Assembly: GCF_020042665.1 (NCBI RefSeq)
Contig: NZ_CP083376.1
Coordinates: forward strand, 1,462,001-1,526,000
DNA length: 64,000 nucleotides
Reading direction: 5' to 3'
Source: Pseudoxanthomonas sp. X-1
Lineage (GTDB): Bacteria; Pseudomonadota; Gammaproteobacteria; Xanthomonadales; Xanthomonadaceae
Positions 1 to 64,000 of the stretch are shown piece by piece (position 1 is the first letter of the stretch; the number at the start of each line of letters is the position of its first letter). The notes beneath the pieces are model-generated. The model saw nothing but the letters and a program-made list of their open reading frames with translations, did not search any database and was not told where the DNA came from. Made by a program: the position numbers and the translations under genes.

Positions 1-1937
1 TCCTGGGCGGGGCCGAAGTTGAAGCCGTCCACCACCTGGCTGGGTGCCGGGGCATTGGCGCCGTGGCGGCCGCAGCTGCGGCAGGCCACGGCCGGATTCT
101 CCTTGAACACCACCTTGCCGTCGCGGTCCTTGACCTCGTCGATCAGCCAGGGCGTGACCAGCGAGCCGCCGTTGGCCAGCACCGCATAGCCGCGCGCCAC
201 CGACATTGGCGTCAGCGAGGCCGAGCCCAGCGCCATGGACAGATTGGGCGGCAGCTCGGCCTCGTCGAAGCCGAACTGGGCGATGAACTTGCGCGCGAAA
301 TCCACGCCGATCGCATCCAGCAGCCGCACCGAGACCAGGTTCTTGGACTTCACCAGCGCCTCGCGCAGGCGCATGGGGCCGTCGAACTTGCCGTCGTCGT
401 TGCCCGGACGCCAGACATGGCCGCGCCGGTCGCGGAACACCACCGGCGCGTCCAGCACGATCGACAGCGGGTTGAAGCCCTTCTCGAACGCGGCCGAATA
501 CAGGAACGGCTTGAAGCTGGAGCCCGGCTGGCGCCGCGCCTGTGTGGCGCGGTTGAACTTGTTCGCCGCGAAGCTGAAGCCGCCGACCAGGGCGCGGATC
601 GCGCCGCTGTTGGCGTCCAGCGACACCAGCGCCGACTGCGCCTGCGGCAGCTGGTCCAGCGTGTAGACGTACTCGGGCTTGGCCTCGGTCATGGGCCTGG
701 TCTTGTCCTCGGCGTCCTTGTCCTTACGTTCGGCGCCGATGCGCACCAGGTCGCCGCGCTGCAGCAGCCGGCCGGGTGTCTTGCCGGTCCAGCGGCTGGC
801 GCTGGGGCCGAGCACGATCTGTTGCGCGTCGCGGGTCACCACCGTGGCGCTGTCGCCGCTGGTGGAGGCGACGATCACCGGATCCAGCCCGCCCTCGGAC
901 ACGATCCCGGTCAGGTGCGCCGCCAGCGATTCGGCATCGGCATCGCCGGTCACCTCGAAATGCTTCTCAGCGCCGCGCCAGCCGTGGCGATGATCGTAGG
1001 TCGCCAGACCCGTGCGCACCGCCTGGTCGGCGGCCGGCTGCAGCAGCGGATCGACCGTGGTGGTGACGTGGTAGCCCTTGTCCAGCACTTCGCCGCCGAA
1101 CCTGGACACCATCTCCTGGCGGACCATCTCCGCCACGTAGGGCGCGTAGACGTCGATCGGGCGCTCGTGCGGGGCGGCGTGCGGCGGCTCGGCCTTGGCC
1201 GCCGCGGCGTCGCTGGCGCTGATGTAGTGATCTTCCAGCATCCGGTCGATCACGTAGACGCTGCGCTGGTGGTTGCGCACCGGGTTGCTGATCGGGTTGC
1301 CGCTGGAGGGGAACTTCAGCGAGCTGACCAGCGTGGCCGCCTCGCCCAGGGTCAGCTGGTCCAGCGTCTTGCCGTAATAGAACTCGGCCGCCGCGGCCAC
1401 GCCATAGGAGCGGTTGCCGAAGAAGCTCTTGTTGAGGTACAGCTCTAGGATCTGGTCCTTGGTGAGCATCCGCTCGATGCGCATGGCCAGCAGCATCTCG
1501 GCCAGCTTGCGGGTGTAGCTGTACTCATTGCTCAGGAAGAACTGGCGCGCGACCTGCTGGGTGATGGTGCTGCCGCCGGCCACGCGGCCGTCCTTGGTCA
1601 GCGTCTGCCAGACCGCGCGCGAGATGCCGGTCGGGTCGATGCCGCCATGTTCGTAGAAGTTCGAGTCCTCCGCCGCCACGAACGCACGTTGGACGTTGAC
1701 CGGCACCTTGCTGATGTCGACCGGGTAGCGGCGGGTCTCGCCAAAGATTCCGATCAGGCTGCCGTCATTGGCATAGACGTACATCGGCTCCTGCAGCTGC
1801 ACATCCCGCAGCGACTGGATCGATGGCAGTTTCGACGAGATGGAGTAATAGAAAAAGCCTAGGATGACCGCCCCGGCCAGGGCGCCGGCCAGGCACAGGA
1901 GCAGCGCCCAGCGGAGCAGGCGGCGGAAACGGGACAT
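1..1937 (-). CDS. mrcA: Penicillin-binding protein 1A (bifunctional transglycosylase/transpeptidase), C-terminus beyond window
   Basis: This is a class A penicillin-binding protein that polymerises and cross-links peptidoglycan in the periplasm. The ATG at 1937 opens a frame with a short cytoplasmic arginine-rich start and one membrane anchor at about residues 9-29. The GT51 transglycosylase domain follows, with the catalytic glutamate in [13 protein letters not shown] near residue 88. The transpeptidase domain contains PGSSFKPF, with the active-site serine at residue 473, and then an SKN motif. The KTG motif should lie just beyond the left edge, so only 645 codons are present. The gene is divergent from pilMNOPQ, an arrangement common in gammaproteobacteria. 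A TATACT-like -10 box lies at 1973-1978 on the minus strand, without a good -35. Family assignment is very secure. Confidence 0.96.
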
Positions 1938-2076
1938 CGGGAGGCTTCCGATTGCACAATTGGTGGCGCGGGAGTATAGATGACTCGGAAGCGGGGGCCG
2001 GCTTCCTTGGGGGAAACAAGGACTTGGGGCAACTCCTTAAAAAAGGCGGCAACCGTCACGGGTCGCTCGCAGGTTC

Positions 2077-2105
2077 TTGCAAGTTGTAAAAAATTCATTA
2101 CTAAT
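2077..2105 (+). promoter_or_regulatory. Candidate sigma-70 promoter for pilMNOPQ
   Basis: TTGCAA at 2077-2082 and ACTAAT at 2100-2105 are separated by 17 bases and lie about 55 bases upstream of pilM. This is the AT-richest part of the mrcA-pilM divergent region. The -10 matches only 4 of 6 consensus positions, so the call is tentative. Confidence 0.35.
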
Positions 2106-2109
2106 GTGA

Positions 2110-3215
<1,106 letters not shown>

Positions 3216-3216
<1 letters not shown>

Positions 3217-3929
3217 TGGCAAAGATCAACCTGCTCCCGTGGCGCGAAGAGCGTCGCGCGCAACGCCAGAAGGAGTTCTACGGCATGCTGGGCGTGGCCG
3301 CGGCCATCTCGGTGTTGCTGGCGCTCTTCATCTGGTTCTACTACAACGGCCAGATCGACGGCCAGAACGAGCGCAACGCCTTTCTGCAGGGCGAGATCGC
3401 CAAGGTCGATGCGCAGATCACCGAGATCGACGCGCTGGACAAGCAGAAGGATCGCCTGCTGGCCCGCAAGAAGGTCATCGAGCAACTGCAGGCCAACCGT
3501 TCGCAGATGGTGCACCTGTTCGACTCGCTGGTGCGCACCATCCCCGACGGCGTGGTGCTGACCAGCATCAAGCAGGAAGGCAATGTCCTCACCCTGCAGG
3601 GCCGCTCGCAATCCAACGCGCGCGTCAGTACCTACATGCGCAACCTGGAGGGCTCCGGCTGGATGACCAAGCCGGACCTGTCGGTGATCGAGGCCAAGGC
3701 GGCCGAAAGCCAGGGGCAGGCCGCGCCGACCTCGGTCGCCGGCCGGGCGCTGCCGTATATGTTCAGCCTGAAGGTCGAACTGTCCAGCCCAGCCGATCCC
3801 AACGCCGCGCCCGCGACCGATCCGGCGGCGGCACCCGCCGCGGCCCCGGCCGGCGCCGCGGCGCCGGCGACCAGCCAGCCGCCCCAGGCCACCACGCCGC
3901 CGCAGACCCAGGGGAGCCCGGCGTCATGA
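3216..3929 (+). CDS. pilN: Type IV pilus assembly protein PilN
   Basis: PilN is a bitopic inner-membrane protein of the pilus alignment subcomplex. Its N-terminus, MAKINLLPWREERR, is the conserved cytoplasmic INLLPWR tail that docks in PilM. A single membrane helix lies at about residues 25-45. A periplasmic coiled-coil region and a ferredoxin-like domain follow. The last 40 residues are an alanine/proline-rich tail, longer than in Pseudomonas PilN (237 residues in total here). It overlaps pilM by one base and pilO by four, so the operon is translationally coupled. Confidence 0.96.
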
Positions 3930-4597
3930 GCCAGAGAAAGATCAAGATCAGCGAGCTGGACTTCAACAACATCGGCGGCTGGCCGCGGAACTACAAGATC
4001 GGGTTCTGCGTGCTGGTCGGCGCCCTCGTGCTGATCCTCGCCTACCTGCTGGTGTTCCGCGGGCAGGCCGAGGAACTAGAGGGCCTGGAGAGCCAGGAGT
4101 CCACCCTGCGTAGCGAGTTCGAACAGAAGGCCGGCCGCGCCGCCAATCTGCAGCCGCTCAAGCAGCAGCTGGCGCAGATGGAGCAGGTGCTGCAGCAGAT
4201 GCTGCGCCAGCTGCCCAGCAAGACCGAAATGCCGGACCTGATCGTCGACATCTCGCAGACCGCGCTGTCCAGCGGGCTGACCAACGAGCTGTTCCAGCCC
4301 GGCGAGGAGTCGCAGAAGGAGTTCTACGCCGAGAAGCCGATCGCCCTGCGCATGGTCGGCAGTTACCACCAGTTCGGCGCGTTCGTCAGCGGCGTGGCCT
4401 CGCTGCCGCGCGTGGTCATCCTGACCATGCACGACATCTCGCTGCAGCCGGTCGATCCGAAGCAGGGCATCGCCAACGGCAACCTCGAACTGTCCGGCAC
4501 GGTCAAGACCTACCGCTACCTCGACGAGGAAGAGACCGCCGCGCAGGAGAAGGCCGCTACGGCCGCCGGCACGCAACCTGCAGGCACCACACCATGA
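3926..4597 (+). CDS. pilO: Type IV pilus assembly protein PilO
   Basis: PilO is the bitopic partner of PilN and helps set the alignment of the inner-membrane platform with the secretin. The ATG at 3926 overlaps the pilN stop as ATGA. The 223-residue product starts MSQRKIKISELDFNNIGGWP, which is typical of PilO. It has one membrane helix at about residues 30-50, a coiled-coil segment rich in E, Q and L, and a C-terminal periplasmic domain. The same frame stays open for hundreds of bases upstream inside pilN, but that part has no PilO character, so 3926 is the start. Confidence 0.95.
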   Translation: MSQRKIKISELDFNNIGGWPRNYKIGFCVLVGALVLILAYLLVFRGQAEELEGLESQESTLRSEFEQKAGRAANLQPLKQQLAQMEQVLQQMLRQLPSKTEMPDLIVDISQTALSSGLTNELFQPGEESQKEFYAEKPIALRMVGSYHQFGAFVSGVASLPRVVILTMHDISLQPVDPKQGIANGNLELSGTVKTYRYLDEEETAAQEKAATAAGTQPAGTTP

Positions 4598-5133
4598 CCC
4601 GGGTCCATTCCGCTCGCTCCCGTCTCCTGCTGGCTGGCTTGGCGCTGTCGGCGCTGGCCGGCTGCAGCCGCAGCATCACCAGCACGCCCGGCGATGCGCC
4701 CAACCTTCAGAACTGGGTCAATGATGTGCGCGCCCGTCCGGCGCCGCCGCTGGAGCCGCTGCCGGTGATGCAGCAGTTCGAGACCTTCGAATACGCGGCC
4801 CAGAACCTGCGCGATCCCTTCAGCACGGCCTGGACCACGTCCGATGCCGGCGGCGGCCTGCGTCCGGATCCGAACCGGCGCAAGGAAACCCTCGAGCAGT
4901 ACCCGCTGGACAGCCTGAAGATGGTCGGCACCCTCGGCAGTGGTTCGGGCATCGTCGCGCTGGTGATGGCGCCAGACAAGGTGACCTATCGCGTGTCGCC
5001 GGGCGCTTACCTGGGCCAGAACGACGGACGCGTCACCGACGTCCAGCAGGACCGCATCAACCTTGTAGAACTGGTGTCCGACGGCGCCGGTGGCTGGCTG
5101 GAACGTCCGGCGGCCGTGACGCTAGACCAATGA
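4594..5133 (+). CDS. pilP: Type IV pilus lipoprotein PilP
   Basis: PilP is a lipoprotein that links the PilN/PilO heterodimer to the N0 region of the PilQ secretin. The first 24 residues are a lipoprotein signal peptide ending LSALAGC, with lipidation expected at Cys24. A proline-rich linker follows, and then the C-terminal beta-sandwich containing YPLDSLKMVGTL and the conserved segment VSPGAYLGQNDGRVT. At 179 residues the length is normal. Its ATG overlaps the pilO stop (ATGA), and its own stop overlaps an upstream ATG of pilQ. Confidence 0.95.
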   Translation: MTRVHSARSRLLLAGLALSALAGCSRSITSTPGDAPNLQNWVNDVRARPAPPLEPLPVMQQFETFEYAAQNLRDPFSTAWTTSDAGGGLRPDPNRRKETLEQYPLDSLKMVGTLGSGSGIVALVMAPDKVTYRVSPGAYLGQNDGRVTDVQQDRINLVELVSDGAGGWLERPAAVTLDQ

Positions 5134-5135
5134 TT

Positions 5136-5146
5136 AGGGGATACAC
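5136..5146 (+). promoter_or_regulatory. Ribosome binding site of pilQ that decides its start
   Basis: AGGGGATACAC lies seven bases before the ATG at 5148. The ATG at 5130, which overlaps the pilP stop, has no comparable site, so 5148 is preferred. Confidence 0.6.
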
Positions 5147-5147
5147 G

Positions 5148-7016
5148 ATGACCGCTTCCAACGTTCATGGCCTGCGTCCCCTGCGGCGGCTGGCCGCACA
5201 CCGGTGGGGTGCACTGGTGCTGGCGCTCGCACTCGCGGCGGGGACCGCGCCCGCGCTGGCCGCCGCCGTCGCGCCGGCCGCCGCAGCCCAGGCTGCGCCG
5301 GTCCAGGTGTCCGATGTCGACTTCCGTCGCAGCGAGGATGGCGCGGGCCGCCTGATCCTCAAGTTCGACCGCAAGGGGGCGGTGCCGGACCTGCGTACCG
5401 ACGAGGGCAAGGTCGTCATCGACATGGCCAACGTCATCCTGCCGGCCTCGCTGCAGCGCCCGATGAACGTCACCGACTTCGCCACGCCCGTGCAGCGCAT
5501 CGACGCCCACGCCTCGGGCAAGGGTGCGCAGCTGGTGCTCGATATCCGGGGCGCGGTGGAGTCGCTGGCCTACCAGACCGAAGACCAGTACGTGGTCGAG
5601 ATCAGCCAGAAGTCCAGCAAGCCCGCGATGGGCGCGGCGGCCCAAAGCCGCGGCACCTCGCAACTGGCCACCGGCGGCGCCAAGCCCTATGTCGGCAAGC
5701 CGGTGACCTTCAACTTCCAGGACGTGCCGGTGCGCACCGTCCTGCAGCTGATCGCCGAGGAGTCCAACCTCAACATCGTCGCCTCCGACACCGTCCAGGG
5801 CAGCGTGACCCTGCGTCTGGTCAACGTGCCGTGGGATCAGGCGCTGGACATCGTCCTGCGCGCCAAGGGGCTGGACAAGCGCCGCGACGGCAACGTGGTC
5901 TGGGTGGCACCGCAGCCGGAGCTGGCCAAGTTCGAGCAGGACAAGGAAGACGCGCGCATCGCGATCGAGAATCGCGAGGACCTGATCACCGACTACGTGC
6001 AGATCAACTATCACAGCGCCACCGAGATCTACAAGGCGCTGACCGAGGCCAAGGGCATCGGCGGGCAGAGCGGTGGCGGCAGCGGCCAGAGCGACCAGGA
6101 GAATGGCTTTCTCTCCCCACGCGGCCGCCTGGTCGCCGATGAGCGCACCAATACGCTGATGATCAGCGATATCCCGAAGAAGGTCGCCTCGATGCGCGAG
6201 CTGATCGCCGTGATCGATCGTCCGGTGGATCAGGTGCTGATCGAGGCGCGCATCGTGGTGGCGACCGATACATTCGCCCGCGACCTGGGGGCGCGCTTTG
6301 GCATCGCGGGCAAGCGAACAGGCGACCGTACCCAAATTATTGGCGGGAACATCGGCGATGTAGTGAATATCGCAAATGGTGACGACCGTGTGTTACCAGC
6401 TGGGCTCAATGTAAACATGCCGGCTGGGACTTTCACCAATGGCACTCCGTCGAGCATTGCTTACACACTGCTAGGTGCCAATTTTAACTTGGATCTGGAA
6501 CTTTCCGCGCTTCAAGAAGAAGGCCGCGGCGAAGTAGTGTCCAATCCTCGCATCATCACGGCCAACCAGCGCGAAGGCGACATCAAGCAGGGTACGGAAA
6601 TCGGCTATGTCACGATCACCGGCGGTACGGCTGGTGCGGCAGCCACGCCCAATGTGCAGTTCAAGGAAGCGTTGTTGGAGTTGAAGGTCACGCCGACCAT
6701 TACTCACGACGGACGCATCTTCCTGAACATGTTCGTCAAGAAGGACGACGTGGCCGAGTACATCACTCTGGACGGCTACGGCACGGTGCCGACGCTCAAC
6801 CGCCGCGAGATCAACACCGCCGTGCTGGTCGAGGACGGTCAGACCGTGGTGATCGGCGGCGTCTACGAGTTCACCGACCAGACCTCGGTCTCGAAGGTGC
6901 CGTTCCTGGCCGACATCCCGTTCCTCGGCAACCTGTTCAAGAAGCAGGGCAAGCAGAAGAACAAGGCCGAGCTGCTGATCTTCGTGACGCCCAAGGTGAT
7001 CGCGGTCCGTCAGTAA
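5148..7016 (+). CDS. pilQ: Type IV pilus secretin PilQ
   Basis: PilQ forms the outer-membrane channel through which the pilus passes. The 622-residue product has a signal peptide over roughly residues 1-40 and an AMIN domain at about 60-155. An STN/N0-like domain starts with KPYVGKPVTFNFQDVPVR near residue 180, and a secretin N1 domain follows. The secretin beta-barrel domain runs from about 450, with VLVEDGQTVVIGGVYEF and VPFLADIPFLGNLFK near the end. Codons from about 6315 to 6550 (residues 390-467) look unlike the rest, with TTA, CTA, GTA, ACA, ATT and AAT, although the protein reads through in frame. An in-frame ATG at 5130 would add six residues. A terminator follows. Confidence 0.96.
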   Translation: MTASNVHGLRPLRRLAAHRWGALVLALALAAGTAPALAAAVAPAAAAQAAPVQVSDVDFRRSEDGAGRLILKFDRKGAVPDLRTDEGKVVIDMANVILPASLQRPMNVTDFATPVQRIDAHASGKGAQLVLDIRGAVESLAYQTEDQYVVEISQKSSKPAMGAAAQSRGTSQLATGGAKPYVGKPVTFNFQDVPVRTVLQLIAEESNLNIVASDTVQGSVTLRLVNVPWDQALDIVLRAKGLDKRRDGNVVWVAPQPELAKFEQDKEDARIAIENREDLITDYVQINYHSATEIYKALTEAKGIGGQSGGGSGQSDQENGFLSPRGRLVADERTNTLMISDIPKKVASMRELIAVIDRPVDQVLIEARIVVATDTFARDLGARFGIAGKRTGDRTQIIGGNIGDVVNIANGDDRVLPAGLNVNMPAGTFTNGTPSSIAYTLLGANFNLDLELSALQEEGRGEVVSNPRIITANQREGDIKQGTEIGYVTITGGTAGAAATPNVQFKEALLELKVTPTITHDGRIFLNMFVKKDDVAEYITLDGYGTVPTLNRREINTAVLVEDGQTVVIGGVYEFTDQTSVSKVPFLADIPFLGNLFKKQGKQKNKAELLIFVTPKVIAVRQ

Positions 7017-7035
7017 GCGGGTCCGAAGCAGTGAG

Positions 7036-7063
7036 GAAAACGGGGCCGTTCGGCCCCGTTTTC
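7036..7063 (+). terminator. Rho-independent terminator after pilQ
   Basis: A perfect 12-base-pair hairpin has arms at 7036-7047 and 7052-7063 and a GTTC loop. The A run in the left arm and T run in the right arm make it usable on either strand. It lies 20 bases after the pilQ stop. Confidence 0.88.
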
Positions 7064-7212
7064 ATGTCGAACCCTCTGCGTGGGGTCAGGAGCGGGCAGG
7101 ACCCCAGTGCTCGAACGAGCATGGCGCTTCGCTGAACGCGAGGCCCAAGGTAAGGTGGTGCGCGGAACCCTTTCGATCAGGCCCGGTCGAAACGCCGCGC
7201 CCGATCCCGACC

Positions 7213-8250
<1,038 letters not shown>

Positions 8251-8356
8251 GTCGTAGGCCGGAACAGGCGAACGCCGCGATGATCCCCTTCTGCCCAGCC
8301 CGGCTCGAGCGCGCGCTGCGTCGCGGCCCTCCGGACGGCGCGTGGTCGCGGGGACC

Positions 8357-9304
8357 ATGGTCGTGAGCCCGGTTTCCGCACCGCACGATGCTCCCGCGCG
8401 CTCTGCGGGCGACGGCCTGCGCCCCACGCTGGCCGAACTGGTGCAGCTGCGTGCGCTGGCACAGCGGCGCCCGGCCGCGCGTCGCGGCAGCCACCATCTC
8501 AGCGGCCCGGCCGCCTCGCCGCTGCGCGGGCGCGGCATGGAGTACGCCGAGTCGCGCGAGTATGTCGCCGGCGACGATGCGCGCCATATCGACTGGCGCC
8601 TGACGGCGCGCAGCGGCAAGCCGCACACCAAGCTGTTCCAGGCCGAACGCGAACGGCTGACGCTGATCGTGGCCGACACCGCGCCGACGCTGTACTTCGG
8701 CACGCGTGTGCGCTTCAAATCGGTGCAGGCCGCGCGCGCCGGCGCCCTGGCCGCCTGGGCCGCGGTGGCCGACGGCGATCGCGTGGCGGTCCTGCGCGGG
8801 GCCGGGCGCGATCCCTCCCCGCCGCCGGCCGGCGGCACGCGCGGCGCGCTGCGCACGCTCGACGCGCTGACGCGCTGGTATGCGCAGCGGCCGGACGACG
8901 ATGAGGGCCTGGCCGTCGCGCTGGAGCATGCGCAGCGCGTGCTGCGCCCCGGTTCGCGCCTGATCGTCCTGGCCGATCCCCGCAGCCTGGCGCAGATCCC
9001 CGAGCTGCGCTGGTCGGCGCTGGCGGCGCGCGGCGAGGTCATCGTGCTGCTGATGACCGATGCGCTGGAACAGTCCCCGCCGCGCGCGTCGCTGCCGTTC
9101 CAGAGCGGTGAGCACCGGGTCGAACTGGACCTGGCCAGCGCCGCGCAGCGGCAGCGCTGGGGCCGGACCTTCGTCCAGCCCTTGGAGGCGGCGCTCACGC
9201 AGCTGCCCACGCGTGGCGTGCGCATCACGGCGCTGCGCGCCGACGCGCCGAGCGATGCCTGGCTGCCGTTGCTGGCGCGTGCCACGGCACCGGCAACAGC
9301 ATGA
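8357..9304 (+). CDS. DUF58 domain-containing protein
   Basis: This DUF58 family protein of unknown biochemical role is found with MoxR ATPases and VWA proteins. The diagnostic motif SREYVAGDDARHIDWRLTAR lies near residues 60-80 and is followed by KLFQAERERLTLIVAD, which starts a VWA-like fold. The length is 315 residues with the ATG at 8357; an in-frame GTG at 8342 is possible. Unlike its downstream neighbours it is separated from moxR by about 100 bases. Its stop overlaps the next start by four bases. Confidence 0.9.
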   Translation: MVVSPVSAPHDAPARSAGDGLRPTLAELVQLRALAQRRPAARRGSHHLSGPAASPLRGRGMEYAESREYVAGDDARHIDWRLTARSGKPHTKLFQAERERLTLIVADTAPTLYFGTRVRFKSVQAARAGALAAWAAVADGDRVAVLRGAGRDPSPPPAGGTRGALRTLDALTRWYAQRPDDDEGLAVALEHAQRVLRPGSRLIVLADPRSLAQIPELRWSALAARGEVIVLLMTDALEQSPPRASLPFQSGEHRVELDLASAAQRQRWGRTFVQPLEAALTQLPTRGVRITALRADAPSDAWLPLLARATAPATA

Positions 9305-9759
9305 GCGCGCCCGCGCCCCTGGTGTTGCGCGATGTGCACGTGCCGCCGGCGCCGAGCTGGTGGCCGCCGGCGCTTGGCTGGTGGCTGGTGCTGCTGGCCG
9401 TCGCGGCGCTGGTGGCCGTGCCGCTGCTGTGGCGCGCCTGGCGCCGCCGGCGGCGCGCGCGCTGGCGGCGCCTGTTCGAGGTCGAATGCCACGGCGGCCT
9501 GGCGCCGCCGGAGCAGGTCGCGGCGGCCTCGCAGCTGCTGCGCCGCGCCGCGCGCCGGGTCGATCCGCGCGCCGACCGCCTGCAGGGCATGGCCTGGCTG
9601 CGCTTCCTGGACGGCCGGAAGGAGCGTGCGTTCAGCGAGGGAGCAGGCGCACTGCTGCTCGACGGCGGTTATCGCCCGCGCGTCGATCCGGGTCAGCTGG
9701 AGGCGCTGCGGGCGTTGGCCGCGGCGCGTTTCGTGCAGCTGATGGAGGGCCGCCGATGA
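9301..9759 (+). CDS. DUF4381 domain-containing membrane protein
   Basis: This small single-pass membrane protein has 152 residues. It opens with a proline/tryptophan-rich periplasmic piece (LRDVHVPPAPSWWPPALGWW), then a membrane helix at about residues 24-43 and a strongly basic cytoplasmic stretch (WRAWRRRRRARWRRL). A helical domain with the family pattern LRRAARRVDPRADRLQGMAW follows. DUF4381 members sit between DUF58 and VWA genes in Bat-type operons, as here. It overlaps both neighbours by four bases. The biochemical role is unknown. Confidence 0.85.
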   Translation: MSAPAPLVLRDVHVPPAPSWWPPALGWWLVLLAVAALVAVPLLWRAWRRRRRARWRRLFEVECHGGLAPPEQVAAASQLLRRAARRVDPRADRLQGMAWLRFLDGRKERAFSEGAGALLLDGGYRPRVDPGQLEALRALAAARFVQLMEGRR

Positions 9760-10772
9760 GCCTCCTGGCGCAGTGGATGCACGATTTCAGGCTGTTCTTC
9801 GGCGGCTTCGCCTGGCCGTGGATGTGGCTGGCGCTGCCATTGCCCTGGCTGGTGACCTGGCTGCTGCCGGCGGTGCGCAGCCGGTCGCCGGCGCTGCGCG
9901 TGCCCTACGGCGATGCGCTGGATGGCATCGTGGTCGCGGCGGCCACCGCGCGACGCTTCCGCATCAACTGGCTGGCCGCCGCGGCCTGGCTGTTGCTGTG
10001 CGCGGCGGCCGCGCGGCCGCAGCAGCTGGGCGAGGCGGTCACGCCGCCGCAGACCGGGCGCGACCTGATGCTGGCCGTCGACCTGTCCGGCAGCATGCGT
10101 GAGACCGATATGGAGCTGGGCGGCAGCCCGGTCGACCGGCTGACCGCGGCCAAGGCGGTGCTCGCCGACTTCCTGGACCGCCGCGTGGGCGACCGCGTCG
10201 GCCTGCTGGTGTTCGGCAGCCGCGCCTACGCGGTGGCGCCGCTGACGCTGGACCGCGATTCGGTGCGCGACCAGCTACGCGATACGTTCAGCGGGCTGGC
10301 CGGACGCGAGACGGCCATCGGCGATGCCATCGGCCTGGCGGTCAAGCGCCTGGCCGCCCAGCCCGAAGGCCAGCGCGTACTGATCCTGCTCACCGACGGT
10401 GTCAGCAACGCCGGCGCGTTGGACCCTGAAAAAGCGGCCGAACTGGCCGCGCACGAGGGCGTGCGCATCCACACCATCGCCTTCGGCGGTGGCGGGGGGA
10501 TGTCGGTGTTCGGCATGCGCCTGGGGCTGCAGGGGCAGGACGACATTGACGAGGACGGCCTGCGCCGCATCGCCCAGGCCACCGGCGGCCGCTTCTTCCG
10601 CGCCCGTGATACGGGTGAGCTGGCCGGCATCTATTCGGAGCTGGACCGGATCGAGCCGATCTCGCGACCGGGCCGCGCGGTGCAGCCTCGCATCGAGCGC
10701 TATCCGCTGCCGCTGGCGTGCGCGCTGGGCCTGGGCCTGCTGGCATTGGCTTGGCGGGGGCTGCGCACATGA
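9756..10772 (+). CDS. VWA domain-containing membrane protein (BatA-like)
   Basis: This inner-membrane von Willebrand factor A protein corresponds to BatA of Bacteroides-type aerotolerance operons. The 338-residue product has N-terminal hydrophobic helices, a VWA domain with an intact metal-ion site (DLSGSM, Asp109; later TDGVSNAG), and a C-terminal membrane helix. The start at 9756 overlaps the preceding stop as ATGA. The open frame continues far upstream within DUF58 and DUF4381, but that is a GC-rich shadow. It probably works with the MoxR ATPase on an envelope process; that role is inferred from family context. Confidence 0.9.
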   Translation: MSLLAQWMHDFRLFFGGFAWPWMWLALPLPWLVTWLLPAVRSRSPALRVPYGDALDGIVVAAATARRFRINWLAAAAWLLLCAAAARPQQLGEAVTPPQTGRDLMLAVDLSGSMRETDMELGGSPVDRLTAAKAVLADFLDRRVGDRVGLLVFGSRAYAVAPLTLDRDSVRDQLRDTFSGLAGRETAIGDAIGLAVKRLAAQPEGQRVLILLTDGVSNAGALDPEKAAELAAHEGVRIHTIAFGGGGGMSVFGMRLGLQGQDDIDEDGLRRIAQATGGRFFRARDTGELAGIYSELDRIEPISRPGRAVQPRIERYPLPLACALGLGLLALAWRGLRT

Positions 10773-12523
10773 GCGCGCTGGTGCAGGCCCTGGCGGATTT
10801 CCACTTCCTGCGGCCGTGGTGGCTGTTGGCCCTGGCCGCGCTGCCGGCGCTGTGGTGGCTGTGGCGACGGCGCCAGCAGCGCGCTAACGCCTGGCGCGGC
10901 CTGGTCGATCAGCATCTGCTGGTGCATCTGCAGGTCGGCGGCGGCCGCGCGCAGGTGCTGGGGCTGGTCGGCATCGTGCTGGCCTGGGTGCTGGCGACGC
11001 TGGCCCTGGCCGGGCCGAGCTGGCAGCGCAGCGAACAGCCGCTGTGGCAGACGCGTGCGCCGCTGGTGGTGGCGCTGGACCTGTCCGATGCGATCGCCGC
11101 CAACGACCTGCCGCCCTCGCGCCTGCTGCAGGCCCGCGCCAAGCTGGCCACGCTGCTGCGCGAACGGGCCGGTGGTCAGGTCGCGCTGGTGGCCTACGCG
11201 GGTGAGCCGTTCACCGTGGCGCCGCTGACCGACGATGCGGCCAATGTGGCGCTGTTCCTGGACGCGCTGGACCCGGCGATCATGCCGGTGCAGGGCAGCG
11301 ATGCGCGCCGGGCGATCCTCTGGTCCGAGGGCCTGCTGCGAAACGCCGGGTTCGACCGCGGCCAGATCCTGGTGTTGACCGACCACGCCGATCCGGCCGC
11401 CAATGGCGCCGCCAGGCGCGCCCTCGACGCTGGCTTCAGCGTCTCGGTGCTGGGCCTGGGGACGCCTGCCGGCGCGGCCTACCGCCAGGCCGATGGCCAG
11501 TTCGGCCGCGCGCAGCTGGATGCGGCCTCGCTGCAGCGGCTGGCGGCGGCCGGCGGCGGGCGCTTCCAGGTGCTGCGCAGCGACGACGCCGACCTGCGGG
11601 CGCTGGGCGTGCTCGACCCCCCGTCCGAAGACGCCAGCGCCGCCCGCGGCGAAAAGGGCAGCGCCTGGCTGGATCAGGGCTACTGGCTGCTGCCGGCGCT
11701 GATGCTGCTGGTGCTGCTCGCGTTCCGCCGCGGCGGCGTGCTGGCGGCGCTGGCGCTGTGCGCGGTGCTGCCGATGGCGCAGCCCGCGCAGGCGGTGGAC
11801 TGGTGGCAGCGCGCCGATCAGCAGGCCCATGCCCGCATCGAACAGGGCGCCAAGGCCTACCGCGGCGGCGACTATGCCGCGGCCACCTCGGACTTCTCCG
11901 GCCTGGACTCGGCCGATGGCCTGTACAACCTCGGCAACGCGCTGGCCAAGCAGGGCAAGTACGACGAGGCGATCGCCGCCTATGACAAGGCGCTGCAACA
12001 CCAGCCGGGGATGGAAGACGCCATCGCCAACCGCGCCGCGGTCGAGGCCGCGCGCAAGCGGCAGCCGCCGGCCGGTGGTCAGGGCGGGCAGGGCGGCGAC
12101 CAGGGCAAGCAGCCGCCCGAGCAGAAGTCCGGACAGCAGCCGTCGTCCGACGGCAAGCAGGACGACAAGCCGGGCCAGGATCAGCAAGACAAGCAGCAGC
12201 AAGACAAGCAGGACGCCGACAAGGGCGCGAAGAACTCCTCCGGCGACGCCAAGCCCGAGGCGCCCAGGTCGGCCGCCGAACAGCAGCGAGAGCAGCAGGC
12301 CGCCGACGCGGCCCAGCGCGCGCGCATGCAGCAGGCGATGCAGCAGCAGGCGGGGCAGGGCGCGCAGCAGAAGGCGGGCCAGGCCAAGCCGGAGACCGCG
12401 GCCGAGCGCGAGCAGCGCCAGGCCACCGAAGCCTGGCTGCGGCGCGTGCCGGACGATCCGGGCGGCCTGCTGCGGGCCAAGTTCCAGCTCGAGTACCAGC
12501 GACGCCAGAGGGAAGGAGAATGA
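10769..12523 (+). CDS. VWA and TPR domain membrane protein (BatB-BatC-like fusion)
   Basis: This 584-residue protein appears to combine the BatB and BatC roles. Two N-terminal membrane helices precede a VWA domain (residues about 95-270), and a further hydrophobic stretch lies near residues 310-345. A TPR-type region follows with DGLYNLGNALAKQGKYDEAIAAYDKAL split across helices. The C-terminal 140 residues are low in complexity, rich in Gln, Lys, Asp and Gly. The VWA metal site reads DLSDAI at residue 104, lacking the second serine of DxSxS, so metal binding may be weakened or lost. It overlaps its neighbours by four bases on each side. Confidence 0.87.
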   Translation: MSALVQALADFHFLRPWWLLALAALPALWWLWRRRQQRANAWRGLVDQHLLVHLQVGGGRAQVLGLVGIVLAWVLATLALAGPSWQRSEQPLWQTRAPLVVALDLSDAIAANDLPPSRLLQARAKLATLLRERAGGQVALVAYAGEPFTVAPLTDDAANVALFLDALDPAIMPVQGSDARRAILWSEGLLRNAGFDRGQILVLTDHADPAANGAARRALDAGFSVSVLGLGTPAGAAYRQADGQFGRAQLDAASLQRLAAAGGGRFQVLRSDDADLRALGVLDPPSEDASAARGEKGSAWLDQGYWLLPALMLLVLLAFRRGGVLAALALCAVLPMAQPAQAVDWWQRADQQAHARIEQGAKAYRGGDYAAATSDFSGLDSADGLYNLGNALAKQGKYDEAIAAYDKALQHQPGMEDAIANRAAVEAARKRQPPAGGQGGQGGDQGKQPPEQKSGQQPSSDGKQDDKPGQDQQDKQQQDKQDADKGAKNSSGDAKPEAPRSAAEQQREQQAADAAQRARMQQAMQQQAGQGAQQKAGQAKPETAAEREQRQATEAWLRRVPDDPGGLLRAKFQLEYQRRQREGE

Positions 12524-14277
12524 TGCAACCGGCCGCTTCCACACCAACGCGCCCTGCGCGCGCGCCGTTGCCCTTCGCCGCCATCGCGCTGCTGGCGCTG
12601 GTGCTGCTGACCGCGGCGCTGCCGGCGCTGGCGCAGACGCGCGCCTGGCTGGACCGCTCGCGCGCGGCGATCGGCCAGCCGGTGGTGCTGAGCATCGAAA
12701 GCGACCAGGACTTCGGCCAGCCGGACCTGACGCCGCTGCAGCGCGACTTCTCGGTGGTCGACACCTCGACCAGTCGCCAGATGCAGATGGTCAACGGCCG
12801 TATCTCGCGCTCGGTCGTGCTGGCCATCACCCTGCAGCCGCGCCGCACCGGTGAGCTGACCGTGCCGGCGCTGGAGGTCAACGGCCAGCGCACCCCGCCG
12901 CTGGGCCTGCGCGTGACCGACGCGCCCGCCGCACAGCCCGGCAGCAGCAATGCCTACATCGAGACCCAGGTCGACGACCCCACGCCCTACGTGCAGCAGA
13001 CCGTCGGGGTGACCCTGCGCCTGTTCTACGCCGTGCCGCTGGTGTCCGGGCAACTGGACATCGACGCGCCGCAGGGCACTTCGCTGCAGCGGGTGGGCGA
13101 GGATGTGCAGTCCACGCGCGAGGTCAATGGTCGCCGCTACAACGTGGTCGAACGCCACTTCCTGCTTGTGCCCGACCGCAGCGGCGACCTGCAGCTGCCG
13201 GCCGCGCGCTTCACCGGCCGCGCCGCCGGCGGCGGTGGCTTCTTCGACAGCATGCTCGGCATGGGCCAGCGCAGCGACCTGAGCGCGGTCGGCCAGGCCC
13301 AGACCCTGCGCGTGCAGCCGCAGCCGGACAGCGCGCCGCAGCCATGGCTGCCGCTGGCCGACCTGCGCCTGCGCTATGCCAGCGCGCCGCGCGAGCTCAA
13401 GGCCGGCCAGGCCTCCAGCTTCGTGGTCGAGGCGGTGGCGCGCGGCGCCACCCGCGCGCAGCTGCCGGACCTGCCCACGCCGAGCGTGGACGGCGCCCAG
13501 GTGTTCGCCGAGCCGGCCCAGTACGAGGACAGCTTCGACGGCGCCACGCCGGTGGTGAAGATCACCCGACGCTATTCGATCGTGCCCAACGGCGCCGGCA
13601 GGCTGGCCCTGCCGGGCATCAAGCTGGACTGGTGGGATGTCAAAGCCGATGCGGCCAGGACCGCGGCGCTGCCGGACATGCAGCTGGAGGTCGCCGCCGG
13701 GTCGGGGAGCTTCGCGAACGCCACCTTGCCCGCGCCTGCGCCGGCCGCCGACGTCGCCGCGCCGCAGGCCAGCGGCAACAGTGCGTTGCAGGCCACGGAC
13801 CTTGGCGCCGAATCGACGGCCGGCCGCCTGTGGCCCTGGATCGCACTGACCGCGGTGTTCGGCCTGCTGTGGCTGGGCACCCTGGTGTGGTTCCTGCGCC
13901 GGCCGCGGCCCGTGCCCGCGACGGCAGCATCACGCGCGAGCGCGATACCGGCGGCCCCGTCCGTGCCGCGTGCGCGCCATGGCCTGCCCGATCTTCGCCG
14001 TGCCTTGGACACCGGCACGCTGGACGAGGTCGGCGAGATCCTGATCGGCATGGCGCCGTCGCCGGCGCGCGACCTAGACGCGGTCTGCGCGCAGCTGGCC
14101 GATCCGGCGCAGCGGCAGGCGATCGACGCGCTGCGTCGCGCGCGCTGGGCCGACGGCGATGGCGCCCAGGCGCGTGCGCTGCTGCGCCAGGCCTTCGCCA
14201 GCGGGCCGACCTGGCGGGTGCCGGCCGCGGCGTCGGCGCAGGGGGAGGCGCTGGCGCCGCTGTATCCCAGGCGCTGA
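12520..14277 (+). CDS. BatD family protein
   Basis: BatD-type proteins are periplasmic and membrane-anchored and close Bat/MoxR operons. The 585-residue product has a signal peptide ending ALPALAQ near residue 40, several beta-sandwich repeats, and the family pattern DDPTPYVQQTVGVTLRLFY near residue 150. A single membrane helix lies at about residues 430-450 (LWPWIALTAVFGLLWLG), followed by a cytoplasmic alpha-helical tail. A good ribosome binding site (GGAAGGAG) precedes two adjacent ATG codons at 12520 and 12523; the first overlaps the preceding stop. The function is unknown beyond links with oxidative stress and virulence in other bacteria. Confidence 0.88.
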   Translation: MMQPAASTPTRPARAPLPFAAIALLALVLLTAALPALAQTRAWLDRSRAAIGQPVVLSIESDQDFGQPDLTPLQRDFSVVDTSTSRQMQMVNGRISRSVVLAITLQPRRTGELTVPALEVNGQRTPPLGLRVTDAPAAQPGSSNAYIETQVDDPTPYVQQTVGVTLRLFYAVPLVSGQLDIDAPQGTSLQRVGEDVQSTREVNGRRYNVVERHFLLVPDRSGDLQLPAARFTGRAAGGGGFFDSMLGMGQRSDLSAVGQAQTLRVQPQPDSAPQPWLPLADLRLRYASAPRELKAGQASSFVVEAVARGATRAQLPDLPTPSVDGAQVFAEPAQYEDSFDGATPVVKITRRYSIVPNGAGRLALPGIKLDWWDVKADAARTAALPDMQLEVAAGSGSFANATLPAPAPAADVAAPQASGNSALQATDLGAESTAGRLWPWIALTAVFGLLWLGTLVWFLRRPRPVPATAASRASAIPAAPSVPRARHGLPDLRRALDTGTLDEVGEILIGMAPSPARDLDAVCAQLADPAQRQAIDALRRARWADGDGAQARALLRQAFASGPTWRVPAAASAQGEALAPLYPRR

Positions 14278-14393
14278 GCGCGCCGCACGCGCGGTCCAGG
14301 CTGTCAGTTCGGTCATTGTCGTTCCGCGCCCCGCAGGCGGGCGCGCGGCCTTGCTACAGTGCCTGTTTGCCCTAAAACCCCAGGATTCCGCGC

Positions 14394-15668
14394 ATGACCG
14401 ACGCCGCTTCCGGCAAGTCCAGGCTGCCCTTGCATTGGAAGATGATGATCGGCTTCGTGCTCGGCCTGACGCTGGGCCTGATCGTGCATGCCACCGTCGG
14501 CGCCGACGCCGGCTGGGTGCAGCAGGTCACCGCGGTGACCGATCCGGCGGGCAAGCTGTTCCTCAACCTGATCTTCATGCTGGTGCTGCCGCTGCTGTTC
14601 TCGGCGCTGGTGGTGGGCATCTCGGAAATGGGCGACGTGCGCGCGCTGGGGCGCATCGGCTGGCGCACGCTGGGCTTCACGGTCCTGGCCTCGGGCATCG
14701 CGGTGGTGCTGGGCCTGGTGCTGGTCAACCTGCTCAAGCCTGGCGCGGGCACCGACCCGGCCACCGCCCAGCAGATGCTGGCCGCCGGGGCCGAGCGGGC
14801 CGACTCGATCATCAGCAAGGGCAAGGACGCGCCGGGCGGGGCCGGCATGCTGCTCTCGCTGGTGCCGGCCAACGTGGTCACCGCGGCGGCGGGCGGCAAC
14901 TTCATGGGCGTGATGTTCTTCGCGCTGATGGTCGGCGTGGGCGTGGTGCTGACCCGCAGCGACAAGACCGAGGCGTTCCGCAACGCGGTGGAGGGCCTGT
15001 TCGAGATCTCCATGACTCTGATCACCCTGGTGATCCGGCTGGCGCCGTACGCGGTGTTCTGTTTCATGTTCAACCTGGCCGCGCTGTTCGGCTGGGAGCT
15101 GCTGATCCGGCTGGGCGCCTATGTCGGCGTGGTGGTGCTGGCCCTGGCGCTGCACATGTTCGTGGTGTATTCGGCGCTGCTGAAGTGGGCCGGCTGGTCG
15201 CCGGTGAAGTGGTTCGGCGCGGTGCGCGAGGTGATGGTGCTGTCCTTCTCCACCGCCTCGTCCAATGCGACCCTGCCGACCTCGCTGCGCGTGGCCGAGG
15301 ACAACCTGCGGCTGCCGCGCAAGGTCTCGCGCTTCGTGCTGACCGTGGGCGCCACCGCCAACCAGAACGGCACGGCGCTGTTCGAGGGCGTCACGGTGCT
15401 GTTCCTGGCGCAGTTCTTCGGCGTCGAACTGACCCTGCTGCAGCAGCTGACGGTGATGTTCGTCTGCATCCTGGGCGGGGTGGGCACCGCCGGCGTGCCG
15501 GCCGGTTCGCTGCCGGTGGTGGCGTTGATCTGCGGCATGGTCGGGGTGCCGCCGGAAGGCATCGGCATCATCCTGGGCGTGGACCGCTTCCTGGACATGT
15601 GCCGGACCACGCTCAATACGACCGGCGATCTGGTCCTGGCCACGCTGGTGGCCAAGGGCGAGGAGTGA
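14394..15668 (+). CDS. Dicarboxylate/amino acid:cation symporter (SDF/DAACS family)
   Basis: This secondary transporter of the glutamate/dicarboxylate type resembles GltP and DctA. The 424-residue product has eight or more hydrophobic segments, the serine-rich re-entrant motif [13 protein letters not shown], and the [11 protein letters not shown] motif of the transport core. It ends with [18 protein letters not shown], which carries the aspartate and arginine residues that contact substrate and cation in this family. The substrate (C4-dicarboxylate or acidic amino acid) cannot be decided by eye. It is a single gene between the Bat operon and transketolase. Confidence 0.88.
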
Positions 15669-15888
15669 GGCGCGAGCGAAGCGGGCAGGACAGGCGCCAA
15701 GGCGCCGCCGCCTGGACGAGCGGGGATCGAGGCCGAACGGATGCCTTGAACCTGGGAAGCCGCCCTGGCCGGGCTTTCACTCGCTTCTCACTCCGCGGCG
15801 CTCCCCGCCTCACTCGTTCCGAACCGTGCCTCATGGGACAATAGGCGTCCCTGGTGCCTCCCGCGCCGCTTTCGCCCCAGTCCCTGAC

Positions 15889-17898
15889 ATGTCCGCTCCG
15901 ACCCGCCGTCAGCTCGCCAACGCCATCCGTTTCCTCGCCGCCGATGCGGTGCAGGCCGCCAACTCCGGCCATCCCGGCATGCCCATGGGCATGGCCGACA
16001 TCGCCGAGGTGCTGTGGAACGACTACCTGCGCCACAACCCCAACAACCCCAAGTGGTTCAACCGCGACCGCTTCGTGCTGTCCAACGGCCACGGCTCGAT
16101 GCTGCAGTACGCGCTGCTGCACCTGACCGGCTACGACCTGCCGATCGAGGAACTGAAGAACTTCCGCCAGCTGCATTCCAAGACCCCGGGTCATCCGGAA
16201 AGCCACATCACCCCCGGCATCGAGACCACCACCGGTCCGCTCGGGCAGGGCTTCGCCAACGCGGTCGGCTTCGCCCTGGCCGAGAAGCTGCTGGCCCAGC
16301 ACTACAACCGCCCCGAGTACCAGGTCGTGGACCACCGCACCTGGGTGTTCATGGGCGACGGCTGCATGATGGAAGGCATCTCGCACGAGGCCGCTTCGCT
16401 GGCCGGCACGCTGGGTCTGGGCAAGCTGGTCGCCTTCTGGGATGACAACCACATCTCCATCGACGGCGAGACCGACGGCTGGTTCACCGACGACACCCCG
16501 GCGCGCTTCCGCGCCTACGGCTGGCACACCATCGGCCCGATCGACGGCCAGGACGCCGATGCCATCAAGGCCGCCATCGACGAGGCCCTGGAGGTCACCG
16601 ACAAGCCGACCCTGATCGCGTGCAAGACCACGATCGGCTTCGGCTCGCCCAACAAGGCCGGCAAGGAGTCCAGCCACGGCTCGGCGCTGGGCAAGGACGA
16701 GGTGGAAGCCACGCGCAAGGCGCTGGACTGGCCGTACCCGGCCTTTGAGATCCCCAAGGAGATCTACGACGGCTGGCGCGCCACCGGCGCGGGCAGCCTG
16801 CGCCAGGCCGAGTGGGAGCAGCTGTTCGACAAGTACGCCAAGCAGTACCCGGCCCAGGCCGCCGAGCTGGCGCGCCGCTCGCACGCCAAGCTGCCCGACG
16901 ATTTCCTGGCCAAGGCCGATGCCTACATCGCCAAGGTCCAGGCCGACATGCCCGACATCGCCTCGCGCAAGGCCTCGCAGCAGGCGATCGAGTTCTACAC
17001 CGGCCTGCTGCCGGAGATCGTCGGCGGTTCGGCCGACCTGGCGCCGTCCAACCTGACCCTGTGGAAGAGCGCCAAGACCGCCGTCGGCGACGACCCGGAC
17101 GCCAACTACGTGCATTACGGCGTGCGTGAGTTCGGCATGTCGGCCATCGCCAACGGCATCGCCCAGCACGGCGGATTCATTCCGTTCGATGCGACCTTCC
17201 TGACCTTCAGCGACTACGCGCGCAACGCGCTGCGCATGAGTGCGCTGATGCGCAGCCATGTGCTGCACGTCTACACGCATGATTCGATCGGCCTGGGCGA
17301 GGACGGCCCGACGCACCAGCCGGTCGAGCATCTGGCCAGCCTGCGCCTGATCCCGCACAACGATGTCTGGCGCCCGTGCGATGCGGCCGAGACGGCAGCC
17401 AGCTGGAAGGCGGCGCTCGCGCGTCAGGACGGCCCGAGCTGCCTGATCTTCAGCCGCCAGAACCTGAAGCCCCAGCCGCGCGGCAAGGCCGAGATCGAAG
17501 GCATCTACCGCGGCGGCTATGTGCTGGCCGAGGCCGAGGGCGGCACCGCCAAGGTGATCCTGATCGCAACCGGTTCGGAGGTCGGCATCGCCTCGGAGGC
17601 GCGCGAGAAGCTGCAGGCCGCGGGCATCCCGACGCGTCTGGTGTCGATGCCGTGCACCAACGTGTTCGATCGCCAGGACGAGGCCTACCGGGAGTCGGTG
17701 CTGCCGCGCTCGATCCGCGCCCGCGTGGCGGTGGAGGCGGCCTCGACCGATTTCTGGTTCAAGTACGTGGGTCTGGATGGCACGATCGTGGGCATGACGA
17801 GCTTCGGCGAGTCGGCCCCGGCGGAGAAGCTGTTCCCGTATTTCGGCTTCACCGCCGACCACGTGGTCGAAGCGGCGCAGAGCGTGGTCGAGGGCTGA
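15889..17898 (+). CDS. tkt: Transketolase
   Basis: Transketolase transfers two-carbon units between sugar phosphates in the non-oxidative pentose phosphate pathway, using thiamine diphosphate. The 669-residue product has the normal length. It begins [19 protein letters not shown], with [18 protein letters not shown] next. [13 protein letters not shown] binds the thiamine pyrophosphate and metal, and [19 protein letters not shown] and [12 protein letters not shown] are family markers. The ATG at 15889 is chosen because the 21 upstream in-frame residues are not conserved-looking. A terminator follows directly, and the gene appears to be monocistronic. Confidence 0.96.
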
Positions 17899-17927
17899 AG
17901 TCCTTCGCCATCGCGATGTCCATGAAG

Positions 17928-17954
17928 AAGCCGGGCATTGCCCGGCTTTTTCTT
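17928..17954 (+). terminator. Rho-independent terminator after tkt
   Basis: The stem AAGCCGGG (17928-17935) pairs with CCCGGCTT (17941-17948) around a five-base loop and is followed by a T-rich run to 17954. Confidence 0.85.
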
Positions 17955-17997
17955 GGTCTATCTCTCGCCTGGGCGAGAGAAGCATTTAGGCGTTCGA

Positions 17998-18298
17998 GCT
18001 TCGGAGGGGCAGCGGTCCGGCGGGCGGGGGCGGCTTATCCCTCGATCAGGGCATCCTGCCCTGACTCGGGCGCTCGGCGTCCTGCCTCGCTAGGCGCGGC
18101 CCCCGCCCGCCGAACCGCTGCCTCGCGCGTCGGGCGAAGAGACTTCGGATCGAAAGTCAAAGGAAGTCCCGATCCATCCGCTCACCGCGCCTCGATCCGG
18201 CCGGGCGCGCGGAGAGCGGGCCCTGGAATGGCCCGCGGCGGTGGGTCCGCCAGGAGGGCGGACCGAGCCGAGGAGCGTGCCCGGCCGAGTCGAGGCCC
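17998..18298 (+). repeat. Structured dispersed repeat, copy 1
   Basis: This 300-base non-coding element recurs at 44717-44987 on the opposite strand. Its core is a long inverted repeat (arms 18010-18031 and 18099-18120, 22 pairs with one mismatch) enclosing a 67-base loop. The loop contains a small perfect hairpin, CAGGGCA-TCC-TGCCCTG. Downstream it shares blocks such as GAAGTCCCGATCCATC and GCGGAGAGCGGGCC with copy 2, and it has about 30 extra bases near 18225-18255. Open frames across it look like composition artefacts. It fills most of the 475-base gap between tkt and the M23 gene, and the remaining bases 18299-18373 show nothing. Confidence 0.8.
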
Positions 18299-18373
18299 GG
18301 GGGCGAAGCGGTTGGCTTTTGCCGGTTCCGCACTCCGACAACGAGCTTCCTGAGTGGTTCGTGGGCGTCCTGC

Positions 18374-19132
18374 TCAGGGCACAGGCGCGCCGTCGTGCAG
18401 CACCGGGTAGGGATTGACCGCAGTGCCCTTCCACCACTGCTTTTCCGGGCCGAGCTGGAAAATGGCGAAGTGCAGGTGCGGCGCGTCGGGGCTGGCGTTG
18501 CCGGTGCTGCCGACATAGCCGATCACCTGGCCGCGCTTGATCGCCTGCTTCTCCTGCAGGCCGTCGGCGTAGCGCTGCAGATGCGCGTAGTAATAGGCAA
18601 GCCGGCCGCTCGGTTCGAACTGATAGATCGTCAGCCCGCCGCGCTTGCTGTCGAACAGCTTCTCCACCGTGCCATCGGCGACGGCCAGCACCGGCGTGCC
18701 GGCCGGCGCCATGATGTCGATCGCATCGTGCACGCGTCCGGCGCTGCGCGCGTCGGTGAAGGTGTCGCGCAGCGCACTGCGCTGCACGCCCTGCACCGGC
18801 ACCAACAGGCCCTGGCCGTCGTCAGGCGCGCGAACCTGCGGCGGTGCCACGGCCGGCACGGCGGGCGCATCGGTGTCATCGCCCACCGGCGCCTGCGGCG
18901 AGACCGGTTCGACCGCGATGCGCGTGGGCTGCACGTCGCCGACCATCTGCAGGGCAGGCGTCGTCGGCGCGGCCTGTGCGACGGCGGCGTCGACGGCCGC
19001 CGCGGCGGTGCCCGGGGTAGAGGTGGGCTGCACGTCCAGCCCGACCGCGCGCAGGGCGTGGGTGCGCTCGACCAGGCGCAGGCCGACCGCGCCGATCACG
19101 ATGCCCAGCAACAGCGTCAGCAGGAATCTCAT
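18374..19132 (-). CDS. M23 (LytM) family peptidase domain protein
   Basis: This membrane-anchored or secreted LytM-type protein has 252 residues. One N-terminal hydrophobic helix (residues 2-20) is followed by a long Ala/Pro/Thr-rich linker. A C-terminal M23 domain carries VHDAIDIMAPAGTPV, YYAHL and PHLHF, which supply the His, Asp and His-x-His zinc ligands of an active endopeptidase. It begins four bases after the stop of the L,D-transpeptidase gene, so the two form a cell-wall remodelling operon read leftwards. Target bonds are not predictable from the sequence. Confidence 0.9.
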   Translation of the reverse strand: MRFLLTLLLGIVIGAVGLRLVERTHALRAVGLDVQPTSTPGTAAAAVDAAVAQAAPTTPALQMVGDVQPTRIAVEPVSPQAPVGDDTDAPAVPAVAPPQVRAPDDGQGLLVPVQGVQRSALRDTFTDARSAGRVHDAIDIMAPAGTPVLAVADGTVEKLFDSKRGGLTIYQFEPSGRLAYYYAHLQRYADGLQEKQAIKRGQVIGYVGSTGNASPDAPHLHFAIFQLGPEKQWWKGTAVNPYPVLHDGAPVP

Positions 19133-19136
19133 CGCT

Positions 19137-20150
19137 TCACTCCTGGAAGGTCACCGGCACGCTCGCGTCCACCGCATCGGCGAGCTTGAGCACGTCCCAG
19201 TTGGTCAGGCGCACGCAGCCGTGGGACTGGGTCTTGCCCACGTTGCGGGGTTCGGGCGTGCCGTGCAGGCCGTAGTGGTCCTTGGACAGGTCGATCCACA
19301 CCCGGCCCACCGGGTTGTTGGGGCCGGCGGCGATGGTGGCCTTCTTGTCGCCCTTCTTCGCATCCCAGAACAGCTTGGGGTTGTAGTGGAAGGTCGGATC
19401 GCGCGAGATGCCCAGGATCTTCCACTGCCCGATCGGCAGCGGGTCATGCACGCTGCCGGAGGTCACCGGGAACTGCGCATACACCTTGCCCTGGGCGTCG
19501 AGCAGGCTGAGCGTGGAATCGGACTTGTCCACCACCACGCGCGCGGCCTTGGCCAGCGGCTCGGCGCCGAGCACGTTGGTGACCTTGACCACCGTGCCGG
19601 CCTTGGCCGTGGCCAGGTCCAGGCCGGGGTTGAGCTGTTGCAGCGTCTGCGGCGAGACGTGGAAGCGTTCGCCCAGGGCCTCGGCCAGCGAGGTGTAGCC
19701 CAGCGCCTCCAGGCCGGCCTGTTTGGCGATCTGCTTGGGGATCTGTACGAACGGGCCGGCCACGTCGTCGGCGGTCAGGGTATAGCTGGCGACGACCGGC
19801 TTGGTATCGGCGTTCAGGGCCTGCCAGGTCGCCGCGTCGGGCTGGCCGGTGACCGCCAGGCCGTGTGCGGCCTGGTAGCCGCGCAGGGCCCGCTGCTGGT
19901 TCGAGCCGGCCTGGCCGTCGATCTCGCCCGGGGAGAAGTTCGCCCGGTCCAGCAGCACCTGCAGGCGCAGCAGGCCGGAGGCGCCGTCGACCGTGGCCGC
20001 GTCGTTGGCGCGCGCCGGGTCCGGCGTGTCGGGTGTCGCGGCGGCGTGCGCCGTGGCGGCGGGTGCGCTGGCCTGCGAGGCGTGCGCTTGCAGGGGGGCG
20101 ATCAGGGCGAGCGCGAGCAGGCTCGGCAGCAGCGGAACGGCACGGGTCAT
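19137..20150 (-). CDS. L,D-transpeptidase (YkuD) with peptidoglycan-binding domain
   Basis: This is a periplasmic L,D-transpeptidase of the YkuD family, which forms 3-3 cross-links or attaches proteins to peptidoglycan. The 337-residue product has a signal peptide ending LQAHAS, an N-terminal peptidoglycan-binding domain (LLRLQVLLDRANFSPGEIDG) and a LysM-like middle segment (FHVSPQTLQQLNPG). The YkuD domain has HGTPEPRNVGKTQSHGCVRL, containing the catalytic cysteine in SHGCVR. It is the first gene of a two-gene operon with the M23 peptidase and is divergent from mprF across a 193-base gap. Confidence 0.94.
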   Translation of the reverse strand: MTRAVPLLPSLLALALIAPLQAHASQASAPAATAHAAATPDTPDPARANDAATVDGASGLLRLQVLLDRANFSPGEIDGQAGSNQQRALRGYQAAHGLAVTGQPDAATWQALNADTKPVVASYTLTADDVAGPFVQIPKQIAKQAGLEALGYTSLAEALGERFHVSPQTLQQLNPGLDLATAKAGTVVKVTNVLGAEPLAKAARVVVDKSDSTLSLLDAQGKVYAQFPVTSGSVHDPLPIGQWKILGISRDPTFHYNPKLFWDAKKGDKKATIAAGPNNPVGRVWIDLSKDHYGLHGTPEPRNVGKTQSHGCVRLTNWDVLKLADAVDASVPVTFQE

Positions 20151-20343
20151 GCAACCCTCCAGTCATGGGATTGGCCGCACCATGCGCACGCGGTGCGCGG
20201 CATCCGTGTGAAAATCCCGACTGGACGCTGACTGGCGCGACGATGGACCGAGGTATGACTCCGGCATTTCCCCACGGCTTGCGGCGCTCGCGCCCGCACG
20301 CGCATCATGCGCGGCCTTCCCGCCGCCCCGTTCTGGACGTCGC

Positions 20344-22926
20344 ATGACCCTGTCGCAGCTGCGCGCCCGTGGTGCCTTTGTGGACACCTGGCTGCCGCGC
20401 CTGCAGCGCGCCCGTCCCTGGCTGCTGGGGCTGGCCGCGCTGGTGGTGGCCGCGCTGGTCGTGGATGCCTTCATCGACCTGTCGCGGCAGATCACCTACG
20501 ACGGCGTCATCGCCTCGGTGCGCGACGTGCCGGGCTGGAAACTGGGCCTGGCGCTGGCCGCGACCGCGCTGAGCTTCTTCTCGCTGACCGGCTACGACGC
20601 CTCGGCGCTACGCTACGCCGGCGCGCGCGTGCCGTATCGCGTGGTGGCCAAGACCGCGTTCATCGCCTATGCCTTGAGCAACATGATCGGCCTGGGCGTG
20701 TTCACCGGCGGCGCGGTGCGCCTGCGCCTGTATGGCGCGGCCGGCGTGGAGGCCGGCCTGATCACCCGCGCGATCGCCTTCAACGCGCTGGCCTTCGGGC
20801 TGGGCATCAGCGTGGTCGGCGCCGGCGGCGTGCTGCTGGACGCGCGCGAACTGGCGCCACTGGCGCACATGCCGGTATGGATGCTGCAGGCGCTGGCGGT
20901 GGCCGCGCTGGCGCTGGCCGGTGCGCTGATGTGGGCCTGCCGGCGTGGGGAGTTCAGGCTGGGGCCGATCCGCATCCGCCTGCCGGCGCCGAGCATGGCC
21001 TGGCAGCAGCTGGGCGTGTCGGTGGTGGACATCGTCGCCTCGGCGGCGGTGATGTGGTTCCTGCTGCCGGACGGCGCGATCGGCTTCCCGGCCTTCGTCG
21101 GCTTCTATGCCGCGGCCATGGTGCTGGGCGTGATCAGCCATGTGCCGGGTGGGCTGGGCGTGTTCGAGGCGGTGATGCTGCTGGCGCTGAAGGGCACGAT
21201 GCCCTCGGACCAGCTGGCCGGCGCGCTGGTGCTGTACCGGTTGATCTACTACGTGCTGCCGCTGCTGCTGGCCATGGTCGTGCTGGCCGTGCATGAATTG
21301 CTTCGCAGCCCGGCCGCGCCGGTCGGCCGCGCGGTGGTCGGGCTGGCGCCGCACCTGCTGGCCGCCTTCACCGCGGTGGTGGCGATCATGCTGCTGGTCT
21401 CGGGCGTGACCCCGGCCACCGACCAGGCCACCGAACTGCTGGCCATGCACGTGCCGCTGCTGCTGGTGGAAGCCTCGCACTTCCTGAGTTCGATCGCCGG
21501 CGTGGCCATGCTGTTCGTGGCCCGCGCGCTGCTGCGCCGGCTGGACGCGGCCTGGTGGGCGGCGGTGGTCCTGACCCTGGCCGCGCTGGTGCTGGCGCTG
21601 CCCAAGGGCCTGGCGGTGGACGAATCGCTGGTGCTGGGCAGCCTGATGGCGGTGCTGCTGCTCTCGCGCAAGCAGTTCACGCGCAAGGCCTCGCTGCTGG
21701 CCGTCCCCTTCAGCGGCGGCTGGTTGCTGGCGATGGTGGTGGTGTGCGTGGCGGTGACCGCGCTGCTGTTCTTCGTCTATCGCGACGTGGCCTACGCCAA
21801 CCAGCTGTGGTGGCAGTTCGAGTTCGACGGCAACGCGCCGCGCTCGCTGCGGGCGATGGTGGGCGTGTCGATCCTGGCGCTGGTGCTGGCCCTGCGCCAG
21901 CTGCTGCGCCCGCCGGCGCCGCCGCTGCCGCTGCCCAGTGCCGAAGAACTGGCGCGGGCGCAGGAGATCCTGCGCCGGCAGCCTTCGGCCGACGCGGCGC
22001 TGGCGCTGACCGGCGACAAGCCGCTGCTGTTCTCCGAGAAGGGCGATGCCTTCGTGATGTTCGGCCGCCAGGGCAAGTCGTGGGTGGCGCTGTTCGATCC
22101 GGCCGGCCCGCGCGAGGCCTGGCCCGAGCTGGTGTGGCGCTTCCTCGAACGCGCCCGCGAGTCCGGCGCGCGCGGCTGCTTCTACCAGGTCCGCCCGGAC
22201 GCGCTGCCGCTGTACCTGGACGCGGGCCTGCGGCTGTTCAAGCTGGGCGAGTACGCCTGGGTGCCACTGGCCGGCTTCAGCCTGCAGGGCAAGCGCCGCG
22301 GCAACCTGCGCAACGGCGTCAACCGCAGCGAGCGCGAGGGCCTGAGCTTCAGCCTGGTCGAGCGCGAGGAGGTGGCCGCCCTCCTGCCCGAGCTGCGCGC
22401 GGTCTCCGATGCCTGGCTGGACAAGCACAACACCGCCGAGAAGCGCTTCTCGGTCGGCGCCTTCGACGATGCCTACATCGCGCGCAACCCGGTGGCGGTG
22501 GTGCGGCGCGAAGGCAGGATCATCGCCTTCGCCTCGCTGCTGGTGACCGACCTGCAGCAGGAGGTCAGCATCGACCTGATGCGCCAGCTGGAGGACGCGC
22601 CCAACGGCACGATGGATTTCCTGTTCTGCAAGCTGATGCTGCACTTCGCCCAGGCCGGTTATGCGCGCTTCGGCCTGGGCATGGCGCCGCTGTCGGGCAT
22701 GGCCGGCCACGCGCTGGCGCCGCGCTGGCATCGCATCGGGCGCCTGCTGTTCGCCCACGGCGAGCACTTCTACAACTTCCGGGGCCTGCGGGCCTTCAAG
22801 GAAAAATTCGATCCGCAGTGGGAAGCCCGCTACCTGGCCGCGCCAGGCGGCATGGCGCCGCTGCTGGTCATGGGCGATGTCGCCGCGCTGATCAGCGGTG
22901 GCTACAAGGGAGTCATCGGCAAATGA
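20344..22926 (+). CDS. mprF: Bifunctional lysylphosphatidylglycerol flippase/synthetase MprF
   Basis: MprF transfers an amino acid, usually lysine or alanine, from tRNA to phosphatidylglycerol and flips the product, lowering membrane negative charge and sensitivity to cationic peptides. The 860-residue length is typical. Residues 1-540 hold about 14 hydrophobic helices with HVPGGLGVFEAVMLLAL, characteristic of the flippase. The soluble C-terminal DUF2156 domain contains GKRRGNLRNGVNRSEREGL, MDFLFCKLMLHFAQ and FYNFRGLRAFKEKFDPQW. The amino acid used cannot be told from sequence. Its stop overlaps the start of an AcvB-like hydrolase gene. Confidence 0.95.
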   Translation: MTLSQLRARGAFVDTWLPRLQRARPWLLGLAALVVAALVVDAFIDLSRQITYDGVIASVRDVPGWKLGLALAATALSFFSLTGYDASALRYAGARVPYRVVAKTAFIAYALSNMIGLGVFTGGAVRLRLYGAAGVEAGLITRAIAFNALAFGLGISVVGAGGVLLDARELAPLAHMPVWMLQALAVAALALAGALMWACRRGEFRLGPIRIRLPAPSMAWQQLGVSVVDIVASAAVMWFLLPDGAIGFPAFVGFYAAAMVLGVISHVPGGLGVFEAVMLLALKGTMPSDQLAGALVLYRLIYYVLPLLLAMVVLAVHELLRSPAAPVGRAVVGLAPHLLAAFTAVVAIMLLVSGVTPATDQATELLAMHVPLLLVEASHFLSSIAGVAMLFVARALLRRLDAAWWAAVVLTLAALVLALPKGLAVDESLVLGSLMAVLLLSRKQFTRKASLLAVPFSGGWLLAMVVVCVAVTALLFFVYRDVAYANQLWWQFEFDGNAPRSLRAMVGVSILALVLALRQLLRPPAPPLPLPSAEELARAQEILRRQPSADAALALTGDKPLLFSEKGDAFVMFGRQGKSWVALFDPAGPREAWPELVWRFLERARESGARGCFYQVRPDALPLYLDAGLRLFKLGEYAWVPLAGFSLQGKRRGNLRNGVNRSEREGLSFSLVEREEVAALLPELRAVSDAWLDKHNTAEKRFSVGAFDDAYIARNPVAVVRREGRIIAFASLLVTDLQQEVSIDLMRQLEDAPNGTMDFLFCKLMLHFAQAGYARFGLGMAPLSGMAGHALAPRWHRIGRLLFAHGEHFYNFRGLRAFKEKFDPQWEARYLAAPGGMAPLLVMGDVAALISGGYKGVIGK

Positions 22927-24338
22927 TCCGTCTCGCAAGCTGTCTGCTGCTGTTGGCCTGTGCGCTGCCGGTGGCCGCGCAGCAATCGCGTCCCGCGCCA
23001 GAGCGCATCTCGCACGGCAACTTCCGCGACGTGGCGCTGTACCGGCCGGTCGGCCCGCTCAAGCAGGTGGTGCTGATGCTCTCCGGCGACGGCGGCTGGA
23101 ACGCGACCATGGACGCCGATGCGCAGGCGTTGGCCGCCAACGGCACCTTCGTGGCCGGCATCGACACGCCGCAGATGCGGCGGCAGTTCACCGGCGACGG
23201 CAAGGGGTGCGTGTTTCCCGATGGCGACCTGGAGAACCTCTCCCACTACCTGCAGGGCTACGCGCAGCTGCCGGGCTACCGCGCGCCGCTGCTGATCGGC
23301 GAGGGCAGCGGTGCGGCCATCGCCTATGCGATGGTCGCCGCGGGCGATGCGGGCATCTTCGCCGGCGCGCTGACCCTGGATTTCACGCCCGCGCTGGACC
23401 TCGGCCGCGTGCCCTGCGAGGGCAAGGGCAACATCTTCGACGCGCTGCCCACGCGCGGGGCGACCACCACGCTGGTGCCGGCGCGGCAGAAGCTGGACGT
23501 GCCGTGGCTGACGCTGGACACCGACGGGCCGAAGAAGGGCTTCGACGCCAAGCCCTTCGCCGCGCAGGTCAAGGGGTCCTCGTTCGTGCAGCTGGCCACC
23601 GGCGGCGATCAGGCCGCAGTGCGCCGCGCCGCGCTGACCACCGCCGCGCACATGCTGGCGCGCGAACAGGTCGCGACCCTGCCGCCGCCGCCGCCGCAGG
23701 ACCTGTCGGGCCTGCCCCTGAACGAGGTGCCGGCCACCGGCGGCGCCCGCGGCGACACCTACGCCATCCTGCTCAGCGGCGACGGCGGCTGGGCGGGCCT
23801 GGATCAGGAGGTGGCCAAGGCGCTGGCGGCCAAGGGCATCCCGGTGGTGGGCTTCGACTCGCTGCGCTACTTCTGGAAGAAGCGCACGCCGCAGGGCCTG
23901 GCCAGCGACCTGGACCGCATCATCCGCTACTACAGCGCGCACTGGGGCAAGGCCAGGGTGATGCTGATCGGCTATTCGCAGGGCGCCGACGTGCTGCCGT
24001 TCGCGGTCAACCGGCTGGCGCCGGACACGCGCGCCCAGCTCCTGCAGGCGGTGTACCTGGCGCTGAGCAACAACGCCGCGTTCGAGTTCCATGTCACCAA
24101 CTGGATGAGCGACGACGTCGCCGACGCCATCCCGACCATGCCGGAGATCCTCAGGCTCAAGGCGGCGCAGAACTTCTGCGTCTATGGCGAGGGCGACGAC
24201 GAGCAGGTGTGCAGCAAGATCCCGCCGGGTCATCTGCGCGTGCAGGCGTTGACCGGCGGCCACCACTTCGACGGCGACTACGCGCACCTGGCCGACATCA
24301 TCCTCACCGCGGCCAGCGCGGCCGAAGACAAGCGCTGA
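22923..24338 (+). CDS. acvB: AcvB/VirJ-family protein, probable aminoacyl-phosphatidylglycerol hydrolase
   Basis: This 471-residue protein has a signal peptide (ALPVAAQ) and two related alpha/beta-hydrolase halves. Each half starts with LSGDGGW (near residues 57 and 280), the family hallmark. The second half carries the nucleophile motif GYSQGAD with Ser352, and the first has GEGSGAA instead. In Agrobacterium, AcvB hydrolyses lysyl-phosphatidylglycerol made by the MprF homologue LpiA, and the two genes are neighbours. Here the start overlaps the mprF stop by four bases, which fits the same role in the periplasm. Function is inferred from that family and from context. Confidence 0.88.
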   Translation: MIRLASCLLLLACALPVAAQQSRPAPERISHGNFRDVALYRPVGPLKQVVLMLSGDGGWNATMDADAQALAANGTFVAGIDTPQMRRQFTGDGKGCVFPDGDLENLSHYLQGYAQLPGYRAPLLIGEGSGAAIAYAMVAAGDAGIFAGALTLDFTPALDLGRVPCEGKGNIFDALPTRGATTTLVPARQKLDVPWLTLDTDGPKKGFDAKPFAAQVKGSSFVQLATGGDQAAVRRAALTTAAHMLAREQVATLPPPPPQDLSGLPLNEVPATGGARGDTYAILLSGDGGWAGLDQEVAKALAAKGIPVVGFDSLRYFWKKRTPQGLASDLDRIIRYYSAHWGKARVMLIGYSQGADVLPFAVNRLAPDTRAQLLQAVYLALSNNAAFEFHVTNWMSDDVADAIPTMPEILRLKAAQNFCVYGEGDDEQVCSKIPPGHLRVQALTGGHHFDGDYAHLADIILTAASAAEDKR

Positions 24339-24440
24339 GGTCGTTTCCGGCCGGCGCGGCGAAGGCGCACGGCTGGCATCGGCGCGAACGCGCACCCGGT
24401 GCGTTGGCGAGGCGCCGGCGCCGGCCGCGGCCGGCCGGCG

Positions 24441-26402
24441 TCAGGCCGTCCGCGCCAGCGCCAGCCGCAGCAGGCGCGCCATCAGATGCTCGCCGACGCC
24501 GCGCGGCGCCTCGAGGTCCATGCGCCGCAGCGCGATCGCATCGACCGGCGCGCGTGAGAACACGGCGCGGGCGACCGTGCGCAGCTTGCCGCCGCGGGTG
24601 CCGGTGTTGCTCCTGAGCCAGGTCAGGGCGCGCACCAGGCGCTGCTCGGTGTCGGTGAAGTCGCTGCCCAACGGATAGTCGGGCAGGGTGCCGTCGCGGC
24701 GGAACGGCGCCAGGGCCTGCGCCAGGTGCTGCGGCGTGTTGCGCTGCCACTGCGCCGGCGCGGCGAAGTCGCGCCGCAGCTTGCCGGCGGCCTTGGCCCG
24801 TTCCAGCAGCGGCCCGGCGAAGCGCGCATCGGCGATGCCGGCCATGGCGATGATGCAGTCCTCATCGCTTTGCGCGCGCAGGTCGGCGATGCCGTACTCG
24901 TCCACGAACACATCGCGCAGATGGCGCGCGATGGTGGTGTGGCCGTAGTTCCATCGCACATTGGATTCGGACCGGTCGCCTTCGCCGCGCACCGCGCGCA
25001 GCATCAGCACGCTGCGGGCGTCGTGTAGGGCGTGGGCCATGCTGACGAAGTCGTGCTGCCCGCCCACGCCGGACACCACGCGGCCGTCGTCCAGCCCGTC
25101 GGACACCGCCGCGCCCAGCGCGGTGGCCATCATGCAGCTGTTGAAGAAGCGCGCCTGCACCCGCTGCAGGCGCTCCAGCGCCTCGTGGCCGCCGTAGAGC
25201 TGGTTGATCTGGCTGATGCGCAGCATGCCGATGCCGAGGCGCTGGTCGTGATCCAGGTTGCGCAGCCAGTCGTAGAACGCCGGCGAGCCAAGATAGAAGG
25301 CGCCGTGCAGGTACTCGCCCTCGGCCTGCAGCCGGTCGTGGTCCTGCGCATCGGCGCTGCCGTCGGCTAGGCGCTGCATCAGCGCCGCATCGTCCAGCAC
25401 GCGGCGCTTGATCACCCCGTGCTGCACCAGCAGGCGGAAGCCCTCGTTGAGCATCTCGCTGCAGCCGTACAGGCCGGTCTGGAACGGTGCCATGCCGCCG
25501 CTTTCGATCACCGCCGGGTGATGCACCAGCTCCGGGTCCAGGGCATGCAGCACGCGCCGGTAGGCGGCGTTGTCGGTATGACGCAGCACCAGCGCATGGC
25601 TCAGCGCATCGGCCAGCGTGCCGATGCCGATCTGCAGCGTGCCGCCGTCGCGCACCAGGGTGCTGGCATACAGGCCGATGGCGTAGTCGGTGTCGCTGAC
25701 CGGCTGGCGCGGCAGGGCGAACAAGGCCGGATATGGCCCGGGCGGGTCGATCACCGCGTCGAAGAAGGTCTCGGCCACGCTGGCCTGACCGCCGATCCAC
25801 GGCAGCTGCGGATCGACCTCGGCCACCATCAGCGGGCGCGGCAGCCCGCGCCGCGCGATCGCCTCCAGCGTGTCCTGGGTGGTGTCGTTGTTGCACGACA
25901 GCGACAGGCGCACCGGGTCACCGGGCCGCGCCTGCGGATCGCGCGCGACCTTCTGCACGATCACGTTGGGCGCGCGCTGGGCCACGCCATCGGCGGCGTG
26001 GGTGTAGTTGAGGCTGACGTAATGGCGCTGCATCTGCCGCGAGTGCAGCAGCGCGCCGGACTGCATGTAGAACTCCTCGACCTGGATGTGCGCCGGCAGC
26101 GCGTCGGCCTTGAGCGCCTGCACATAGCGCAGCCGCGGGAAGTCCTCGCCGAAGTGGCGCGCGCCGAACGGCTTGAAGAAGCGCGCCTCCAGCCCGTCGC
26201 CCTTCGGCGCGGGCGGATCCAGCGACAGTGCGGTCAACAGCAGCAGCGGACGGGACGGATCGCGTTCGACGCGGTCGTAGAGCGCGTTGAGCAGGCGATG
26301 CGGCTTGCCGATGCCCAGCGGCGCGGCGACACGCAGCGGGCCGGGCACGCGCTGCAGGATCAGATCGACGGCGTCGGACAGCTCGGCGAGGTGTTGGGGC
26401 AT
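24441..26402 (-). CDS. Acetyl-CoA hydrolase/transferase family protein
   Basis: This protein resembles acetyl-CoA hydrolase / CoA-transferase enzymes but is longer (653 residues). The N-terminal half covers the first CoA-transferase fold with VRLSLSCNNDTTQD and LQIGIGTLADALSHAL. The second half contains SGVGGQHDFVSMAHAL and IADLRAQSDEDCIIAMAGIAD, typical of the C-terminal domain of the family. About 170 extra C-terminal residues extend past the usual end. The substrate is unknown. The gene is convergent with acvB; the 102-base gap between them is almost pure G+C with a GCCGGCCGCGGCCGGC palindrome and no T tract. It has its own divergent region with the TonB receptor. Confidence 0.85.
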   Translation of the reverse strand: MPQHLAELSDAVDLILQRVPGPLRVAAPLGIGKPHRLLNALYDRVERDPSRPLLLLTALSLDPPAPKGDGLEARFFKPFGARHFGEDFPRLRYVQALKADALPAHIQVEEFYMQSGALLHSRQMQRHYVSLNYTHAADGVAQRAPNVIVQKVARDPQARPGDPVRLSLSCNNDTTQDTLEAIARRGLPRPLMVAEVDPQLPWIGGQASVAETFFDAVIDPPGPYPALFALPRQPVSDTDYAIGLYASTLVRDGGTLQIGIGTLADALSHALVLRHTDNAAYRRVLHALDPELVHHPAVIESGGMAPFQTGLYGCSEMLNEGFRLLVQHGVIKRRVLDDAALMQRLADGSADAQDHDRLQAEGEYLHGAFYLGSPAFYDWLRNLDHDQRLGIGMLRISQINQLYGGHEALERLQRVQARFFNSCMMATALGAAVSDGLDDGRVVSGVGGQHDFVSMAHALHDARSVLMLRAVRGEGDRSESNVRWNYGHTTIARHLRDVFVDEYGIADLRAQSDEDCIIAMAGIADARFAGPLLERAKAAGKLRRDFAAPAQWQRNTPQHLAQALAPFRRDGTLPDYPLGSDFTDTEQRLVRALTWLRSNTGTRGGKLRTVARAVFSRAPVDAIALRRMDLEAPRGVGEHLMARLLRLALARTA

Positions 26403-26500
26403 GCGGGGACATCGGGTCGCGGTGGGAGGAGGGTAGCCGAGCCGCCGTGCAGGACCGCGTACCGGGCCATCCAGGCGGTCCCTGCCACGGCGCGCTGTAA

Positions 26501-26519
26501 AATGCGAATGGTTTTCATT
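26501..26519 (+). promoter_or_regulatory. Fur box upstream of the TonB receptor
   Basis: The 19-base site AATGCGAATGGTTTTCATT is a near-palindrome matching the AATGATAATNATTATCATT type Fur consensus at both ends. A TATACT -10 box lies immediately downstream at 26522-26527, so bound Fur would block the promoter. The start codon of the receptor is 148 bases away. Iron repression of the receptor is expected. Confidence 0.72.
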
Positions 26520-26667
26520 AATATACTGTCATCCCGGGCGCCGCCATGGACGCGGCCCCGGCCCGCGCCGGCCAGCCGCTCGCCCGCCTGCGCGCCCAAG
26601 CCCTTCTCGCCCCGGCTGGCACGACGCCCGGCCAGGTGCGCCCTGCCTCAGCCACCGGATCGTCCCC

Positions 26668-28809
26668 ATGCCGTTCACCCGCGCCTCCCTTCGCCTCTCC
26701 CGCCGGCCGCTGCCGCGCTGTTCCGTCCTGGCCGCCGGCCTGGCCCTGGCGCTGTCCGCCCAGGCGCAGACGCAGGGCGGACCGGCCGACGCCGACCAGG
26801 CCCAGGACCTGGACAGGATCCTGGTGGTCTCCCAGCGCGCGCAGCGCGTCAGCAACGGCGCCACCAACCTGGACCTGGCGATCAAGGACACGCCGCAGTC
26901 GATCAGCGTCATCAGCCGCGAGCAGATGGACGCCTTCGGCGCCAACACGCTCAACGATGCGCTGCGCCTGGCGACCGGCATCCAGGTGGAGGAGTGGGAG
27001 ACCAACCGCACCAACTATCTCTCGCGCGGCTTCGAGATCGAGAACACGCAGATCGACGGCATCGGCCTGCCCAACGGCTGGGGCATCGTCACCGGTGCGA
27101 TGGATTCGTACGGCTACGACAAGATCGAGGTGATCCGCGGCGCCAACGGCCTGCTGACCGGCGTGGGCAATGCGGCCGGCACGATCAACTACGTGCGCAA
27201 GCGGCCGACCAACGACGAGCAGGGCTCGGTCGGGATCAGCTACGGCGCGTGGAATACCAGGCGCGAGCAGGTGGACTACTCCTCGCCGATCACCACCGAC
27301 GGCAGCTGGGCGGTGCGCGTGGTCGCCGCGCACGAGGACGGTGGCTCGTACCTGCGCGACTACGACAAGGAGCGCACCTTCCTCTACGGCGTGGTCGACG
27401 GCCAGATCGGCGAGAACGGCACGCTGACCGCGGGCTACTCGTGGCAGCAGGCCAACAGCACCGGCAACATGTGGGGCGCGCTGACCTTCAACACCATCGG
27501 CGGCGGCCAGATCGGCTGGAGCCGCAGCGCCTCCACCACCCAGGACTGGACCTACTGGAACACCAACAACCAGACCGGCTTCGTCGAGTACGCCCAGCAG
27601 CTCAGCCCGGACTGGAAACTGAAGGTGGCCTACAACTACCGGCGCAGCGCCGAGGACGACCAGCTGTTCTTCGCCTACACCACCACCGGCCTGGATCCGC
27701 TGACCGGCGAAGGATTGAACGGCTGGCCGTACAAGGGGCGCGACAAGGTCACCGCCAACCTGGGCACGGTCGAACTCAACGGGACCTATGCGCTGTTCGG
27801 CCGTCCGCAGGAGGCGATGCTGGGCTTCAGCCTGGCCCAGAGCGAAAGCGGGGGACACTACTGGTCGGCGCTGTCCGGTTTCGGCGCGCTGCCGGGCTTC
27901 CCCTATGCCGGCGACGTCGTGCCCGAACCGCTCTGGGGCGCGCCGCAGCCGCAGGACTCGCTCAACCAGCACATCAAGCGCGCCTACGGCGCCACGCATG
28001 TGTCCCTGACCGAGCGCCTGAAGACGGTGCTGGGCTTCAACTACACCTCGTTCTCGCGCAACGGCCTGGCCGCCGGCGCCTACTTCGAGCAGAGCGACAG
28101 CCATACCAGCCCTTATGCCGGCCTGACCTGGGACTTCACCCCCGACGTGCTGGGCTATGTCAGCTATTCGGACATCTACCAGCCGCAGGACCAGCAGGAC
28201 ATCCTCCAGAACTACCTGCCGCCGACCAAGGGCAAGAACTACGAGATCGGCGTCAAGGCCAACTGGCTGGACCAGCGCCTGCTGACCACGCTGGCGGTGT
28301 TCGATGCCAAGCAGGATGGCCTGGCGGTCTACCGCGGGCTGGACCCGGCCAGCGGCAACTACTACTACGAGCCTTCCGACGTGGAGTCCAAGGGCGTCGA
28401 GCTGGAGGTCACCGGCAAGGTCAACGACTATCTCGACCTGGTGTTCGGCTATACGCATCTGAAGATGGATGGCGAGCAGGGCGATGACACCTATCCCTGG
28501 GTGCCGCGCAATACGGCCAACCTGGCCGTCAGCGCGCGCCTGCCCAGCTACAGCGCGCTGTCCTTCGGCGTCAGCGGCCGCTGGCAGGACAAGACCGTCT
28601 CCGGCCCGGACAGCTACACCGGCTACACGGTTAGCCAGGACGCGCACACCGTGCTCGATGCCTTCGTCGGCTGGGACATCACCCGCGACCTGACCCTGCG
28701 CGTCAACGCACGCAACATCACCGACCGCAAGTACATCGGCAGCCTGTACCAGATCGGCTACTACGGCGCGCCGCGCAACACCACGGCCAGCCTGGAGTGG
28801 CGCTTCTGA
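26668..28809 (+). CDS. TonB-dependent siderophore receptor
   Basis: This outer-membrane receptor imports a ferric siderophore using TonB energy. The 713-residue product has a signal peptide ending ALSAQAQ. The plug domain contains the TonB-box region, then DTPQSISVISREQMDAFG, YLSRGFEIENTQIDGIG and DKIEVIRGANGLLTGVGNAAG. The 22-strand barrel ends in the aromatic sequence SLEWRF. The plug pattern resembles the FhuE/FpvA/FoxA group for hydroxamate-type ferric siderophores, but the ligand is not certain. No synthesis genes are adjacent, so uptake of foreign siderophores is likely. A Fur box controls it and a terminator follows. Confidence 0.93.
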   Translation: MPFTRASLRLSRRPLPRCSVLAAGLALALSAQAQTQGGPADADQAQDLDRILVVSQRAQRVSNGATNLDLAIKDTPQSISVISREQMDAFGANTLNDALRLATGIQVEEWETNRTNYLSRGFEIENTQIDGIGLPNGWGIVTGAMDSYGYDKIEVIRGANGLLTGVGNAAGTINYVRKRPTNDEQGSVGISYGAWNTRREQVDYSSPITTDGSWAVRVVAAHEDGGSYLRDYDKERTFLYGVVDGQIGENGTLTAGYSWQQANSTGNMWGALTFNTIGGGQIGWSRSASTTQDWTYWNTNNQTGFVEYAQQLSPDWKLKVAYNYRRSAEDDQLFFAYTTTGLDPLTGEGLNGWPYKGRDKVTANLGTVELNGTYALFGRPQEAMLGFSLAQSESGGHYWSALSGFGALPGFPYAGDVVPEPLWGAPQPQDSLNQHIKRAYGATHVSLTERLKTVLGFNYTSFSRNGLAAGAYFEQSDSHTSPYAGLTWDFTPDVLGYVSYSDIYQPQDQQDILQNYLPPTKGKNYEIGVKANWLDQRLLTTLAVFDAKQDGLAVYRGLDPASGNYYYEPSDVESKGVELEVTGKVNDYLDLVFGYTHLKMDGEQGDDTYPWVPRNTANLAVSARLPSYSALSFGVSGRWQDKTVSGPDSYTGYTVSQDAHTVLDAFVGWDITRDLTLRVNARNITDRKYIGSLYQIGYYGAPRNTTASLEWRF

Positions 28810-28841
28810 GCCGATCGGCGCGGTCCGCGTCTTTGTTCGCC

Positions 28842-28866
28842 AAGCGCCGGCCCCACCGGCGCTTTT
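28842..28866 (+). terminator. Rho-independent terminator after the TonB receptor
   Basis: AAGCGCCGG (28842-28850) pairs with CCGGCGCTT (28856-28864) around a CCCCA loop, then TTGCGTT follows. The T tract is short but the hairpin is perfect. Confidence 0.72.
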
Positions 28867-28909
28867 GCGTTGGGCGGATGCGTCACCAGCGTGGTGCCGC
28901 GCGGAGCGC

Positions 28910-28937
28910 TTGACAGTGCTTCGATTACGAATGTAAT
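28910..28937 (+). promoter_or_regulatory. Promoter of the BlaI-type repressor operon
   Basis: A perfect TTGACA (28910-28915) and a TGTAAT -10 (28932-28937, 5 of 6 consensus) are separated by 16 bases. The first operator dyad overlaps the -10 box, as expected for an autorepressed operon. Confidence 0.7.
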
Positions 28938-28961
28938 TTCAATAAAAATTACAGGCGTAAA
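28924..28961 (+). promoter_or_regulatory. Two tandem operator dyads for the BlaI-type repressor
   Basis: Two sites of the form ATTAC-N4-GTAAT lie at 28924-28937 (perfect) and 28948-28961 (ATTAC-N4-GTAAA), with centres 24 bases apart. BlaI/MecI repressors recognise TTACA/TGTAA dyads. The sites stand out in an AT-rich island of an otherwise GC-rich region and end just before the start codon at 28966. Confidence 0.68.
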
Positions 28962-28965
28962 CGAC

Positions 28966-29334
28966 ATGGCGATCAGCGAGGCCGAGGCGGTGGTGATGGA
29001 CGTGCTGTGGGAGCGCAGCCCGCTGGGCGCCGACGAGGTCGTCGCCGCGCTGGCCCGCCGCAACGACTGGGCCGAGCCGACCATCAAGACCCTGCTCAAC
29101 CGCCTGCTCAACAAGGGCGCGATCCAGGCGACCAAGGAGGGGCGCCGCTATCTCTACTCGCCGGTGCTCACGCGCCAGGCCTGGGTGCAGCAGCAGAGCG
29201 AGGGACTGCTGGAGCGGGTGTTCGGCGGGCGCGTGGCGCCGCTGGTGGCGCATTTTTCGCAGCGCGGCAAGCTCTCGGCGCAGGACATCGCCGAGCTCAA
29301 GCGCCTGGTCCAGGAGCTGGACGATGAGCAGTGA
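28966..29334 (+). CDS. BlaI/MecI/CopY family transcriptional repressor
   Basis: This 122-residue winged-helix repressor has the family opening ISEAEAVVMDVLWERSPLGADEV. The recognition helix lies in WAEPTIKTLLNRLLNKGAI, and a beta-wing with GRRYLYSPVL follows. The C-terminal dimerisation helices follow. It overlaps the downstream M56 peptidase gene by 11 bases, the classic BlaI-BlaR1 arrangement. In such systems the peptidase responds to cell-wall or beta-lactam stress and inactivates the repressor. No beta-lactamase is adjacent, so the target is the operon itself or something elsewhere. Upstream frame extension to 28870 crosses the operators and is rejected. Confidence 0.92.
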   Translation: MAISEAEAVVMDVLWERSPLGADEVVAALARRNDWAEPTIKTLLNRLLNKGAIQATKEGRRYLYSPVLTRQAWVQQQSEGLLERVFGGRVAPLVAHFSQRGKLSAQDIAELKRLVQELDDEQ

Positions 29335-31033
29335 ACTGATGGCGTGGCTGGGACAGAGCACGCTGGCCACCAGCGCGGCGCTGCTCGTGGTGATGTCGCT
29401 GCGCAGGCCGCTGCGCGCGGCCCTGGGCGCCGGCGCGGCCTATACACTGTGGGCGCTGGTCCCCGTGGCGCTGATCGCGGTGCTGCTGCCGGCGCCAACG
29501 GCGCCGGTCGCGCTGATGCCGGTGGCGGTCGGGTTCGGCACGAGCCAGCCCGTGACGGCCTTGCCGCAGGCTTCCGACCTTGCGTGGACCAGCGTGCTGC
29601 TGGTCGTCTGGTCGATCGGCGCGCTGGCGATGGCCGGCCTGCAGCTGTGGCAGCAGCGGCGGTTCCTGCGCCGGCTCGGTCCGCTGCGGGTGCGCGGCCA
29701 AGGCCTGCGCGTGGCCGCGGTCAGCGCGGGGCTGCCGGCGGTGACCGGCGTGCTGCGCCCGCGCATCGTGCTGCCGGCGGATTTCCTGCATCGCTACGAC
29801 GCGGACGAACGCGCCCTGGTGGTCGCGCACGAGCGCCAGCACATCGCCTGCGGCGATCTGCCCTGCAATGCGCTGGTGGCGCTGCTGCGCTGCGTCTACT
29901 GGTTCAACCCGCTGCTGCACTGGGCGGTGGCGTGCTATCGCCAGGACCAGGAGCTGGCCTGCGATGCGCGCGTGCTGCGGCGGCATCCGCGGGCGCGGCG
30001 GGCGTATGCGCAGGCCATGTTGAAGACGCAGCTGGAGGTCTTCGCCCTGCCGGTGGGCTGCCACTGGCACACACACCCGATCAAGGAGCGGATCGCCATG
30101 TTGAAACGTCCCAGTCCCCGTCGTTGGCAGAGGCGTCTGTCCGCCGTCCTGCTGCCGGCGCTGTTCGCCGGCGGTGGCTATGTGGCCTGGGCGCAACAGC
30201 CGGCCGCTGCGCCGTCGGCGCATGCGGCGGCGCCCACCGCCGCGCAGTACGGCGCGAACCTGCAGATCGAGGTGGACGGCGAGCGCCACGCGCTGGAGAT
30301 GCACAGCGCGGCCGGCGTGCCGTTCGCCTTTGCCATCGACACCAAGGCCGGACACCGCTGGAGCGGCGAGCTGCGCGTCGAGCCCGATGCCCCTGGCCAA
30401 GCCAGGGTGCATGCCAGGCTGGCGCGGGACGGTGCCGACATGACCGGGCCGGTGCTGCTGATCGCGCGCCTGGGCGAGGCGGCATCGCTCAAGCTGACGA
30501 CCGGCCCGGTGCGGGGCGCCGCGCCCGGTGTGGCGTTGTCGGTGCGGGTACGCGCGCTGGATGTCCCGGCCCGTCGCGTCGCCGCCGCAGCGCCGGTGGC
30601 GCGCAAGCAGGTGGCGCGTGCGCCTGAGCAGGCGCAAGAGGAGGGGGGATCGCCCTTCGACTATTCCCGGCATGCGCCGCCGCGCTATCCCAAGGACGCC
30701 GCGAACAACGGCATTTCCGGGCGTGTGGTGATGCTGGTCGATGTGGCGGCAGACGGTTCAGTGCAGGACGTGCAGATTGAAGCATCCAGGCCCGCGGGCG
30801 TGTTCGAGGCCGTCTCGGTGGAAGCGGCACGCAAGTGGAAGTTCAAGCCGGTGTTGGAGCAGGGTCGGCCGATCGCCCATCGCGTGCGCGTGCCGATCGA
30901 CTTCGAACCGGATGCGCCAGCTGCGTCGCACGACGGCGTTGCATCCGCGCCTGCCCGCTCGCGTGCGCCAGCCGCTGGTGGCAGCGCCGTGGCGGACGTC
31001 GCAGCGCCTTCCCACTTCATGGCGAGTCGCTGA
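29324..31033 (+). CDS. M56 (BlaR1-type) membrane metallopeptidase fused to a TonB C-terminal domain
   Basis: This 569-residue inner-membrane protein has N-terminal hydrophobic helices. Its M56 zinc-peptidase motif is AHERQHIACGD (HExxH at residues 169-173), with ELACD downstream as the third-ligand region. A further membrane helix (VLLPALFAGGGYVAW) leads to a periplasmic part. That part ends in a TonB-like energy-transducer domain at about residues 445-525 (PPRYPKDAANNGISGRVVML; VEAARKWKFKP). Classical BlaR1 carries a penicillin-binding domain instead, so the sensed signal may differ. It overlaps the BlaI-type gene upstream and touches the lipoprotein gene downstream by one base. Confidence 0.9.
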   Translation: MSSELMAWLGQSTLATSAALLVVMSLRRPLRAALGAGAAYTLWALVPVALIAVLLPAPTAPVALMPVAVGFGTSQPVTALPQASDLAWTSVLLVVWSIGALAMAGLQLWQQRRFLRRLGPLRVRGQGLRVAAVSAGLPAVTGVLRPRIVLPADFLHRYDADERALVVAHERQHIACGDLPCNALVALLRCVYWFNPLLHWAVACYRQDQELACDARVLRRHPRARRAYAQAMLKTQLEVFALPVGCHWHTHPIKERIAMLKRPSPRRWQRRLSAVLLPALFAGGGYVAWAQQPAAAPSAHAAAPTAAQYGANLQIEVDGERHALEMHSAAGVPFAFAIDTKAGHRWSGELRVEPDAPGQARVHARLARDGADMTGPVLLIARLGEAASLKLTTGPVRGAAPGVALSVRVRALDVPARRVAAAAPVARKQVARAPEQAQEEGGSPFDYSRHAPPRYPKDAANNGISGRVVMLVDVAADGSVQDVQIEASRPAGVFEAVSVEAARKWKFKPVLEQGRPIAHRVRVPIDFEPDAPAASHDGVASAPARSRAPAAGGSAVADVAAPSHFMASR

Positions 31034-31707
31034 TGGCCGCGCAGCCGAAGAGCGTCCCACCCGCACGCTTTCGTGGGAGCCGCGATGGCGGCGACCGGGG
31101 CCTTCCCCGCAGAGCCTCATCGTTGCCTCTGTCTTTCGCCACGATCCTTGCGCTGGCGCTGCTCCTCTCTGCCTGCGCCACGCATCCGCTCGACCAGACC
31201 CAGGACACCCTGGTCCGCAATGCCAACGTCGATCAACGCATGCTGACCCCGGAGGGCGGCAACGGCGCCGGCAAGATCGAGCGCTACGCGCTGGCGCCGA
31301 CCGAGGTGTTCCGCATGCCGCAGCCGGTGCAGGCCGACAACCCCGCGCTGCCCGCCGACTCGCCGCGGCAGACGCTGGCGCCGACGACGGTCTGCGCGCG
31401 CGTGATCCTCGATGCGCGCGGCGCGGTGCTGCGTGCCGAGCCGCTGGCCGACCGCGATGAATGCGCCGCCGGCGCGCAGCCGGACAATGCCGACCTGGTG
31501 CAGGCGATGCTGGCCCAGGTGCGGCAATGGCGCTTCGAGCCGGCCGCCGTCTGCCATTTCAGCGCCGCGCATCCGCCGGCCGATCCGGAGCGCTGCGACG
31601 GTGCGCAGTCGGTCGAGCCGGTGCCGGTGACGCTGCTGTACGCGTTCACCTTCGAGGTGGAGCAGGGGCGCGTGCGCGTGGAGCGGGGCGGCGTGGGCGG
31701 GCGTTGA
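31033..31707 (+). CDS. Lipoprotein with weak TonB C-terminal-like domain
   Basis: This putative lipoprotein has 224 residues, and its function is unknown. The hydrophobic stretch FATILALALLLSACA fits a lipobox with Cys at about residue 49. The C-terminal half (VCARVILDARGAVLRAEPL ... LAQVRQWRFEPAAVC) resembles the strand-helix-strand pattern of TonB C-terminal domains, with pairs of cysteines that could form disulfides. The ATG at 31033 overlaps the preceding stop (TGATG), but residues 14-25 are encoded by a REP-like repeat and make the signal region unusually long. A TTG at 31123 would give a normal 18-residue signal. It is probably co-transcribed with the M56 gene. Confidence 0.7.
   Translation: MAAQPKSVPPARFRGSRDGGDRGLPRRASSLPLSFATILALALLLSACATHPLDQTQDTLVRNANVDQRMLTPEGGNGAGKIERYALAPTEVFRMPQPVQADNPALPADSPRQTLAPTTVCARVILDARGAVLRAEPLADRDECAAGAQPDNADLVQAMLAQVRQWRFEPAAVCHFSAAHPPADPERCDGAQSVEPVPVTLLYAFTFEVEQGRVRVERGGVGGR
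31073..31107 (+). repeat. REP-like unit inside the start of the lipoprotein gene
   Basis: The unit begins GTGGGAGCCGCGATGGCGGC and continues to CCTTCC. It matches the unit at 31725-31755 and its inverted partner. Such GTGGGAGC... units are typical intergenic repeats in Pseudomonas and Xanthomonadaceae genomes. Its position inside the frame suggests that the true start lies downstream. Confidence 0.55.
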
Positions 31708-31724
31708 TCGCCTGGGTGCGCCGG

Positions 31725-31807
31725 GTGGAGCCGCCACGGCGGCGATGAGGCTTTCCAGGTAAAACTCGTCGCCGCCATTGGCCAAAAAGGCGCAAGAGCG
31801 GCTCTAC
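31725..31807. repeat. REP-like inverted pair
   Basis: A unit starting GTGGAGCCGCCACGGCGGCG (31725) faces an inverted unit whose reverse complement starts GTAGAGCCGC and ends ATGGCGGCGAC. The pair lies between the lipoprotein stop and the converging flavin reductase gene and may form a cruciform or transcript hairpin. Confidence 0.5.
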
Positions 31808-31826
31808 AGGCGATTCCACTCGGCTG

Positions 31827-32385
31827 CTACAGCATCTCCGGCTTGAACAGGCCACGGCGCGAGCGTTCGGGGCCGGACACCATGAACTGGCCATCGCCAC
31901 GGTAGTGCACGGTGCGCGGGATCTTCGGCGTCGGCGCCACGTGCGCCTTGACCACTTCCCAGACGAACAGGTTGTGGCGCTCCACCAGCGCGTCATCGTG
32001 CAGGCGGCATTCGAAGCTGGCGTGGCACTCGGCGATCAGCGGCGCCTGGACCTGGCTCGCCGGCTGCGCGGTCAGGCCGAATGGCCTCGAACTTGTCGAC
32101 CTCGGTGCCGCTGCAGTTGCCGATGCGCACCACCGTGTCCAGCAGCGCCTCGGTCGGCAGGTTGATCACGCACTGGCGGCTGGCGCGCACCAGCTCGAAG
32201 CTGCGGTTGCCGTTGGCGATCACGCAGGCCAGCAGCGAGGGCGAGAACTCGACCACCATGTGCCAGCCCATGGTCATGATGTCGCGCGCGCCGGCGTGCG
32301 CGCTGCTGACCAGCACCACCGGACCGGGCTCGAGGAAGCGCCGTACCTGGTCAACGGGGAAGTCTTCCTTGGCGGGTGTCTTCAT
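31827..32385 (-). pseudogene. Flavin reductase family protein, broken by a one-base frameshift
   Basis: This would be an FMN-binding split-barrel flavin reductase of about 185 residues. The first frame reads MKTPAKEDFPVDQVRRFLEP, PVVLVSSAHAGARDIMTMGW and CVINLPTEALLDTVVRIGNCSG, then reaches DKFEA. There an extra base (T at 32082 on the plus strand) shifts it into a non-family tail. The next frame continues the family exactly (FGLTAQPASQVQAPLIAECH, HNLFVWEVVKAHVAPTPK, RGLFKPEML) to a stop at 31827. The span of 559 bases is one more than a multiple of three. Either a real recent mutation or a sequencing error would explain it. It lies downstream of modC on the same strand. Confidence 0.85.
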
Positions 32386-32444
32386 GCGGGCCCTGCACGG
32401 CGACGGCGGGCGGCCATTGCAGCGCCGCGGCCGTGCACAGCGTG

Positions 32445-33062
32445 TCAGTCCAGCACGTGCACCGCATCGGCCAGCTGCTGCACCTCGTCGGGCTGGTGGC
32501 TGACGTAGAGCATGGGCAGCTGCAGTTCGGTGCGCACGCCGCGCAGGTAGGGGATCAGCTCGCCGCGCCGCGCCGGATCCAGGGCGGACAACGGCTCGTC
32601 CAGCAGCAGCAGCGCCGGCTGCGACAGCAGGGCACGGCCGATCGCCACGCGCTGGGCCTCGCCGCCGGAGAGATTGCGCGGCCGCCGCTGCAGCAGCGGA
32701 CCGATGCCCAGCAGCTCGACCACCGCCTCGAAGCCGAAGCGCGCGCCGGCGTTGCGCCCGTGCGTGCCGTAGCGCAGGTTGCCGCGCACATCCAGGTGCG
32801 GGAACAGGCGCGCATCCTGGAACACGTAGCCGATCCGGCGCCGGTGCACCGGCACGTCGATGCCGGCTGCGCTGTCGAACAGCACCACGCCATCGACCGC
32901 GATGCGCCCGGCCACCGGCCGCAGCAGCCCGGCGATGGCATTGAGCACGCTGGTCTTGCCCGCGCCGGAGGGCCCGGCCAGCGCCAGCAGGCGCGCATCG
33001 CTGTGGATGCGCACGTGGCGGGTGAAGTGGCCGCGCCGCAGCTGCAGGTCCGCATCCAGCAT
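32445..33062 (-). CDS. modC: Molybdate ABC transporter ATP-binding protein, short form without MOP domain
   Basis: This ATPase subunit energises molybdate uptake. It has a Walker A motif (GPSGAGKTS), a signature motif (LSGGEAQRVAIGRALL), a Walker B/D-loop (LLLLDEPLSALD) and a switch histidine (YVSHQPDEV). At 205 residues it ends straight after the ATPase core, whereas Escherichia coli ModC has about 350 residues with a C-terminal MOP/TOBE regulatory domain. No frameshift remnant of that domain is visible downstream. The ATG at 33062 overlaps the modB stop. The long open frame upstream of this start is a shadow across modB and modA. Confidence 0.92.
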   Translation of the reverse strand: MLDADLQLRRGHFTRHVRIHSDARLLALAGPSGAGKTSVLNAIAGLLRPVAGRIAVDGVVLFDSAAGIDVPVHRRRIGYVFQDARLFPHLDVRGNLRYGTHGRNAGARFGFEAVVELLGIGPLLQRRPRNLSGGEAQRVAIGRALLSQPALLLLDEPLSALDPARRGELIPYLRGVRTELQLPMLYVSHQPDEVQQLADAVHVLD

Positions 33063-33760
33063 CACAGCACCTCGGTCTCGCGCCCGCGCTGGCGGCGCAC
33101 CAGCCATTCGGACAGCACCAGCGCGGCCAGCGAGATGCACACCGACACCGCCGCCAGGCGCCAGATGCCGGCCTCGGCGCCGGGCACCTGCAGCAGGCCG
33201 TAGATGGCGGCGGAGATGGTCTGCGTCTGGCCGGGAATGTTGGAGACGAAGGTGATGGTGGCGCCGAATTCGCCCAGCGCCTTGGCGAAGGCCAGCACCA
33301 CGCCGGCCACCAGCCCGGGCCAGGCCAGCGGCAGGGTGATGGTGGCGAACACCTTCCACGGCGGCGCGCCCAGGGTCGCGGCGGCGTGCTCCAGGCGGCG
33401 GTCGACCTGTTCGATCGACAGCCGGATGGCGCGCACCATCAGCGGGAAGCCCATGACCGCGCAGGCCAGCGCCGCACCGGTCCAGCGGAAGGCGAAGCGC
33501 ACGCCGAAGTGTTCCAGCAGCCAGGCCCCGATCGCCCCGCGCGTGCCCAGCGTCACCAGCAGCGCATAGCCCACCACCACCGGCGGCAGCACCAGCGGCA
33601 GATGCACCAGCGCATCGAGCAGCGCGCGCCCGGGAAAGCGCCGCCGCGCCAGCAGCCAGGCCACCGCCACCGCCGCCGGCAGGCTGCACACGGCCGCCAC
33701 CGCGGCCACCTTCAGGCTCAGGGCGATGGCGGTGAGTTCTTCGGGCGAGAAACCGAACAC
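33062..33760 (-). CDS. modB: Molybdate ABC transporter permease
   Basis: This membrane subunit of the molybdate transporter has 232 residues and about five or six hydrophobic helices. The EAA-type loop that contacts ModC reads EHAAATLGAPPWKVFATITLPLAWPG across two helices. LPLVLPPVVVGYALL and AFAKALGEFGATITFVSN are typical of ModB. It starts with GTG at 33760, three bases after the modA stop, and overlaps modC by three bases. The order modA, modB, modC is the usual operon. Confidence 0.94.
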   Translation of the reverse strand: MFGFSPEELTAIALSLKVAAVAAVCSLPAAVAVAWLLARRRFPGRALLDALVHLPLVLPPVVVGYALLVTLGTRGAIGAWLLEHFGVRFAFRWTGAALACAVMGFPLMVRAIRLSIEQVDRRLEHAAATLGAPPWKVFATITLPLAWPGLVAGVVLAFAKALGEFGATITFVSNIPGQTQTISAAIYGLLQVPGAEAGIWRLAAVSVCISLAALVLSEWLVRRQRGRETEVL

Positions 33761-33763
33761 GCC

Positions 33764-34543
33764 TTAGCGCAGCACCGTGAAGCCATGCTGGCGGAAGATC
33801 GCCTGCGCGGCCGGGCTGGCCAGCCACTGCACGAAGGCGGCGCGCGCCGGCGCGGTGCCGGCGTTGAGCGTGGCCACCGGATAGACGATGGCCGGATGGC
33901 TGGAGGCGGGGAAGGTGTCGACCACGCGCACGGTGGGGTCGGCCGCCGCGTCGGAGCCGTAGACGATGCCCAGCGGCGATTCGCCGCGCGAGACCAGCAG
34001 CAGCGCCGAACGCACGCTGTCCGACTCGGCCAGCCGGCCCTGCACCCCGTCCCACAGCCGCAGCGAGGTCAGCGCCGCCTTGGCGTACTTGCCGGCGGGC
34101 ACGGCGTTGACCTGGCCGACCGCCAGGCGGCCTTCGCCCAGCGCCTTGTTCAGCGCGTCGGGCTGGGTGAGCCTGACCTGCACGGCGCTGGCCTTGGGCG
34201 CGACCAGCACCAGGGTGTTGCCGAGCAGATTGTGGCGGCTGGCCGGGTCGATCAGCGCACGCTGCTGCAGATAGTCCATCCATTCCAGGTCGGCCGAGAC
34301 GAACACGTCGGCCGGCGCGCCCTGTTCGATCTGGCGCGCCAGCGTCGAGCTGGCGGCGTAGGACACGGTGACCGGGGTGCCGGTGGTCGTCCGGTAGAGC
34401 GCGGCGGCCTGGTCCATCGACTCCTTCAGGCTGGCGGCGGCGAACACCGTGACCGGCGTGGGCTCGGCCGCCTGCGCGACTAGCGCGGTGGTGGCGAACA
34501 GGACCAGGCCTGCGCGCAGCAGGCGGGAGAACAGGCAGGTCAT
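33764..34543 (-). CDS. modA: Molybdate ABC transporter substrate-binding protein
   Basis: This periplasmic molybdate/tungstate-binding protein has 259 residues. The signal peptide ends ALVAQAAEP, and the mature part starts [16 protein letters not shown], the ModA hallmark whose serines contact the oxyanion. [29 protein letters not shown] and [10 protein letters not shown] are further family blocks. The ATG at 34543 is chosen because the signal peptide begins there ([16 protein letters not shown]). It heads modABC on the minus strand and is divergent from the OsmC-like gene across about 160 bases. No ModE-type site could be assigned. Confidence 0.94.
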
Positions 34544-34703
34544 CGCAATGGCGTCTCGTGGCGGCCGCTCAGGGAACCGGAGTATCGCGCGACACGGCCA
34601 TGGCGGAGGTGAGAACAGGCGCGACGGAGCGTTCGACCCGGCACGCCACGACCGCAAGGCGCGCGGAGTAGGCTGGCCGTCCCGTCCACAGGCCAGCCCC
34701 GCC

Positions 34704-35183
34704 ATGACCACCGCCGCCCCGATCACCGTCGTGCTGGAACAGGAGCAGGACTTCGTGTTCCGCATCCATTTCGAGGGCATCGACGCGCCCGACGTGCTGT
34801 CCGACGAAGGCGCACCGCTGGGCCACGACCACGGGCCGCGGCCCTCGCACCTGCTGCTGGCCGCGATCGCCAACTGCCTCTCCGCCAGCCTGCTGTTCGC
34901 GCTGCGCAAGTACAAGAATGCGCCCGGCCGGCTACGCGCCTCGATCAGCGCGGTGGGCGAGCGCAACGCCGAAGGTCGCGTGCGCCTGCCGCGCGCGCAG
35001 GTCACCCTGCAGCTGCCCGAAGGCAGTGCGGACTACCAGCACCTGGAGCGGGTGCTGGCGACCTTCGAAGACTTCTGCACCGTCACCCAGAGCGTGCGCC
35101 AGGGCATCGACGTGCAGGTTGAGGTGCGCGACGCCCAGGGCCAGCTGCTGTTGGGCCAGGCGCCGGCCGAGGCGGTCCTGTGA
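34704..35183 (+). CDS. OsmC family protein
   Basis: OsmC/Ohr-type proteins are small thiol-dependent peroxidases. The 159-residue product has the family core [24 protein letters not shown], quoted in part here, where the cysteine (NCLSA) corresponds to the first catalytic cysteine. The second is probably in [17 protein letters not shown] near residue 133. The N-terminus is a beta-strand region. It overlaps trxC by four bases, so the pair may be a redox operon in which thioredoxin 2 recycles the OsmC-type enzyme; that is an inference from position. Confidence 0.82.
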
Positions 35184-35623
35184 GCGCGCCGCCGCTGCTG
35201 ATCGCCTGCCCGCACTGCCAGGCGCGCAACCGCGTGCCGGCCGAACGCCTGGCCGAGGCGCCGACCTGCGGCCGCTGCCACCAGGCCTTGTTCACCGGCC
35301 ATCCGCTGGCGCTGGACGCCGGCACGTTCGACCTGCATGCGCGCGACAGCGATCTGCCGCTGCTGGTGGATTTCTGGGCGCCGTGGTGCGGGCCGTGCCG
35401 GGTGATGGCGCCGCAGTTCGAGGCCGCCGCCAAGCAGCTGGAGCCGCGCATGCGCCTGGCCAAGGTCGATACCGAGGCGCAGCCGGCGCTGGGCGCGCGC
35501 TTCGCCATCCGCAGCATTCCGACGATGGCCGTGTTCCTGCATGGCCGCGAGCTGGGCCGGCAGTCCGGCGCGCTGCAGGCGGCGCAGATCGTGCAATGGG
35601 CACGGCGCGTGGCGCAGGGCTGA
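35180..35623 (+). CDS. trxC: Thioredoxin 2 (zinc-finger thioredoxin)
   Basis: This cytoplasmic thioredoxin has an N-terminal zinc ribbon formed by Cys10, Cys13, Cys30 and Cys33 (CPHC ... CGRC) and an active site WCGPC at residues 69-73. The cis-proline loop is RSIPTMAVF. The 147-residue length matches TrxC. It starts with GTG at 35180, overlapping the stop of the OsmC-like gene. TrxC is typically induced by oxidative stress, which suits this neighbourhood. Confidence 0.94.
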   Translation: MSAPPLLIACPHCQARNRVPAERLAEAPTCGRCHQALFTGHPLALDAGTFDLHARDSDLPLLVDFWAPWCGPCRVMAPQFEAAAKQLEPRMRLAKVDTEAQPALGARFAIRSIPTMAVFLHGRELGRQSGALQAAQIVQWARRVAQG

Positions 35624-35671
35624 GCAGGGTCGGGCAGCGAAGCGCCACGGGTGCCGCGGAAAACTTCCTGT

Positions 35672-35758
35672 CGTCGTTCCCGCGAACGCGGGGTCCCAGC
35701 GGCTTTTGCGGGGGCCGGACGGAAGTCGCTGGATATCTCCGCGTTCGCGGGGATGACG
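35672..35758. repeat. Imperfect inverted-repeat element (palindromic intergenic repeat)
   Basis: The arms at 35672-35705 and 35723-35758 are near reverse complements. The outer ends read CGTCGTTCCCGCGAACGCGG and CCGCGTTCGCGGGGATGACG, and the middle contains CCCAGCGGCTT facing AAGTCGCTGG. Elements of this type, marked by GTTCGCGGGAATGACG, are scattered between genes in Xanthomonadaceae. It lies between trxC and the converging AmpD-like gene, where it could also terminate transcription from both sides. Confidence 0.7.
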
Positions 35759-35814
35759 GCCGCGGGTTCGCAGCATGAAACCCGATGCCACTGCCCATCG
35801 CCACCGCCCATCGC

Positions 35815-36378
35815 TCAGGGCAGCAACCGCTCCAGCCCCGCGCGCGCCAGGACGCGTTCCCACGGGAACAGCGGTCCCGGGTCGCGCTTGCGTGCGACCA
35901 GCACGGTGGGCGCGTCCTCGGCGGGCACCTGGGCGGTGTCCAGGTCCTCGTGTCCGGCGATCCAGCGCAGGGCCGGCAGCGTCTGCCGCAGCCGGTCGAG
36001 CAGGGCGAGCAGGGCCTCGATCTGGGCCTCGGGATAGGGCTCGTCCATTGCCTGATGGTCGGCGTGCAGCCAGTGCGGGTAGCGGCCGCGGTTGACCAGT
36101 TCGATGCCGACGCTGCGCGCGTTGAGGCCTCGCACATGGTGGGCGACGCGTTCGGGCGCGATCCACTGCTGCACGCCGCCGTCGCGGTCGATGTACCAGT
36201 GCCCGCTGTTGCCGGTGCCCGAGGCATAGCGCGGCTGTTCGCCGTAGTGGCGCGCGGTGGCCAGGTCCGGCAGCTCGGTGCAGTGGATGACCACCAGGTC
36301 GATCCGGTCCAGGGGCCGCGCCTCCAGCAGGTCCTGGTAGGGCAGGGGATCGGCGGTGATCGGCAAGGCATCGGGCAT
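35815..36378 (-). CDS. ampD: N-acetylmuramoyl-L-alanine amidase (Amidase_2, AmpD-like)
   Basis: This amidase cleaves the bond between muramic acid and the stem peptide; AmpD recycles anhydro-muropeptides in the cytoplasm. The 187-residue product has no signal peptide. Zinc ligands fit His32 (VVIHCTE) and the later AGHEDLDT, and the substrate-side motif is HHVRGLNARSVGIELVN. The start at 36378 is preferred, because the 75 residues in the open frame upstream are not amidase-like. It lies convergent to trxC and divergent from the MOSC gene. Involvement in beta-lactamase induction is possible but not shown here. Confidence 0.87.
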   Translation of the reverse strand: MPDALPITADPLPYQDLLEARPLDRIDLVVIHCTELPDLATARHYGEQPRYASGTGNSGHWYIDRDGGVQQWIAPERVAHHVRGLNARSVGIELVNRGRYPHWLHADHQAMDEPYPEAQIEALLALLDRLRQTLPALRWIAGHEDLDTAQVPAEDAPTVLVARKRDPGPLFPWERVLARAGLERLLP

Positions 36379-36469
36379 GGGCGCCGATGCTACACGGGCG
36401 GGCCGCGGGCGAGGGCGGGGTAAACTGCGCGTCCCCGGCGCCAGGCGCCGCCTGTCGCGTCCGATCCGC

Positions 36470-36961
36470 ATGCCGCTCAATCCCGATTCCCCTCTGGCCA
36501 GGCTGATGGCCACCCTGCCGCGCCCAGGCACGGTGGAATGGATCGGGCTGCGCCCGGCGCGCGATGTGCCGATGCAGGCCGTCCAGCACGTCCAGGCCGG
36601 CACCGGCGGCGGCCTGGAAGGCGATCGCTACAAGGGCGGCAGCGGCAAGCGCGGCCTGACCCTGATCCAGGCCGAGCATCTGCCCGTGATCGCCACGCTG
36701 GCCGGGCTGGACGCGGTGCAGGCGGCCACCCTGCGCCGCAACGTGGTGGTGCGGGGCATCCCGCTGATCGCGTTGAAGGAGCGCCGCTTCCGCATCGGCA
36801 GCGTGGTGCTGGAAGGCACCGAGCCATGCGATCCGTGCTCGCGCATGGAGGACGCGCTGGGCGCCGGCGGCTACAACGCCATGCGCGGCCATGGCGGCCT
36901 GTGCGCGCGCATCCTCGAAGGCGGCAGCTTCGCGGTGGGCGATGCGGTGGTGCCGCTGTGA
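36470..36961 (+). CDS. MOSC domain-containing protein
   Basis: MOSC domains bind or deliver sulfurated molybdenum cofactor. The 163-residue product is a stand-alone MOSC domain, with TGGGLEGDRYKGGSGKRGLTL in the middle (here given at 20 or so residues only as a marker) and the conserved cysteine segment EPCDPCSRMED. It ends ARILEGGSFAVGDAV. Stand-alone members are similar to YiiM. The ATG at 36470 excludes a basic non-conserved upstream stretch. Its stop overlaps the GTG of the next gene. Confidence 0.86.
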   Translation: MPLNPDSPLARLMATLPRPGTVEWIGLRPARDVPMQAVQHVQAGTGGGLEGDRYKGGSGKRGLTLIQAEHLPVIATLAGLDAVQAATLRRNVVVRGIPLIALKERRFRIGSVVLEGTEPCDPCSRMEDALGAGGYNAMRGHGGLCARILEGGSFAVGDAVVPL

Positions 36962-37485
36962 TCCGCGGCCACGTCATCCTCTCGCACGGCTTCGAGAGCG
37001 GGCCGGACGCGACCAAGGTCACCGCGCTGGCGCAGGTCGCCCAGGCCGCCGGCTGGACCAGCGAGCGGCCGGACTTCACCGACCTGGACGCGCGCAGCGA
37101 CCTGAGCCAGCTCGGCGATGTCGGCGCGCGCCTGGCGCGCCTGCGCACGCTGGCCGAAGCCGCCGCGCGCAGGGGGCCGCTGGTGCTGGTCGGCTCCAGC
37201 CTCGGCGCCTATACCTCGGCCCAGGTGTCGCTGCAGGTGCCGGTGCATGGGCTGTTCCTGATGGCGCCGCCGACCGCGCTGGGGCCGATGCCCGCCCTGG
37301 ACGCGGCGCAGGTGCCGCTGTCGGTCATCCATGGCTGGGACGATGAGCTGATCCCCGCCCGCAATGTCATCGACTGGGCCCAGGCCCGCCGCGCCCGCCT
37401 GCTGCTGGTCAACGACGACCATCGCCTGGCCAACCACGTCGAGGCCGCGGCTGCGGCGTTCGGCGAGCTGCTGGCGGGGCTTTAG
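36958..37485 (+). CDS. Small alpha/beta-fold hydrolase (YqiA/RBBP9-like)
   Basis: This 175-residue alpha/beta-hydrolase begins VIRGHVILSHGFESGPDATK and has the nucleophile elbow GSSLGAYTS. The acid lies near HGWDDELIPA and the histidine in NDDHRLANH. The short length and motifs match YqiA-type serine hydrolases; the substrate is unknown. It starts with GTG at 36958, overlapping the MOSC stop by four bases. Confidence 0.82.
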   Translation: MIRGHVILSHGFESGPDATKVTALAQVAQAAGWTSERPDFTDLDARSDLSQLGDVGARLARLRTLAEAAARRGPLVLVGSSLGAYTSAQVSLQVPVHGLFLMAPPTALGPMPALDAAQVPLSVIHGWDDELIPARNVIDWAQARRARLLLVNDDHRLANHVEAAAAAFGELLAGL

Positions 37486-37487
37486 GC

Positions 37488-37575
37488 AGGAGTGAGCGGC
37501 GTGGGGCGAGGAGCGAGTCACAGCAACCATCTTCTCCACCTCCCCCGCGCCTGATCTCACTCACGCCGCACTCCT
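37488..37575. repeat. Inverted repeat between the hydrolase gene and rlmKL
   Basis: AGGAGTGAGCGGCGTGG at 37488-37504 is nearly reverse-complementary to CACGCCGCACTCCT at 37562-37575. Similar GAGTGAG/CTCACTC motifs occur near 15660-15830 upstream of tkt. The function is unknown. Confidence 0.4.
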
Positions 37576-37597
37576 CTTCACTCACGCCTGGCTTTTT

Positions 37598-39736
37598 ATG
37601 AAGTTCTACGTTTCCTGCGCCAAGGGCCTGGAATACCTGCTGGTCGACGAGCTGACCGCGCTGGGGGCGGCCAAGGCCACGGCCACCGTCTCGGGCGTCA
37701 ACGCCGAGGGCACGCTGCACGATGCGCAGCGCGCGGTGCTGTGGTCGCGCCTGGCCAGCCGCGTGCTGTGGCCGATCGGCGAGTTCGAATGCCCCGACCA
37801 GGACGCGCTGTACGACGGCATCTTCGCCCTGCCGTGGACGCGGCACCTGACCTCCGCGTTGACCCTGGCCGTGGACGCGCACGTGTCCGGCGAGGCGATC
37901 ACGCATGCGCGTTTCGCCGCGCAACGGATCAAGGACGCCATCGTCGATCACCTGCGCGCCGAAGGCTTCGAGCGCCCGTCGGTGGACGTGGACGAGCCGG
38001 ACGTGCGCATCAACTTCTCCCTGCGCAAGGGGCGGGCGACGGTGTCGATCGACCTGGGCGGCGGGCCGCTGCACCGGCGCGGCTGGCGCCAGGTGCGCAA
38101 CGAGGCGCCGCTGAAGGAGAACCTGGCCGCCGCCGTGCTGCTGCGCGGCGGCTGGCTGCAGTCCTACGCCGGCGGGGGCGGCCTGCTCGACCCGATGTGC
38201 GGCAGCGGCACGCTGCTGATCGAAGGGGTGCTGATGGCCGCCGATGTGGCGCCTGGCCTGCAGCGCCACGGCAGCCTGCCGCCGTCGCGCTGGCTGGGCT
38301 TCGACGCCGCGCAGTGGCGCGTGCTGCTGGACGAGGCGCGCACGCGCGAAGCGGCCGGCCGCGCCAAACTGGGTCAGGTCGCCTTCGGCAGCGACATCGA
38401 TCCGCGCGCCATCGAGGCCGCCCGCGCCAGCGCGCGCGAGGCCGGCGTCGAAGACGCCATTGCTTTCGGGGTGAGCGACGTGGCGCAGCTGTCGGCGCCG
38501 CCGATCCGCCGCGGCGTGGTGGTGTGCAACCCGCCCTACGACGAACGCCTGGCGGCCGACGCCGCGCTCTACCGCGCGCTGGGCGATGGCCTGCGCCAGG
38601 CCGTGCCCGACTGGCGCGCCAGCCTGCTGTGCGGCAGCGCCGATCTGGCCATGGCCACCGGCCTGCGCGCGCAGAAGAAGTACCAGCTGTTCAACGGCGC
38701 CATCGAGTGCGCGCTGATCTTCGTCGACCCGATCGCGCCGCCGCAGCGCGTGGTGCCCGATGTGCCACCGGAGTTGAACGACGGTGCCCAGATGGTCGCC
38801 AACCGGCTGCGCAAGAACCTCAAGAAGCTCAAGGCCTGGCGCCAGCGCGAGGACGTGAGCTGCTACCGCGCCTACGACGCCGACCTGCCCGAATACGCCG
38901 CGGCGGTGGACGTCTACACCGAGGCCGAAGGCGCGCAGCGCACCCTTCTGCACGTGCAGGAGTACGCCGCGCCATCCAGCATCCCCGAGGCCGACGTGCA
39001 GCGCCGCTTCAACGAGCTGCTGTCGGCGGTGCGCGCGGTGTTCGAGGTGCCACGCGAGCAGGTCGCGATCAAGTCGCGCGCGCGCGGCAAGGGCGGCAGC
39101 AAGTACGGACGCATGGGCCAGCAGGGCGAGTTCATCGTCGTGCGCGAGCACGGCGCGCGGCTGCGCGTGAACCTGTTCGACTACCTGGATACCGGACTGT
39201 TCCTGGACCACCGTCCGCTGCGCGGGCAGATGGCCGCCCAGGCGCGCGGCCGGCGCTTCCTCAATCTCTTCAGCTACACCGGCGTGGCCAGCGTGGAGGC
39301 GGCGGTGGCCGGCGCCAGCAGCAGCACCAGCGTCGACCTGTCGGCGACCTACCTGGAGTGGTGCGCCGAGAACCTGCGCGAGAACGGCCTGGGCGGCGCC
39401 CGGCACCAGCTGGTGCAGGCCGACGTGCTGGCCTGGCTGGAGGCCGACCGCGGCCAGTACGACCTGATCTTCTGCGACCCGCCGACCTTCTCCAACTCCG
39501 CGCGCGCCGAGGACTTCGACGTGCAGCGCGACCACGTGCGCCTGCTGCGCGCCGCGATGGCGCGGCTGGCGCAGGGCGGGGTGCTGTACTTCTCCAACAA
39601 CTTCCGCCGCTTCAGGCTGGACGAGGCGGCGGTGGCGCAGTTCGCCGTGTGCGAGGAGATCAGCGCCGGCACCATCGGCCCGGACTTCGAACGCAACGCC
39701 CGCATCCACCGCGCCTGGCGCCTGACGCGGGCCTGA
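37598..39736 (+). CDS. rlmL: Bifunctional 23S rRNA methyltransferase RlmK/RlmL
   Basis: This fused enzyme methylates G2445 (N2, RlmL part) and G2069 (N7, RlmK part) of 23S rRNA. The 712-residue product starts with the THUMP domain ([19 protein letters not shown]). The RlmL Rossmann domain has [13 protein letters not shown] and [11 protein letters not shown] near residue 310, and the RlmK domain has [14 protein letters not shown] and [10 protein letters not shown] near residue 626. Both catalytic halves look intact. It is a single gene with an inverted repeat upstream. Confidence 0.96.
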
Positions 39737-39884
39737 TCCCGGCTTGCCGCCGACGCGGCGCGGCCGGGGCGGCGGCGCGCGGAAAGCTGCATCCGGCTGG
39801 CGCATCGCTGCGCGCGCGCAGGCGCGGCGCCGGGCCGCTATGGTGGGCGGCCGCCTCCGCCACGCCTGCGCCATGTCCCGCACC

Positions 39885-41156
39885 ATGTCCGCTCCCGCCG
39901 CGCCGCTGCGCAACGATGCCAAGGTCCTGTCGCTGTCCGCGCTCGGCGGGGCGCTGGAGTTCTACGACTTCGTGGTCTTCGTGTTCTTCGCCAAGACCCT
40001 GGGGACGCTGTTCTTCCCGCCCGAGATGCCGGCCTGGCTGCAGCAGGTGCAGACCTTCGGCATCTTCGCCGCCGGTTACCTGGTGCGGCCGATCGGCGGG
40101 GTGCTGATGGCCCATTTCGGCGACCGCATCGGGCGCAAGCGGCTGTTCGCCTTCAGCGTGTTCCTGATGGCGCTGCCGACGCTGTGCATCGGCCTGCTGC
40201 CGACCTACGCGCAGGTCGGCATCGTCGCGCCGCTGCTGCTGCTGTTGCTGCGCCTGCTGCAGGGCCTGGCCATCGGCGGCGAGATGCCCGGCGCGTGGGT
40301 GTTCGTGGCCGAGCATGCGCCCGCGCGCAAGGTCGGCTTCGCCGTGGCCAGCCTGTCGGCCGGCATCAACGTTGGCACCCTGATGGGCTCGCTGATGGCC
40401 TCGGCCATGGCGCACTGGTTCACCCCGGCGCAGCTGCTGGACCACGCCTGGCGCATCCCGTTCCTGATCGGCGGCGTGTTCGGCTTCATCTCGGTGTGGC
40501 TGCGGCGCTGGCTGGACGAGACGCCAGTGTTCGCACAGATGCGTGAGCGCAAGGCGCTGGCGCGCCTGCCGATCCGCGACGTGCTGCGCGACCATCGCGG
40601 CGGCGTGCTGGTGTCGATGGGCGTGACCTGGGCCCTGACCGCCGGCATCGTGGTGGTGATCCTGATGACGCCGACGCTGGTGCAGTCCTCGTCCGGCATC
40701 GCGCCGGCGCTGGCCAGCGAGGGCAATGTGCTGGCCGCGATCTGCCTGGTGATCGGCTGCGTGTGGAACGGGCTGCTGAGCGACCGCATCGGCCGCGCGC
40801 CGGCGCTGCTGGTGGCCTCGCTGGCGCTGCTGGTCGGCGTGTACCTGCTGTACTTCGACCTGGCGCGCGGCGGCGCGCATTTCCTGCCGCTGTACGCCTT
40901 CGCCGGCTTCACCGCCGGCGTGGCGGGCGTGACCCCGGCGGTGATGGTGGCGTCTTTCCCCGCCTCGGTGCGCTATACCGGCCTGGCGCTGTCCTACAAC
41001 CTGGCCTATGCCATCGCCGGCGCGTTGACGCCGCCCTTGATCGGCTACCTGGCCGCGCGCGTGGGCGCGCTGGCGCCGGCGCATTACGTGGCGCTGGTGG
41101 CGCTGGTCAACGTCGGCCTAGCGCTCTACCTGTGGAAGCGCCCGGCGGTCCAGTAA
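39885..41156 (+). CDS. MHS-type MFS transporter, tandem copy 1
   Basis: This is a 12-helix major facilitator transporter of the metabolite:H+ symporter type. The 423-residue product has FGDRIGRKRLFAFSVFLMAL (loop 2-3), LLQGLAIGGEMPGAWVFVAEH and RRWLDETPVFAQM. The start at 39885 is set by exact length agreement with the second copy; an ATG 12 bases earlier is also possible. Bases 39906-40046 are identical to 41244-41384 of copy 2. The two genes are in tandem with a 66-base spacer. The substrate is unknown. Confidence 0.88.
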   Translation: MSAPAAPLRNDAKVLSLSALGGALEFYDFVVFVFFAKTLGTLFFPPEMPAWLQQVQTFGIFAAGYLVRPIGGVLMAHFGDRIGRKRLFAFSVFLMALPTLCIGLLPTYAQVGIVAPLLLLLLRLLQGLAIGGEMPGAWVFVAEHAPARKVGFAVASLSAGINVGTLMGSLMASAMAHWFTPAQLLDHAWRIPFLIGGVFGFISVWLRRWLDETPVFAQMRERKALARLPIRDVLRDHRGGVLVSMGVTWALTAGIVVVILMTPTLVQSSSGIAPALASEGNVLAAICLVIGCVWNGLLSDRIGRAPALLVASLALLVGVYLLYFDLARGGAHFLPLYAFAGFTAGVAGVTPAVMVASFPASVRYTGLALSYNLAYAIAGALTPPLIGYLAARVGALAPAHYVALVALVNVGLALYLWKRPAVQ

Positions 41157-41222
41157 GCCGATCCGCGCATCCGGGCGGCCGGCCCGTTATCGTGTGCCGC
41201 CTTTCGCCCGATCGTTCCTGCC

Positions 41223-42494
41223 ATGTCCACCGCCGCCGCGCCCCTGCGCAACGATGCCAAGGTCCTGTCGCTGTCCGCGCTCGGCGGGGCGCTGGAGTTC
41301 TACGACTTCGTGGTCTTCGTGTTCTTCGCCAAGACCCTGGGGACGCTGTTCTTCCCGCCCGAGATGCCGGCCTGGCTGCAGCAGTTGCAGACTTTCGCGA
41401 TCTTCGCCGCCGGCTACCTTGTGCGGCCGATCGGCGGGGTGCTGATGGCCCACTTCGGCGACCGCGTCGGGCGCAAGCGGCTGTTCGCCTTCAGCGTGTT
41501 CCTGATGGCGCTGCCGACGCTGTGCATCGGCCTGCTGCCGACCTATGCGCAGATCGGCATCGCCGCGCCGCTGCTGTTGCTGGTCATGCGCCTGATCCAG
41601 GGCCTGGCCATCGGCGGCGAGATGCCGGGCGCGTGGGTGTTCGTGGCCGAGCACGCGCCCGCCGGCAAGGTGGGCTTCGCGATCGGCACGCTGTCGGCGG
41701 GCCTGAGCCTGGGCCTGCTGCTGGGCGCGCTGGTGGCCTCGGCGATGGCGCACTGGTTCACCCCGCCGCAGCTGCTGGATCACGCCTGGCGGCTGCCGTT
41801 CCTGATCGGCGGCGTGTTCGGCTTCATCTCGGTGTGGCTGCGGCGCTGGCTGGACGAGACGCCGGTGTTCGCGCAGATGCGCGCGCGCAAGGCGCTGGCG
41901 AAGCTGCCGATCCGCGACGTGCTGCGCGACCATCGCGGCGGCGTGCTGGTGTCGATGGGCGCGACCTGGGCGCTGACCGCGGCCATCGTGGTGGTGATCC
42001 TGATGACGCCGACGCTGGTGCAGTCCTCGTTCGGCATCGCGCCGGCGCTGGCCAGCGAGGGCAGCGTGCTGGCCTCGGTCTGCCTGATCGCGGGCTGCCT
42101 GTGGACCGGCCTGTTGTCCGACCGGATCGGCCGCGCGCCGGCGCTGGCGGTGTCGTCGCTGGCGCTGATGGTCGGCGTCTATCTGCTGTACATCGACCTG
42201 GCCCACGGCGGCCGGCATTTCCTGCCGCTCTACGCGCTGGCCGGCTTCACCGCCGGCGTGTCCGGCGTCGCGCCGGGGGTGATGACCGCCGCGTTTCCCG
42301 CGCCGGTGCGCTTCACCGGCCTGGCGCTGTCCTACAACCTGGCCTACGCCATCGCCGGGGCGCTGACGCCGCCGTTGATCGCCTACCTGGCCGCGCGCGT
42401 GGGCGCGATGGCGCCGGCGCACTACGTGGCGGTGGTGGCCCTGGTCAATGTCGGGCTGGCGCTGTATCTGTGGAAGCGTCAGCCCGAGGTCTGA
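41223..42494 (+). CDS. MHS-type MFS transporter, tandem copy 2
   Basis: This is a paralogue of the preceding gene with the same 423-residue length and about the same sequence except for scattered differences, for example GTLSAGLSLGLLLGALVAS in place of ASLSAGINVGTLMGSLMAS. The 141-base 5' block shared with copy 1 is identical at the DNA level, while later parts differ at both silent and coding sites. The stop at 42494 lies one base from the stop of a convergent exporter gene. The differences in helices 5 and 7 could mean a different substrate; that is an inference. Confidence 0.88.
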   Translation: MSTAAAPLRNDAKVLSLSALGGALEFYDFVVFVFFAKTLGTLFFPPEMPAWLQQLQTFAIFAAGYLVRPIGGVLMAHFGDRVGRKRLFAFSVFLMALPTLCIGLLPTYAQIGIAAPLLLLVMRLIQGLAIGGEMPGAWVFVAEHAPAGKVGFAIGTLSAGLSLGLLLGALVASAMAHWFTPPQLLDHAWRLPFLIGGVFGFISVWLRRWLDETPVFAQMRARKALAKLPIRDVLRDHRGGVLVSMGATWALTAAIVVVILMTPTLVQSSFGIAPALASEGSVLASVCLIAGCLWTGLLSDRIGRAPALAVSSLALMVGVYLLYIDLAHGGRHFLPLYALAGFTAGVSGVAPGVMTAAFPAPVRFTGLALSYNLAYAIAGALTPPLIAYLAARVGAMAPAHYVAVVALVNVGLALYLWKRQPEV

Positions 42495-42495
42495 T

Positions 42496-43944
42496 TCAAG
42501 CCGCGCGGGCGCGATGCCCGGACAGTTCGGCGCCGACGTCGTGGCGGAACTTCAGATGCCACCAGGTCGAGGACAGCGAGATCAGCGTCACCAGCACGAA
42601 GGCCGCCGAGAAGTCGCCCAGCCGGGCGCTGCCATGGCCGCCGACGGCGATCGCCGTCTTCAGCGCCAGCGCGCCCACGCACACGCCCACCGACAGCATC
42701 AGCTGCTGCAGCGTGCTGTACAGGCTGGAGGCATGGCTCATGCGGCGGGTCGGCACCGCCTCGTAGGCCACCGTGTTGTAGGCGGCGAACTGGAAGGACA
42801 TGAATGCCCCACAGCCCACCAGCAGCACGAACATCACACCGTCCGGCCAGCCCGGACGGAACAGCGCGCACACCGCATAGCCCAGGCTGGACAGCACACC
42901 GTTGGCGAGCAGGCCGTTGCGATAGCCGACCCGGCGCAGCAGCCACGGCGTGCACAGGCGCATCAGCAGCGCGCCCAGCGCGGTGGCCAGCACCAGCCGG
43001 CCGGCATGGGCGGCGCTGTAGCCGAAGCCCAGCTGGAACAGCAGCGGCAGCAGGAACGGCTGCGCGCCCTGGGTGATGCGCATCAGCGAACCACCGACCA
43101 CCGAGAGCCGGAACGAGTCGATCCTCAGCACGTCCAGGTCCAGCAGCGGCGCGGCCGCGCGCCGCGCATGCCACAGGTAGCCGCCCGCCGCCGCGGCGCT
43201 GATCGCCATCAGCGCCAGCCCGGTGACCAGGTTCTCCGGCTGACCCACGCTTTCCAGGCCGAACAGGCCGCAGCCCAGGCACAGCCCGCACAGCGCGAAG
43301 CCGGGCAGGTCGAACGGCCGGGGTTCGTCGGCCGCCTCGATGTAGGGGATCACCGCCCGCACCAGCACGAAGCCCAGGATCCCGATCGGCACGTTGATGT
43401 AGAAGATCCAGTGCCAGCTGGCGTGGGTCACCAGCAGGCCGCCCAGCGGCGGCCCCAGCAAGGGCCCCAGGAAGGCCGGCACCAGCGTCCAGGACATCGC
43501 CGAGACCAGGTGCCGGCGCTCGACCGTGCGCAACAGGATCAGCCGGCCGAGCGGGGCCATCATCGAACCGCCCGCGCCCTGCAGCAGGCGCGCGGCGACC
43601 ATCGTCGGCAGGCTGGTGGCCAGCGAGCACAGCACCGAGCCGGCGACGAACACCACGATCGAGGCGCTGAACACCCGCCGCGCGCCGAAGCGGTCGGCCA
43701 TCGCGCCCGAGGCGGGGATGCCGATCGCCAGCGCCAGCAGGTAGCTGGTCATGGCGATGCTCATCGCCGGGGCACTGGCGCCGAAGTCGCGCGCCATCGC
43801 CGGCAGCGCGGTGGCCAGCACCGTGGCGTCCAGCTGCTCCATGAAGATGGCGCAGGCCAGGATCAGCGAGATGACGCGGTAGTCGGGCGTCTTGCGCGGC
43901 GCACGCGTCGGCGCGTCCGGCGGCGCTTTGGAAGCAGCAGTCAC
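42496..43944 (-). CDS. DHA2-type multidrug MFS transporter
   Basis: This 14-helix drug:H+ antiporter-type permease has 482 residues. It starts RVISLILACAIFMEQLDATVLATALPAMARDFG, from which LDATVLATALP is the family motif of helix 1. GAMADRFGARRVF, RLLQGAGGSMMAPLGR and LGPLLGPPLGGLL (motif C of antiporters) follow. It resembles EmrB/MdtD-type proteins but has no EmrA-like adaptor neighbour. The start at 43944 leaves a 250-base gap to the next gene, which contains a GCCTCGG/CCGAGGC hairpin at 44130-44149 and no gene. Confidence 0.88.
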   Translation of the reverse strand: MTAASKAPPDAPTRAPRKTPDYRVISLILACAIFMEQLDATVLATALPAMARDFGASAPAMSIAMTSYLLALAIGIPASGAMADRFGARRVFSASIVVFVAGSVLCSLATSLPTMVAARLLQGAGGSMMAPLGRLILLRTVERRHLVSAMSWTLVPAFLGPLLGPPLGGLLVTHASWHWIFYINVPIGILGFVLVRAVIPYIEAADEPRPFDLPGFALCGLCLGCGLFGLESVGQPENLVTGLALMAISAAAAGGYLWHARRAAAPLLDLDVLRIDSFRLSVVGGSLMRITQGAQPFLLPLLFQLGFGYSAAHAGRLVLATALGALLMRLCTPWLLRRVGYRNGLLANGVLSSLGYAVCALFRPGWPDGVMFVLLVGCGAFMSFQFAAYNTVAYEAVPTRRMSHASSLYSTLQQLMLSVGVCVGALALKTAIAVGGHGSARLGDFSAAFVLVTLISLSSTWWHLKFRHDVGAELSGHRARAA

Positions 43945-44194
43945 AGCGATCGGATCCTGACCGACGCGGCATCACGGTCCCGGCAGGGCGGCTGGCGGCC
44001 GTGAGGACGCATCGAAGGGCAGGTGCGCGCGGGAGTTGCGCACCGCAACACGCGGATTATTCGCCTGTGTCGCGGGCCGGACAAGCCGCGCGGGGCGCGG
44101 CCTCCCGCGAGGCGGGACACCGGCGTCGGGCCTCGGCCAGGGCCGAGGCAAGGTTGACGGGCGATCGCAGCGTCGGCGGCTGCGAGGCACGCCC

Positions 44195-44467
44195 TTAGTT
44201 GTAGATCTCCTGGATATCGGTCACGCGGCCGTCCTTGAAGATGATCTGGACGGTCTTCTGCGACTGGTCGTACTCCCAGCGCTCGCCGATGTTGGCGCTG
44301 TACTCGTTCTGCAGCGGAATCACGCGGTCGGGCTTGCCGGCCACCTGGGTCACCTTGCCGGCGCTGTCGCCGGTGCTGACCAGCTTGTTGCCGAAACGCA
44401 CGCTGCCGGCCGCCAGCGCCGTGCCGGCCAGCAGGCAGAGGGCCAGGCTCAACAGGATCCTTTTCAT
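44195..44467 (-). CDS. DUF2845 domain-containing secreted protein
   Basis: This small exported protein has 90 residues. The signal peptide (MKRILLSLALCLLAGTALA) is followed by SVRFGNKLVSTGDSAGKVTQ, the DUF2845 pattern, in which a GD-x-x-x-KV loop leads into GKPDRV. It ends with a beta-rich YDQSQKTVQIIFKDGRVTDI stretch. An AAGGAAA ribosome binding site precedes the ATG at 44467. The function is unknown; the fold resembles the SmpA/OmlA class of small outer-membrane assembly factors. Confidence 0.82.
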   Translation of the reverse strand: MKRILLSLALCLLAGTALAAGSVRFGNKLVSTGDSAGKVTQVAGKPDRVIPLQNEYSANIGERWEYDQSQKTVQIIFKDGRVTDIQEIYN

Positions 44468-44716
44468 CGGGCTTTCCTTCGTATCAGGGGTGAATGCGGG
44501 CCCGCGGACTGTGCCACAAGCCGCCGAGCGGGGCACGGGTGGATGGTTGGGTCCGGGTGTCCCCTGTCACTGCTCGGTTTTCTGAATCTCAGTTCTCGGT
44601 TTGAAGGAATTACAGCCGAACGGCAGGGCATCCTGCGGCGCTCGATGGCCGAAGCGCCGCACGTGAATCCGTTGCGCCATGCATGCGCGGGGTCCGAGCG
44701 CGGACTTCGCCAACCA

Positions 44717-44987
44717 GCCTCGACCCGGCCGGGCGTGGCTCCCCGGCTCGGTCCGCCCTCCCTGGCCCGCTCTCCGCACGCCCGCCCGGGTCGAGGCTCC
44801 GCGACTGATGGATCGGGACTTCTTCCGTTGTTCGACCCGAAGTCTTCTGACCCAATGCGCCAAGCATCGGTCCGGCGGGTGGGGGCCGCGACAAGCGAGG
44901 CAGGATGCCGAGCGCCCGACTCAGGCAGGATGCCCTGATGGAGGGAAAAGCGGCCCCCACCCGCCGGACCGATGCCTCTCCGAAGCC
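44717..44987 (-). repeat. Structured dispersed repeat, copy 2
   Basis: This is the second copy of the element at 17998-18298, on the opposite strand. Its long inverted repeat (44864-44889 with 44950-44975) is a perfect 26 base pairs. Where the stem differs from copy 1 the partner base differs too. It occupies the middle of the 622-base gap between the DUF2845 gene and pepN. Bases 44468-44716 hold no recognised feature. Open frames of over 100 codons cross it on both strands but lack any family pattern. Confidence 0.8.
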
Positions 44988-45028
44988 AAAACACGAACGC
45001 ACCGTGATGCTTTAATCAGGCGAAGCAC

Positions 45029-45060
45029 CAAAAAGAAACCGCCGCAGTTTCCTGCGGCGG
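45029..45060 (-). terminator. Rho-independent terminator of pepN
   Basis: On the minus strand CCGCCGCAG (45060-45052) pairs with CTGCGGCGG (45047-45039) around a GAAA loop and is followed by TTTCTTTTT. It lies 30 bases after the pepN stop. Confidence 0.88.
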
Positions 45061-45089
45061 CGTCCAGGTGCTGCAACGCGCGCTGGCGC

Positions 45090-47771
<2,682 letters not shown>

Positions 47772-47960
47772 GGGCAAGGCTCCGGTCGGGAAAATGGACT
47801 GCGCAGGCTGGACCGCCCGCGGCGGGTCGGACAGTGCCACAAGGCATGGGAAGAGCGAGTGCCCAGAACGAGAAACGCATAGGAGCAAAACGCCGGAACG
47901 GGTATGTCTGGGCGTGCGACCTTCACCCGTTGCTCGTTGCTCGCCGCCCGTTCCCGCGCT

Positions 47961-49259
47961 TCAGCCCCAAAGCACCACCACCGCATGCAGCGCCAGCCCG
48001 ATCAGCCCGCCCACGATCGTGCCGTTGAACCGGATGTACTGCAGGTCGCGGCCGACGGCCAGCTCCAGCACGTCCACCAGCTGGCGTTCGTCCCAGCCCT
48101 TCATGGTCTGGGCGATATGGCGGGTGACGCCGTCGCGCAGGCGCGTGGTGAGGCTGTCGGCGGCGGTGGTGAGGTGGGCGTTGAGCGCGTCGCGCAGCGA
48201 GGCGTCGCGGCCCAGCGCCTCGCCCAGGGTCTGTAGCAGCTGTTCCAGGTGCGCGGCCAGGCGCGAGGCGGGGTTCTCCAGGTCGGCGCGCAGCGCGGCG
48301 TGGACCTGGTCCCACAGGCCGCGCACGTAGTCCTGCACGGCCGGGTGGTCGATCAGGTCCTGCTTGATCTGCTCCACCCGCTCCACCAGCGCCGGGTCCT
48401 CGCGCAGGCGCTGCACGTAGCGCGACAGCCAGGCCTCGTAGTCCTGGCGCAGCGGATGGCCGGGCGTGGACAGCACGGTCTGCAGTTCCTCCAGCGCCGC
48501 GGCGGCGATGCGCTGGGCCAGGGCGTCGCCGATCTCGTCCACCGGCTTGATCAGGTCGACCGTGCCCATCAGCTTGGGCCACTCGCGCCGGGCGTAGCGC
48601 ACGATCAGCGCCGAGGCGCGGGCCTTGAGCGCCGGATCGTCCAGCCAGCGGGCGATGCGCTTGAGCGCGGCGTCCAGCAGCGCCTGGTGGCGGCCGTCGG
48701 CGGTGAGCAGGCCCAGCACCTGGCCGGCGGTGCCGGCGGCGTTCCAGCCACGCAGGCGGGCGATGACGAAGCGCTGGATCGCCGCGCGCACGGCGCTTTC
48801 GTCCAGCAGATCCAGCGCCTGCAGTGCCCAGCCGCGCGCCATGCCGGCCAGCAGCTTCGCCTGCGCCGGCTCGGCCAGCCACTGGCCCAGGCGCGCGGCC
48901 GGGTCGAACGCACGCAGCTTTTCCAGCAGCGCCTCGGGCGCCAGGAAGTGGTCGCGCACGAACACTCCCAGGCTGTCGGCCAGCCGCGCCTTGCCGCGCG
49001 GCACGATCGCCGTATGCGGGATCGGCAGGCCCAGCGGCCGGCGGAACAGCGCCACCACCGCGAACCAGTCCGCCATCGCGCCCACCGCCGCGGCCTCGCA
49101 GAACGCGGCCAGCCACGCCCAGCCGCCGCGCAGCCCCATCGCATGGCTCAAGCCGAAGCCGGCCAGCATCAGCACCAGCAGGCCGAACGCGGCCAGCTTC
49201 ATGCGGCGCAGGCGGATGCGGCGGGGATCGTCGGCCGGGCCGGTCAGCGGTTCAGTCAT
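47961..49259 (-). CDS. DUF445 family membrane protein (YjiN-like)
   Basis: This conserved membrane protein has 432 residues, and its function is unknown. Two N-terminal hydrophobic helices (about residues 22-60) are followed by the family block AVGAMADWFAVVALFRRPLG and IPHTAIVPRGKARLADSLG, then long amphipathic helices. The C-terminus has a last hydrophobic helix (FNGTIVGGLIGLALHAVVVLW). It lies 39 bases downstream of the gntP start-proximal end on the same strand, so it may be read from the gntP transcript. Confidence 0.87.
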   Translation of the reverse strand: MTEPLTGPADDPRRIRLRRMKLAAFGLLVLMLAGFGLSHAMGLRGGWAWLAAFCEAAAVGAMADWFAVVALFRRPLGLPIPHTAIVPRGKARLADSLGVFVRDHFLAPEALLEKLRAFDPAARLGQWLAEPAQAKLLAGMARGWALQALDLLDESAVRAAIQRFVIARLRGWNAAGTAGQVLGLLTADGRHQALLDAALKRIARWLDDPALKARASALIVRYARREWPKLMGTVDLIKPVDEIGDALAQRIAAAALEELQTVLSTPGHPLRQDYEAWLSRYVQRLREDPALVERVEQIKQDLIDHPAVQDYVRGLWDQVHAALRADLENPASRLAAHLEQLLQTLGEALGRDASLRDALNAHLTTAADSLTTRLRDGVTRHIAQTMKGWDERQLVDVLELAVGRDLQYIRFNGTIVGGLIGLALHAVVVLWG

Positions 49260-49298
49260 AGGGCAAAGCCTAGCGCGTGTCCTGCAAAGCCCCCGCGA

Positions 49299-50669
49299 TC
49301 ATGCCAGCAGCCGCCACAGCAGCGCGGTGCCGGCCAGTCCGACCAGCGAGACGATGGTCTGCAGCACCGACCACACCATCACCGTCTGCTTGAGCTTGAG
49401 ATCGAAGTACTCGCGCACCATCCAGAAGCCGGCGTCGTTGACGTGGCAGAAGAACACCGAGCCGGCGCCGATGGCCAGCGCGATCAGCGCGCCCTGGGTG
49501 GGCGGCAGGTGCGCCACCAGCGGTGCCAGGATGCCCGCGGTGGTGGTCGTGGCCACCGTGGCCGAGCCGGTCGCCTGGCGCAGTGCCACCGCGATCAGCC
49601 ACGCCAGCAGCAGATAGGGCAGGTGCGCGCCCTGGGCGACCTTGGCGATGGTGTCGCTGATGCCGGCATCCAGCAGCACCTGCTTCAGGCCGCCGCCGGC
49701 ACCGATGGTCAGCAGCAGCGCGGCGATCGGCGGCAGGCTCTTGAGCAGCACCTGGTTGACCCGCGCGCGGCCCAGTCCGCCGCCCCAGCCCAGTAGCGCC
49801 ACCGCGGCCAGCACCGCCAGGGCGAGGGCCACCATCGGTTCGCCCAGGAAGCGCAGCGCGGTGGCGGCGGGCGCGTCCGGCGGCAGGGCGATCCTGGCCA
49901 GGGTGGCGCCGAGCATCAGTACCACCGGCAGCAGGATGATCGACAGGCTCGCGGCGAAGCCGGGCGGATGCGCCGGCGCCTCGCGCGAGGAGAACAGCGC
50001 CTCCATCTTGGCCGGCACGGCGATGTCCACGCGCCGCGAGAGCCAGATCCCGTAGAGCGGCCCGGCAAGGATCACCGCGGGCACCGCGATGATGAAGCCG
50101 AACAGCATCGTCAGCCCCAGATCCGCATGCAGCGTGCTGACCGCGATCAGCGGGCCCGGGTGCGGCGGCATCAGCGCGTGCAGGGTGGTCATGCCGGCCA
50201 GCGCCGGGATGGCGATGCGCAGCAGCGGCTGCTGCGCGCGGCGCGCCATGACGAAGATGATCGGCACCATCATCACCAGGCCGACCTCGAAGAACAGCGG
50301 CAGGCCGATCACCATCGCCACCAGCGCCATCACCCAGGGCAGCGCCTTGCCCTTGCCGATGCCGAGCAGGGTCGAGGCGATGCGATCGGCCGCGCCGGTG
50401 TCGGCCAGCATCGCCCCCAGCATGGCGCCCAGGGCGATGATCAGTCCCGCATCGCCCAGCAGGTGGCCGGCGCCGGTGCTGAAGGACTTGGCCAGCTGTT
50501 CGGGCGGCAGCCCGATGCCCAGCCCGGCCACGAAGCTGCCGACCAGGATCGACAGGAACGGCGGCAGCCGGAGCAGGCTGATCAGCGCGACGATGCAGAC
50601 GATGCCGGCCAGGGCGCACAGCAGCAGGCGCGAATCGTGCGTGGCCCAGTGCACGGTGGTGAAGTCCAA
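49299..50669 (-). CDS. GntP family gluconate:H+ symporter
   Basis: This permease of the GntP family takes up gluconate or related sugar acids. The 456-residue product has about 12 hydrophobic helices with the family signatures GDAGLIIALGAMLGAMLADTGAAD (cited in part), MPPHPGPLIAV, and GSVFFCHVNDAGFW near the C-terminus. No gluconate kinase is nearby. A perfect 6-6-6 dyad sits 19 bases upstream of the start. Confidence 0.9.
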   Translation of the reverse strand: MDFTTVHWATHDSRLLLCALAGIVCIVALISLLRLPPFLSILVGSFVAGLGIGLPPEQLAKSFSTGAGHLLGDAGLIIALGAMLGAMLADTGAADRIASTLLGIGKGKALPWVMALVAMVIGLPLFFEVGLVMMVPIIFVMARRAQQPLLRIAIPALAGMTTLHALMPPHPGPLIAVSTLHADLGLTMLFGFIIAVPAVILAGPLYGIWLSRRVDIAVPAKMEALFSSREAPAHPPGFAASLSIILLPVVLMLGATLARIALPPDAPAATALRFLGEPMVALALAVLAAVALLGWGGGLGRARVNQVLLKSLPPIAALLLTIGAGGGLKQVLLDAGISDTIAKVAQGAHLPYLLLAWLIAVALRQATGSATVATTTTAGILAPLVAHLPPTQGALIALAIGAGSVFFCHVNDAGFWMVREYFDLKLKQTVMVWSVLQTIVSLVGLAGTALLWRLLA

Positions 50670-50687
50670 GGCGACGCTCCGGTTGAA

Positions 50688-50705
50688 ACTGACGGGGCTG
50701 TCAGT
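50688..50705 (-). promoter_or_regulatory. Dyad-symmetric candidate operator upstream of gntP
   Basis: ACTGAC-GGGGCT-GTCAGT is a perfect inverted repeat with six-base arms and a six-base spacer, located 19-36 bases before the gntP start codon. It is a plausible repressor site; no cognate regulator is encoded in the window. Confidence 0.4.
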
Positions 50706-50842
50706 CTAGTCGGCGCGACCTGTCATCCCGATCAAGACCAACGACTTGGCGGCTGACTTCACATTGGCTTCAAGCACCGCTCAACCGCGCCCCACACGGC
50801 CGGCGCAGCCTGTCCGGCATCGACCACCGGCCGGAGCCGTGC

Positions 50843-52168
50843 ATGAAATCCCTGAAGTTGCTGTTGCGTTCTGCCATCGTCGGCGCGCTGGTGCTGGCGC
50901 TGCTGATTCCCCTGAGCATGATCCGCAGCCTGATCGCCGAGCGCACCGCCTACCGCGAACAGGCCGTCGAGCGCGTGGCGCGCGGCAGCGCCGGTGAGCA
51001 GCGGCTGGTGGGCCCGCTGCGCGCGTTGCCCTACGTCGATGTGCGCGAACAGGCGTGGACCGACGCCGCCGGCCAGGCGCGCACGCGGCAGGTGCGCAGC
51101 GAAGGCACGCTGCTGCAGGCGCCGCTGTCGCTGCAGGTCGGCGGCCAGCTGCGGCCGCAGACGCGCCGGGTCGGGCTGTTCGATGTGCCCACCTACGTCT
51201 GGAACGGGCAGCTGTCGGCGCAGTTCTCCACCGCGCTGCCGCCGGCACCGGCCGGGGCCGTGCGTCGCTACGGCACGCCCTACCTGGTGCTGGGCCTGCG
51301 CGATGTGCGCGGTCTGCAGGGCGCGCCCAGCCTGCGCGTCGACGGCGCGGCGCTGCGCCTGCAGCCCGGCACGCGTGCCTTCAACGCGCACCTGGCCGGC
51401 GTCAGCGCGCTGCTGCCGGAGGTGGTGGACGGACGCGTGCCGGGACGCAGCGTGACGTTGTCCTTCGCGCTGTCCGGCACGCAGGCCCTGGAGGTGGTGC
51501 CGGTGGCCGACGACAGCCGCGCGCGGCTGGCCTCGCCGTGGCCGCATCCGGCCTTCGGCGGTGACTTCCTGCCCGTGCAGCGCACGGTCGGCGCGCGCGG
51601 CTTCGATGCGCAGTGGGCGGTGTCCTCGCTGGCCAGCCAGGCGCAGGCCCAGCTGCAGCAGCTGCAGTCCGAGGGCGGGGCGCAGCTGGACGCGCTGCGG
51701 GTGGAACTGGTCGACCCGGTCGATGCCTACACGCTGGCCGATCGCGCCTGCAAGTACGGGCTGCTGTTCGTGCTGCTGACCTTCGTCGGCTTCGGCCTGC
51801 TGGAACTGGTGCGGCGCGTGCAGATCCATCCGCTGCAATACCTGCTGGTGGGGCTGGCGCTGGCGATGTTCTTCCTGCTGCTGTTCAGCCTGTCCGAGCA
51901 CATCGCGTTCTGGCTGGCGTATCTGATCGCGGCCGGGGCCTGCATCGGCGTGCAGTTCGTCTACCTCTCCGGGGTGTTGCGCAGCGCCCGGCTGGCCGGC
52001 GGATTCGCCCTGGCGCTGACCGCGCTGTACGGCGCGCTGTACGGCCTGCTCATGTCCGAGGACAACGCGCTGCTGATGGGCTCGCTGCTGCTGTTCGCCA
52101 TCCTGGCGGCGATCATGTGGGTCACGCGCGGGATCGACTGGTATGCGCTGTCCACGGAGCTGCGCTGA
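50843..52168 (+). CDS. creD: Inner membrane protein CreD
   Basis: CreD is an inner-membrane protein of the CreBC regulon linked to beta-lactam and colicin responses. The 441-residue product has an N-terminal helix (LLLRSAIVGALVLALLIPL), a large periplasmic domain ending VSSLASQAQAQL, and then five or six closely spaced helices including YGLLFVLLTFVGFGLLELV and HPLQYLLVGLALAMFFLLLF. creBC is not present in the window. Its stop overlaps the next start by one base. Confidence 0.9.
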   Translation: MKSLKLLLRSAIVGALVLALLIPLSMIRSLIAERTAYREQAVERVARGSAGEQRLVGPLRALPYVDVREQAWTDAAGQARTRQVRSEGTLLQAPLSLQVGGQLRPQTRRVGLFDVPTYVWNGQLSAQFSTALPPAPAGAVRRYGTPYLVLGLRDVRGLQGAPSLRVDGAALRLQPGTRAFNAHLAGVSALLPEVVDGRVPGRSVTLSFALSGTQALEVVPVADDSRARLASPWPHPAFGGDFLPVQRTVGARGFDAQWAVSSLASQAQAQLQQLQSEGGAQLDALRVELVDPVDAYTLADRACKYGLLFVLLTFVGFGLLELVRRVQIHPLQYLLVGLALAMFFLLLFSLSEHIAFWLAYLIAAGACIGVQFVYLSGVLRSARLAGGFALALTALYGALYGLLMSEDNALLMGSLLLFAILAAIMWVTRGIDWYALSTELR

Positions 52169-52557
52169 TGCTGCTGCACGGGCGCGCGGTGCGCCACGCC
52201 GCGCGCCGCCTGCCGCCGGCGCTGAAGATCGGCGGCGTGCGCCTCGAAACGGGAGGGCCGCCGCTGCCGCCGCTGCGGCGCGGCGTCGCGGGTGCGGTGG
52301 TGTTCCAGCTTGCGCAGGCCACCGCGCAGGCGCTGCGGGAGCGGCCGGCGGACCTGCTGCGCGACGCGCTGCGACCGCGCTGCCCGCAGGCGCCCGCGTG
52401 GCGTCCATGGCGGTGCCTGCGCAGTGCGCAGTACGGTCCGCTGTGGCTGAGCGCGTGGCGCGATCGCGCGGTGTGGCTGGTGGTCGCGCCGGAGCAGGGC
52501 GTCGCGGCGCTGCTGTGGCGCGGGTGCCGGCCGGCGTGCGGTAGATTGTCCGCATGA
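52168..52557 (+). CDS. Hypothetical protein in the creD-GNAT-nitrilase operon
   Basis: This is a 129-residue basic protein that I do not recognise. It starts one base inside the creD stop and its own stop overlaps the next start as ATGA, so it appears to be a real member of the operon. It is rich in Arg, Ala and Pro, with a C-terminal stretch LWLSAWRDRAVWLVVAPEQG that could be two beta strands. There is no signal peptide or membrane helix. A competing frame at 52143-52544 lacks the overlap pattern and is rejected. Confidence 0.6.
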   Translation: MLLHGRAVRHAARRLPPALKIGGVRLETGGPPLPPLRRGVAGAVVFQLAQATAQALRERPADLLRDALRPRCPQAPAWRPWRCLRSAQYGPLWLSAWRDRAVWLVVAPEQGVAALLWRGCRPACGRLSA

Positions 52558-53177
52558 ATTCGCTCGCCTCCGCCTTGCCCGCGCACCGCATCGCGGTGGT
52601 GCGCGGCGCCGAGATCGCGCCCTACCTGGACGATGTGGCACGCCTGCGCATCGCCGTGTTCGCGCACTGGCCCTACCTCTATCAGGGCAGTCACGCCTAC
52701 GAGCGCGACTACTTGGCCGCCTATGCACGATCGCCGCGCAGCGTGTTCGTGCTGGCGCTGGCGGGCGCGGAGGTCATCGGCGCCTCCACCGGCCTGCCGC
52801 TGCTGGACGACACCGAGGCCTTCTCCGCGCCGTTCATCGCCCAGGGCCTCGACGCCGGGCGCATCTTCTACTTCGGCGAATCGGTGCTGCTGCCGGAATG
52901 GCGCGGGCGCGGCCTCGGCCACGCCTTCTTCGACGCGCGCGAGGCCCACGCGCGCGCGCTGGGCGGGTTCGACACGACCGCCTTCTGTGCGGTGGATCGC
53001 GCCCCGGCCGATCCGCGCCGCCCGCCCGGACACCGCGACAACGACGCGTTCTGGCGCAAGCGCGGCTACACGCGGCGCGATGGCCTGCAGGTGACGCTGC
53101 CCTGGCGCGAGGCCGGGCAGGGCGAGATCGCGCATACGCTGACCTTCTGGACCCGTGCGCTGGAGCCGCAGGCATGA
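52554..53177 (+). CDS. GNAT family N-acetyltransferase
   Basis: This is an acetyl-CoA dependent N-acetyltransferase of the GNAT superfamily with 207 residues. The fold is shown by IRVAVFAHWP-like strand 1 (LRIAVFAHWPYLY), the strand FVLALAGAEVIGASTGL, and the acetyl-CoA loop LPEWRGRGLGHAFFDAREAHA. The acceptor is unknown. It overlaps its neighbours by four bases on each side. The product next door is a carbon-nitrogen hydrolase; in some bacteria the two domains are a single fused protein, so the two products may work together. Confidence 0.88.
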   Translation: MNSLASALPAHRIAVVRGAEIAPYLDDVARLRIAVFAHWPYLYQGSHAYERDYLAAYARSPRSVFVLALAGAEVIGASTGLPLLDDTEAFSAPFIAQGLDAGRIFYFGESVLLPEWRGRGLGHAFFDAREAHARALGGFDTTAFCAVDRAPADPRRPPGHRDNDAFWRKRGYTRRDGLQVTLPWREAGQGEIAHTLTFWTRALEPQA

Positions 53178-54058
53178 AGGTCGCCGTCGCCAAGTATCCG
53201 GTCGGCCAGCCGCGCGACTTCGACGCCTTCGCCGAGAAGCAGGTGCATCTGCTGCAGCAGGCCGCCGACGCCGACGCGCGCATTGCGGTGCTGCCCGAGT
53301 ACCTGTCGCTGGAACTGGCCGCGACCTTCCCGGTGGCCATCAGCGCCGACCTGCTGGCCTCGCTGGAAGCGACCCAGCAGTACGCCGAGGATTTCCTGCA
53401 CCTGTACGCCACGCTGGCCCAGCGCCTGGGCCTGCACGTGGTCGCCGGCAGCTTTCTCACCGCGGTGGGCAACGGGCGCTATCGTAACCGCGCGCACTGG
53501 TTCACCCCGGACGGGCGGCGCGGCTGGCAGGACAAGCTGCAGCTGACCGGCTTCGAGAAGCACGCCCAGGTGATCGAGGGCGGCGACGACCTGCGCGTGT
53601 TCGCCGCCGACGAGATCCGCGCCGGCATCGCGATCTGCTACGACGCCGAGTTCCCGCTGCCGGTGCGCGCCCAGCAGCAGGCCGGCGCGCGCCTGCTGGT
53701 GGTGCCCAGCTGCACCGACACGGCCGCCGGCGCCACCCGCGTGCGCGTGGGCTGCCTGGCGCGCGCGCTGGAGAACCGCCTGTTCGTCGCCCAGTCGGTG
53801 ACCGCCGGCAGCGCGCCGTGGAGTCCGGCGCTGGACGAGAACACGGGCGAGGCCGCGCTGTTCGCGCCGATGGACGTGGACCTGCCTGCCGACGGCGTGA
53901 TCGCGCAGACGGCGGGCGAGCAGGTGTGGGCGATCGGCGAGCTGGATTTCGCGGCCTTGCAGGCCAGCGCGGCCCGCGCGCAGGTCGCGGTGGACCGCGA
54001 CTGGCCCGGCCAGGAGGCCCCCGCGCTGCGCCGTGCCAGGCTGACGCCCTTGGCCTGA
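53174..54058 (+). CDS. Carbon-nitrogen hydrolase (nitrilase superfamily)
   Basis: This cytoplasmic amidase-type enzyme has 294 residues. The catalytic triad is complete: Glu42 (LPEYLS), Lys121 (QDKLQL) and Cys155 (AICYDAEFP). An additional strand, LVVPSCTDTAAGATRVRVG, follows the nucleophile. The start at 53174 overlaps the GNAT stop by four bases. The substrate is unknown. It is the last gene of the creD operon; no terminator was seen in the 111-base gap after it. Confidence 0.9.
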   Translation: MKVAVAKYPVGQPRDFDAFAEKQVHLLQQAADADARIAVLPEYLSLELAATFPVAISADLLASLEATQQYAEDFLHLYATLAQRLGLHVVAGSFLTAVGNGRYRNRAHWFTPDGRRGWQDKLQLTGFEKHAQVIEGGDDLRVFAADEIRAGIAICYDAEFPLPVRAQQQAGARLLVVPSCTDTAAGATRVRVGCLARALENRLFVAQSVTAGSAPWSPALDENTGEAALFAPMDVDLPADGVIAQTAGEQVWAIGELDFAALQASAARAQVAVDRDWPGQEAPALRRARLTPLA

Positions 54059-54169
54059 CAGGTTTGTCATCCGGGGGCATGACCTGTGGCCTGCTGCAGG
54101 CGCACAACGCGCTGGCAGACTCGGTGGGTTGCACGACACGACCTTCAACAACCGAGATGGGGATTAGGC

Positions 54170-55765
54170 ATGAGGCGGATGAAATGGGCGGCGCTGGTCG
54201 CTGGGCTGGGGATGGCCTTCGCGACGCAGGCCGAGGAAGCGGTGGACCTGGCGATGATCGGCAAGATCCGGCAGGAGGCCTTCCACCGCTCGCAGGTGGC
54301 CGACACGCTGCAGTACCTGACCGAGCAGATCGGGCCGCGCCTGACCAACTCGCCGGCCATGGGCCGCGCCAACGCCTGGACCCGGGGGAAGTTCAGCGAG
54401 TGGGGCCTGAGCAACGTCCACGACGAGGCCTTCGACGACTTCGGCCGCGGCTGGGAGTTCAGCAGCGCCAGCGTCGAGCTGCTCAGCCCGCGCGCCGCGC
54501 CGCTGCACGCCGTGCCCAAGGCCTGGACGCCGGGCACCAACGGCGCGGTCGAGGGCGAGGCCATCGCGCTGAACCTCAAGACCAAGGCCGACCTGGACAA
54601 GTACAAGGGCAAGCTGCGCGGCAAGATCGTGCTGCTCAGCGAGGCGCGCCCGTACAAGCCCAACACCGAGGCCGCCTCCAAGCGCTATGACGAGGCCGGC
54701 CTGCACGAGCTGCTGGACTTCGCCATCCCCGCGCCCACCGACAAGGCCGCGCGCGACAAGCGCCTGAAGGAGTACCGCGAGCGCACCGAGCTGGCCAAGG
54801 CCACCAACCAGTTCCTGATCGACGAAGGCGCGCTGGCCGCGCTGAGCATCTCCGGCTGGGACGACGGCATCCTGCGCGTGGGCGGCGGCGGTTCGCGCAA
54901 GGCCGGCGAACCGGTCGGCGTGCCCGAACTGGTGGTCGCCGCCGAGCACTACAACCCGCTGATGCGCGCGCTGGAGCGCAAGGACACCGTGCGCCTGCGC
55001 GTGCGCTCCGATGCGCGTTTCACCAGCCAGAGCAACGACCCCGGCTACAACACCATCGCCGAGCTCAAGGGCAGCGGCAAGGCCGACGAAGTGGTGATGC
55101 TGGGCGCGCACATGGACTCCTGGCACGCCGGCACCGGCGCCTCGGACAACGGCGCCGGCGTGGCGGTCATGATGGAGGCCATGCGCATCCTCAAGGCGGT
55201 CGGCGCCAAGCCCAAGCGCACCATCCGCGTGGCGCTGTGGAGCGGCGAGGAGCAGGGCCTGATCGGCTCGACCGACTACGTCTCGCGCCATTTCGCCCGC
55301 TATCCCGAGCCGACCGATCCGGCGCAGAAGGAGCTGCCGTCCTCGCTGCGCACGCCGACCGGCCCGCTGCAGAAGACCAAGGACTGGGGCAAGCTCTCGG
55401 CCTACTTCAACCTGGACAACGGCTCGGGCCGCATCCGCGGCATCTACGCCCAGGAGAACCAGGCGGTGATGCCGATCTTCAAGGCCTGGCTGGCGCCGTT
55501 CGAGGACATCGGCGCGAGCATCGTCACCAGCCGCAACACCGGCAGCACCGACCACATCCCGTTCGACCGCGTGGGCCTGCCGGGCTTCCAGTTCGTGCAG
55601 GACCGGCTGGACTACGGCACCCAGGTCCACCACAGCGACCTGGACACCTACGACCACGCCGTCCCGGCCGACCTGCAGCAGGCCGCCGCGATCATCGCGG
55701 CCTTCGCCTACCAGGCCGCGATGCGCGACGCGCCGCTGCCCCGAAAGGATGTGATCGAAGAGTAA
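54170..55765 (+). CDS. M28 family zinc peptidase, exported
   Basis: This exported aminopeptidase-like protein has 531 residues. A signal peptide (MKWAALVAGLGMAFATQAEEA) is followed by a helical region and a PA-type insert. The M28 catalytic domain has GAHMDSWHAGTGASDNGAGV (His314 and the bridging Asp), WSGEEQGLIGS, and HHSDLDTYDH for the last zinc ligand. The ATG at 54170 has a GGATTAGG site; 54179 is an alternative. It resembles carboxypeptidase Q-like members of the family. A terminator follows. Confidence 0.9.
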   Translation: MRRMKWAALVAGLGMAFATQAEEAVDLAMIGKIRQEAFHRSQVADTLQYLTEQIGPRLTNSPAMGRANAWTRGKFSEWGLSNVHDEAFDDFGRGWEFSSASVELLSPRAAPLHAVPKAWTPGTNGAVEGEAIALNLKTKADLDKYKGKLRGKIVLLSEARPYKPNTEAASKRYDEAGLHELLDFAIPAPTDKAARDKRLKEYRERTELAKATNQFLIDEGALAALSISGWDDGILRVGGGGSRKAGEPVGVPELVVAAEHYNPLMRALERKDTVRLRVRSDARFTSQSNDPGYNTIAELKGSGKADEVVMLGAHMDSWHAGTGASDNGAGVAVMMEAMRILKAVGAKPKRTIRVALWSGEEQGLIGSTDYVSRHFARYPEPTDPAQKELPSSLRTPTGPLQKTKDWGKLSAYFNLDNGSGRIRGIYAQENQAVMPIFKAWLAPFEDIGASIVTSRNTGSTDHIPFDRVGLPGFQFVQDRLDYGTQVHHSDLDTYDHAVPADLQQAAAIIAAFAYQAAMRDAPLPRKDVIEE

Positions 55766-55791
55766 GTGCGTGCTCCGCGCTTGCTTGAAAG

Positions 55792-55820
55792 GAAGGCCGG
55801 CGTTTGCCGGCCTTCTTTTT
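55792..55820 (+). terminator. Rho-independent terminator after the M28 peptidase gene
   Basis: GAAGGCCGGC (55792-55801) pairs perfectly with GCCGGCCTTC (55806-55815) around a GTTT loop and is followed by five T bases. Confidence 0.92.
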
Positions 55821-55951
55821 CCGGGCAGGCTCCCTTGCGCATCGCGCTTCATGCGTTGTGAAGTGCGAGCGGTCTGTCAGGGAATTCGAAAGCGTTGAGG
55901 ACGCGCTGCTGGGAAGAAGCGCGAGTGGTGTCCTGGAACTCGTTTGGCGAC

Positions 55952-56165
55952 AACGGCAACAGCAACAGCAACAGCGCGAGCCCTCCCCCTGGCCTGCGGC
56001 CAAAGGGAGGGGGCGAAAGCACAGTCCCGCCCTTCCTTCCGATCGCATGATCGAGCGCGCGCTTCGCGAATCAAGTGTGCAGCAACCTCGCGCAGTCACC
56101 TTACAGCGCGCATGAGCCCGCCCCCTCCCTTTCGCGAAGGGGAGGGCTGGGGAGGGGTGCGCTTC
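55952..56165. repeat. Cluster of small repeats and G-tract hairpins
   Basis: This gene-free stretch has a short GCAACA tandem run (about 55955-55975) and two hairpin-forming units. One is at 55980-56014 (CCCTCCCCC ... GGGAGGGGG) and the other at about 56119-56147 (CCTCCCTTTCGCGAAGGGGAGG with one GT pair flanked by GGGAGGGGTGC). Such CCCTCCCC/GGGGAGGG units are frequent intergenic repeats in this bacterial group. No coding frame of family character was found between 55821 and 56312. Confidence 0.5.
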
Positions 56166-56256
56166 GCGCCTTGCTCGGCTGGCGCAACTCACTCCCGGCC
56201 TCAGCTTGTTATGCATGGGATGGGCCAAGCCGCAGCTGCACGCCCAGCCGCCCAGC

Positions 56257-56287
56257 CAATCGGTCAATCGGTCAATCGGTCAATCGG
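56257..56287. repeat. Octamer tandem repeat (CAATCGGT) x 3.9
   Basis: Three perfect CAATCGGT units and a fourth missing its last base are arranged head to tail, 26 bases beyond the stop of the convergent Mur ligase-like gene. Copy number may vary between strains. Confidence 0.8.
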
Positions 56288-56312
56288 CGCGCGCAGTGGC
56301 ATGACGGCTCTT

Positions 56313-58091
56313 CTAACCGACACGATCCACCGCCTGCTCCGGCACCGCAGTCCCCGCCCGCCACCCCGAAGCCGCCATCCCATCCAGCAGCGCCACCACC
56401 TGCGCGCGGTTGGCCAGCTCATGCACGGGCAGCACCAGCAGATCGCCTTCGCGTGCCCAGGCGAGCAGGCTGCGTGCGGCCTGCACCTCGTCGGGCTGCA
56501 GCTGCACGCGCTGCGGATCCAGGCCGTCGGCCAGAAGCTGTGCATGCATCAGCGCCGGTACCGCATCGGCATCACGACCGCGGGCATAACCCGGTAGCTC
56601 CTTGAGGATCACCTGCTCCGGCGCGTACGCCGCCGCGACATGCGCAACCGCGCGCAGGTCCTCGTCCTGGCGATTGCCGGCGTGGCCCAGCAGCAGCCCC
56701 AGCCGGCCGCCGCGGCGCGAAGCGTCGAGCGCATCGAGCAGGCTGCGCAGGCCTTCGGGATTGTGCGCATAGTCCACGACCACACGCGTGCTGCCGAACA
56801 TCCACTGCTGCAGCCTCCCGGGGTTGTCGTCCGGGTCTTGCCCGAAGCGCGCAAGCACCCGCGCGATGGTCGCCGGCGCGATGCCCAGCAGAGCGCCGGC
56901 CAGGGCGCCCGCCGCCAGATTGCCCAGGTTGTAGCGCGCGCGATCGCCTAGGCTCAGCGGCATCGCGGCCGTGGGGCCGAGGTCGTGTTCGACACCGGCC
57001 AGCGCCAGCCACAGATGCGCGTCGCGCACGCCGCAGGTGGGCTTGCCGAGCGCGCGATGCAGCCGCACCAGCGGCTGGTCGAAATCCAGCGCGAACCACG
57101 CCAGCGGACACGACAGGGCCGTGGACTGCGTGCGTAGGAAGGCATCGTCCGCATTGAGCACCAGATGCGCGCCCACGCCCACCGCGCGGGCCACGCTGAG
57201 CTTGACCTGCGCCAGCGTGTGCAGGTCATGCACGCCGAACTCGCCGAAGTGATCGTGCGCCACGTTGGTCACCACCGCCACATCGGCCTGTTCGACCGCC
57301 AGGCCGTGGCGCAGCAGGCCGCCGCGCGCGGTCTCCAGCACGGCGGCGCGGGCCTGGCCCTGGCGCAGCGCCTCGCGCGCGCCGGCCGGCCCGGAGAAGT
57401 CGCCGCTGTCCAGCGCCTGGCCCTGGAAGAACACGCCATCCGTGCAGCAGTACGCGGTGTCCCCGGCCTGCGCCTGGCACAGCGCGGCCAGCAGGCGCGT
57501 GGTCGTGGTCTTGCCATTGGAGCCGGTCACCAGCGCGGTCGGAATGCGATGCAGGCGCGGCCAGGGCACGTGCGCCGGATCGGGCAGCTCGTCGACGAAC
57601 CAGCTGCGCGCGCCGCTGCCGCTGCCCAGGGTCAGTTCGTCCTCGTCCAGCAGGAAGGGCAGGGCGCGGGCGCGGGCCTTGCGCTGCAGCGCGAGCAGCG
57701 TCGGCTGCGCTTCGGCCGCGGCGCTGGCCTGCAGCGTGCGCAAGCCCTGCACGATGTCCCAGGTGGCCGCATCGCCGGGCGCGTGCAGCGGCTCGGCCGG
57801 GCTGTCGCTGGCGATCCACCACGCCCAGATGTTCAGCGCGGTGGCGGTATGCAGCTGATCCAGCGGCGCGGAGAAGGCCAGCGTGGCGCCGCTGGCATGG
57901 CGGTGCCGATAGCGCGCGCCGGCCGGCCAGCCCAGTCGTGCCACGGCCTCGCGCACCAGCGCGTCCCAGCGCCGAAGCGCGTCCAGGTCGAACGCCTGCC
58001 CGGCCGCGCTTTCCAGCGCCGTGCCGGTGTCGGCGAAGTAGACGTTGGGACCGGTCAACCGGCGCGCCTGTCGGTAGGGCAGGACCTGCAT
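56313..58091 (-). CDS. Mur ligase family protein resembling cyanophycin synthetase without the ATP-grasp domain
   Basis: This 592-residue protein follows cphA by seven bases. Its N-terminus (LTGPNVYFADTGTALE) matches the CphA N-domain pattern, and the piece RALPFLLDEDELTLGSG parallels RGIPWLRLDTHSLIQFG of CphA. The protein then goes directly into a Mur-type ATPase: P-loop VTGSNGKTTTTR with Lys194, ETARGGLLRHGL, NVAHDHFGE and VVVDYAHNPEGLRSLLDAL. In CphA the P-loop lysine is residue 502, so about 310 residues covering the ATP-grasp domain are missing. CphA2 enzymes of cyanobacteria also lack a working ATP-grasp and polymerise beta-Asp-Arg dipeptides. An analogous role here is inferred, not shown. 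Confidence 0.85.
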   Translation of the reverse strand: MQVLPYRQARRLTGPNVYFADTGTALESAAGQAFDLDALRRWDALVREAVARLGWPAGARYRHRHASGATLAFSAPLDQLHTATALNIWAWWIASDSPAEPLHAPGDAATWDIVQGLRTLQASAAAEAQPTLLALQRKARARALPFLLDEDELTLGSGSGARSWFVDELPDPAHVPWPRLHRIPTALVTGSNGKTTTTRLLAALCQAQAGDTAYCCTDGVFFQGQALDSGDFSGPAGAREALRQGQARAAVLETARGGLLRHGLAVEQADVAVVTNVAHDHFGEFGVHDLHTLAQVKLSVARAVGVGAHLVLNADDAFLRTQSTALSCPLAWFALDFDQPLVRLHRALGKPTCGVRDAHLWLALAGVEHDLGPTAAMPLSLGDRARYNLGNLAAGALAGALLGIAPATIARVLARFGQDPDDNPGRLQQWMFGSTRVVVDYAHNPEGLRSLLDALDASRRGGRLGLLLGHAGNRQDEDLRAVAHVAAAYAPEQVILKELPGYARGRDADAVPALMHAQLLADGLDPQRVQLQPDEVQAARSLLAWAREGDLLVLPVHELANRAQVVALLDGMAASGWRAGTAVPEQAVDRVG

Positions 58092-58098
58092 GGTGGGC

Positions 58099-60870
58099 TC
58101 AGTCGGTCTCGCGGCGGAACACCAGACCCCGCGCGTCCTGCACCACGCCTTCGGGCAGCGCGTCGGGCGCCTCCTCGTCGTCCTGCGCGTGCGCGTTCCG
58201 TTGGACGGGCGAAGGCGCGGCGCTGCCCTCGGCGCGGAACTTGGTGATCTGCTTCCAGGTGCGGCTGAGCTGGTCGGCGAAGATCAGCACCAGATCGCCC
58301 GGCCGGCCCATGCGCAGCGCCGCGTCCACGGCCCGCTGCTCGTCGGGGATCAGTTCGATGGCCCCGGCGTCCACGCCCGCCGCGCGCAGGGCGCGGGCCA
58401 GGCGCTGCGGCACCTCGTCCTCGCCGCGTCCGCGCAGCGCGTCGTCGCGGCGCAGGATGTAGTGGTCGAACCGACCGGCCACCGCGCGGGCGACGGCGTC
58501 GATGTCGGTGTCGCGGCGATCGCCCGGCGCGCTCAGCACCACGATGCGCCGGCCGTCCACGTCCATGCGCCGCGCCAGGTCGGTCATGGTCGCCGCGGCA
58601 TGCGCGTTGTGCGCGTAGTCCATCAGCACCTTGAAGGGATGTTCCTCGAACAGGTTCAGCCTTCCCGGCGACTGGAAGAAGGTGCTGTCGAAAGTGCGCA
58701 GGCCCTGGCGGATCGCCTCGAGCCTGAATCCCAGCGCGAAGGCCATCGCCGCGGCGAACATCGCGTTGGCCACGTTGTGGACGGCGCGGCCCTCCAGCGT
58801 GGCCGGGATCAGGTGCGTCCACAGCAGCGGAATGTGCGTGCCCCTGTCGTAGAGCGTGATCATCTGGCCGTTGACGCCCTCCTCCAGCGCGCAGGCGCGG
58901 CCGCCGGCGCGGATATGCGCACGCACCAGCGCATGCGAGGGATTGGTGGTGACGTAGCAGACGCTGCGCGCCGGCGTGTAGGCCGACATGCGCAACACCA
59001 GCGGGTCGTCGGCGTTGAGCACCGCGCAGTCGCGCGCCACCTCGACCACGATGCGCTTGACCCGTGCCAGCTGCGCCAGCGTGTCCACGCCGCGCGCGCC
59101 GAGGTGATCGGCCGCGACGTTGAGCACCGCGCCCACGTCCACCTCCGGTACGCCTAGCCCGGCGCGCAGCAGGCCGCCGCGCGCGGTCTCGAGCAGGGCG
59201 ATGTCGATCTGCGGATCGCCCAGCACCATGCGCGCGGCGAGCGGGCCGGTCATGTCGCCCTCGACGGTGCGCTGGCCGTCGATGTACACCCCATCGGTGC
59301 TGGTCATGCCCGGCACGTGGCCAGCCATCTTGGCGATGTGCGCCAGCATGCGCACGGTGGTGGTCTTGCCGTTGGTGCCGGTCAGCGCGGCGATCGGCAC
59401 GCGCGACGGCGTGCCGGGCGGGAACAGCATGTCCAGCACCGGCCCGGCGACATCACGTGGGAGGCCCTCGCTGGGCGCCACGTGCATGCGCAGGCCGGGC
59501 GCGGCGTTGACCTCGCAGATCGCCCCGCCCACCTCGCGATGACTGCGCGCGATGTCCGGGCTGATGAAGTCCACCCCGGCCACGTCCAGGCCGATCGCGC
59601 GCACCGCGCGCACGGCCATGTCGCGGTTGTCGGGGTGGATCAGGTCGGTGACGTCGGTGGCGGTGCCGCCGGTGGACAGGTTGGCGGTGGCGCGCAGGTA
59701 CACCACCTCGCCTGCGGCCGGCACGCTGAAGTGGCCGTAGCCGACGCGTTCGAGCATGGCGTCGGCCTGTTCGTCCAGCTCCAGCTGGGTCAGCACCTTC
59801 TCGTGGCCGATGCCGCGGCGCGGATCGGCGTTGACCCGGTCGACCAGTTCGGCGATATCGGCCACGCCATCGCCGACCACATGGCCGGGCGTGCGCCGGG
59901 TGGCGGCGACCAGCGCGCCGTCCACCACCAGCAGGCGATGGTCGTCGCCGGCGATGTAGGTCTCCACGATCACCGAGCGTGCGTGTTCGCGCGCGGCCTC
60001 GAAGCCGGCGGCGATCTCCTCCGGGGTGGTCAGGTCGATGCCGATGCCGCGGCCGTGGTTGCCGTTGTAGGGCTTGGTGACCACCGCGCCGCCCAGGGCG
60101 CGCGCTGCGCGGACCGCGCCTTCCAGCGTGGTGACCAGGCGCTGCTGCGGCACCGGCAGGCCCAGTCCGGCCAGCAGGTGGTTGGTGGCCTCCTTGTCGC
60201 TGGCCAGCTCGACCGCCAGGTGCGGCGTGCGCCCGGTCAGGGTGGCCTGGATGCGCTGCTGGTAGCGGCCATGGCCGAACTGGATCAGCGAATGGGTGTC
60301 CAGCCGCAGCCACGGGATGCCGCGCGCCTGCGCCGCGGCGACCAGCGCAGCGGTGGACGGGCCCAGCGCGCGCCGCTGGGCGTAGAGGATGTAGTCGACC
60401 TTGGCGGTCTCCCAGTTCCAGCCATCGTCCGGCGAGGCGCCGCCGCGCAGCGGCGCGGGCAGCAGCGAGGTGAGCAGGCGCAGGGCCAGCTCGCCGGCGG
60501 CCAGGCCCTCCTCGCGCTGGGTGTAGGCGTAGACCACCCGGTCCAGGCCTGGCGGCGCGTCCTCGCCGGTCAGGGTGGCGCCGAAGCGCACGTCCTCGCC
60601 GGCCATGGCCTGCACCGCCAGCGCCATGTGCTGCAGGACTTCGCTCAGCGGCAGGCCATCGCCCGCGCGCAGGCGCGGGGCGAAGTCGTCGTGCGCGCCC
60701 AGGCCGGGCAGGGCAGCCAGCAGCGCCTCGGCGAAGTCCGTCCCCAGCCGGCCGCTGGGCCAGTCGCGCAGATCGCCCGGGTCCAGATCCAGCCGGATCA
60801 CCGGCGCGTGCGCGTAGATCGAGGGCCCCAGATAGACCGCGCGGTCGACGATGCGCATGGGCCGGCTCAT
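58099..60870 (-). CDS. cphA: Cyanophycin synthetase
   Basis: CphA makes the storage polymer of an aspartate backbone with arginine side chains. The 923-residue length is normal. The N-domain (RAVYLGPSIYAHAPVIRLDLD) is followed by an ATP-grasp domain (SDKEATNHLLAGLGLPVP; VVTKPYNGNHGRGIGIDL) that adds aspartate. The Mur ligase domain that adds arginine has ALTGTNGKTTTVR with Lys502, LLETARGGLLRAGLG and MDYAHNAHAAATM. The ATG at 60870 overlaps the cphB stop by four bases; Met5 is an alternative start. It is the central gene of a three-gene cluster. Confidence 0.96.
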   Translation of the reverse strand: MSRPMRIVDRAVYLGPSIYAHAPVIRLDLDPGDLRDWPSGRLGTDFAEALLAALPGLGAHDDFAPRLRAGDGLPLSEVLQHMALAVQAMAGEDVRFGATLTGEDAPPGLDRVVYAYTQREEGLAAGELALRLLTSLLPAPLRGGASPDDGWNWETAKVDYILYAQRRALGPSTAALVAAAQARGIPWLRLDTHSLIQFGHGRYQQRIQATLTGRTPHLAVELASDKEATNHLLAGLGLPVPQQRLVTTLEGAVRAARALGGAVVTKPYNGNHGRGIGIDLTTPEEIAAGFEAAREHARSVIVETYIAGDDHRLLVVDGALVAATRRTPGHVVGDGVADIAELVDRVNADPRRGIGHEKVLTQLELDEQADAMLERVGYGHFSVPAAGEVVYLRATANLSTGGTATDVTDLIHPDNRDMAVRAVRAIGLDVAGVDFISPDIARSHREVGGAICEVNAAPGLRMHVAPSEGLPRDVAGPVLDMLFPPGTPSRVPIAALTGTNGKTTTVRMLAHIAKMAGHVPGMTSTDGVYIDGQRTVEGDMTGPLAARMVLGDPQIDIALLETARGGLLRAGLGVPEVDVGAVLNVAADHLGARGVDTLAQLARVKRIVVEVARDCAVLNADDPLVLRMSAYTPARSVCYVTTNPSHALVRAHIRAGGRACALEEGVNGQMITLYDRGTHIPLLWTHLIPATLEGRAVHNVANAMFAAAMAFALGFRLEAIRQGLRTFDSTFFQSPGRLNLFEEHPFKVLMDYAHNAHAAATMTDLARRMDVDGRRIVVLSAPGDRRDTDIDAVARAVAGRFDHYILRRDDALRGRGEDEVPQRLARALRAAGVDAGAIELIPDEQRAVDAALRMGRPGDLVLIFADQLSRTWKQITKFRAEGSAAPSPVQRNAHAQDDEEAPDALPEGVVQDARGLVFRRETD

Positions 60871-61709
60871 GTCGGCGCCCGCGCCAGCGTGCCGGGCGAG
60901 GCCGTGCGCGTGGCCAGGTTGTAGGTGGCCCCGGCCAGCAGCAGATGCATCTTCAGGCCGAGCATGCACACCGGGTCGCGCTCGCTGGCCTCGGCCATGG
61001 ACGAGAATTCCAGTTCGCCCGCGTCGACCACCGTGACCGCGCCGGAGCCTTCCACTTCCAGCGTGTTGTCCGGGCCGATGAAGGCCGCGGTGTCCTCGTC
61101 CAGGCCGATGCCGATGGCGAAGGGGTTGTAGGCCAGCGCCGCCAGCAGCCGGCCCAGCCGGTCGCGCTGGCGGAAATGCTGGTCGATCACGAAGCGGTTG
61201 GTCAGCCCCAGGCCTGGCGCCAGGCGCACCGAATCGGCCTGCGGTGCGGCGCCTTCGCGGCCGAAGGCGATCATGTGCTCGGACAGGATCGCCGCCCCGG
61301 CGCTGGTGCCGCCGACCGGGATCCCGGCCGCGTTGCGCGCGCGGATCAGCTGCGCGGCCGGCGTGCCGCCCAGCAGCGTGGATAGCCGCAGCTGGTTGCC
61401 GCCGGTGAAGAAGATCGCGCTGGCCTGTTCGATCCGCGCCAGCCGCGTGCGGTCCTGGCCGTCGCGGCGCGTGCCGAAGTCCAGCACCTCCACCTGGCGC
61501 GCGCCGAGTTCGTCGAACAGCTGCTCGTAGCGCGGCCCGGCCTCGCGCGACTGGCTGGCCGTGGGGATCACCGCGATGCGCGCCGCCTTGCCCCCGGCCA
61601 GCGCCACGAAGCGGCGCAGGATGCGCGCATCGCGCCCCTTGTCCTCGGCCCCGCCGATCGGCACCAGCCAGCCCCGCGCCGCGCCTTCGGCCACCTTGCT
61701 CGGACACAT
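60867..61709 (-). CDS. cphB: Cyanophycinase
   Basis: Cyanophycinase is an S51-type serine exopeptidase that releases beta-Asp-Arg dipeptides from cyanophycin. The 280-residue product starts near GWLVPIGGAEDKG and has VGGTSAGAAILSEHMI with the catalytic serine at residue 136. FTGGNQLRLSTLLGGTPA and RFVIDQHFRQRDRLGRLLAAL are further family blocks. The start at 61709 removes a 49-residue basic, proline-rich upstream stretch with no family character. It has no signal peptide, so degradation is intracellular. It is the first gene of cphB-cphA-Mur ligase-like. Confidence 0.94.
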   Translation of the reverse strand: MCPSKVAEGAARGWLVPIGGAEDKGRDARILRRFVALAGGKAARIAVIPTASQSREAGPRYEQLFDELGARQVEVLDFGTRRDGQDRTRLARIEQASAIFFTGGNQLRLSTLLGGTPAAQLIRARNAAGIPVGGTSAGAAILSEHMIAFGREGAAPQADSVRLAPGLGLTNRFVIDQHFRQRDRLGRLLAALAYNPFAIGIGLDEDTAAFIGPDNTLEVEGSGAVTVVDAGELEFSSMAEASERDPVCMLGLKMHLLLAGATYNLATRTASPGTLARAPT

Positions 61710-61897
61710 GCCGCTGCCGCTCCCCGCCCGTTCAACCAGAGCTGGGAACGTAGCACGCGGACTGTGGCCGGGCTGTCCGCGCGGGCGACAGGCCACCGTG
61801 CTGCCGGGACCGGGCCTGGCTTTCGCCGCACGACCTCTGCGGCCATGACGCGGCACCTGCCGCCGTGAGCAGCGGCCCGCTGCCCGCGCCGAGCCGG

Positions 61898-61903
61898 TAC
61901 AAT
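61898..61903 (+). promoter_or_regulatory. -10 box of the tRNA-Arg gene
   Basis: TACAAT lies 14 bases before the tRNA. No convincing -35 was found at the usual distance in the GC-rich upstream sequence. Confidence 0.4.
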
Positions 61904-61917
61904 CGCTCCCCGCGCAT

Positions 61918-61994
61918 GGCCCCGTAGCTCAGCTGGATAGAGCGTCCCCCTCCTAAGGGGAAGGTCGCCCGTTCGAATCGGGCCGGGGTCACCA
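61918..61994 (+). tRNA. tRNA-Arg (anticodon CCU)
   Basis: The 77-base cloverleaf has acceptor arms GGCCCCG and CGGGGTC (one GT pair), a D arm with AGCTCAGCTGGATAGAGC, and an anticodon stem TCCCC/GGGGA around the loop CTCCTAA, giving anticodon CCT. The T arm is GTTCGAATC and a CCA end is encoded. It reads AGG codons, which are rare in this genome. It lies alone between cphB and thrA. Confidence 0.96.
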
Positions 61995-62012
61995 TCGCGC
62001 AGCCATCGAACG

Positions 62013-62029
62013 TGGCGAAAATTTCGCCA
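62013..62029. repeat. Short perfect palindrome downstream of the tRNA
   Basis: TGGCGAAAATTTCGCCA has eight-base arms around a central A. It could act as a weak processing or termination hairpin for the tRNA transcript. There is no T tract. Confidence 0.4.
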
Positions 62030-62056
62030 GCATCGAGCCGGCCTTCGAAGTTGCGC

Positions 62057-62094
62057 GTGAAACCATGGAATGCCTGGTTTCACAGCGCTTGACA
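62057..62094 (+). promoter_or_regulatory. Inverted repeat and -35 box upstream of the thr leader
   Basis: GTGAAACCA (62057-62065) and TGGTTTCAC (62075-62083) form a perfect dyad, followed after five bases by TTGACA (62089-62094). No good -10 was found (TTCATT at 62113-62118 is the best, with 18-base spacing). The dyad could be an operator or an unrelated hairpin. Confidence 0.4.
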
Positions 62095-62126
62095 GGCTTG
62101 CGGTGCATGCGGTTCATTAGCCGCCC

Positions 62127-62261
62127 ATGACGCACCTGCCCACCCCTGCCGTGATCGCCAGCGCACCCTGCGCAGGCTTCGTCGCGGGCGCGGCGGGCAT
62201 CGGCACGATTACCACCACCACGATCACCCGGACCCGGGTGCTGGTGGCCGTGCAAGCGTAG
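62127..62261 (+). CDS. thrL: thr operon leader peptide
   Basis: This 44-codon frame ends 91 bases before thrA. Its second half reads GIGTITTTTITRTRV, so it has a run of Thr and Ile codons (ACG ATT ACC ACC ACC ACG ATC ACC), the hallmark of a threonine/isoleucine-sensing leader such as Escherichia coli ThrL. It has no other protein character. The start at 62127 is uncertain because the -35 is so close; an internal GTG at 62151 is possible. Translation stalling at the Thr/Ile codons would be expected to favour thrA expression. Confidence 0.72.
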   Translation: MTHLPTPAVIASAPCAGFVAGAAGIGTITTTTITRTRVLVAVQA

Positions 62262-62319
62262 GTTCTTCGCAAACACCGCCCCGCACCCGGATCAGGATGC
62301 GGGAGCCCCACATCCTGAT
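62234..62319 (+). promoter_or_regulatory. Attenuator-like hairpins between leader peptide and thrA
   Basis: ATCAGGATG (62291-62299) pairs with CATCCTGAT (62311-62319), with inner GGG/CCC pairs, making a strong terminator-like hairpin, but the run after it is C/T mixed rather than pure T. CCGGGTGC (62234-62241), at the end of the leader, pairs with GCACCCGG (62283-62290), directly before the hairpin. The CCACCACCAC of the Thr codons can pair with GTGCTGGTGG just downstream. Mutually exclusive 1:2, 2:3 and 3:4 pairings are thus plausible. Confidence 0.55.
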
Positions 62320-62352
62320 GCGCGCGAGGCCTTCTTCCCACCCGAGGTCTCC

Positions 62353-64000
62353 ATGTCGTCGCCCGCAGCATCCGCCCCACCGCTGAAAACCGTCGCCCAC
62401 AAGTTCGGCGGCACCTCCGTGGCCGATGCCACGCGCTACCGCCACGTGGCCGACCTGCTGCTGGCGCGCGATGAGGACGAGCAGGTCACCGTGGTCTCGG
62501 CGATGAAGGGCGTGACCGATGCGCTGATCGACCTGGCCGGGCGTGCGGCCGGCAACCTGGCCGACTGGCGCGAGCGCTGGCACGAACTGCGCGCGCGCCA
62601 CCGCGGCGCGGCGGTGGCGCTGCTGGGCGAGGACTCCGGGGCGACGGTGGAATGGCTGGACGGGCAGTTCGACACGCTGGCCGAGGTGCTGCAGGCGCTG
62701 TCGGTGATCGGCGAGCTGCCGCGCGAGGTGCTCGAGCGCGTGCAGGGCCTGGGCGAGGTGTATTCGGCGCGGCTGCTGGGCGACCACCTGCGCAGCCGCG
62801 GCCAGGACTGCGCGGTGCTCGACGCGCGCGAGGTGCTGGTGGTCGACCGCGGCGAGCTGGGCGTGGACGTGGACTGGGAGACCAGCGCCCAGCGCCTGGC
62901 GCAGTGGCGCGCCAGCCACCCGGCGCGGCGCGTGGTGGTGACCGGCTTCGTCGCGCGCGACCGCGCCAACCGCATCACCACGCTGGGCCGCAACGGCAGC
63001 GACTACTCCGGGGCGATCTTCGCCGCGCTGTTCGACGCCGCCGAGCTGCACATCTGGACCGACGTGGACGGTGTGCTCTCGGCCGATCCGCGCGTGGTGC
63101 CCGAGGCGGTGCAACTGGAATCGCTCAGCTACGACGAGGCCTGCGAGCTGGCGTACTTCGGCGCCAAGGTCGTGCATCCGCAGACCATGTCGCCGGCGAT
63201 CGAGCGCGGCCTGCCGATCATCATCCGCAACACCTTCCAGCCCGAGCATCCGGGCACGCGCATCACCGCGCGCAAGGACGCGGCCGGACCGGTCAAGGGC
63301 CTGACGCTCTCGCCCGACCTGGCGGTGGTCAATCTGGAAGGCACCGGCCTGATCGGCGTGCCGGGCACGGCCGAGCGCGTGTTCTCGGCGCTGCGTGCCG
63401 AACGCGTGTCGGTGGTGATGATCTCGCAGGGCTCCTCGGAGCATTCGATCTGCTGCGTGGTCAAGTCGGTCGATGCCGCGCGTGCGCGCACCGCGCTGCT
63501 GACCGCCTTCGCCCACGAACTGGCGATCGGCCAGATCCAGCGCGTGCAGCTCACCGACGGGGTCAGCGTGCTGGCCGCGGTGGGCGATGGCATGGCCGGC
63601 CTGCCGGGCGTGGCGGCGCGGTTGTTCGAATCGCTGGGCCGCGCGCGGGTCAACATCCTGGCCATCGCCCAGGGCTCGTCGGAGCGCAACATCTCGGTGG
63701 CCATCGCCAGCAGCGATGCGACCAAGGCGCTGCGCGCGGCGCACGCCGGCTTCTGGCTGTCGCCGCAGACCTTCGCGGTCGGCGTGATCGGGCCGGGCCA
63801 TGTCGGCGGCGCGCTGCTGGATCAGCTGCGCGCGGCGCAGCCGCAGCTGCTGGGCAAGGCCAATGTCGATCTGCGCCTGCGCGCGATCGCTTCCTCGCAT
63901 CGCATGCTGCTGGCCGAACGCAGCATCGAGGACGACTGGCGCGGCGTCTTCGCCCAGGCGCGCGAGCCGCTGGACCTGGACCGCTTCACCGAACACCTGC
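62353..64000 (+). CDS. thrA: Bifunctional aspartokinase I/homoserine dehydrogenase I, C-terminus beyond window
   Basis: ThrA catalyses the first and third steps from aspartate to threonine and is usually inhibited by threonine. The ATG at 62353 follows a CGAGG site. The kinase domain has HKFGGTSVAD with Lys17, VTGFVARDRANRITTLGRNGSDYS and WTDVDGVLSADPR. ACT-type regulatory repeats follow (VSVVMISQGSSEHSI and VNILAIAQGSSERNISVAI). The homoserine dehydrogenase NAD-binding motif GVIGPGHVGGALL is near residue 478. The right edge of the window cuts the gene after 549 codons. A Thr/Ile leader peptide lies upstream. Confidence 0.95.
   Translation, partial: MSSPAASAPPLKTVAHKFGGTSVADATRYRHVADLLLARDEDEQVTVVSAMKGVTDALIDLAGRAAGNLADWRERWHELRARHRGAAVALLGEDSGATVEWLDGQFDTLAEVLQALSVIGELPREVLERVQGLGEVYSARLLGDHLRSRGQDCAVLDAREVLVVDRGELGVDVDWETSAQRLAQWRASHPARRVVVTGFVARDRANRITTLGRNGSDYSGAIFAALFDAAELHIWTDVDGVLSADPRVVPEAVQLESLSYDEACELAYFGAKVVHPQTMSPAIERGLPIIIRNTFQPEHPGTRITARKDAAGPVKGLTLSPDLAVVNLEGTGLIGVPGTAERVFSALRAERVSVVMISQGSSEHSICCVVKSVDAARARTALLTAFAHELAIGQIQRVQLTDGVSVLAAVGDGMAGLPGVAARLFESLGRARVNILAIAQGSSERNISVAIASSDATKALRAAHAGFWLSPQTFAVGVIGPGHVGGALLDQLRAAQPQLLGKANVDLRLRAIASSHRMLLAERSIEDDWRGVFAQAREPLDLDRFTEHL

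Follow-up and report, generated by a model that had tools for sequence, protein, structure and literature searches.

A G-less CphA paralogue kept beside cyanophycin synthetase is a candidate second side-chain ligase

The window, that is, the whole 64,000-nucleotide stretch of Pseudoxanthomonas DNA analysed here, contains a cyanophycin locus in which a third gene follows those for cyanophycinase (cphB) and cyanophycin synthetase (cphA), and computation shows that the key documented residues of the CphA M site are conserved in the product of this third gene and that the G site is absent. We propose with moderate confidence that the third protein works as a stand-alone CphA-type M enzyme, a second side-chain ligase that uses ATP and has cyanophycin or pieces of it as substrate, and we infer for it all three of an active ligase, cyanophycin as acceptor and arginine or a related amino acid as donor. 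In such a reaction ATP would phosphorylate a carboxylate, as happens in the M domain of CphA1, and the amino acid would then be coupled through its amino group. The accepting carboxylate would most probably be that of an Asp side chain, either in cyanophycin itself or in one of its fragments docked on the N domain, so that the enzyme would load or finish side chains alongside CphA. Having no ATP-grasp site, it would be unable to extend the backbone. A plain doubling of the side-chain step would be redundant, given that the M P-loop and Asp-His are also present in the partner CphA.

The known makers of cyanophycin, as described in the sections of PMC10206079 and PMC9427784 drawn on here, are CphA1, with both ligase sites, and CphA2, with one site and no M P-loop. 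A search of the open-access literature returned no published description of the third gene; subscription papers, such as older surveys of non-cyanobacterial cphA, lay outside its scope. The portions of PMC10206079 drawn on here, a survey of cphA1, cyanophycinase and dipeptidases, make no mention of such a gene, and the Lysobacter capsici locus is described as a two-gene cluster (PMC4742617, a description that is our sole source for this locus).

Locus layout and domain architecture of the third protein

The initial annotation had given the gene order, a four-base overlap and a seven-base gap, and the coordinates and strand re-derived here agree with it. The features of the locus are as follows:

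60867..61709, minus strand: cphB, cyanophycinase of the peptidase S51 family, ATG at 61709 (PF03575, 82 bits; TIGR02069, 263 bits, cut-off 127)
60867..60870, minus strand: overlap of the cphB stop and the cphA start, ATGA, 4 bases
58099..60870, minus strand: cphA, cyanophycin synthetase, 923 aa, with N, G (ATP-grasp) and M (Mur ligase) domains (TIGR02068, 988 bits, cut-off 850)
56313..58091, minus strand: third gene, 592 aa, CphA-like without the G catalytic region (N domain, G remnant and M domain), its ATG 7 bases after the cphA stop
57792..58091, minus strand: predicted CphA-type N domain, third-protein residues 1-100 (structure match; weak profile support)
57597..57779, minus strand: remnant of the G-domain start, third-protein residues about 105-165 (hhalign)
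56319..57551, minus strand: M domain, third-protein residues 181-591, with the P-loop GSNGKTT at 190-196 and the donor-side loop at 498-506

The window genome is a single contig of 4.5 Mb with a completeness rating of 100%. A Pseudoxanthomonas winnipegensis protein with the name "Mur ligase" is 95% identical to the third protein.

Pfam places Mur_ligase_M at residues 188-325 and Mur_ligase_C at 433-554 of the third protein and recognises no N domain, and the Pfam and curated-model searches gave no ATP-grasp family match. The cyanophycin synthetase model TIGR02068 matches at 293.7 bits, below its cut-off of 850, and covers profile positions 477-858 only. From its residue 4, the AlphaFold model of the protein (mean pLDDT 92) can be aligned with CphA1 starting at residue 1 of the latter, with 405 residues aligned to 7wae_C at 3.2 Å and 549 to 7lg5_A at 4.4 Å. 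Since the model aligns with CphA1 from its N-terminal end, we accept a CphA-type N domain, with the fold strand-strand-helix-strand-strand-helix and without the HxxEH motif, on the structure match rather than on sequence profiles. In hhalign, residues 1-105 against a broad CphA N profile give a P-value of 0.004 and a probability of 8%, and residues 1-180 against CphA 1-240 give an E-value of 2.3e-4 and a probability of 44%, the clearest stretch being the G remnant, where about 106-162 of the third protein pairs with 146-203 of the window CphA. The initial description of an N domain and a complete Mur ligase without the ATP-grasp part is confirmed; the ATP-grasp catalytic region is indeed gone, with the refinement that about the first 50 G residues remain.

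Conserved M-site residues and a lengthened loop

We compared 47 third-type rows, in which at least one protein is entered twice (the L039 row and P0011), with 36 CphA rows and five rows of second genes from tandem cphA pairs; the counts exclude L042, L043, L046, L056 and L073, five third proteins that each carry a large insertion. K194, T217, E253, H281, K297, N391, R426, D440, H443, N444, R474, R504 and G505 are invariant in all 47 third-type rows, and D280 is present in 46 of them. The M-site residues of TeCphA1 include Lys499, Thr522, Glu558, Arg731 and His748, with Phe692 stacking on the adenine. In SuCphA1 a change of D585/H586 inactivates the M site (parts of PMC9262961). Counterparts of these five TeCphA1 residues and of the SuCphA1 pair are among the invariant third-type positions, and the counterpart of Phe692, by our own alignment offset, is Tyr or His. 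A role without catalysis, in tuning how CphA assembles or in holding the polymer, would fit the kept N domain and N-M arrangement, the loss of G and the M domain that CphA itself has, but strong constraint on ATP-site and catalytic residues is needless in a scaffold, and we consider such a role quite improbable.

Other positions set the third-type proteins apart. The loop before R504-G505-R506 is longer by at least two residues in 47/47 third-type rows and in 0/41 CphA rows; we place this loop (498-506) on the side of the amino-acid donor, assuming the analogy with MurE. Position 502 is Tyr or Phe in 45 third-type rows and His in two, whereas in the same column the CphA rows have His (four), Phe (one) and Tyr (none). 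G237 is found in all 47 rows, and the CphA rows have Ser (32 of 36) or Ala (4 of 36) there. Because of the longer donor-side loop and G237, the donor or the acceptor may differ from that of CphA. Glu is common among relatives at N-domain positions 85 and 88, where the window protein has A and I, so that polymer binding through the N-domain helix may not be general.

The remodelled loop, G237 and an old split from CphA are also what would be expected if M chemistry were directed at a non-cyanophycin substrate, or at a different amino acid, to yield a new Asp-based or other pseudopeptide. We regard this as unlikely, given that linkage to cphA is steady in gammaproteobacteria, alphaproteobacterial plasmids, Myxococcota and an Acidobacteria MAG, frequently with cphB and iadA as well.

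The third protein and CphA2 lack opposite ligase sites

In CphA1, backbone bonds are formed by the G domain, and formation of side-chain bonds falls to the M domain (parts of PMC9262961). CphA2, as described in the sections of PMC9427784 drawn on here, is without the M-domain P-loop and the M lid, and condensation of the Arg side chain is abolished. The remaining site of CphA2 is therefore the G site, and the initial annotation, which had the ATP-grasp of CphA2 as non-functional, reversed the two domains. The third protein resembles CphA2 as a CphA paralogue that has lost one of two ligase sites and in having an N domain without the peptidase motif (for CphA2, parts of PMC9262961). The loss, however, falls on the other side: CphA2 lost the M P-loop and lid, whereas the third protein lost the G site and keeps GSNGKTT and Mur_ligase_C. 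The two paralogues are therefore mirror images of each other, and a cycle in which the cluster makes, breaks and rebuilds the polymer is unsupported.

Two PDB chains that we take to be CphA2, namely 7ta5 (629 aa) and 8fxh (642 aa), align with the window CphA over query positions 170-561 and 169-497, mainly in the G region, and are absent among the 19 PDB matches of the third protein. In the PDB listing they go under the names Glutathione synthase and RimK domain protein. The operon shared with cyanophycinase, which yields beta-Asp-Arg, would suit a CphA2-like dipeptide ligase that rebuilds cyanophycin from that dipeptide, but CphA2 uses its G site and has lost the M P-loop, the third protein is G-less with an intact M site, and the presumed CphA2 chains match the G region of the window CphA and not the third protein. 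We consider rebuilding of this kind extremely improbable. A dipeptide polymerase as the leading reading was dropped because CphA2 acts through G and without the M P-loop. From the initial interpretation we keep a CphA-family paralogue of cyanophycin metabolism without the ATP-grasp; direct rebuilding of the polymer from beta-Asp-Arg is not to be expected of a protein in which the M site is present and the G site absent, at loci that carry iadA in 22 of 35 cases.

The third gene is linked to cphA within and beyond Lysobacteraceae

At a threshold of at least 438 bits for a third-type match, the third gene is found in 66 of the 297 Lysobacteraceae genomes sampled, among them 9 of 18 Pseudoxanthomonas genomes. 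A cphA-type match lies beside it in 64 of the 66 (in G228, beside the N-terminal piece of the gene, on another contig), and in the remaining two (G142 and G240) the third gene begins less than 600 bases from the contig start, where cphA would be lost. Six listed Lysobacteraceae genomes have a cphA-type match without the third gene; these contain tandem CphAs (L075-L077), a divergent cphA (L074), a truncated cphA (L078) or a cut at the contig end (G288). One further genome, G114, has only a fragment of the third gene, at a contig edge.

Forty Lysobacteraceae loci were fetched, of which 35 contain the third gene. Our survey of synteny, a check proposed with the initial annotation, finds cphB, cphA and the third gene in this order on one strand in 34 of these 35 loci, the exception being L052, where no cphB was found; the linkage of the third gene to cphA and cphB is therefore beyond chance. 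The distance from cphA to the third gene ranges from -41 to 266 bases with our own choice of starts. On a tree of 50 CphAs, 21 of them third-gene partners and with the Lysobacteraceae loci being a selection, presence of the third gene requires two state changes, below all 500 shuffles. L074, L078 and L143 are without the third gene, yet fall inside or beside the clade of partner CphAs.

Outside Lysobacteraceae, a class survey of 369 genomes found a near-full-length third gene in seven genomes, adjoining cphA in all seven; nine other genomes have a cphA-type M match of at least 164 bits without the third gene. Among the matches listed in a contig scan are Plesiocystis pacifica SIR-1 (Myxococcota), one Acidobacteria MAG, one Lysobacterales MAG and L103, in which the third gene is cut by the contig start; most of the 80 loci listed are CphA or other Mur ligases. 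All of the ten outside loci (L103 excluded) have cphA adjacent to the third gene; in six of them cphB was found, and five contain iadA. Plasmid records of Shinella zoogloeoides ATCC 19623, Roseateles sp. XES5 (flagged as unverified) and two Ruegeria strains have the gene order cyanophycinase, cphA, "Mur ligase family protein", the last being the RefSeq name of the third gene; these four are the cases, among 22 matching records, with one place covering at least 80% of the query. The trio, frequently accompanied by iadA, thus recurs in Lysobacteraceae, other gammaproteobacteria, Myxococcota and alphaproteobacterial plasmids. Viral contigs gave 152 pattern matches, none of them to a relative.

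The partner CphAs also bear on whether the third enzyme makes a beta-Asp-X dipeptide out of free Asp and a second amino acid, Arg or some other, for CphA to use as a primer or building unit. Both an acceptor carboxylate and an amino donor are required at an M site, slow Asp-Arg ligation has been proposed as the first primer-free step (parts of PMC9262961), and the window CphA has lost the primer-making motif, the C-x19-HxxEH peptidase motif being gone from its N domain. Against this, the motif is kept in 35 of 36 Lysobacteraceae partner CphAs, a count that includes the window, and in the partners at L181-L187, L101, L102 and L104; moreover, the minimal CphA primer is (beta-Asp-Arg)-Asp, which requires a backbone bond too (parts of PMC9262961). 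As most partner CphAs keep the motif, a shortage of primer fails to explain the spread of the third gene, and compensation for a lost primer-making N domain is rejected as a general reason. We consider a dipeptide maker unlikely.

A probable sister lineage of CphA-type M domains

A quick maximum-likelihood tree of M domains (SH-aLRT without bootstrap; root set by distant outgroups) was built from 67 selected rows, comprising 24 of the 47 third-type rows and L103, 29 of the 36 CphA rows, five tandem second genes, two actinobacterial proteins and six Mur ligases. The 25 third-type rows form one group (SH-aLRT 94), the CphAs and the five second genes of tandem pairs form another (SH-aLRT 93), and a branch with SH-aLRT 99 parts the six Mur ligase rows from the 61 CphA and third-type rows, the two actinobacterial ones included. 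Grouped in a clade of their own next to the CphAs, the third proteins seem to be an ancient sister branch of the CphA-type M domains, judging from these sequences. Grouping with an unrelated Mur ligase family had been raised as a check on the initial annotation, and on the M-domain tree the kinship with CphA stands. A recent duplicate or decayed copy of the neighbouring cphA is rejected on the basis of the separate third-type clade.

With CphA1 (TIGR02068; PDB 7LG5 and 7WAE) the third protein shares the N and M folds, the N-M arrangement and the key documented M-site residues, but it is without the ATP-grasp catalytic region and the N-domain C-HxxEH motif, and it has the longer donor-side loop, G237 and a separate sister clade. 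With MurE and other Mur ligases it shares the Mur M and C domains and the acyl-phosphate ligase fold, but it scores 95.5 bits against a murE cut-off of 257.3, falls on a separate branch of the tree and has a CphA N domain, not a MurE-type one, at its N end.

Tandem cphA pairs offer a precedent for sharing the work between two proteins. In 12 such pairs (by title or genus, 11 betaproteobacterial and one from Gammaproteobacteria), simple patterns find the M P-loop in 0/12, the G P-loop in 8/12 and the N-domain motif in 11/12 of the first genes, and in 12/12, 0/12 and 0/12, respectively, of the second genes, which presumably are what is named CphA' in Ralstonia. The second genes thus resemble the third gene in keeping the M P-loop, in lacking the G P-loop pattern and in lying beside another cphA (12/12). 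They differ in their ORF length of 856-919 residues, from which we take it that they retain a G region, and in a partner without the M P-loop; the partner CphA of the window trio, in contrast, keeps both ligase domains. All five second genes in the M-domain tree fall outside the third-type clade. The actinobacterial L123 and L128 have a CphA-like N start and an M domain, adjoin cphA and give no ATP-grasp family match, as the third gene does, but they are in convergent orientation and on a separate branch of the tree.

Two Deinococcus plasmid proteins, one of them annotated as two pieces, look like CphAs with a degraded G and a kept M domain.

Polymer turnover and iadA

An all-against-all comparison of neighbouring ORFs, many of them shadow ORFs, resolved a single extra neighbour, iadA, which encodes a beta-aspartyl dipeptidase (two examples match TIGR01975 at 374 and 418 bits, cut-off 331). 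It is present at 22 of the 35 Lysobacteraceae third-gene loci and at 4 of 50 fetched loci counted as third-gene-free, for which flank lengths vary; of these four, L078 and L131 belong to Lysobacteraceae. Because iadA shares the locus in these 22 cases, the beta-Asp-Arg dipeptide has a hydrolytic fate. In the window genome, the profile search found no iadA above the cut-off and three Asparaginase_2 (IaaA-type family) matches above their cut-offs. With iadA or Asparaginase_2 matches present, cyanophycin synthesis and breakdown could in principle proceed without the third enzyme.

Discussion

We tentatively suggest, as a possibility that goes beyond our preferred reading of a second side-chain ligase, that the G-less, M-only CphA paralogues constitute a third class of cyanophycin enzyme, a long-conserved working partner of one CphA clade that would attach an amino acid other than Arg or decorate the polymer or its fragments. 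A conserved M-only enzyme completes the set beside CphA1 and CphA2, and it predicts a side-chain chemistry uncoupled from backbone growth.

If the third enzyme alters side-chain composition, it would matter for engineered polymers and for what bacterial cyanophycin really consists of; as a finisher of polymer ends, it would matter for priming and chain length. Should the M-only class be real, its host bacteria would make an uncharacterised variant of cyanophycin or a soluble Asp-based product.

N domains of CphA and the third protein

Compared with 35 relatives, the N domain of the CphA encoded in the window departs from near-invariant residues at 26 positions, where a single relative has none to two such departures. 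Three of the 26 fall in the primer-making site, C-x19-HxxEH, which has lost its Cys, its first His and its Glu. On these sequence grounds, this CphA is predicted to depend on a primer. Two N-domain glutamates are likewise gone from the third protein, which has A85 and I88 instead. The altered stretch, and the features upstream of cphB on the opposite strand, are:

60526-60813, altered CphA N-domain stretch, cphA codons about 20-115
61918-61994, + strand, tRNA-Arg (CCT anticodon)
62353-63999, + strand, aspartokinase/homoserine-dehydrogenase-type gene

Variation of the third protein and related architectures

The linker joining the N and M domains of the third protein carries in-frame insertions of about 150-190 residues in five of the 35 loci fetched (L042, L043, L046, L056 and L073), and so do the homologues P0022, P0046, P0056 and P0073. 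The peptides flanking these insertions are repeat-like, and both scanned examples, P0046 and P0073, contain DUF559. Among the matches listed, 28 of 120 homologues exceed 700 aa.

The cphA-third gene arrangement is also present at L185, L186 and L187, in AT-rich genomes (GC 0.31-0.35) of about 2 Mb from the window's class, and cphB was not found there within the fetched 16 kb. In Actinobacteria, an N-M protein with no ATP-grasp family match adjoins cphA in convergent orientation, and that of Terrabacter bears a long C-terminal extension. Deinococcus plasmids encode a CphA-like protein whose G part seems to be degraded; at L193 it is annotated in two pieces, with cphA, isoaspartyl peptidase and cyanophycinase nearby.

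L123 9859-11583 and L128 9723-12023, actinobacterial N-M genes
L192 4702-7218 and L193 4687-7186, Deinococcus plasmid CphA-like genes

At twelve further loci (L109, L111, L114, L117, L119, L122, L124, L125, L129, L133, L137 and L146), cphA occurs as a tandem pair in which gene 1 lacks the M P-loop and gene 2 lacks the G P-loop pattern. Judged by these motifs, the pairs look like a synthetase split over two genes.
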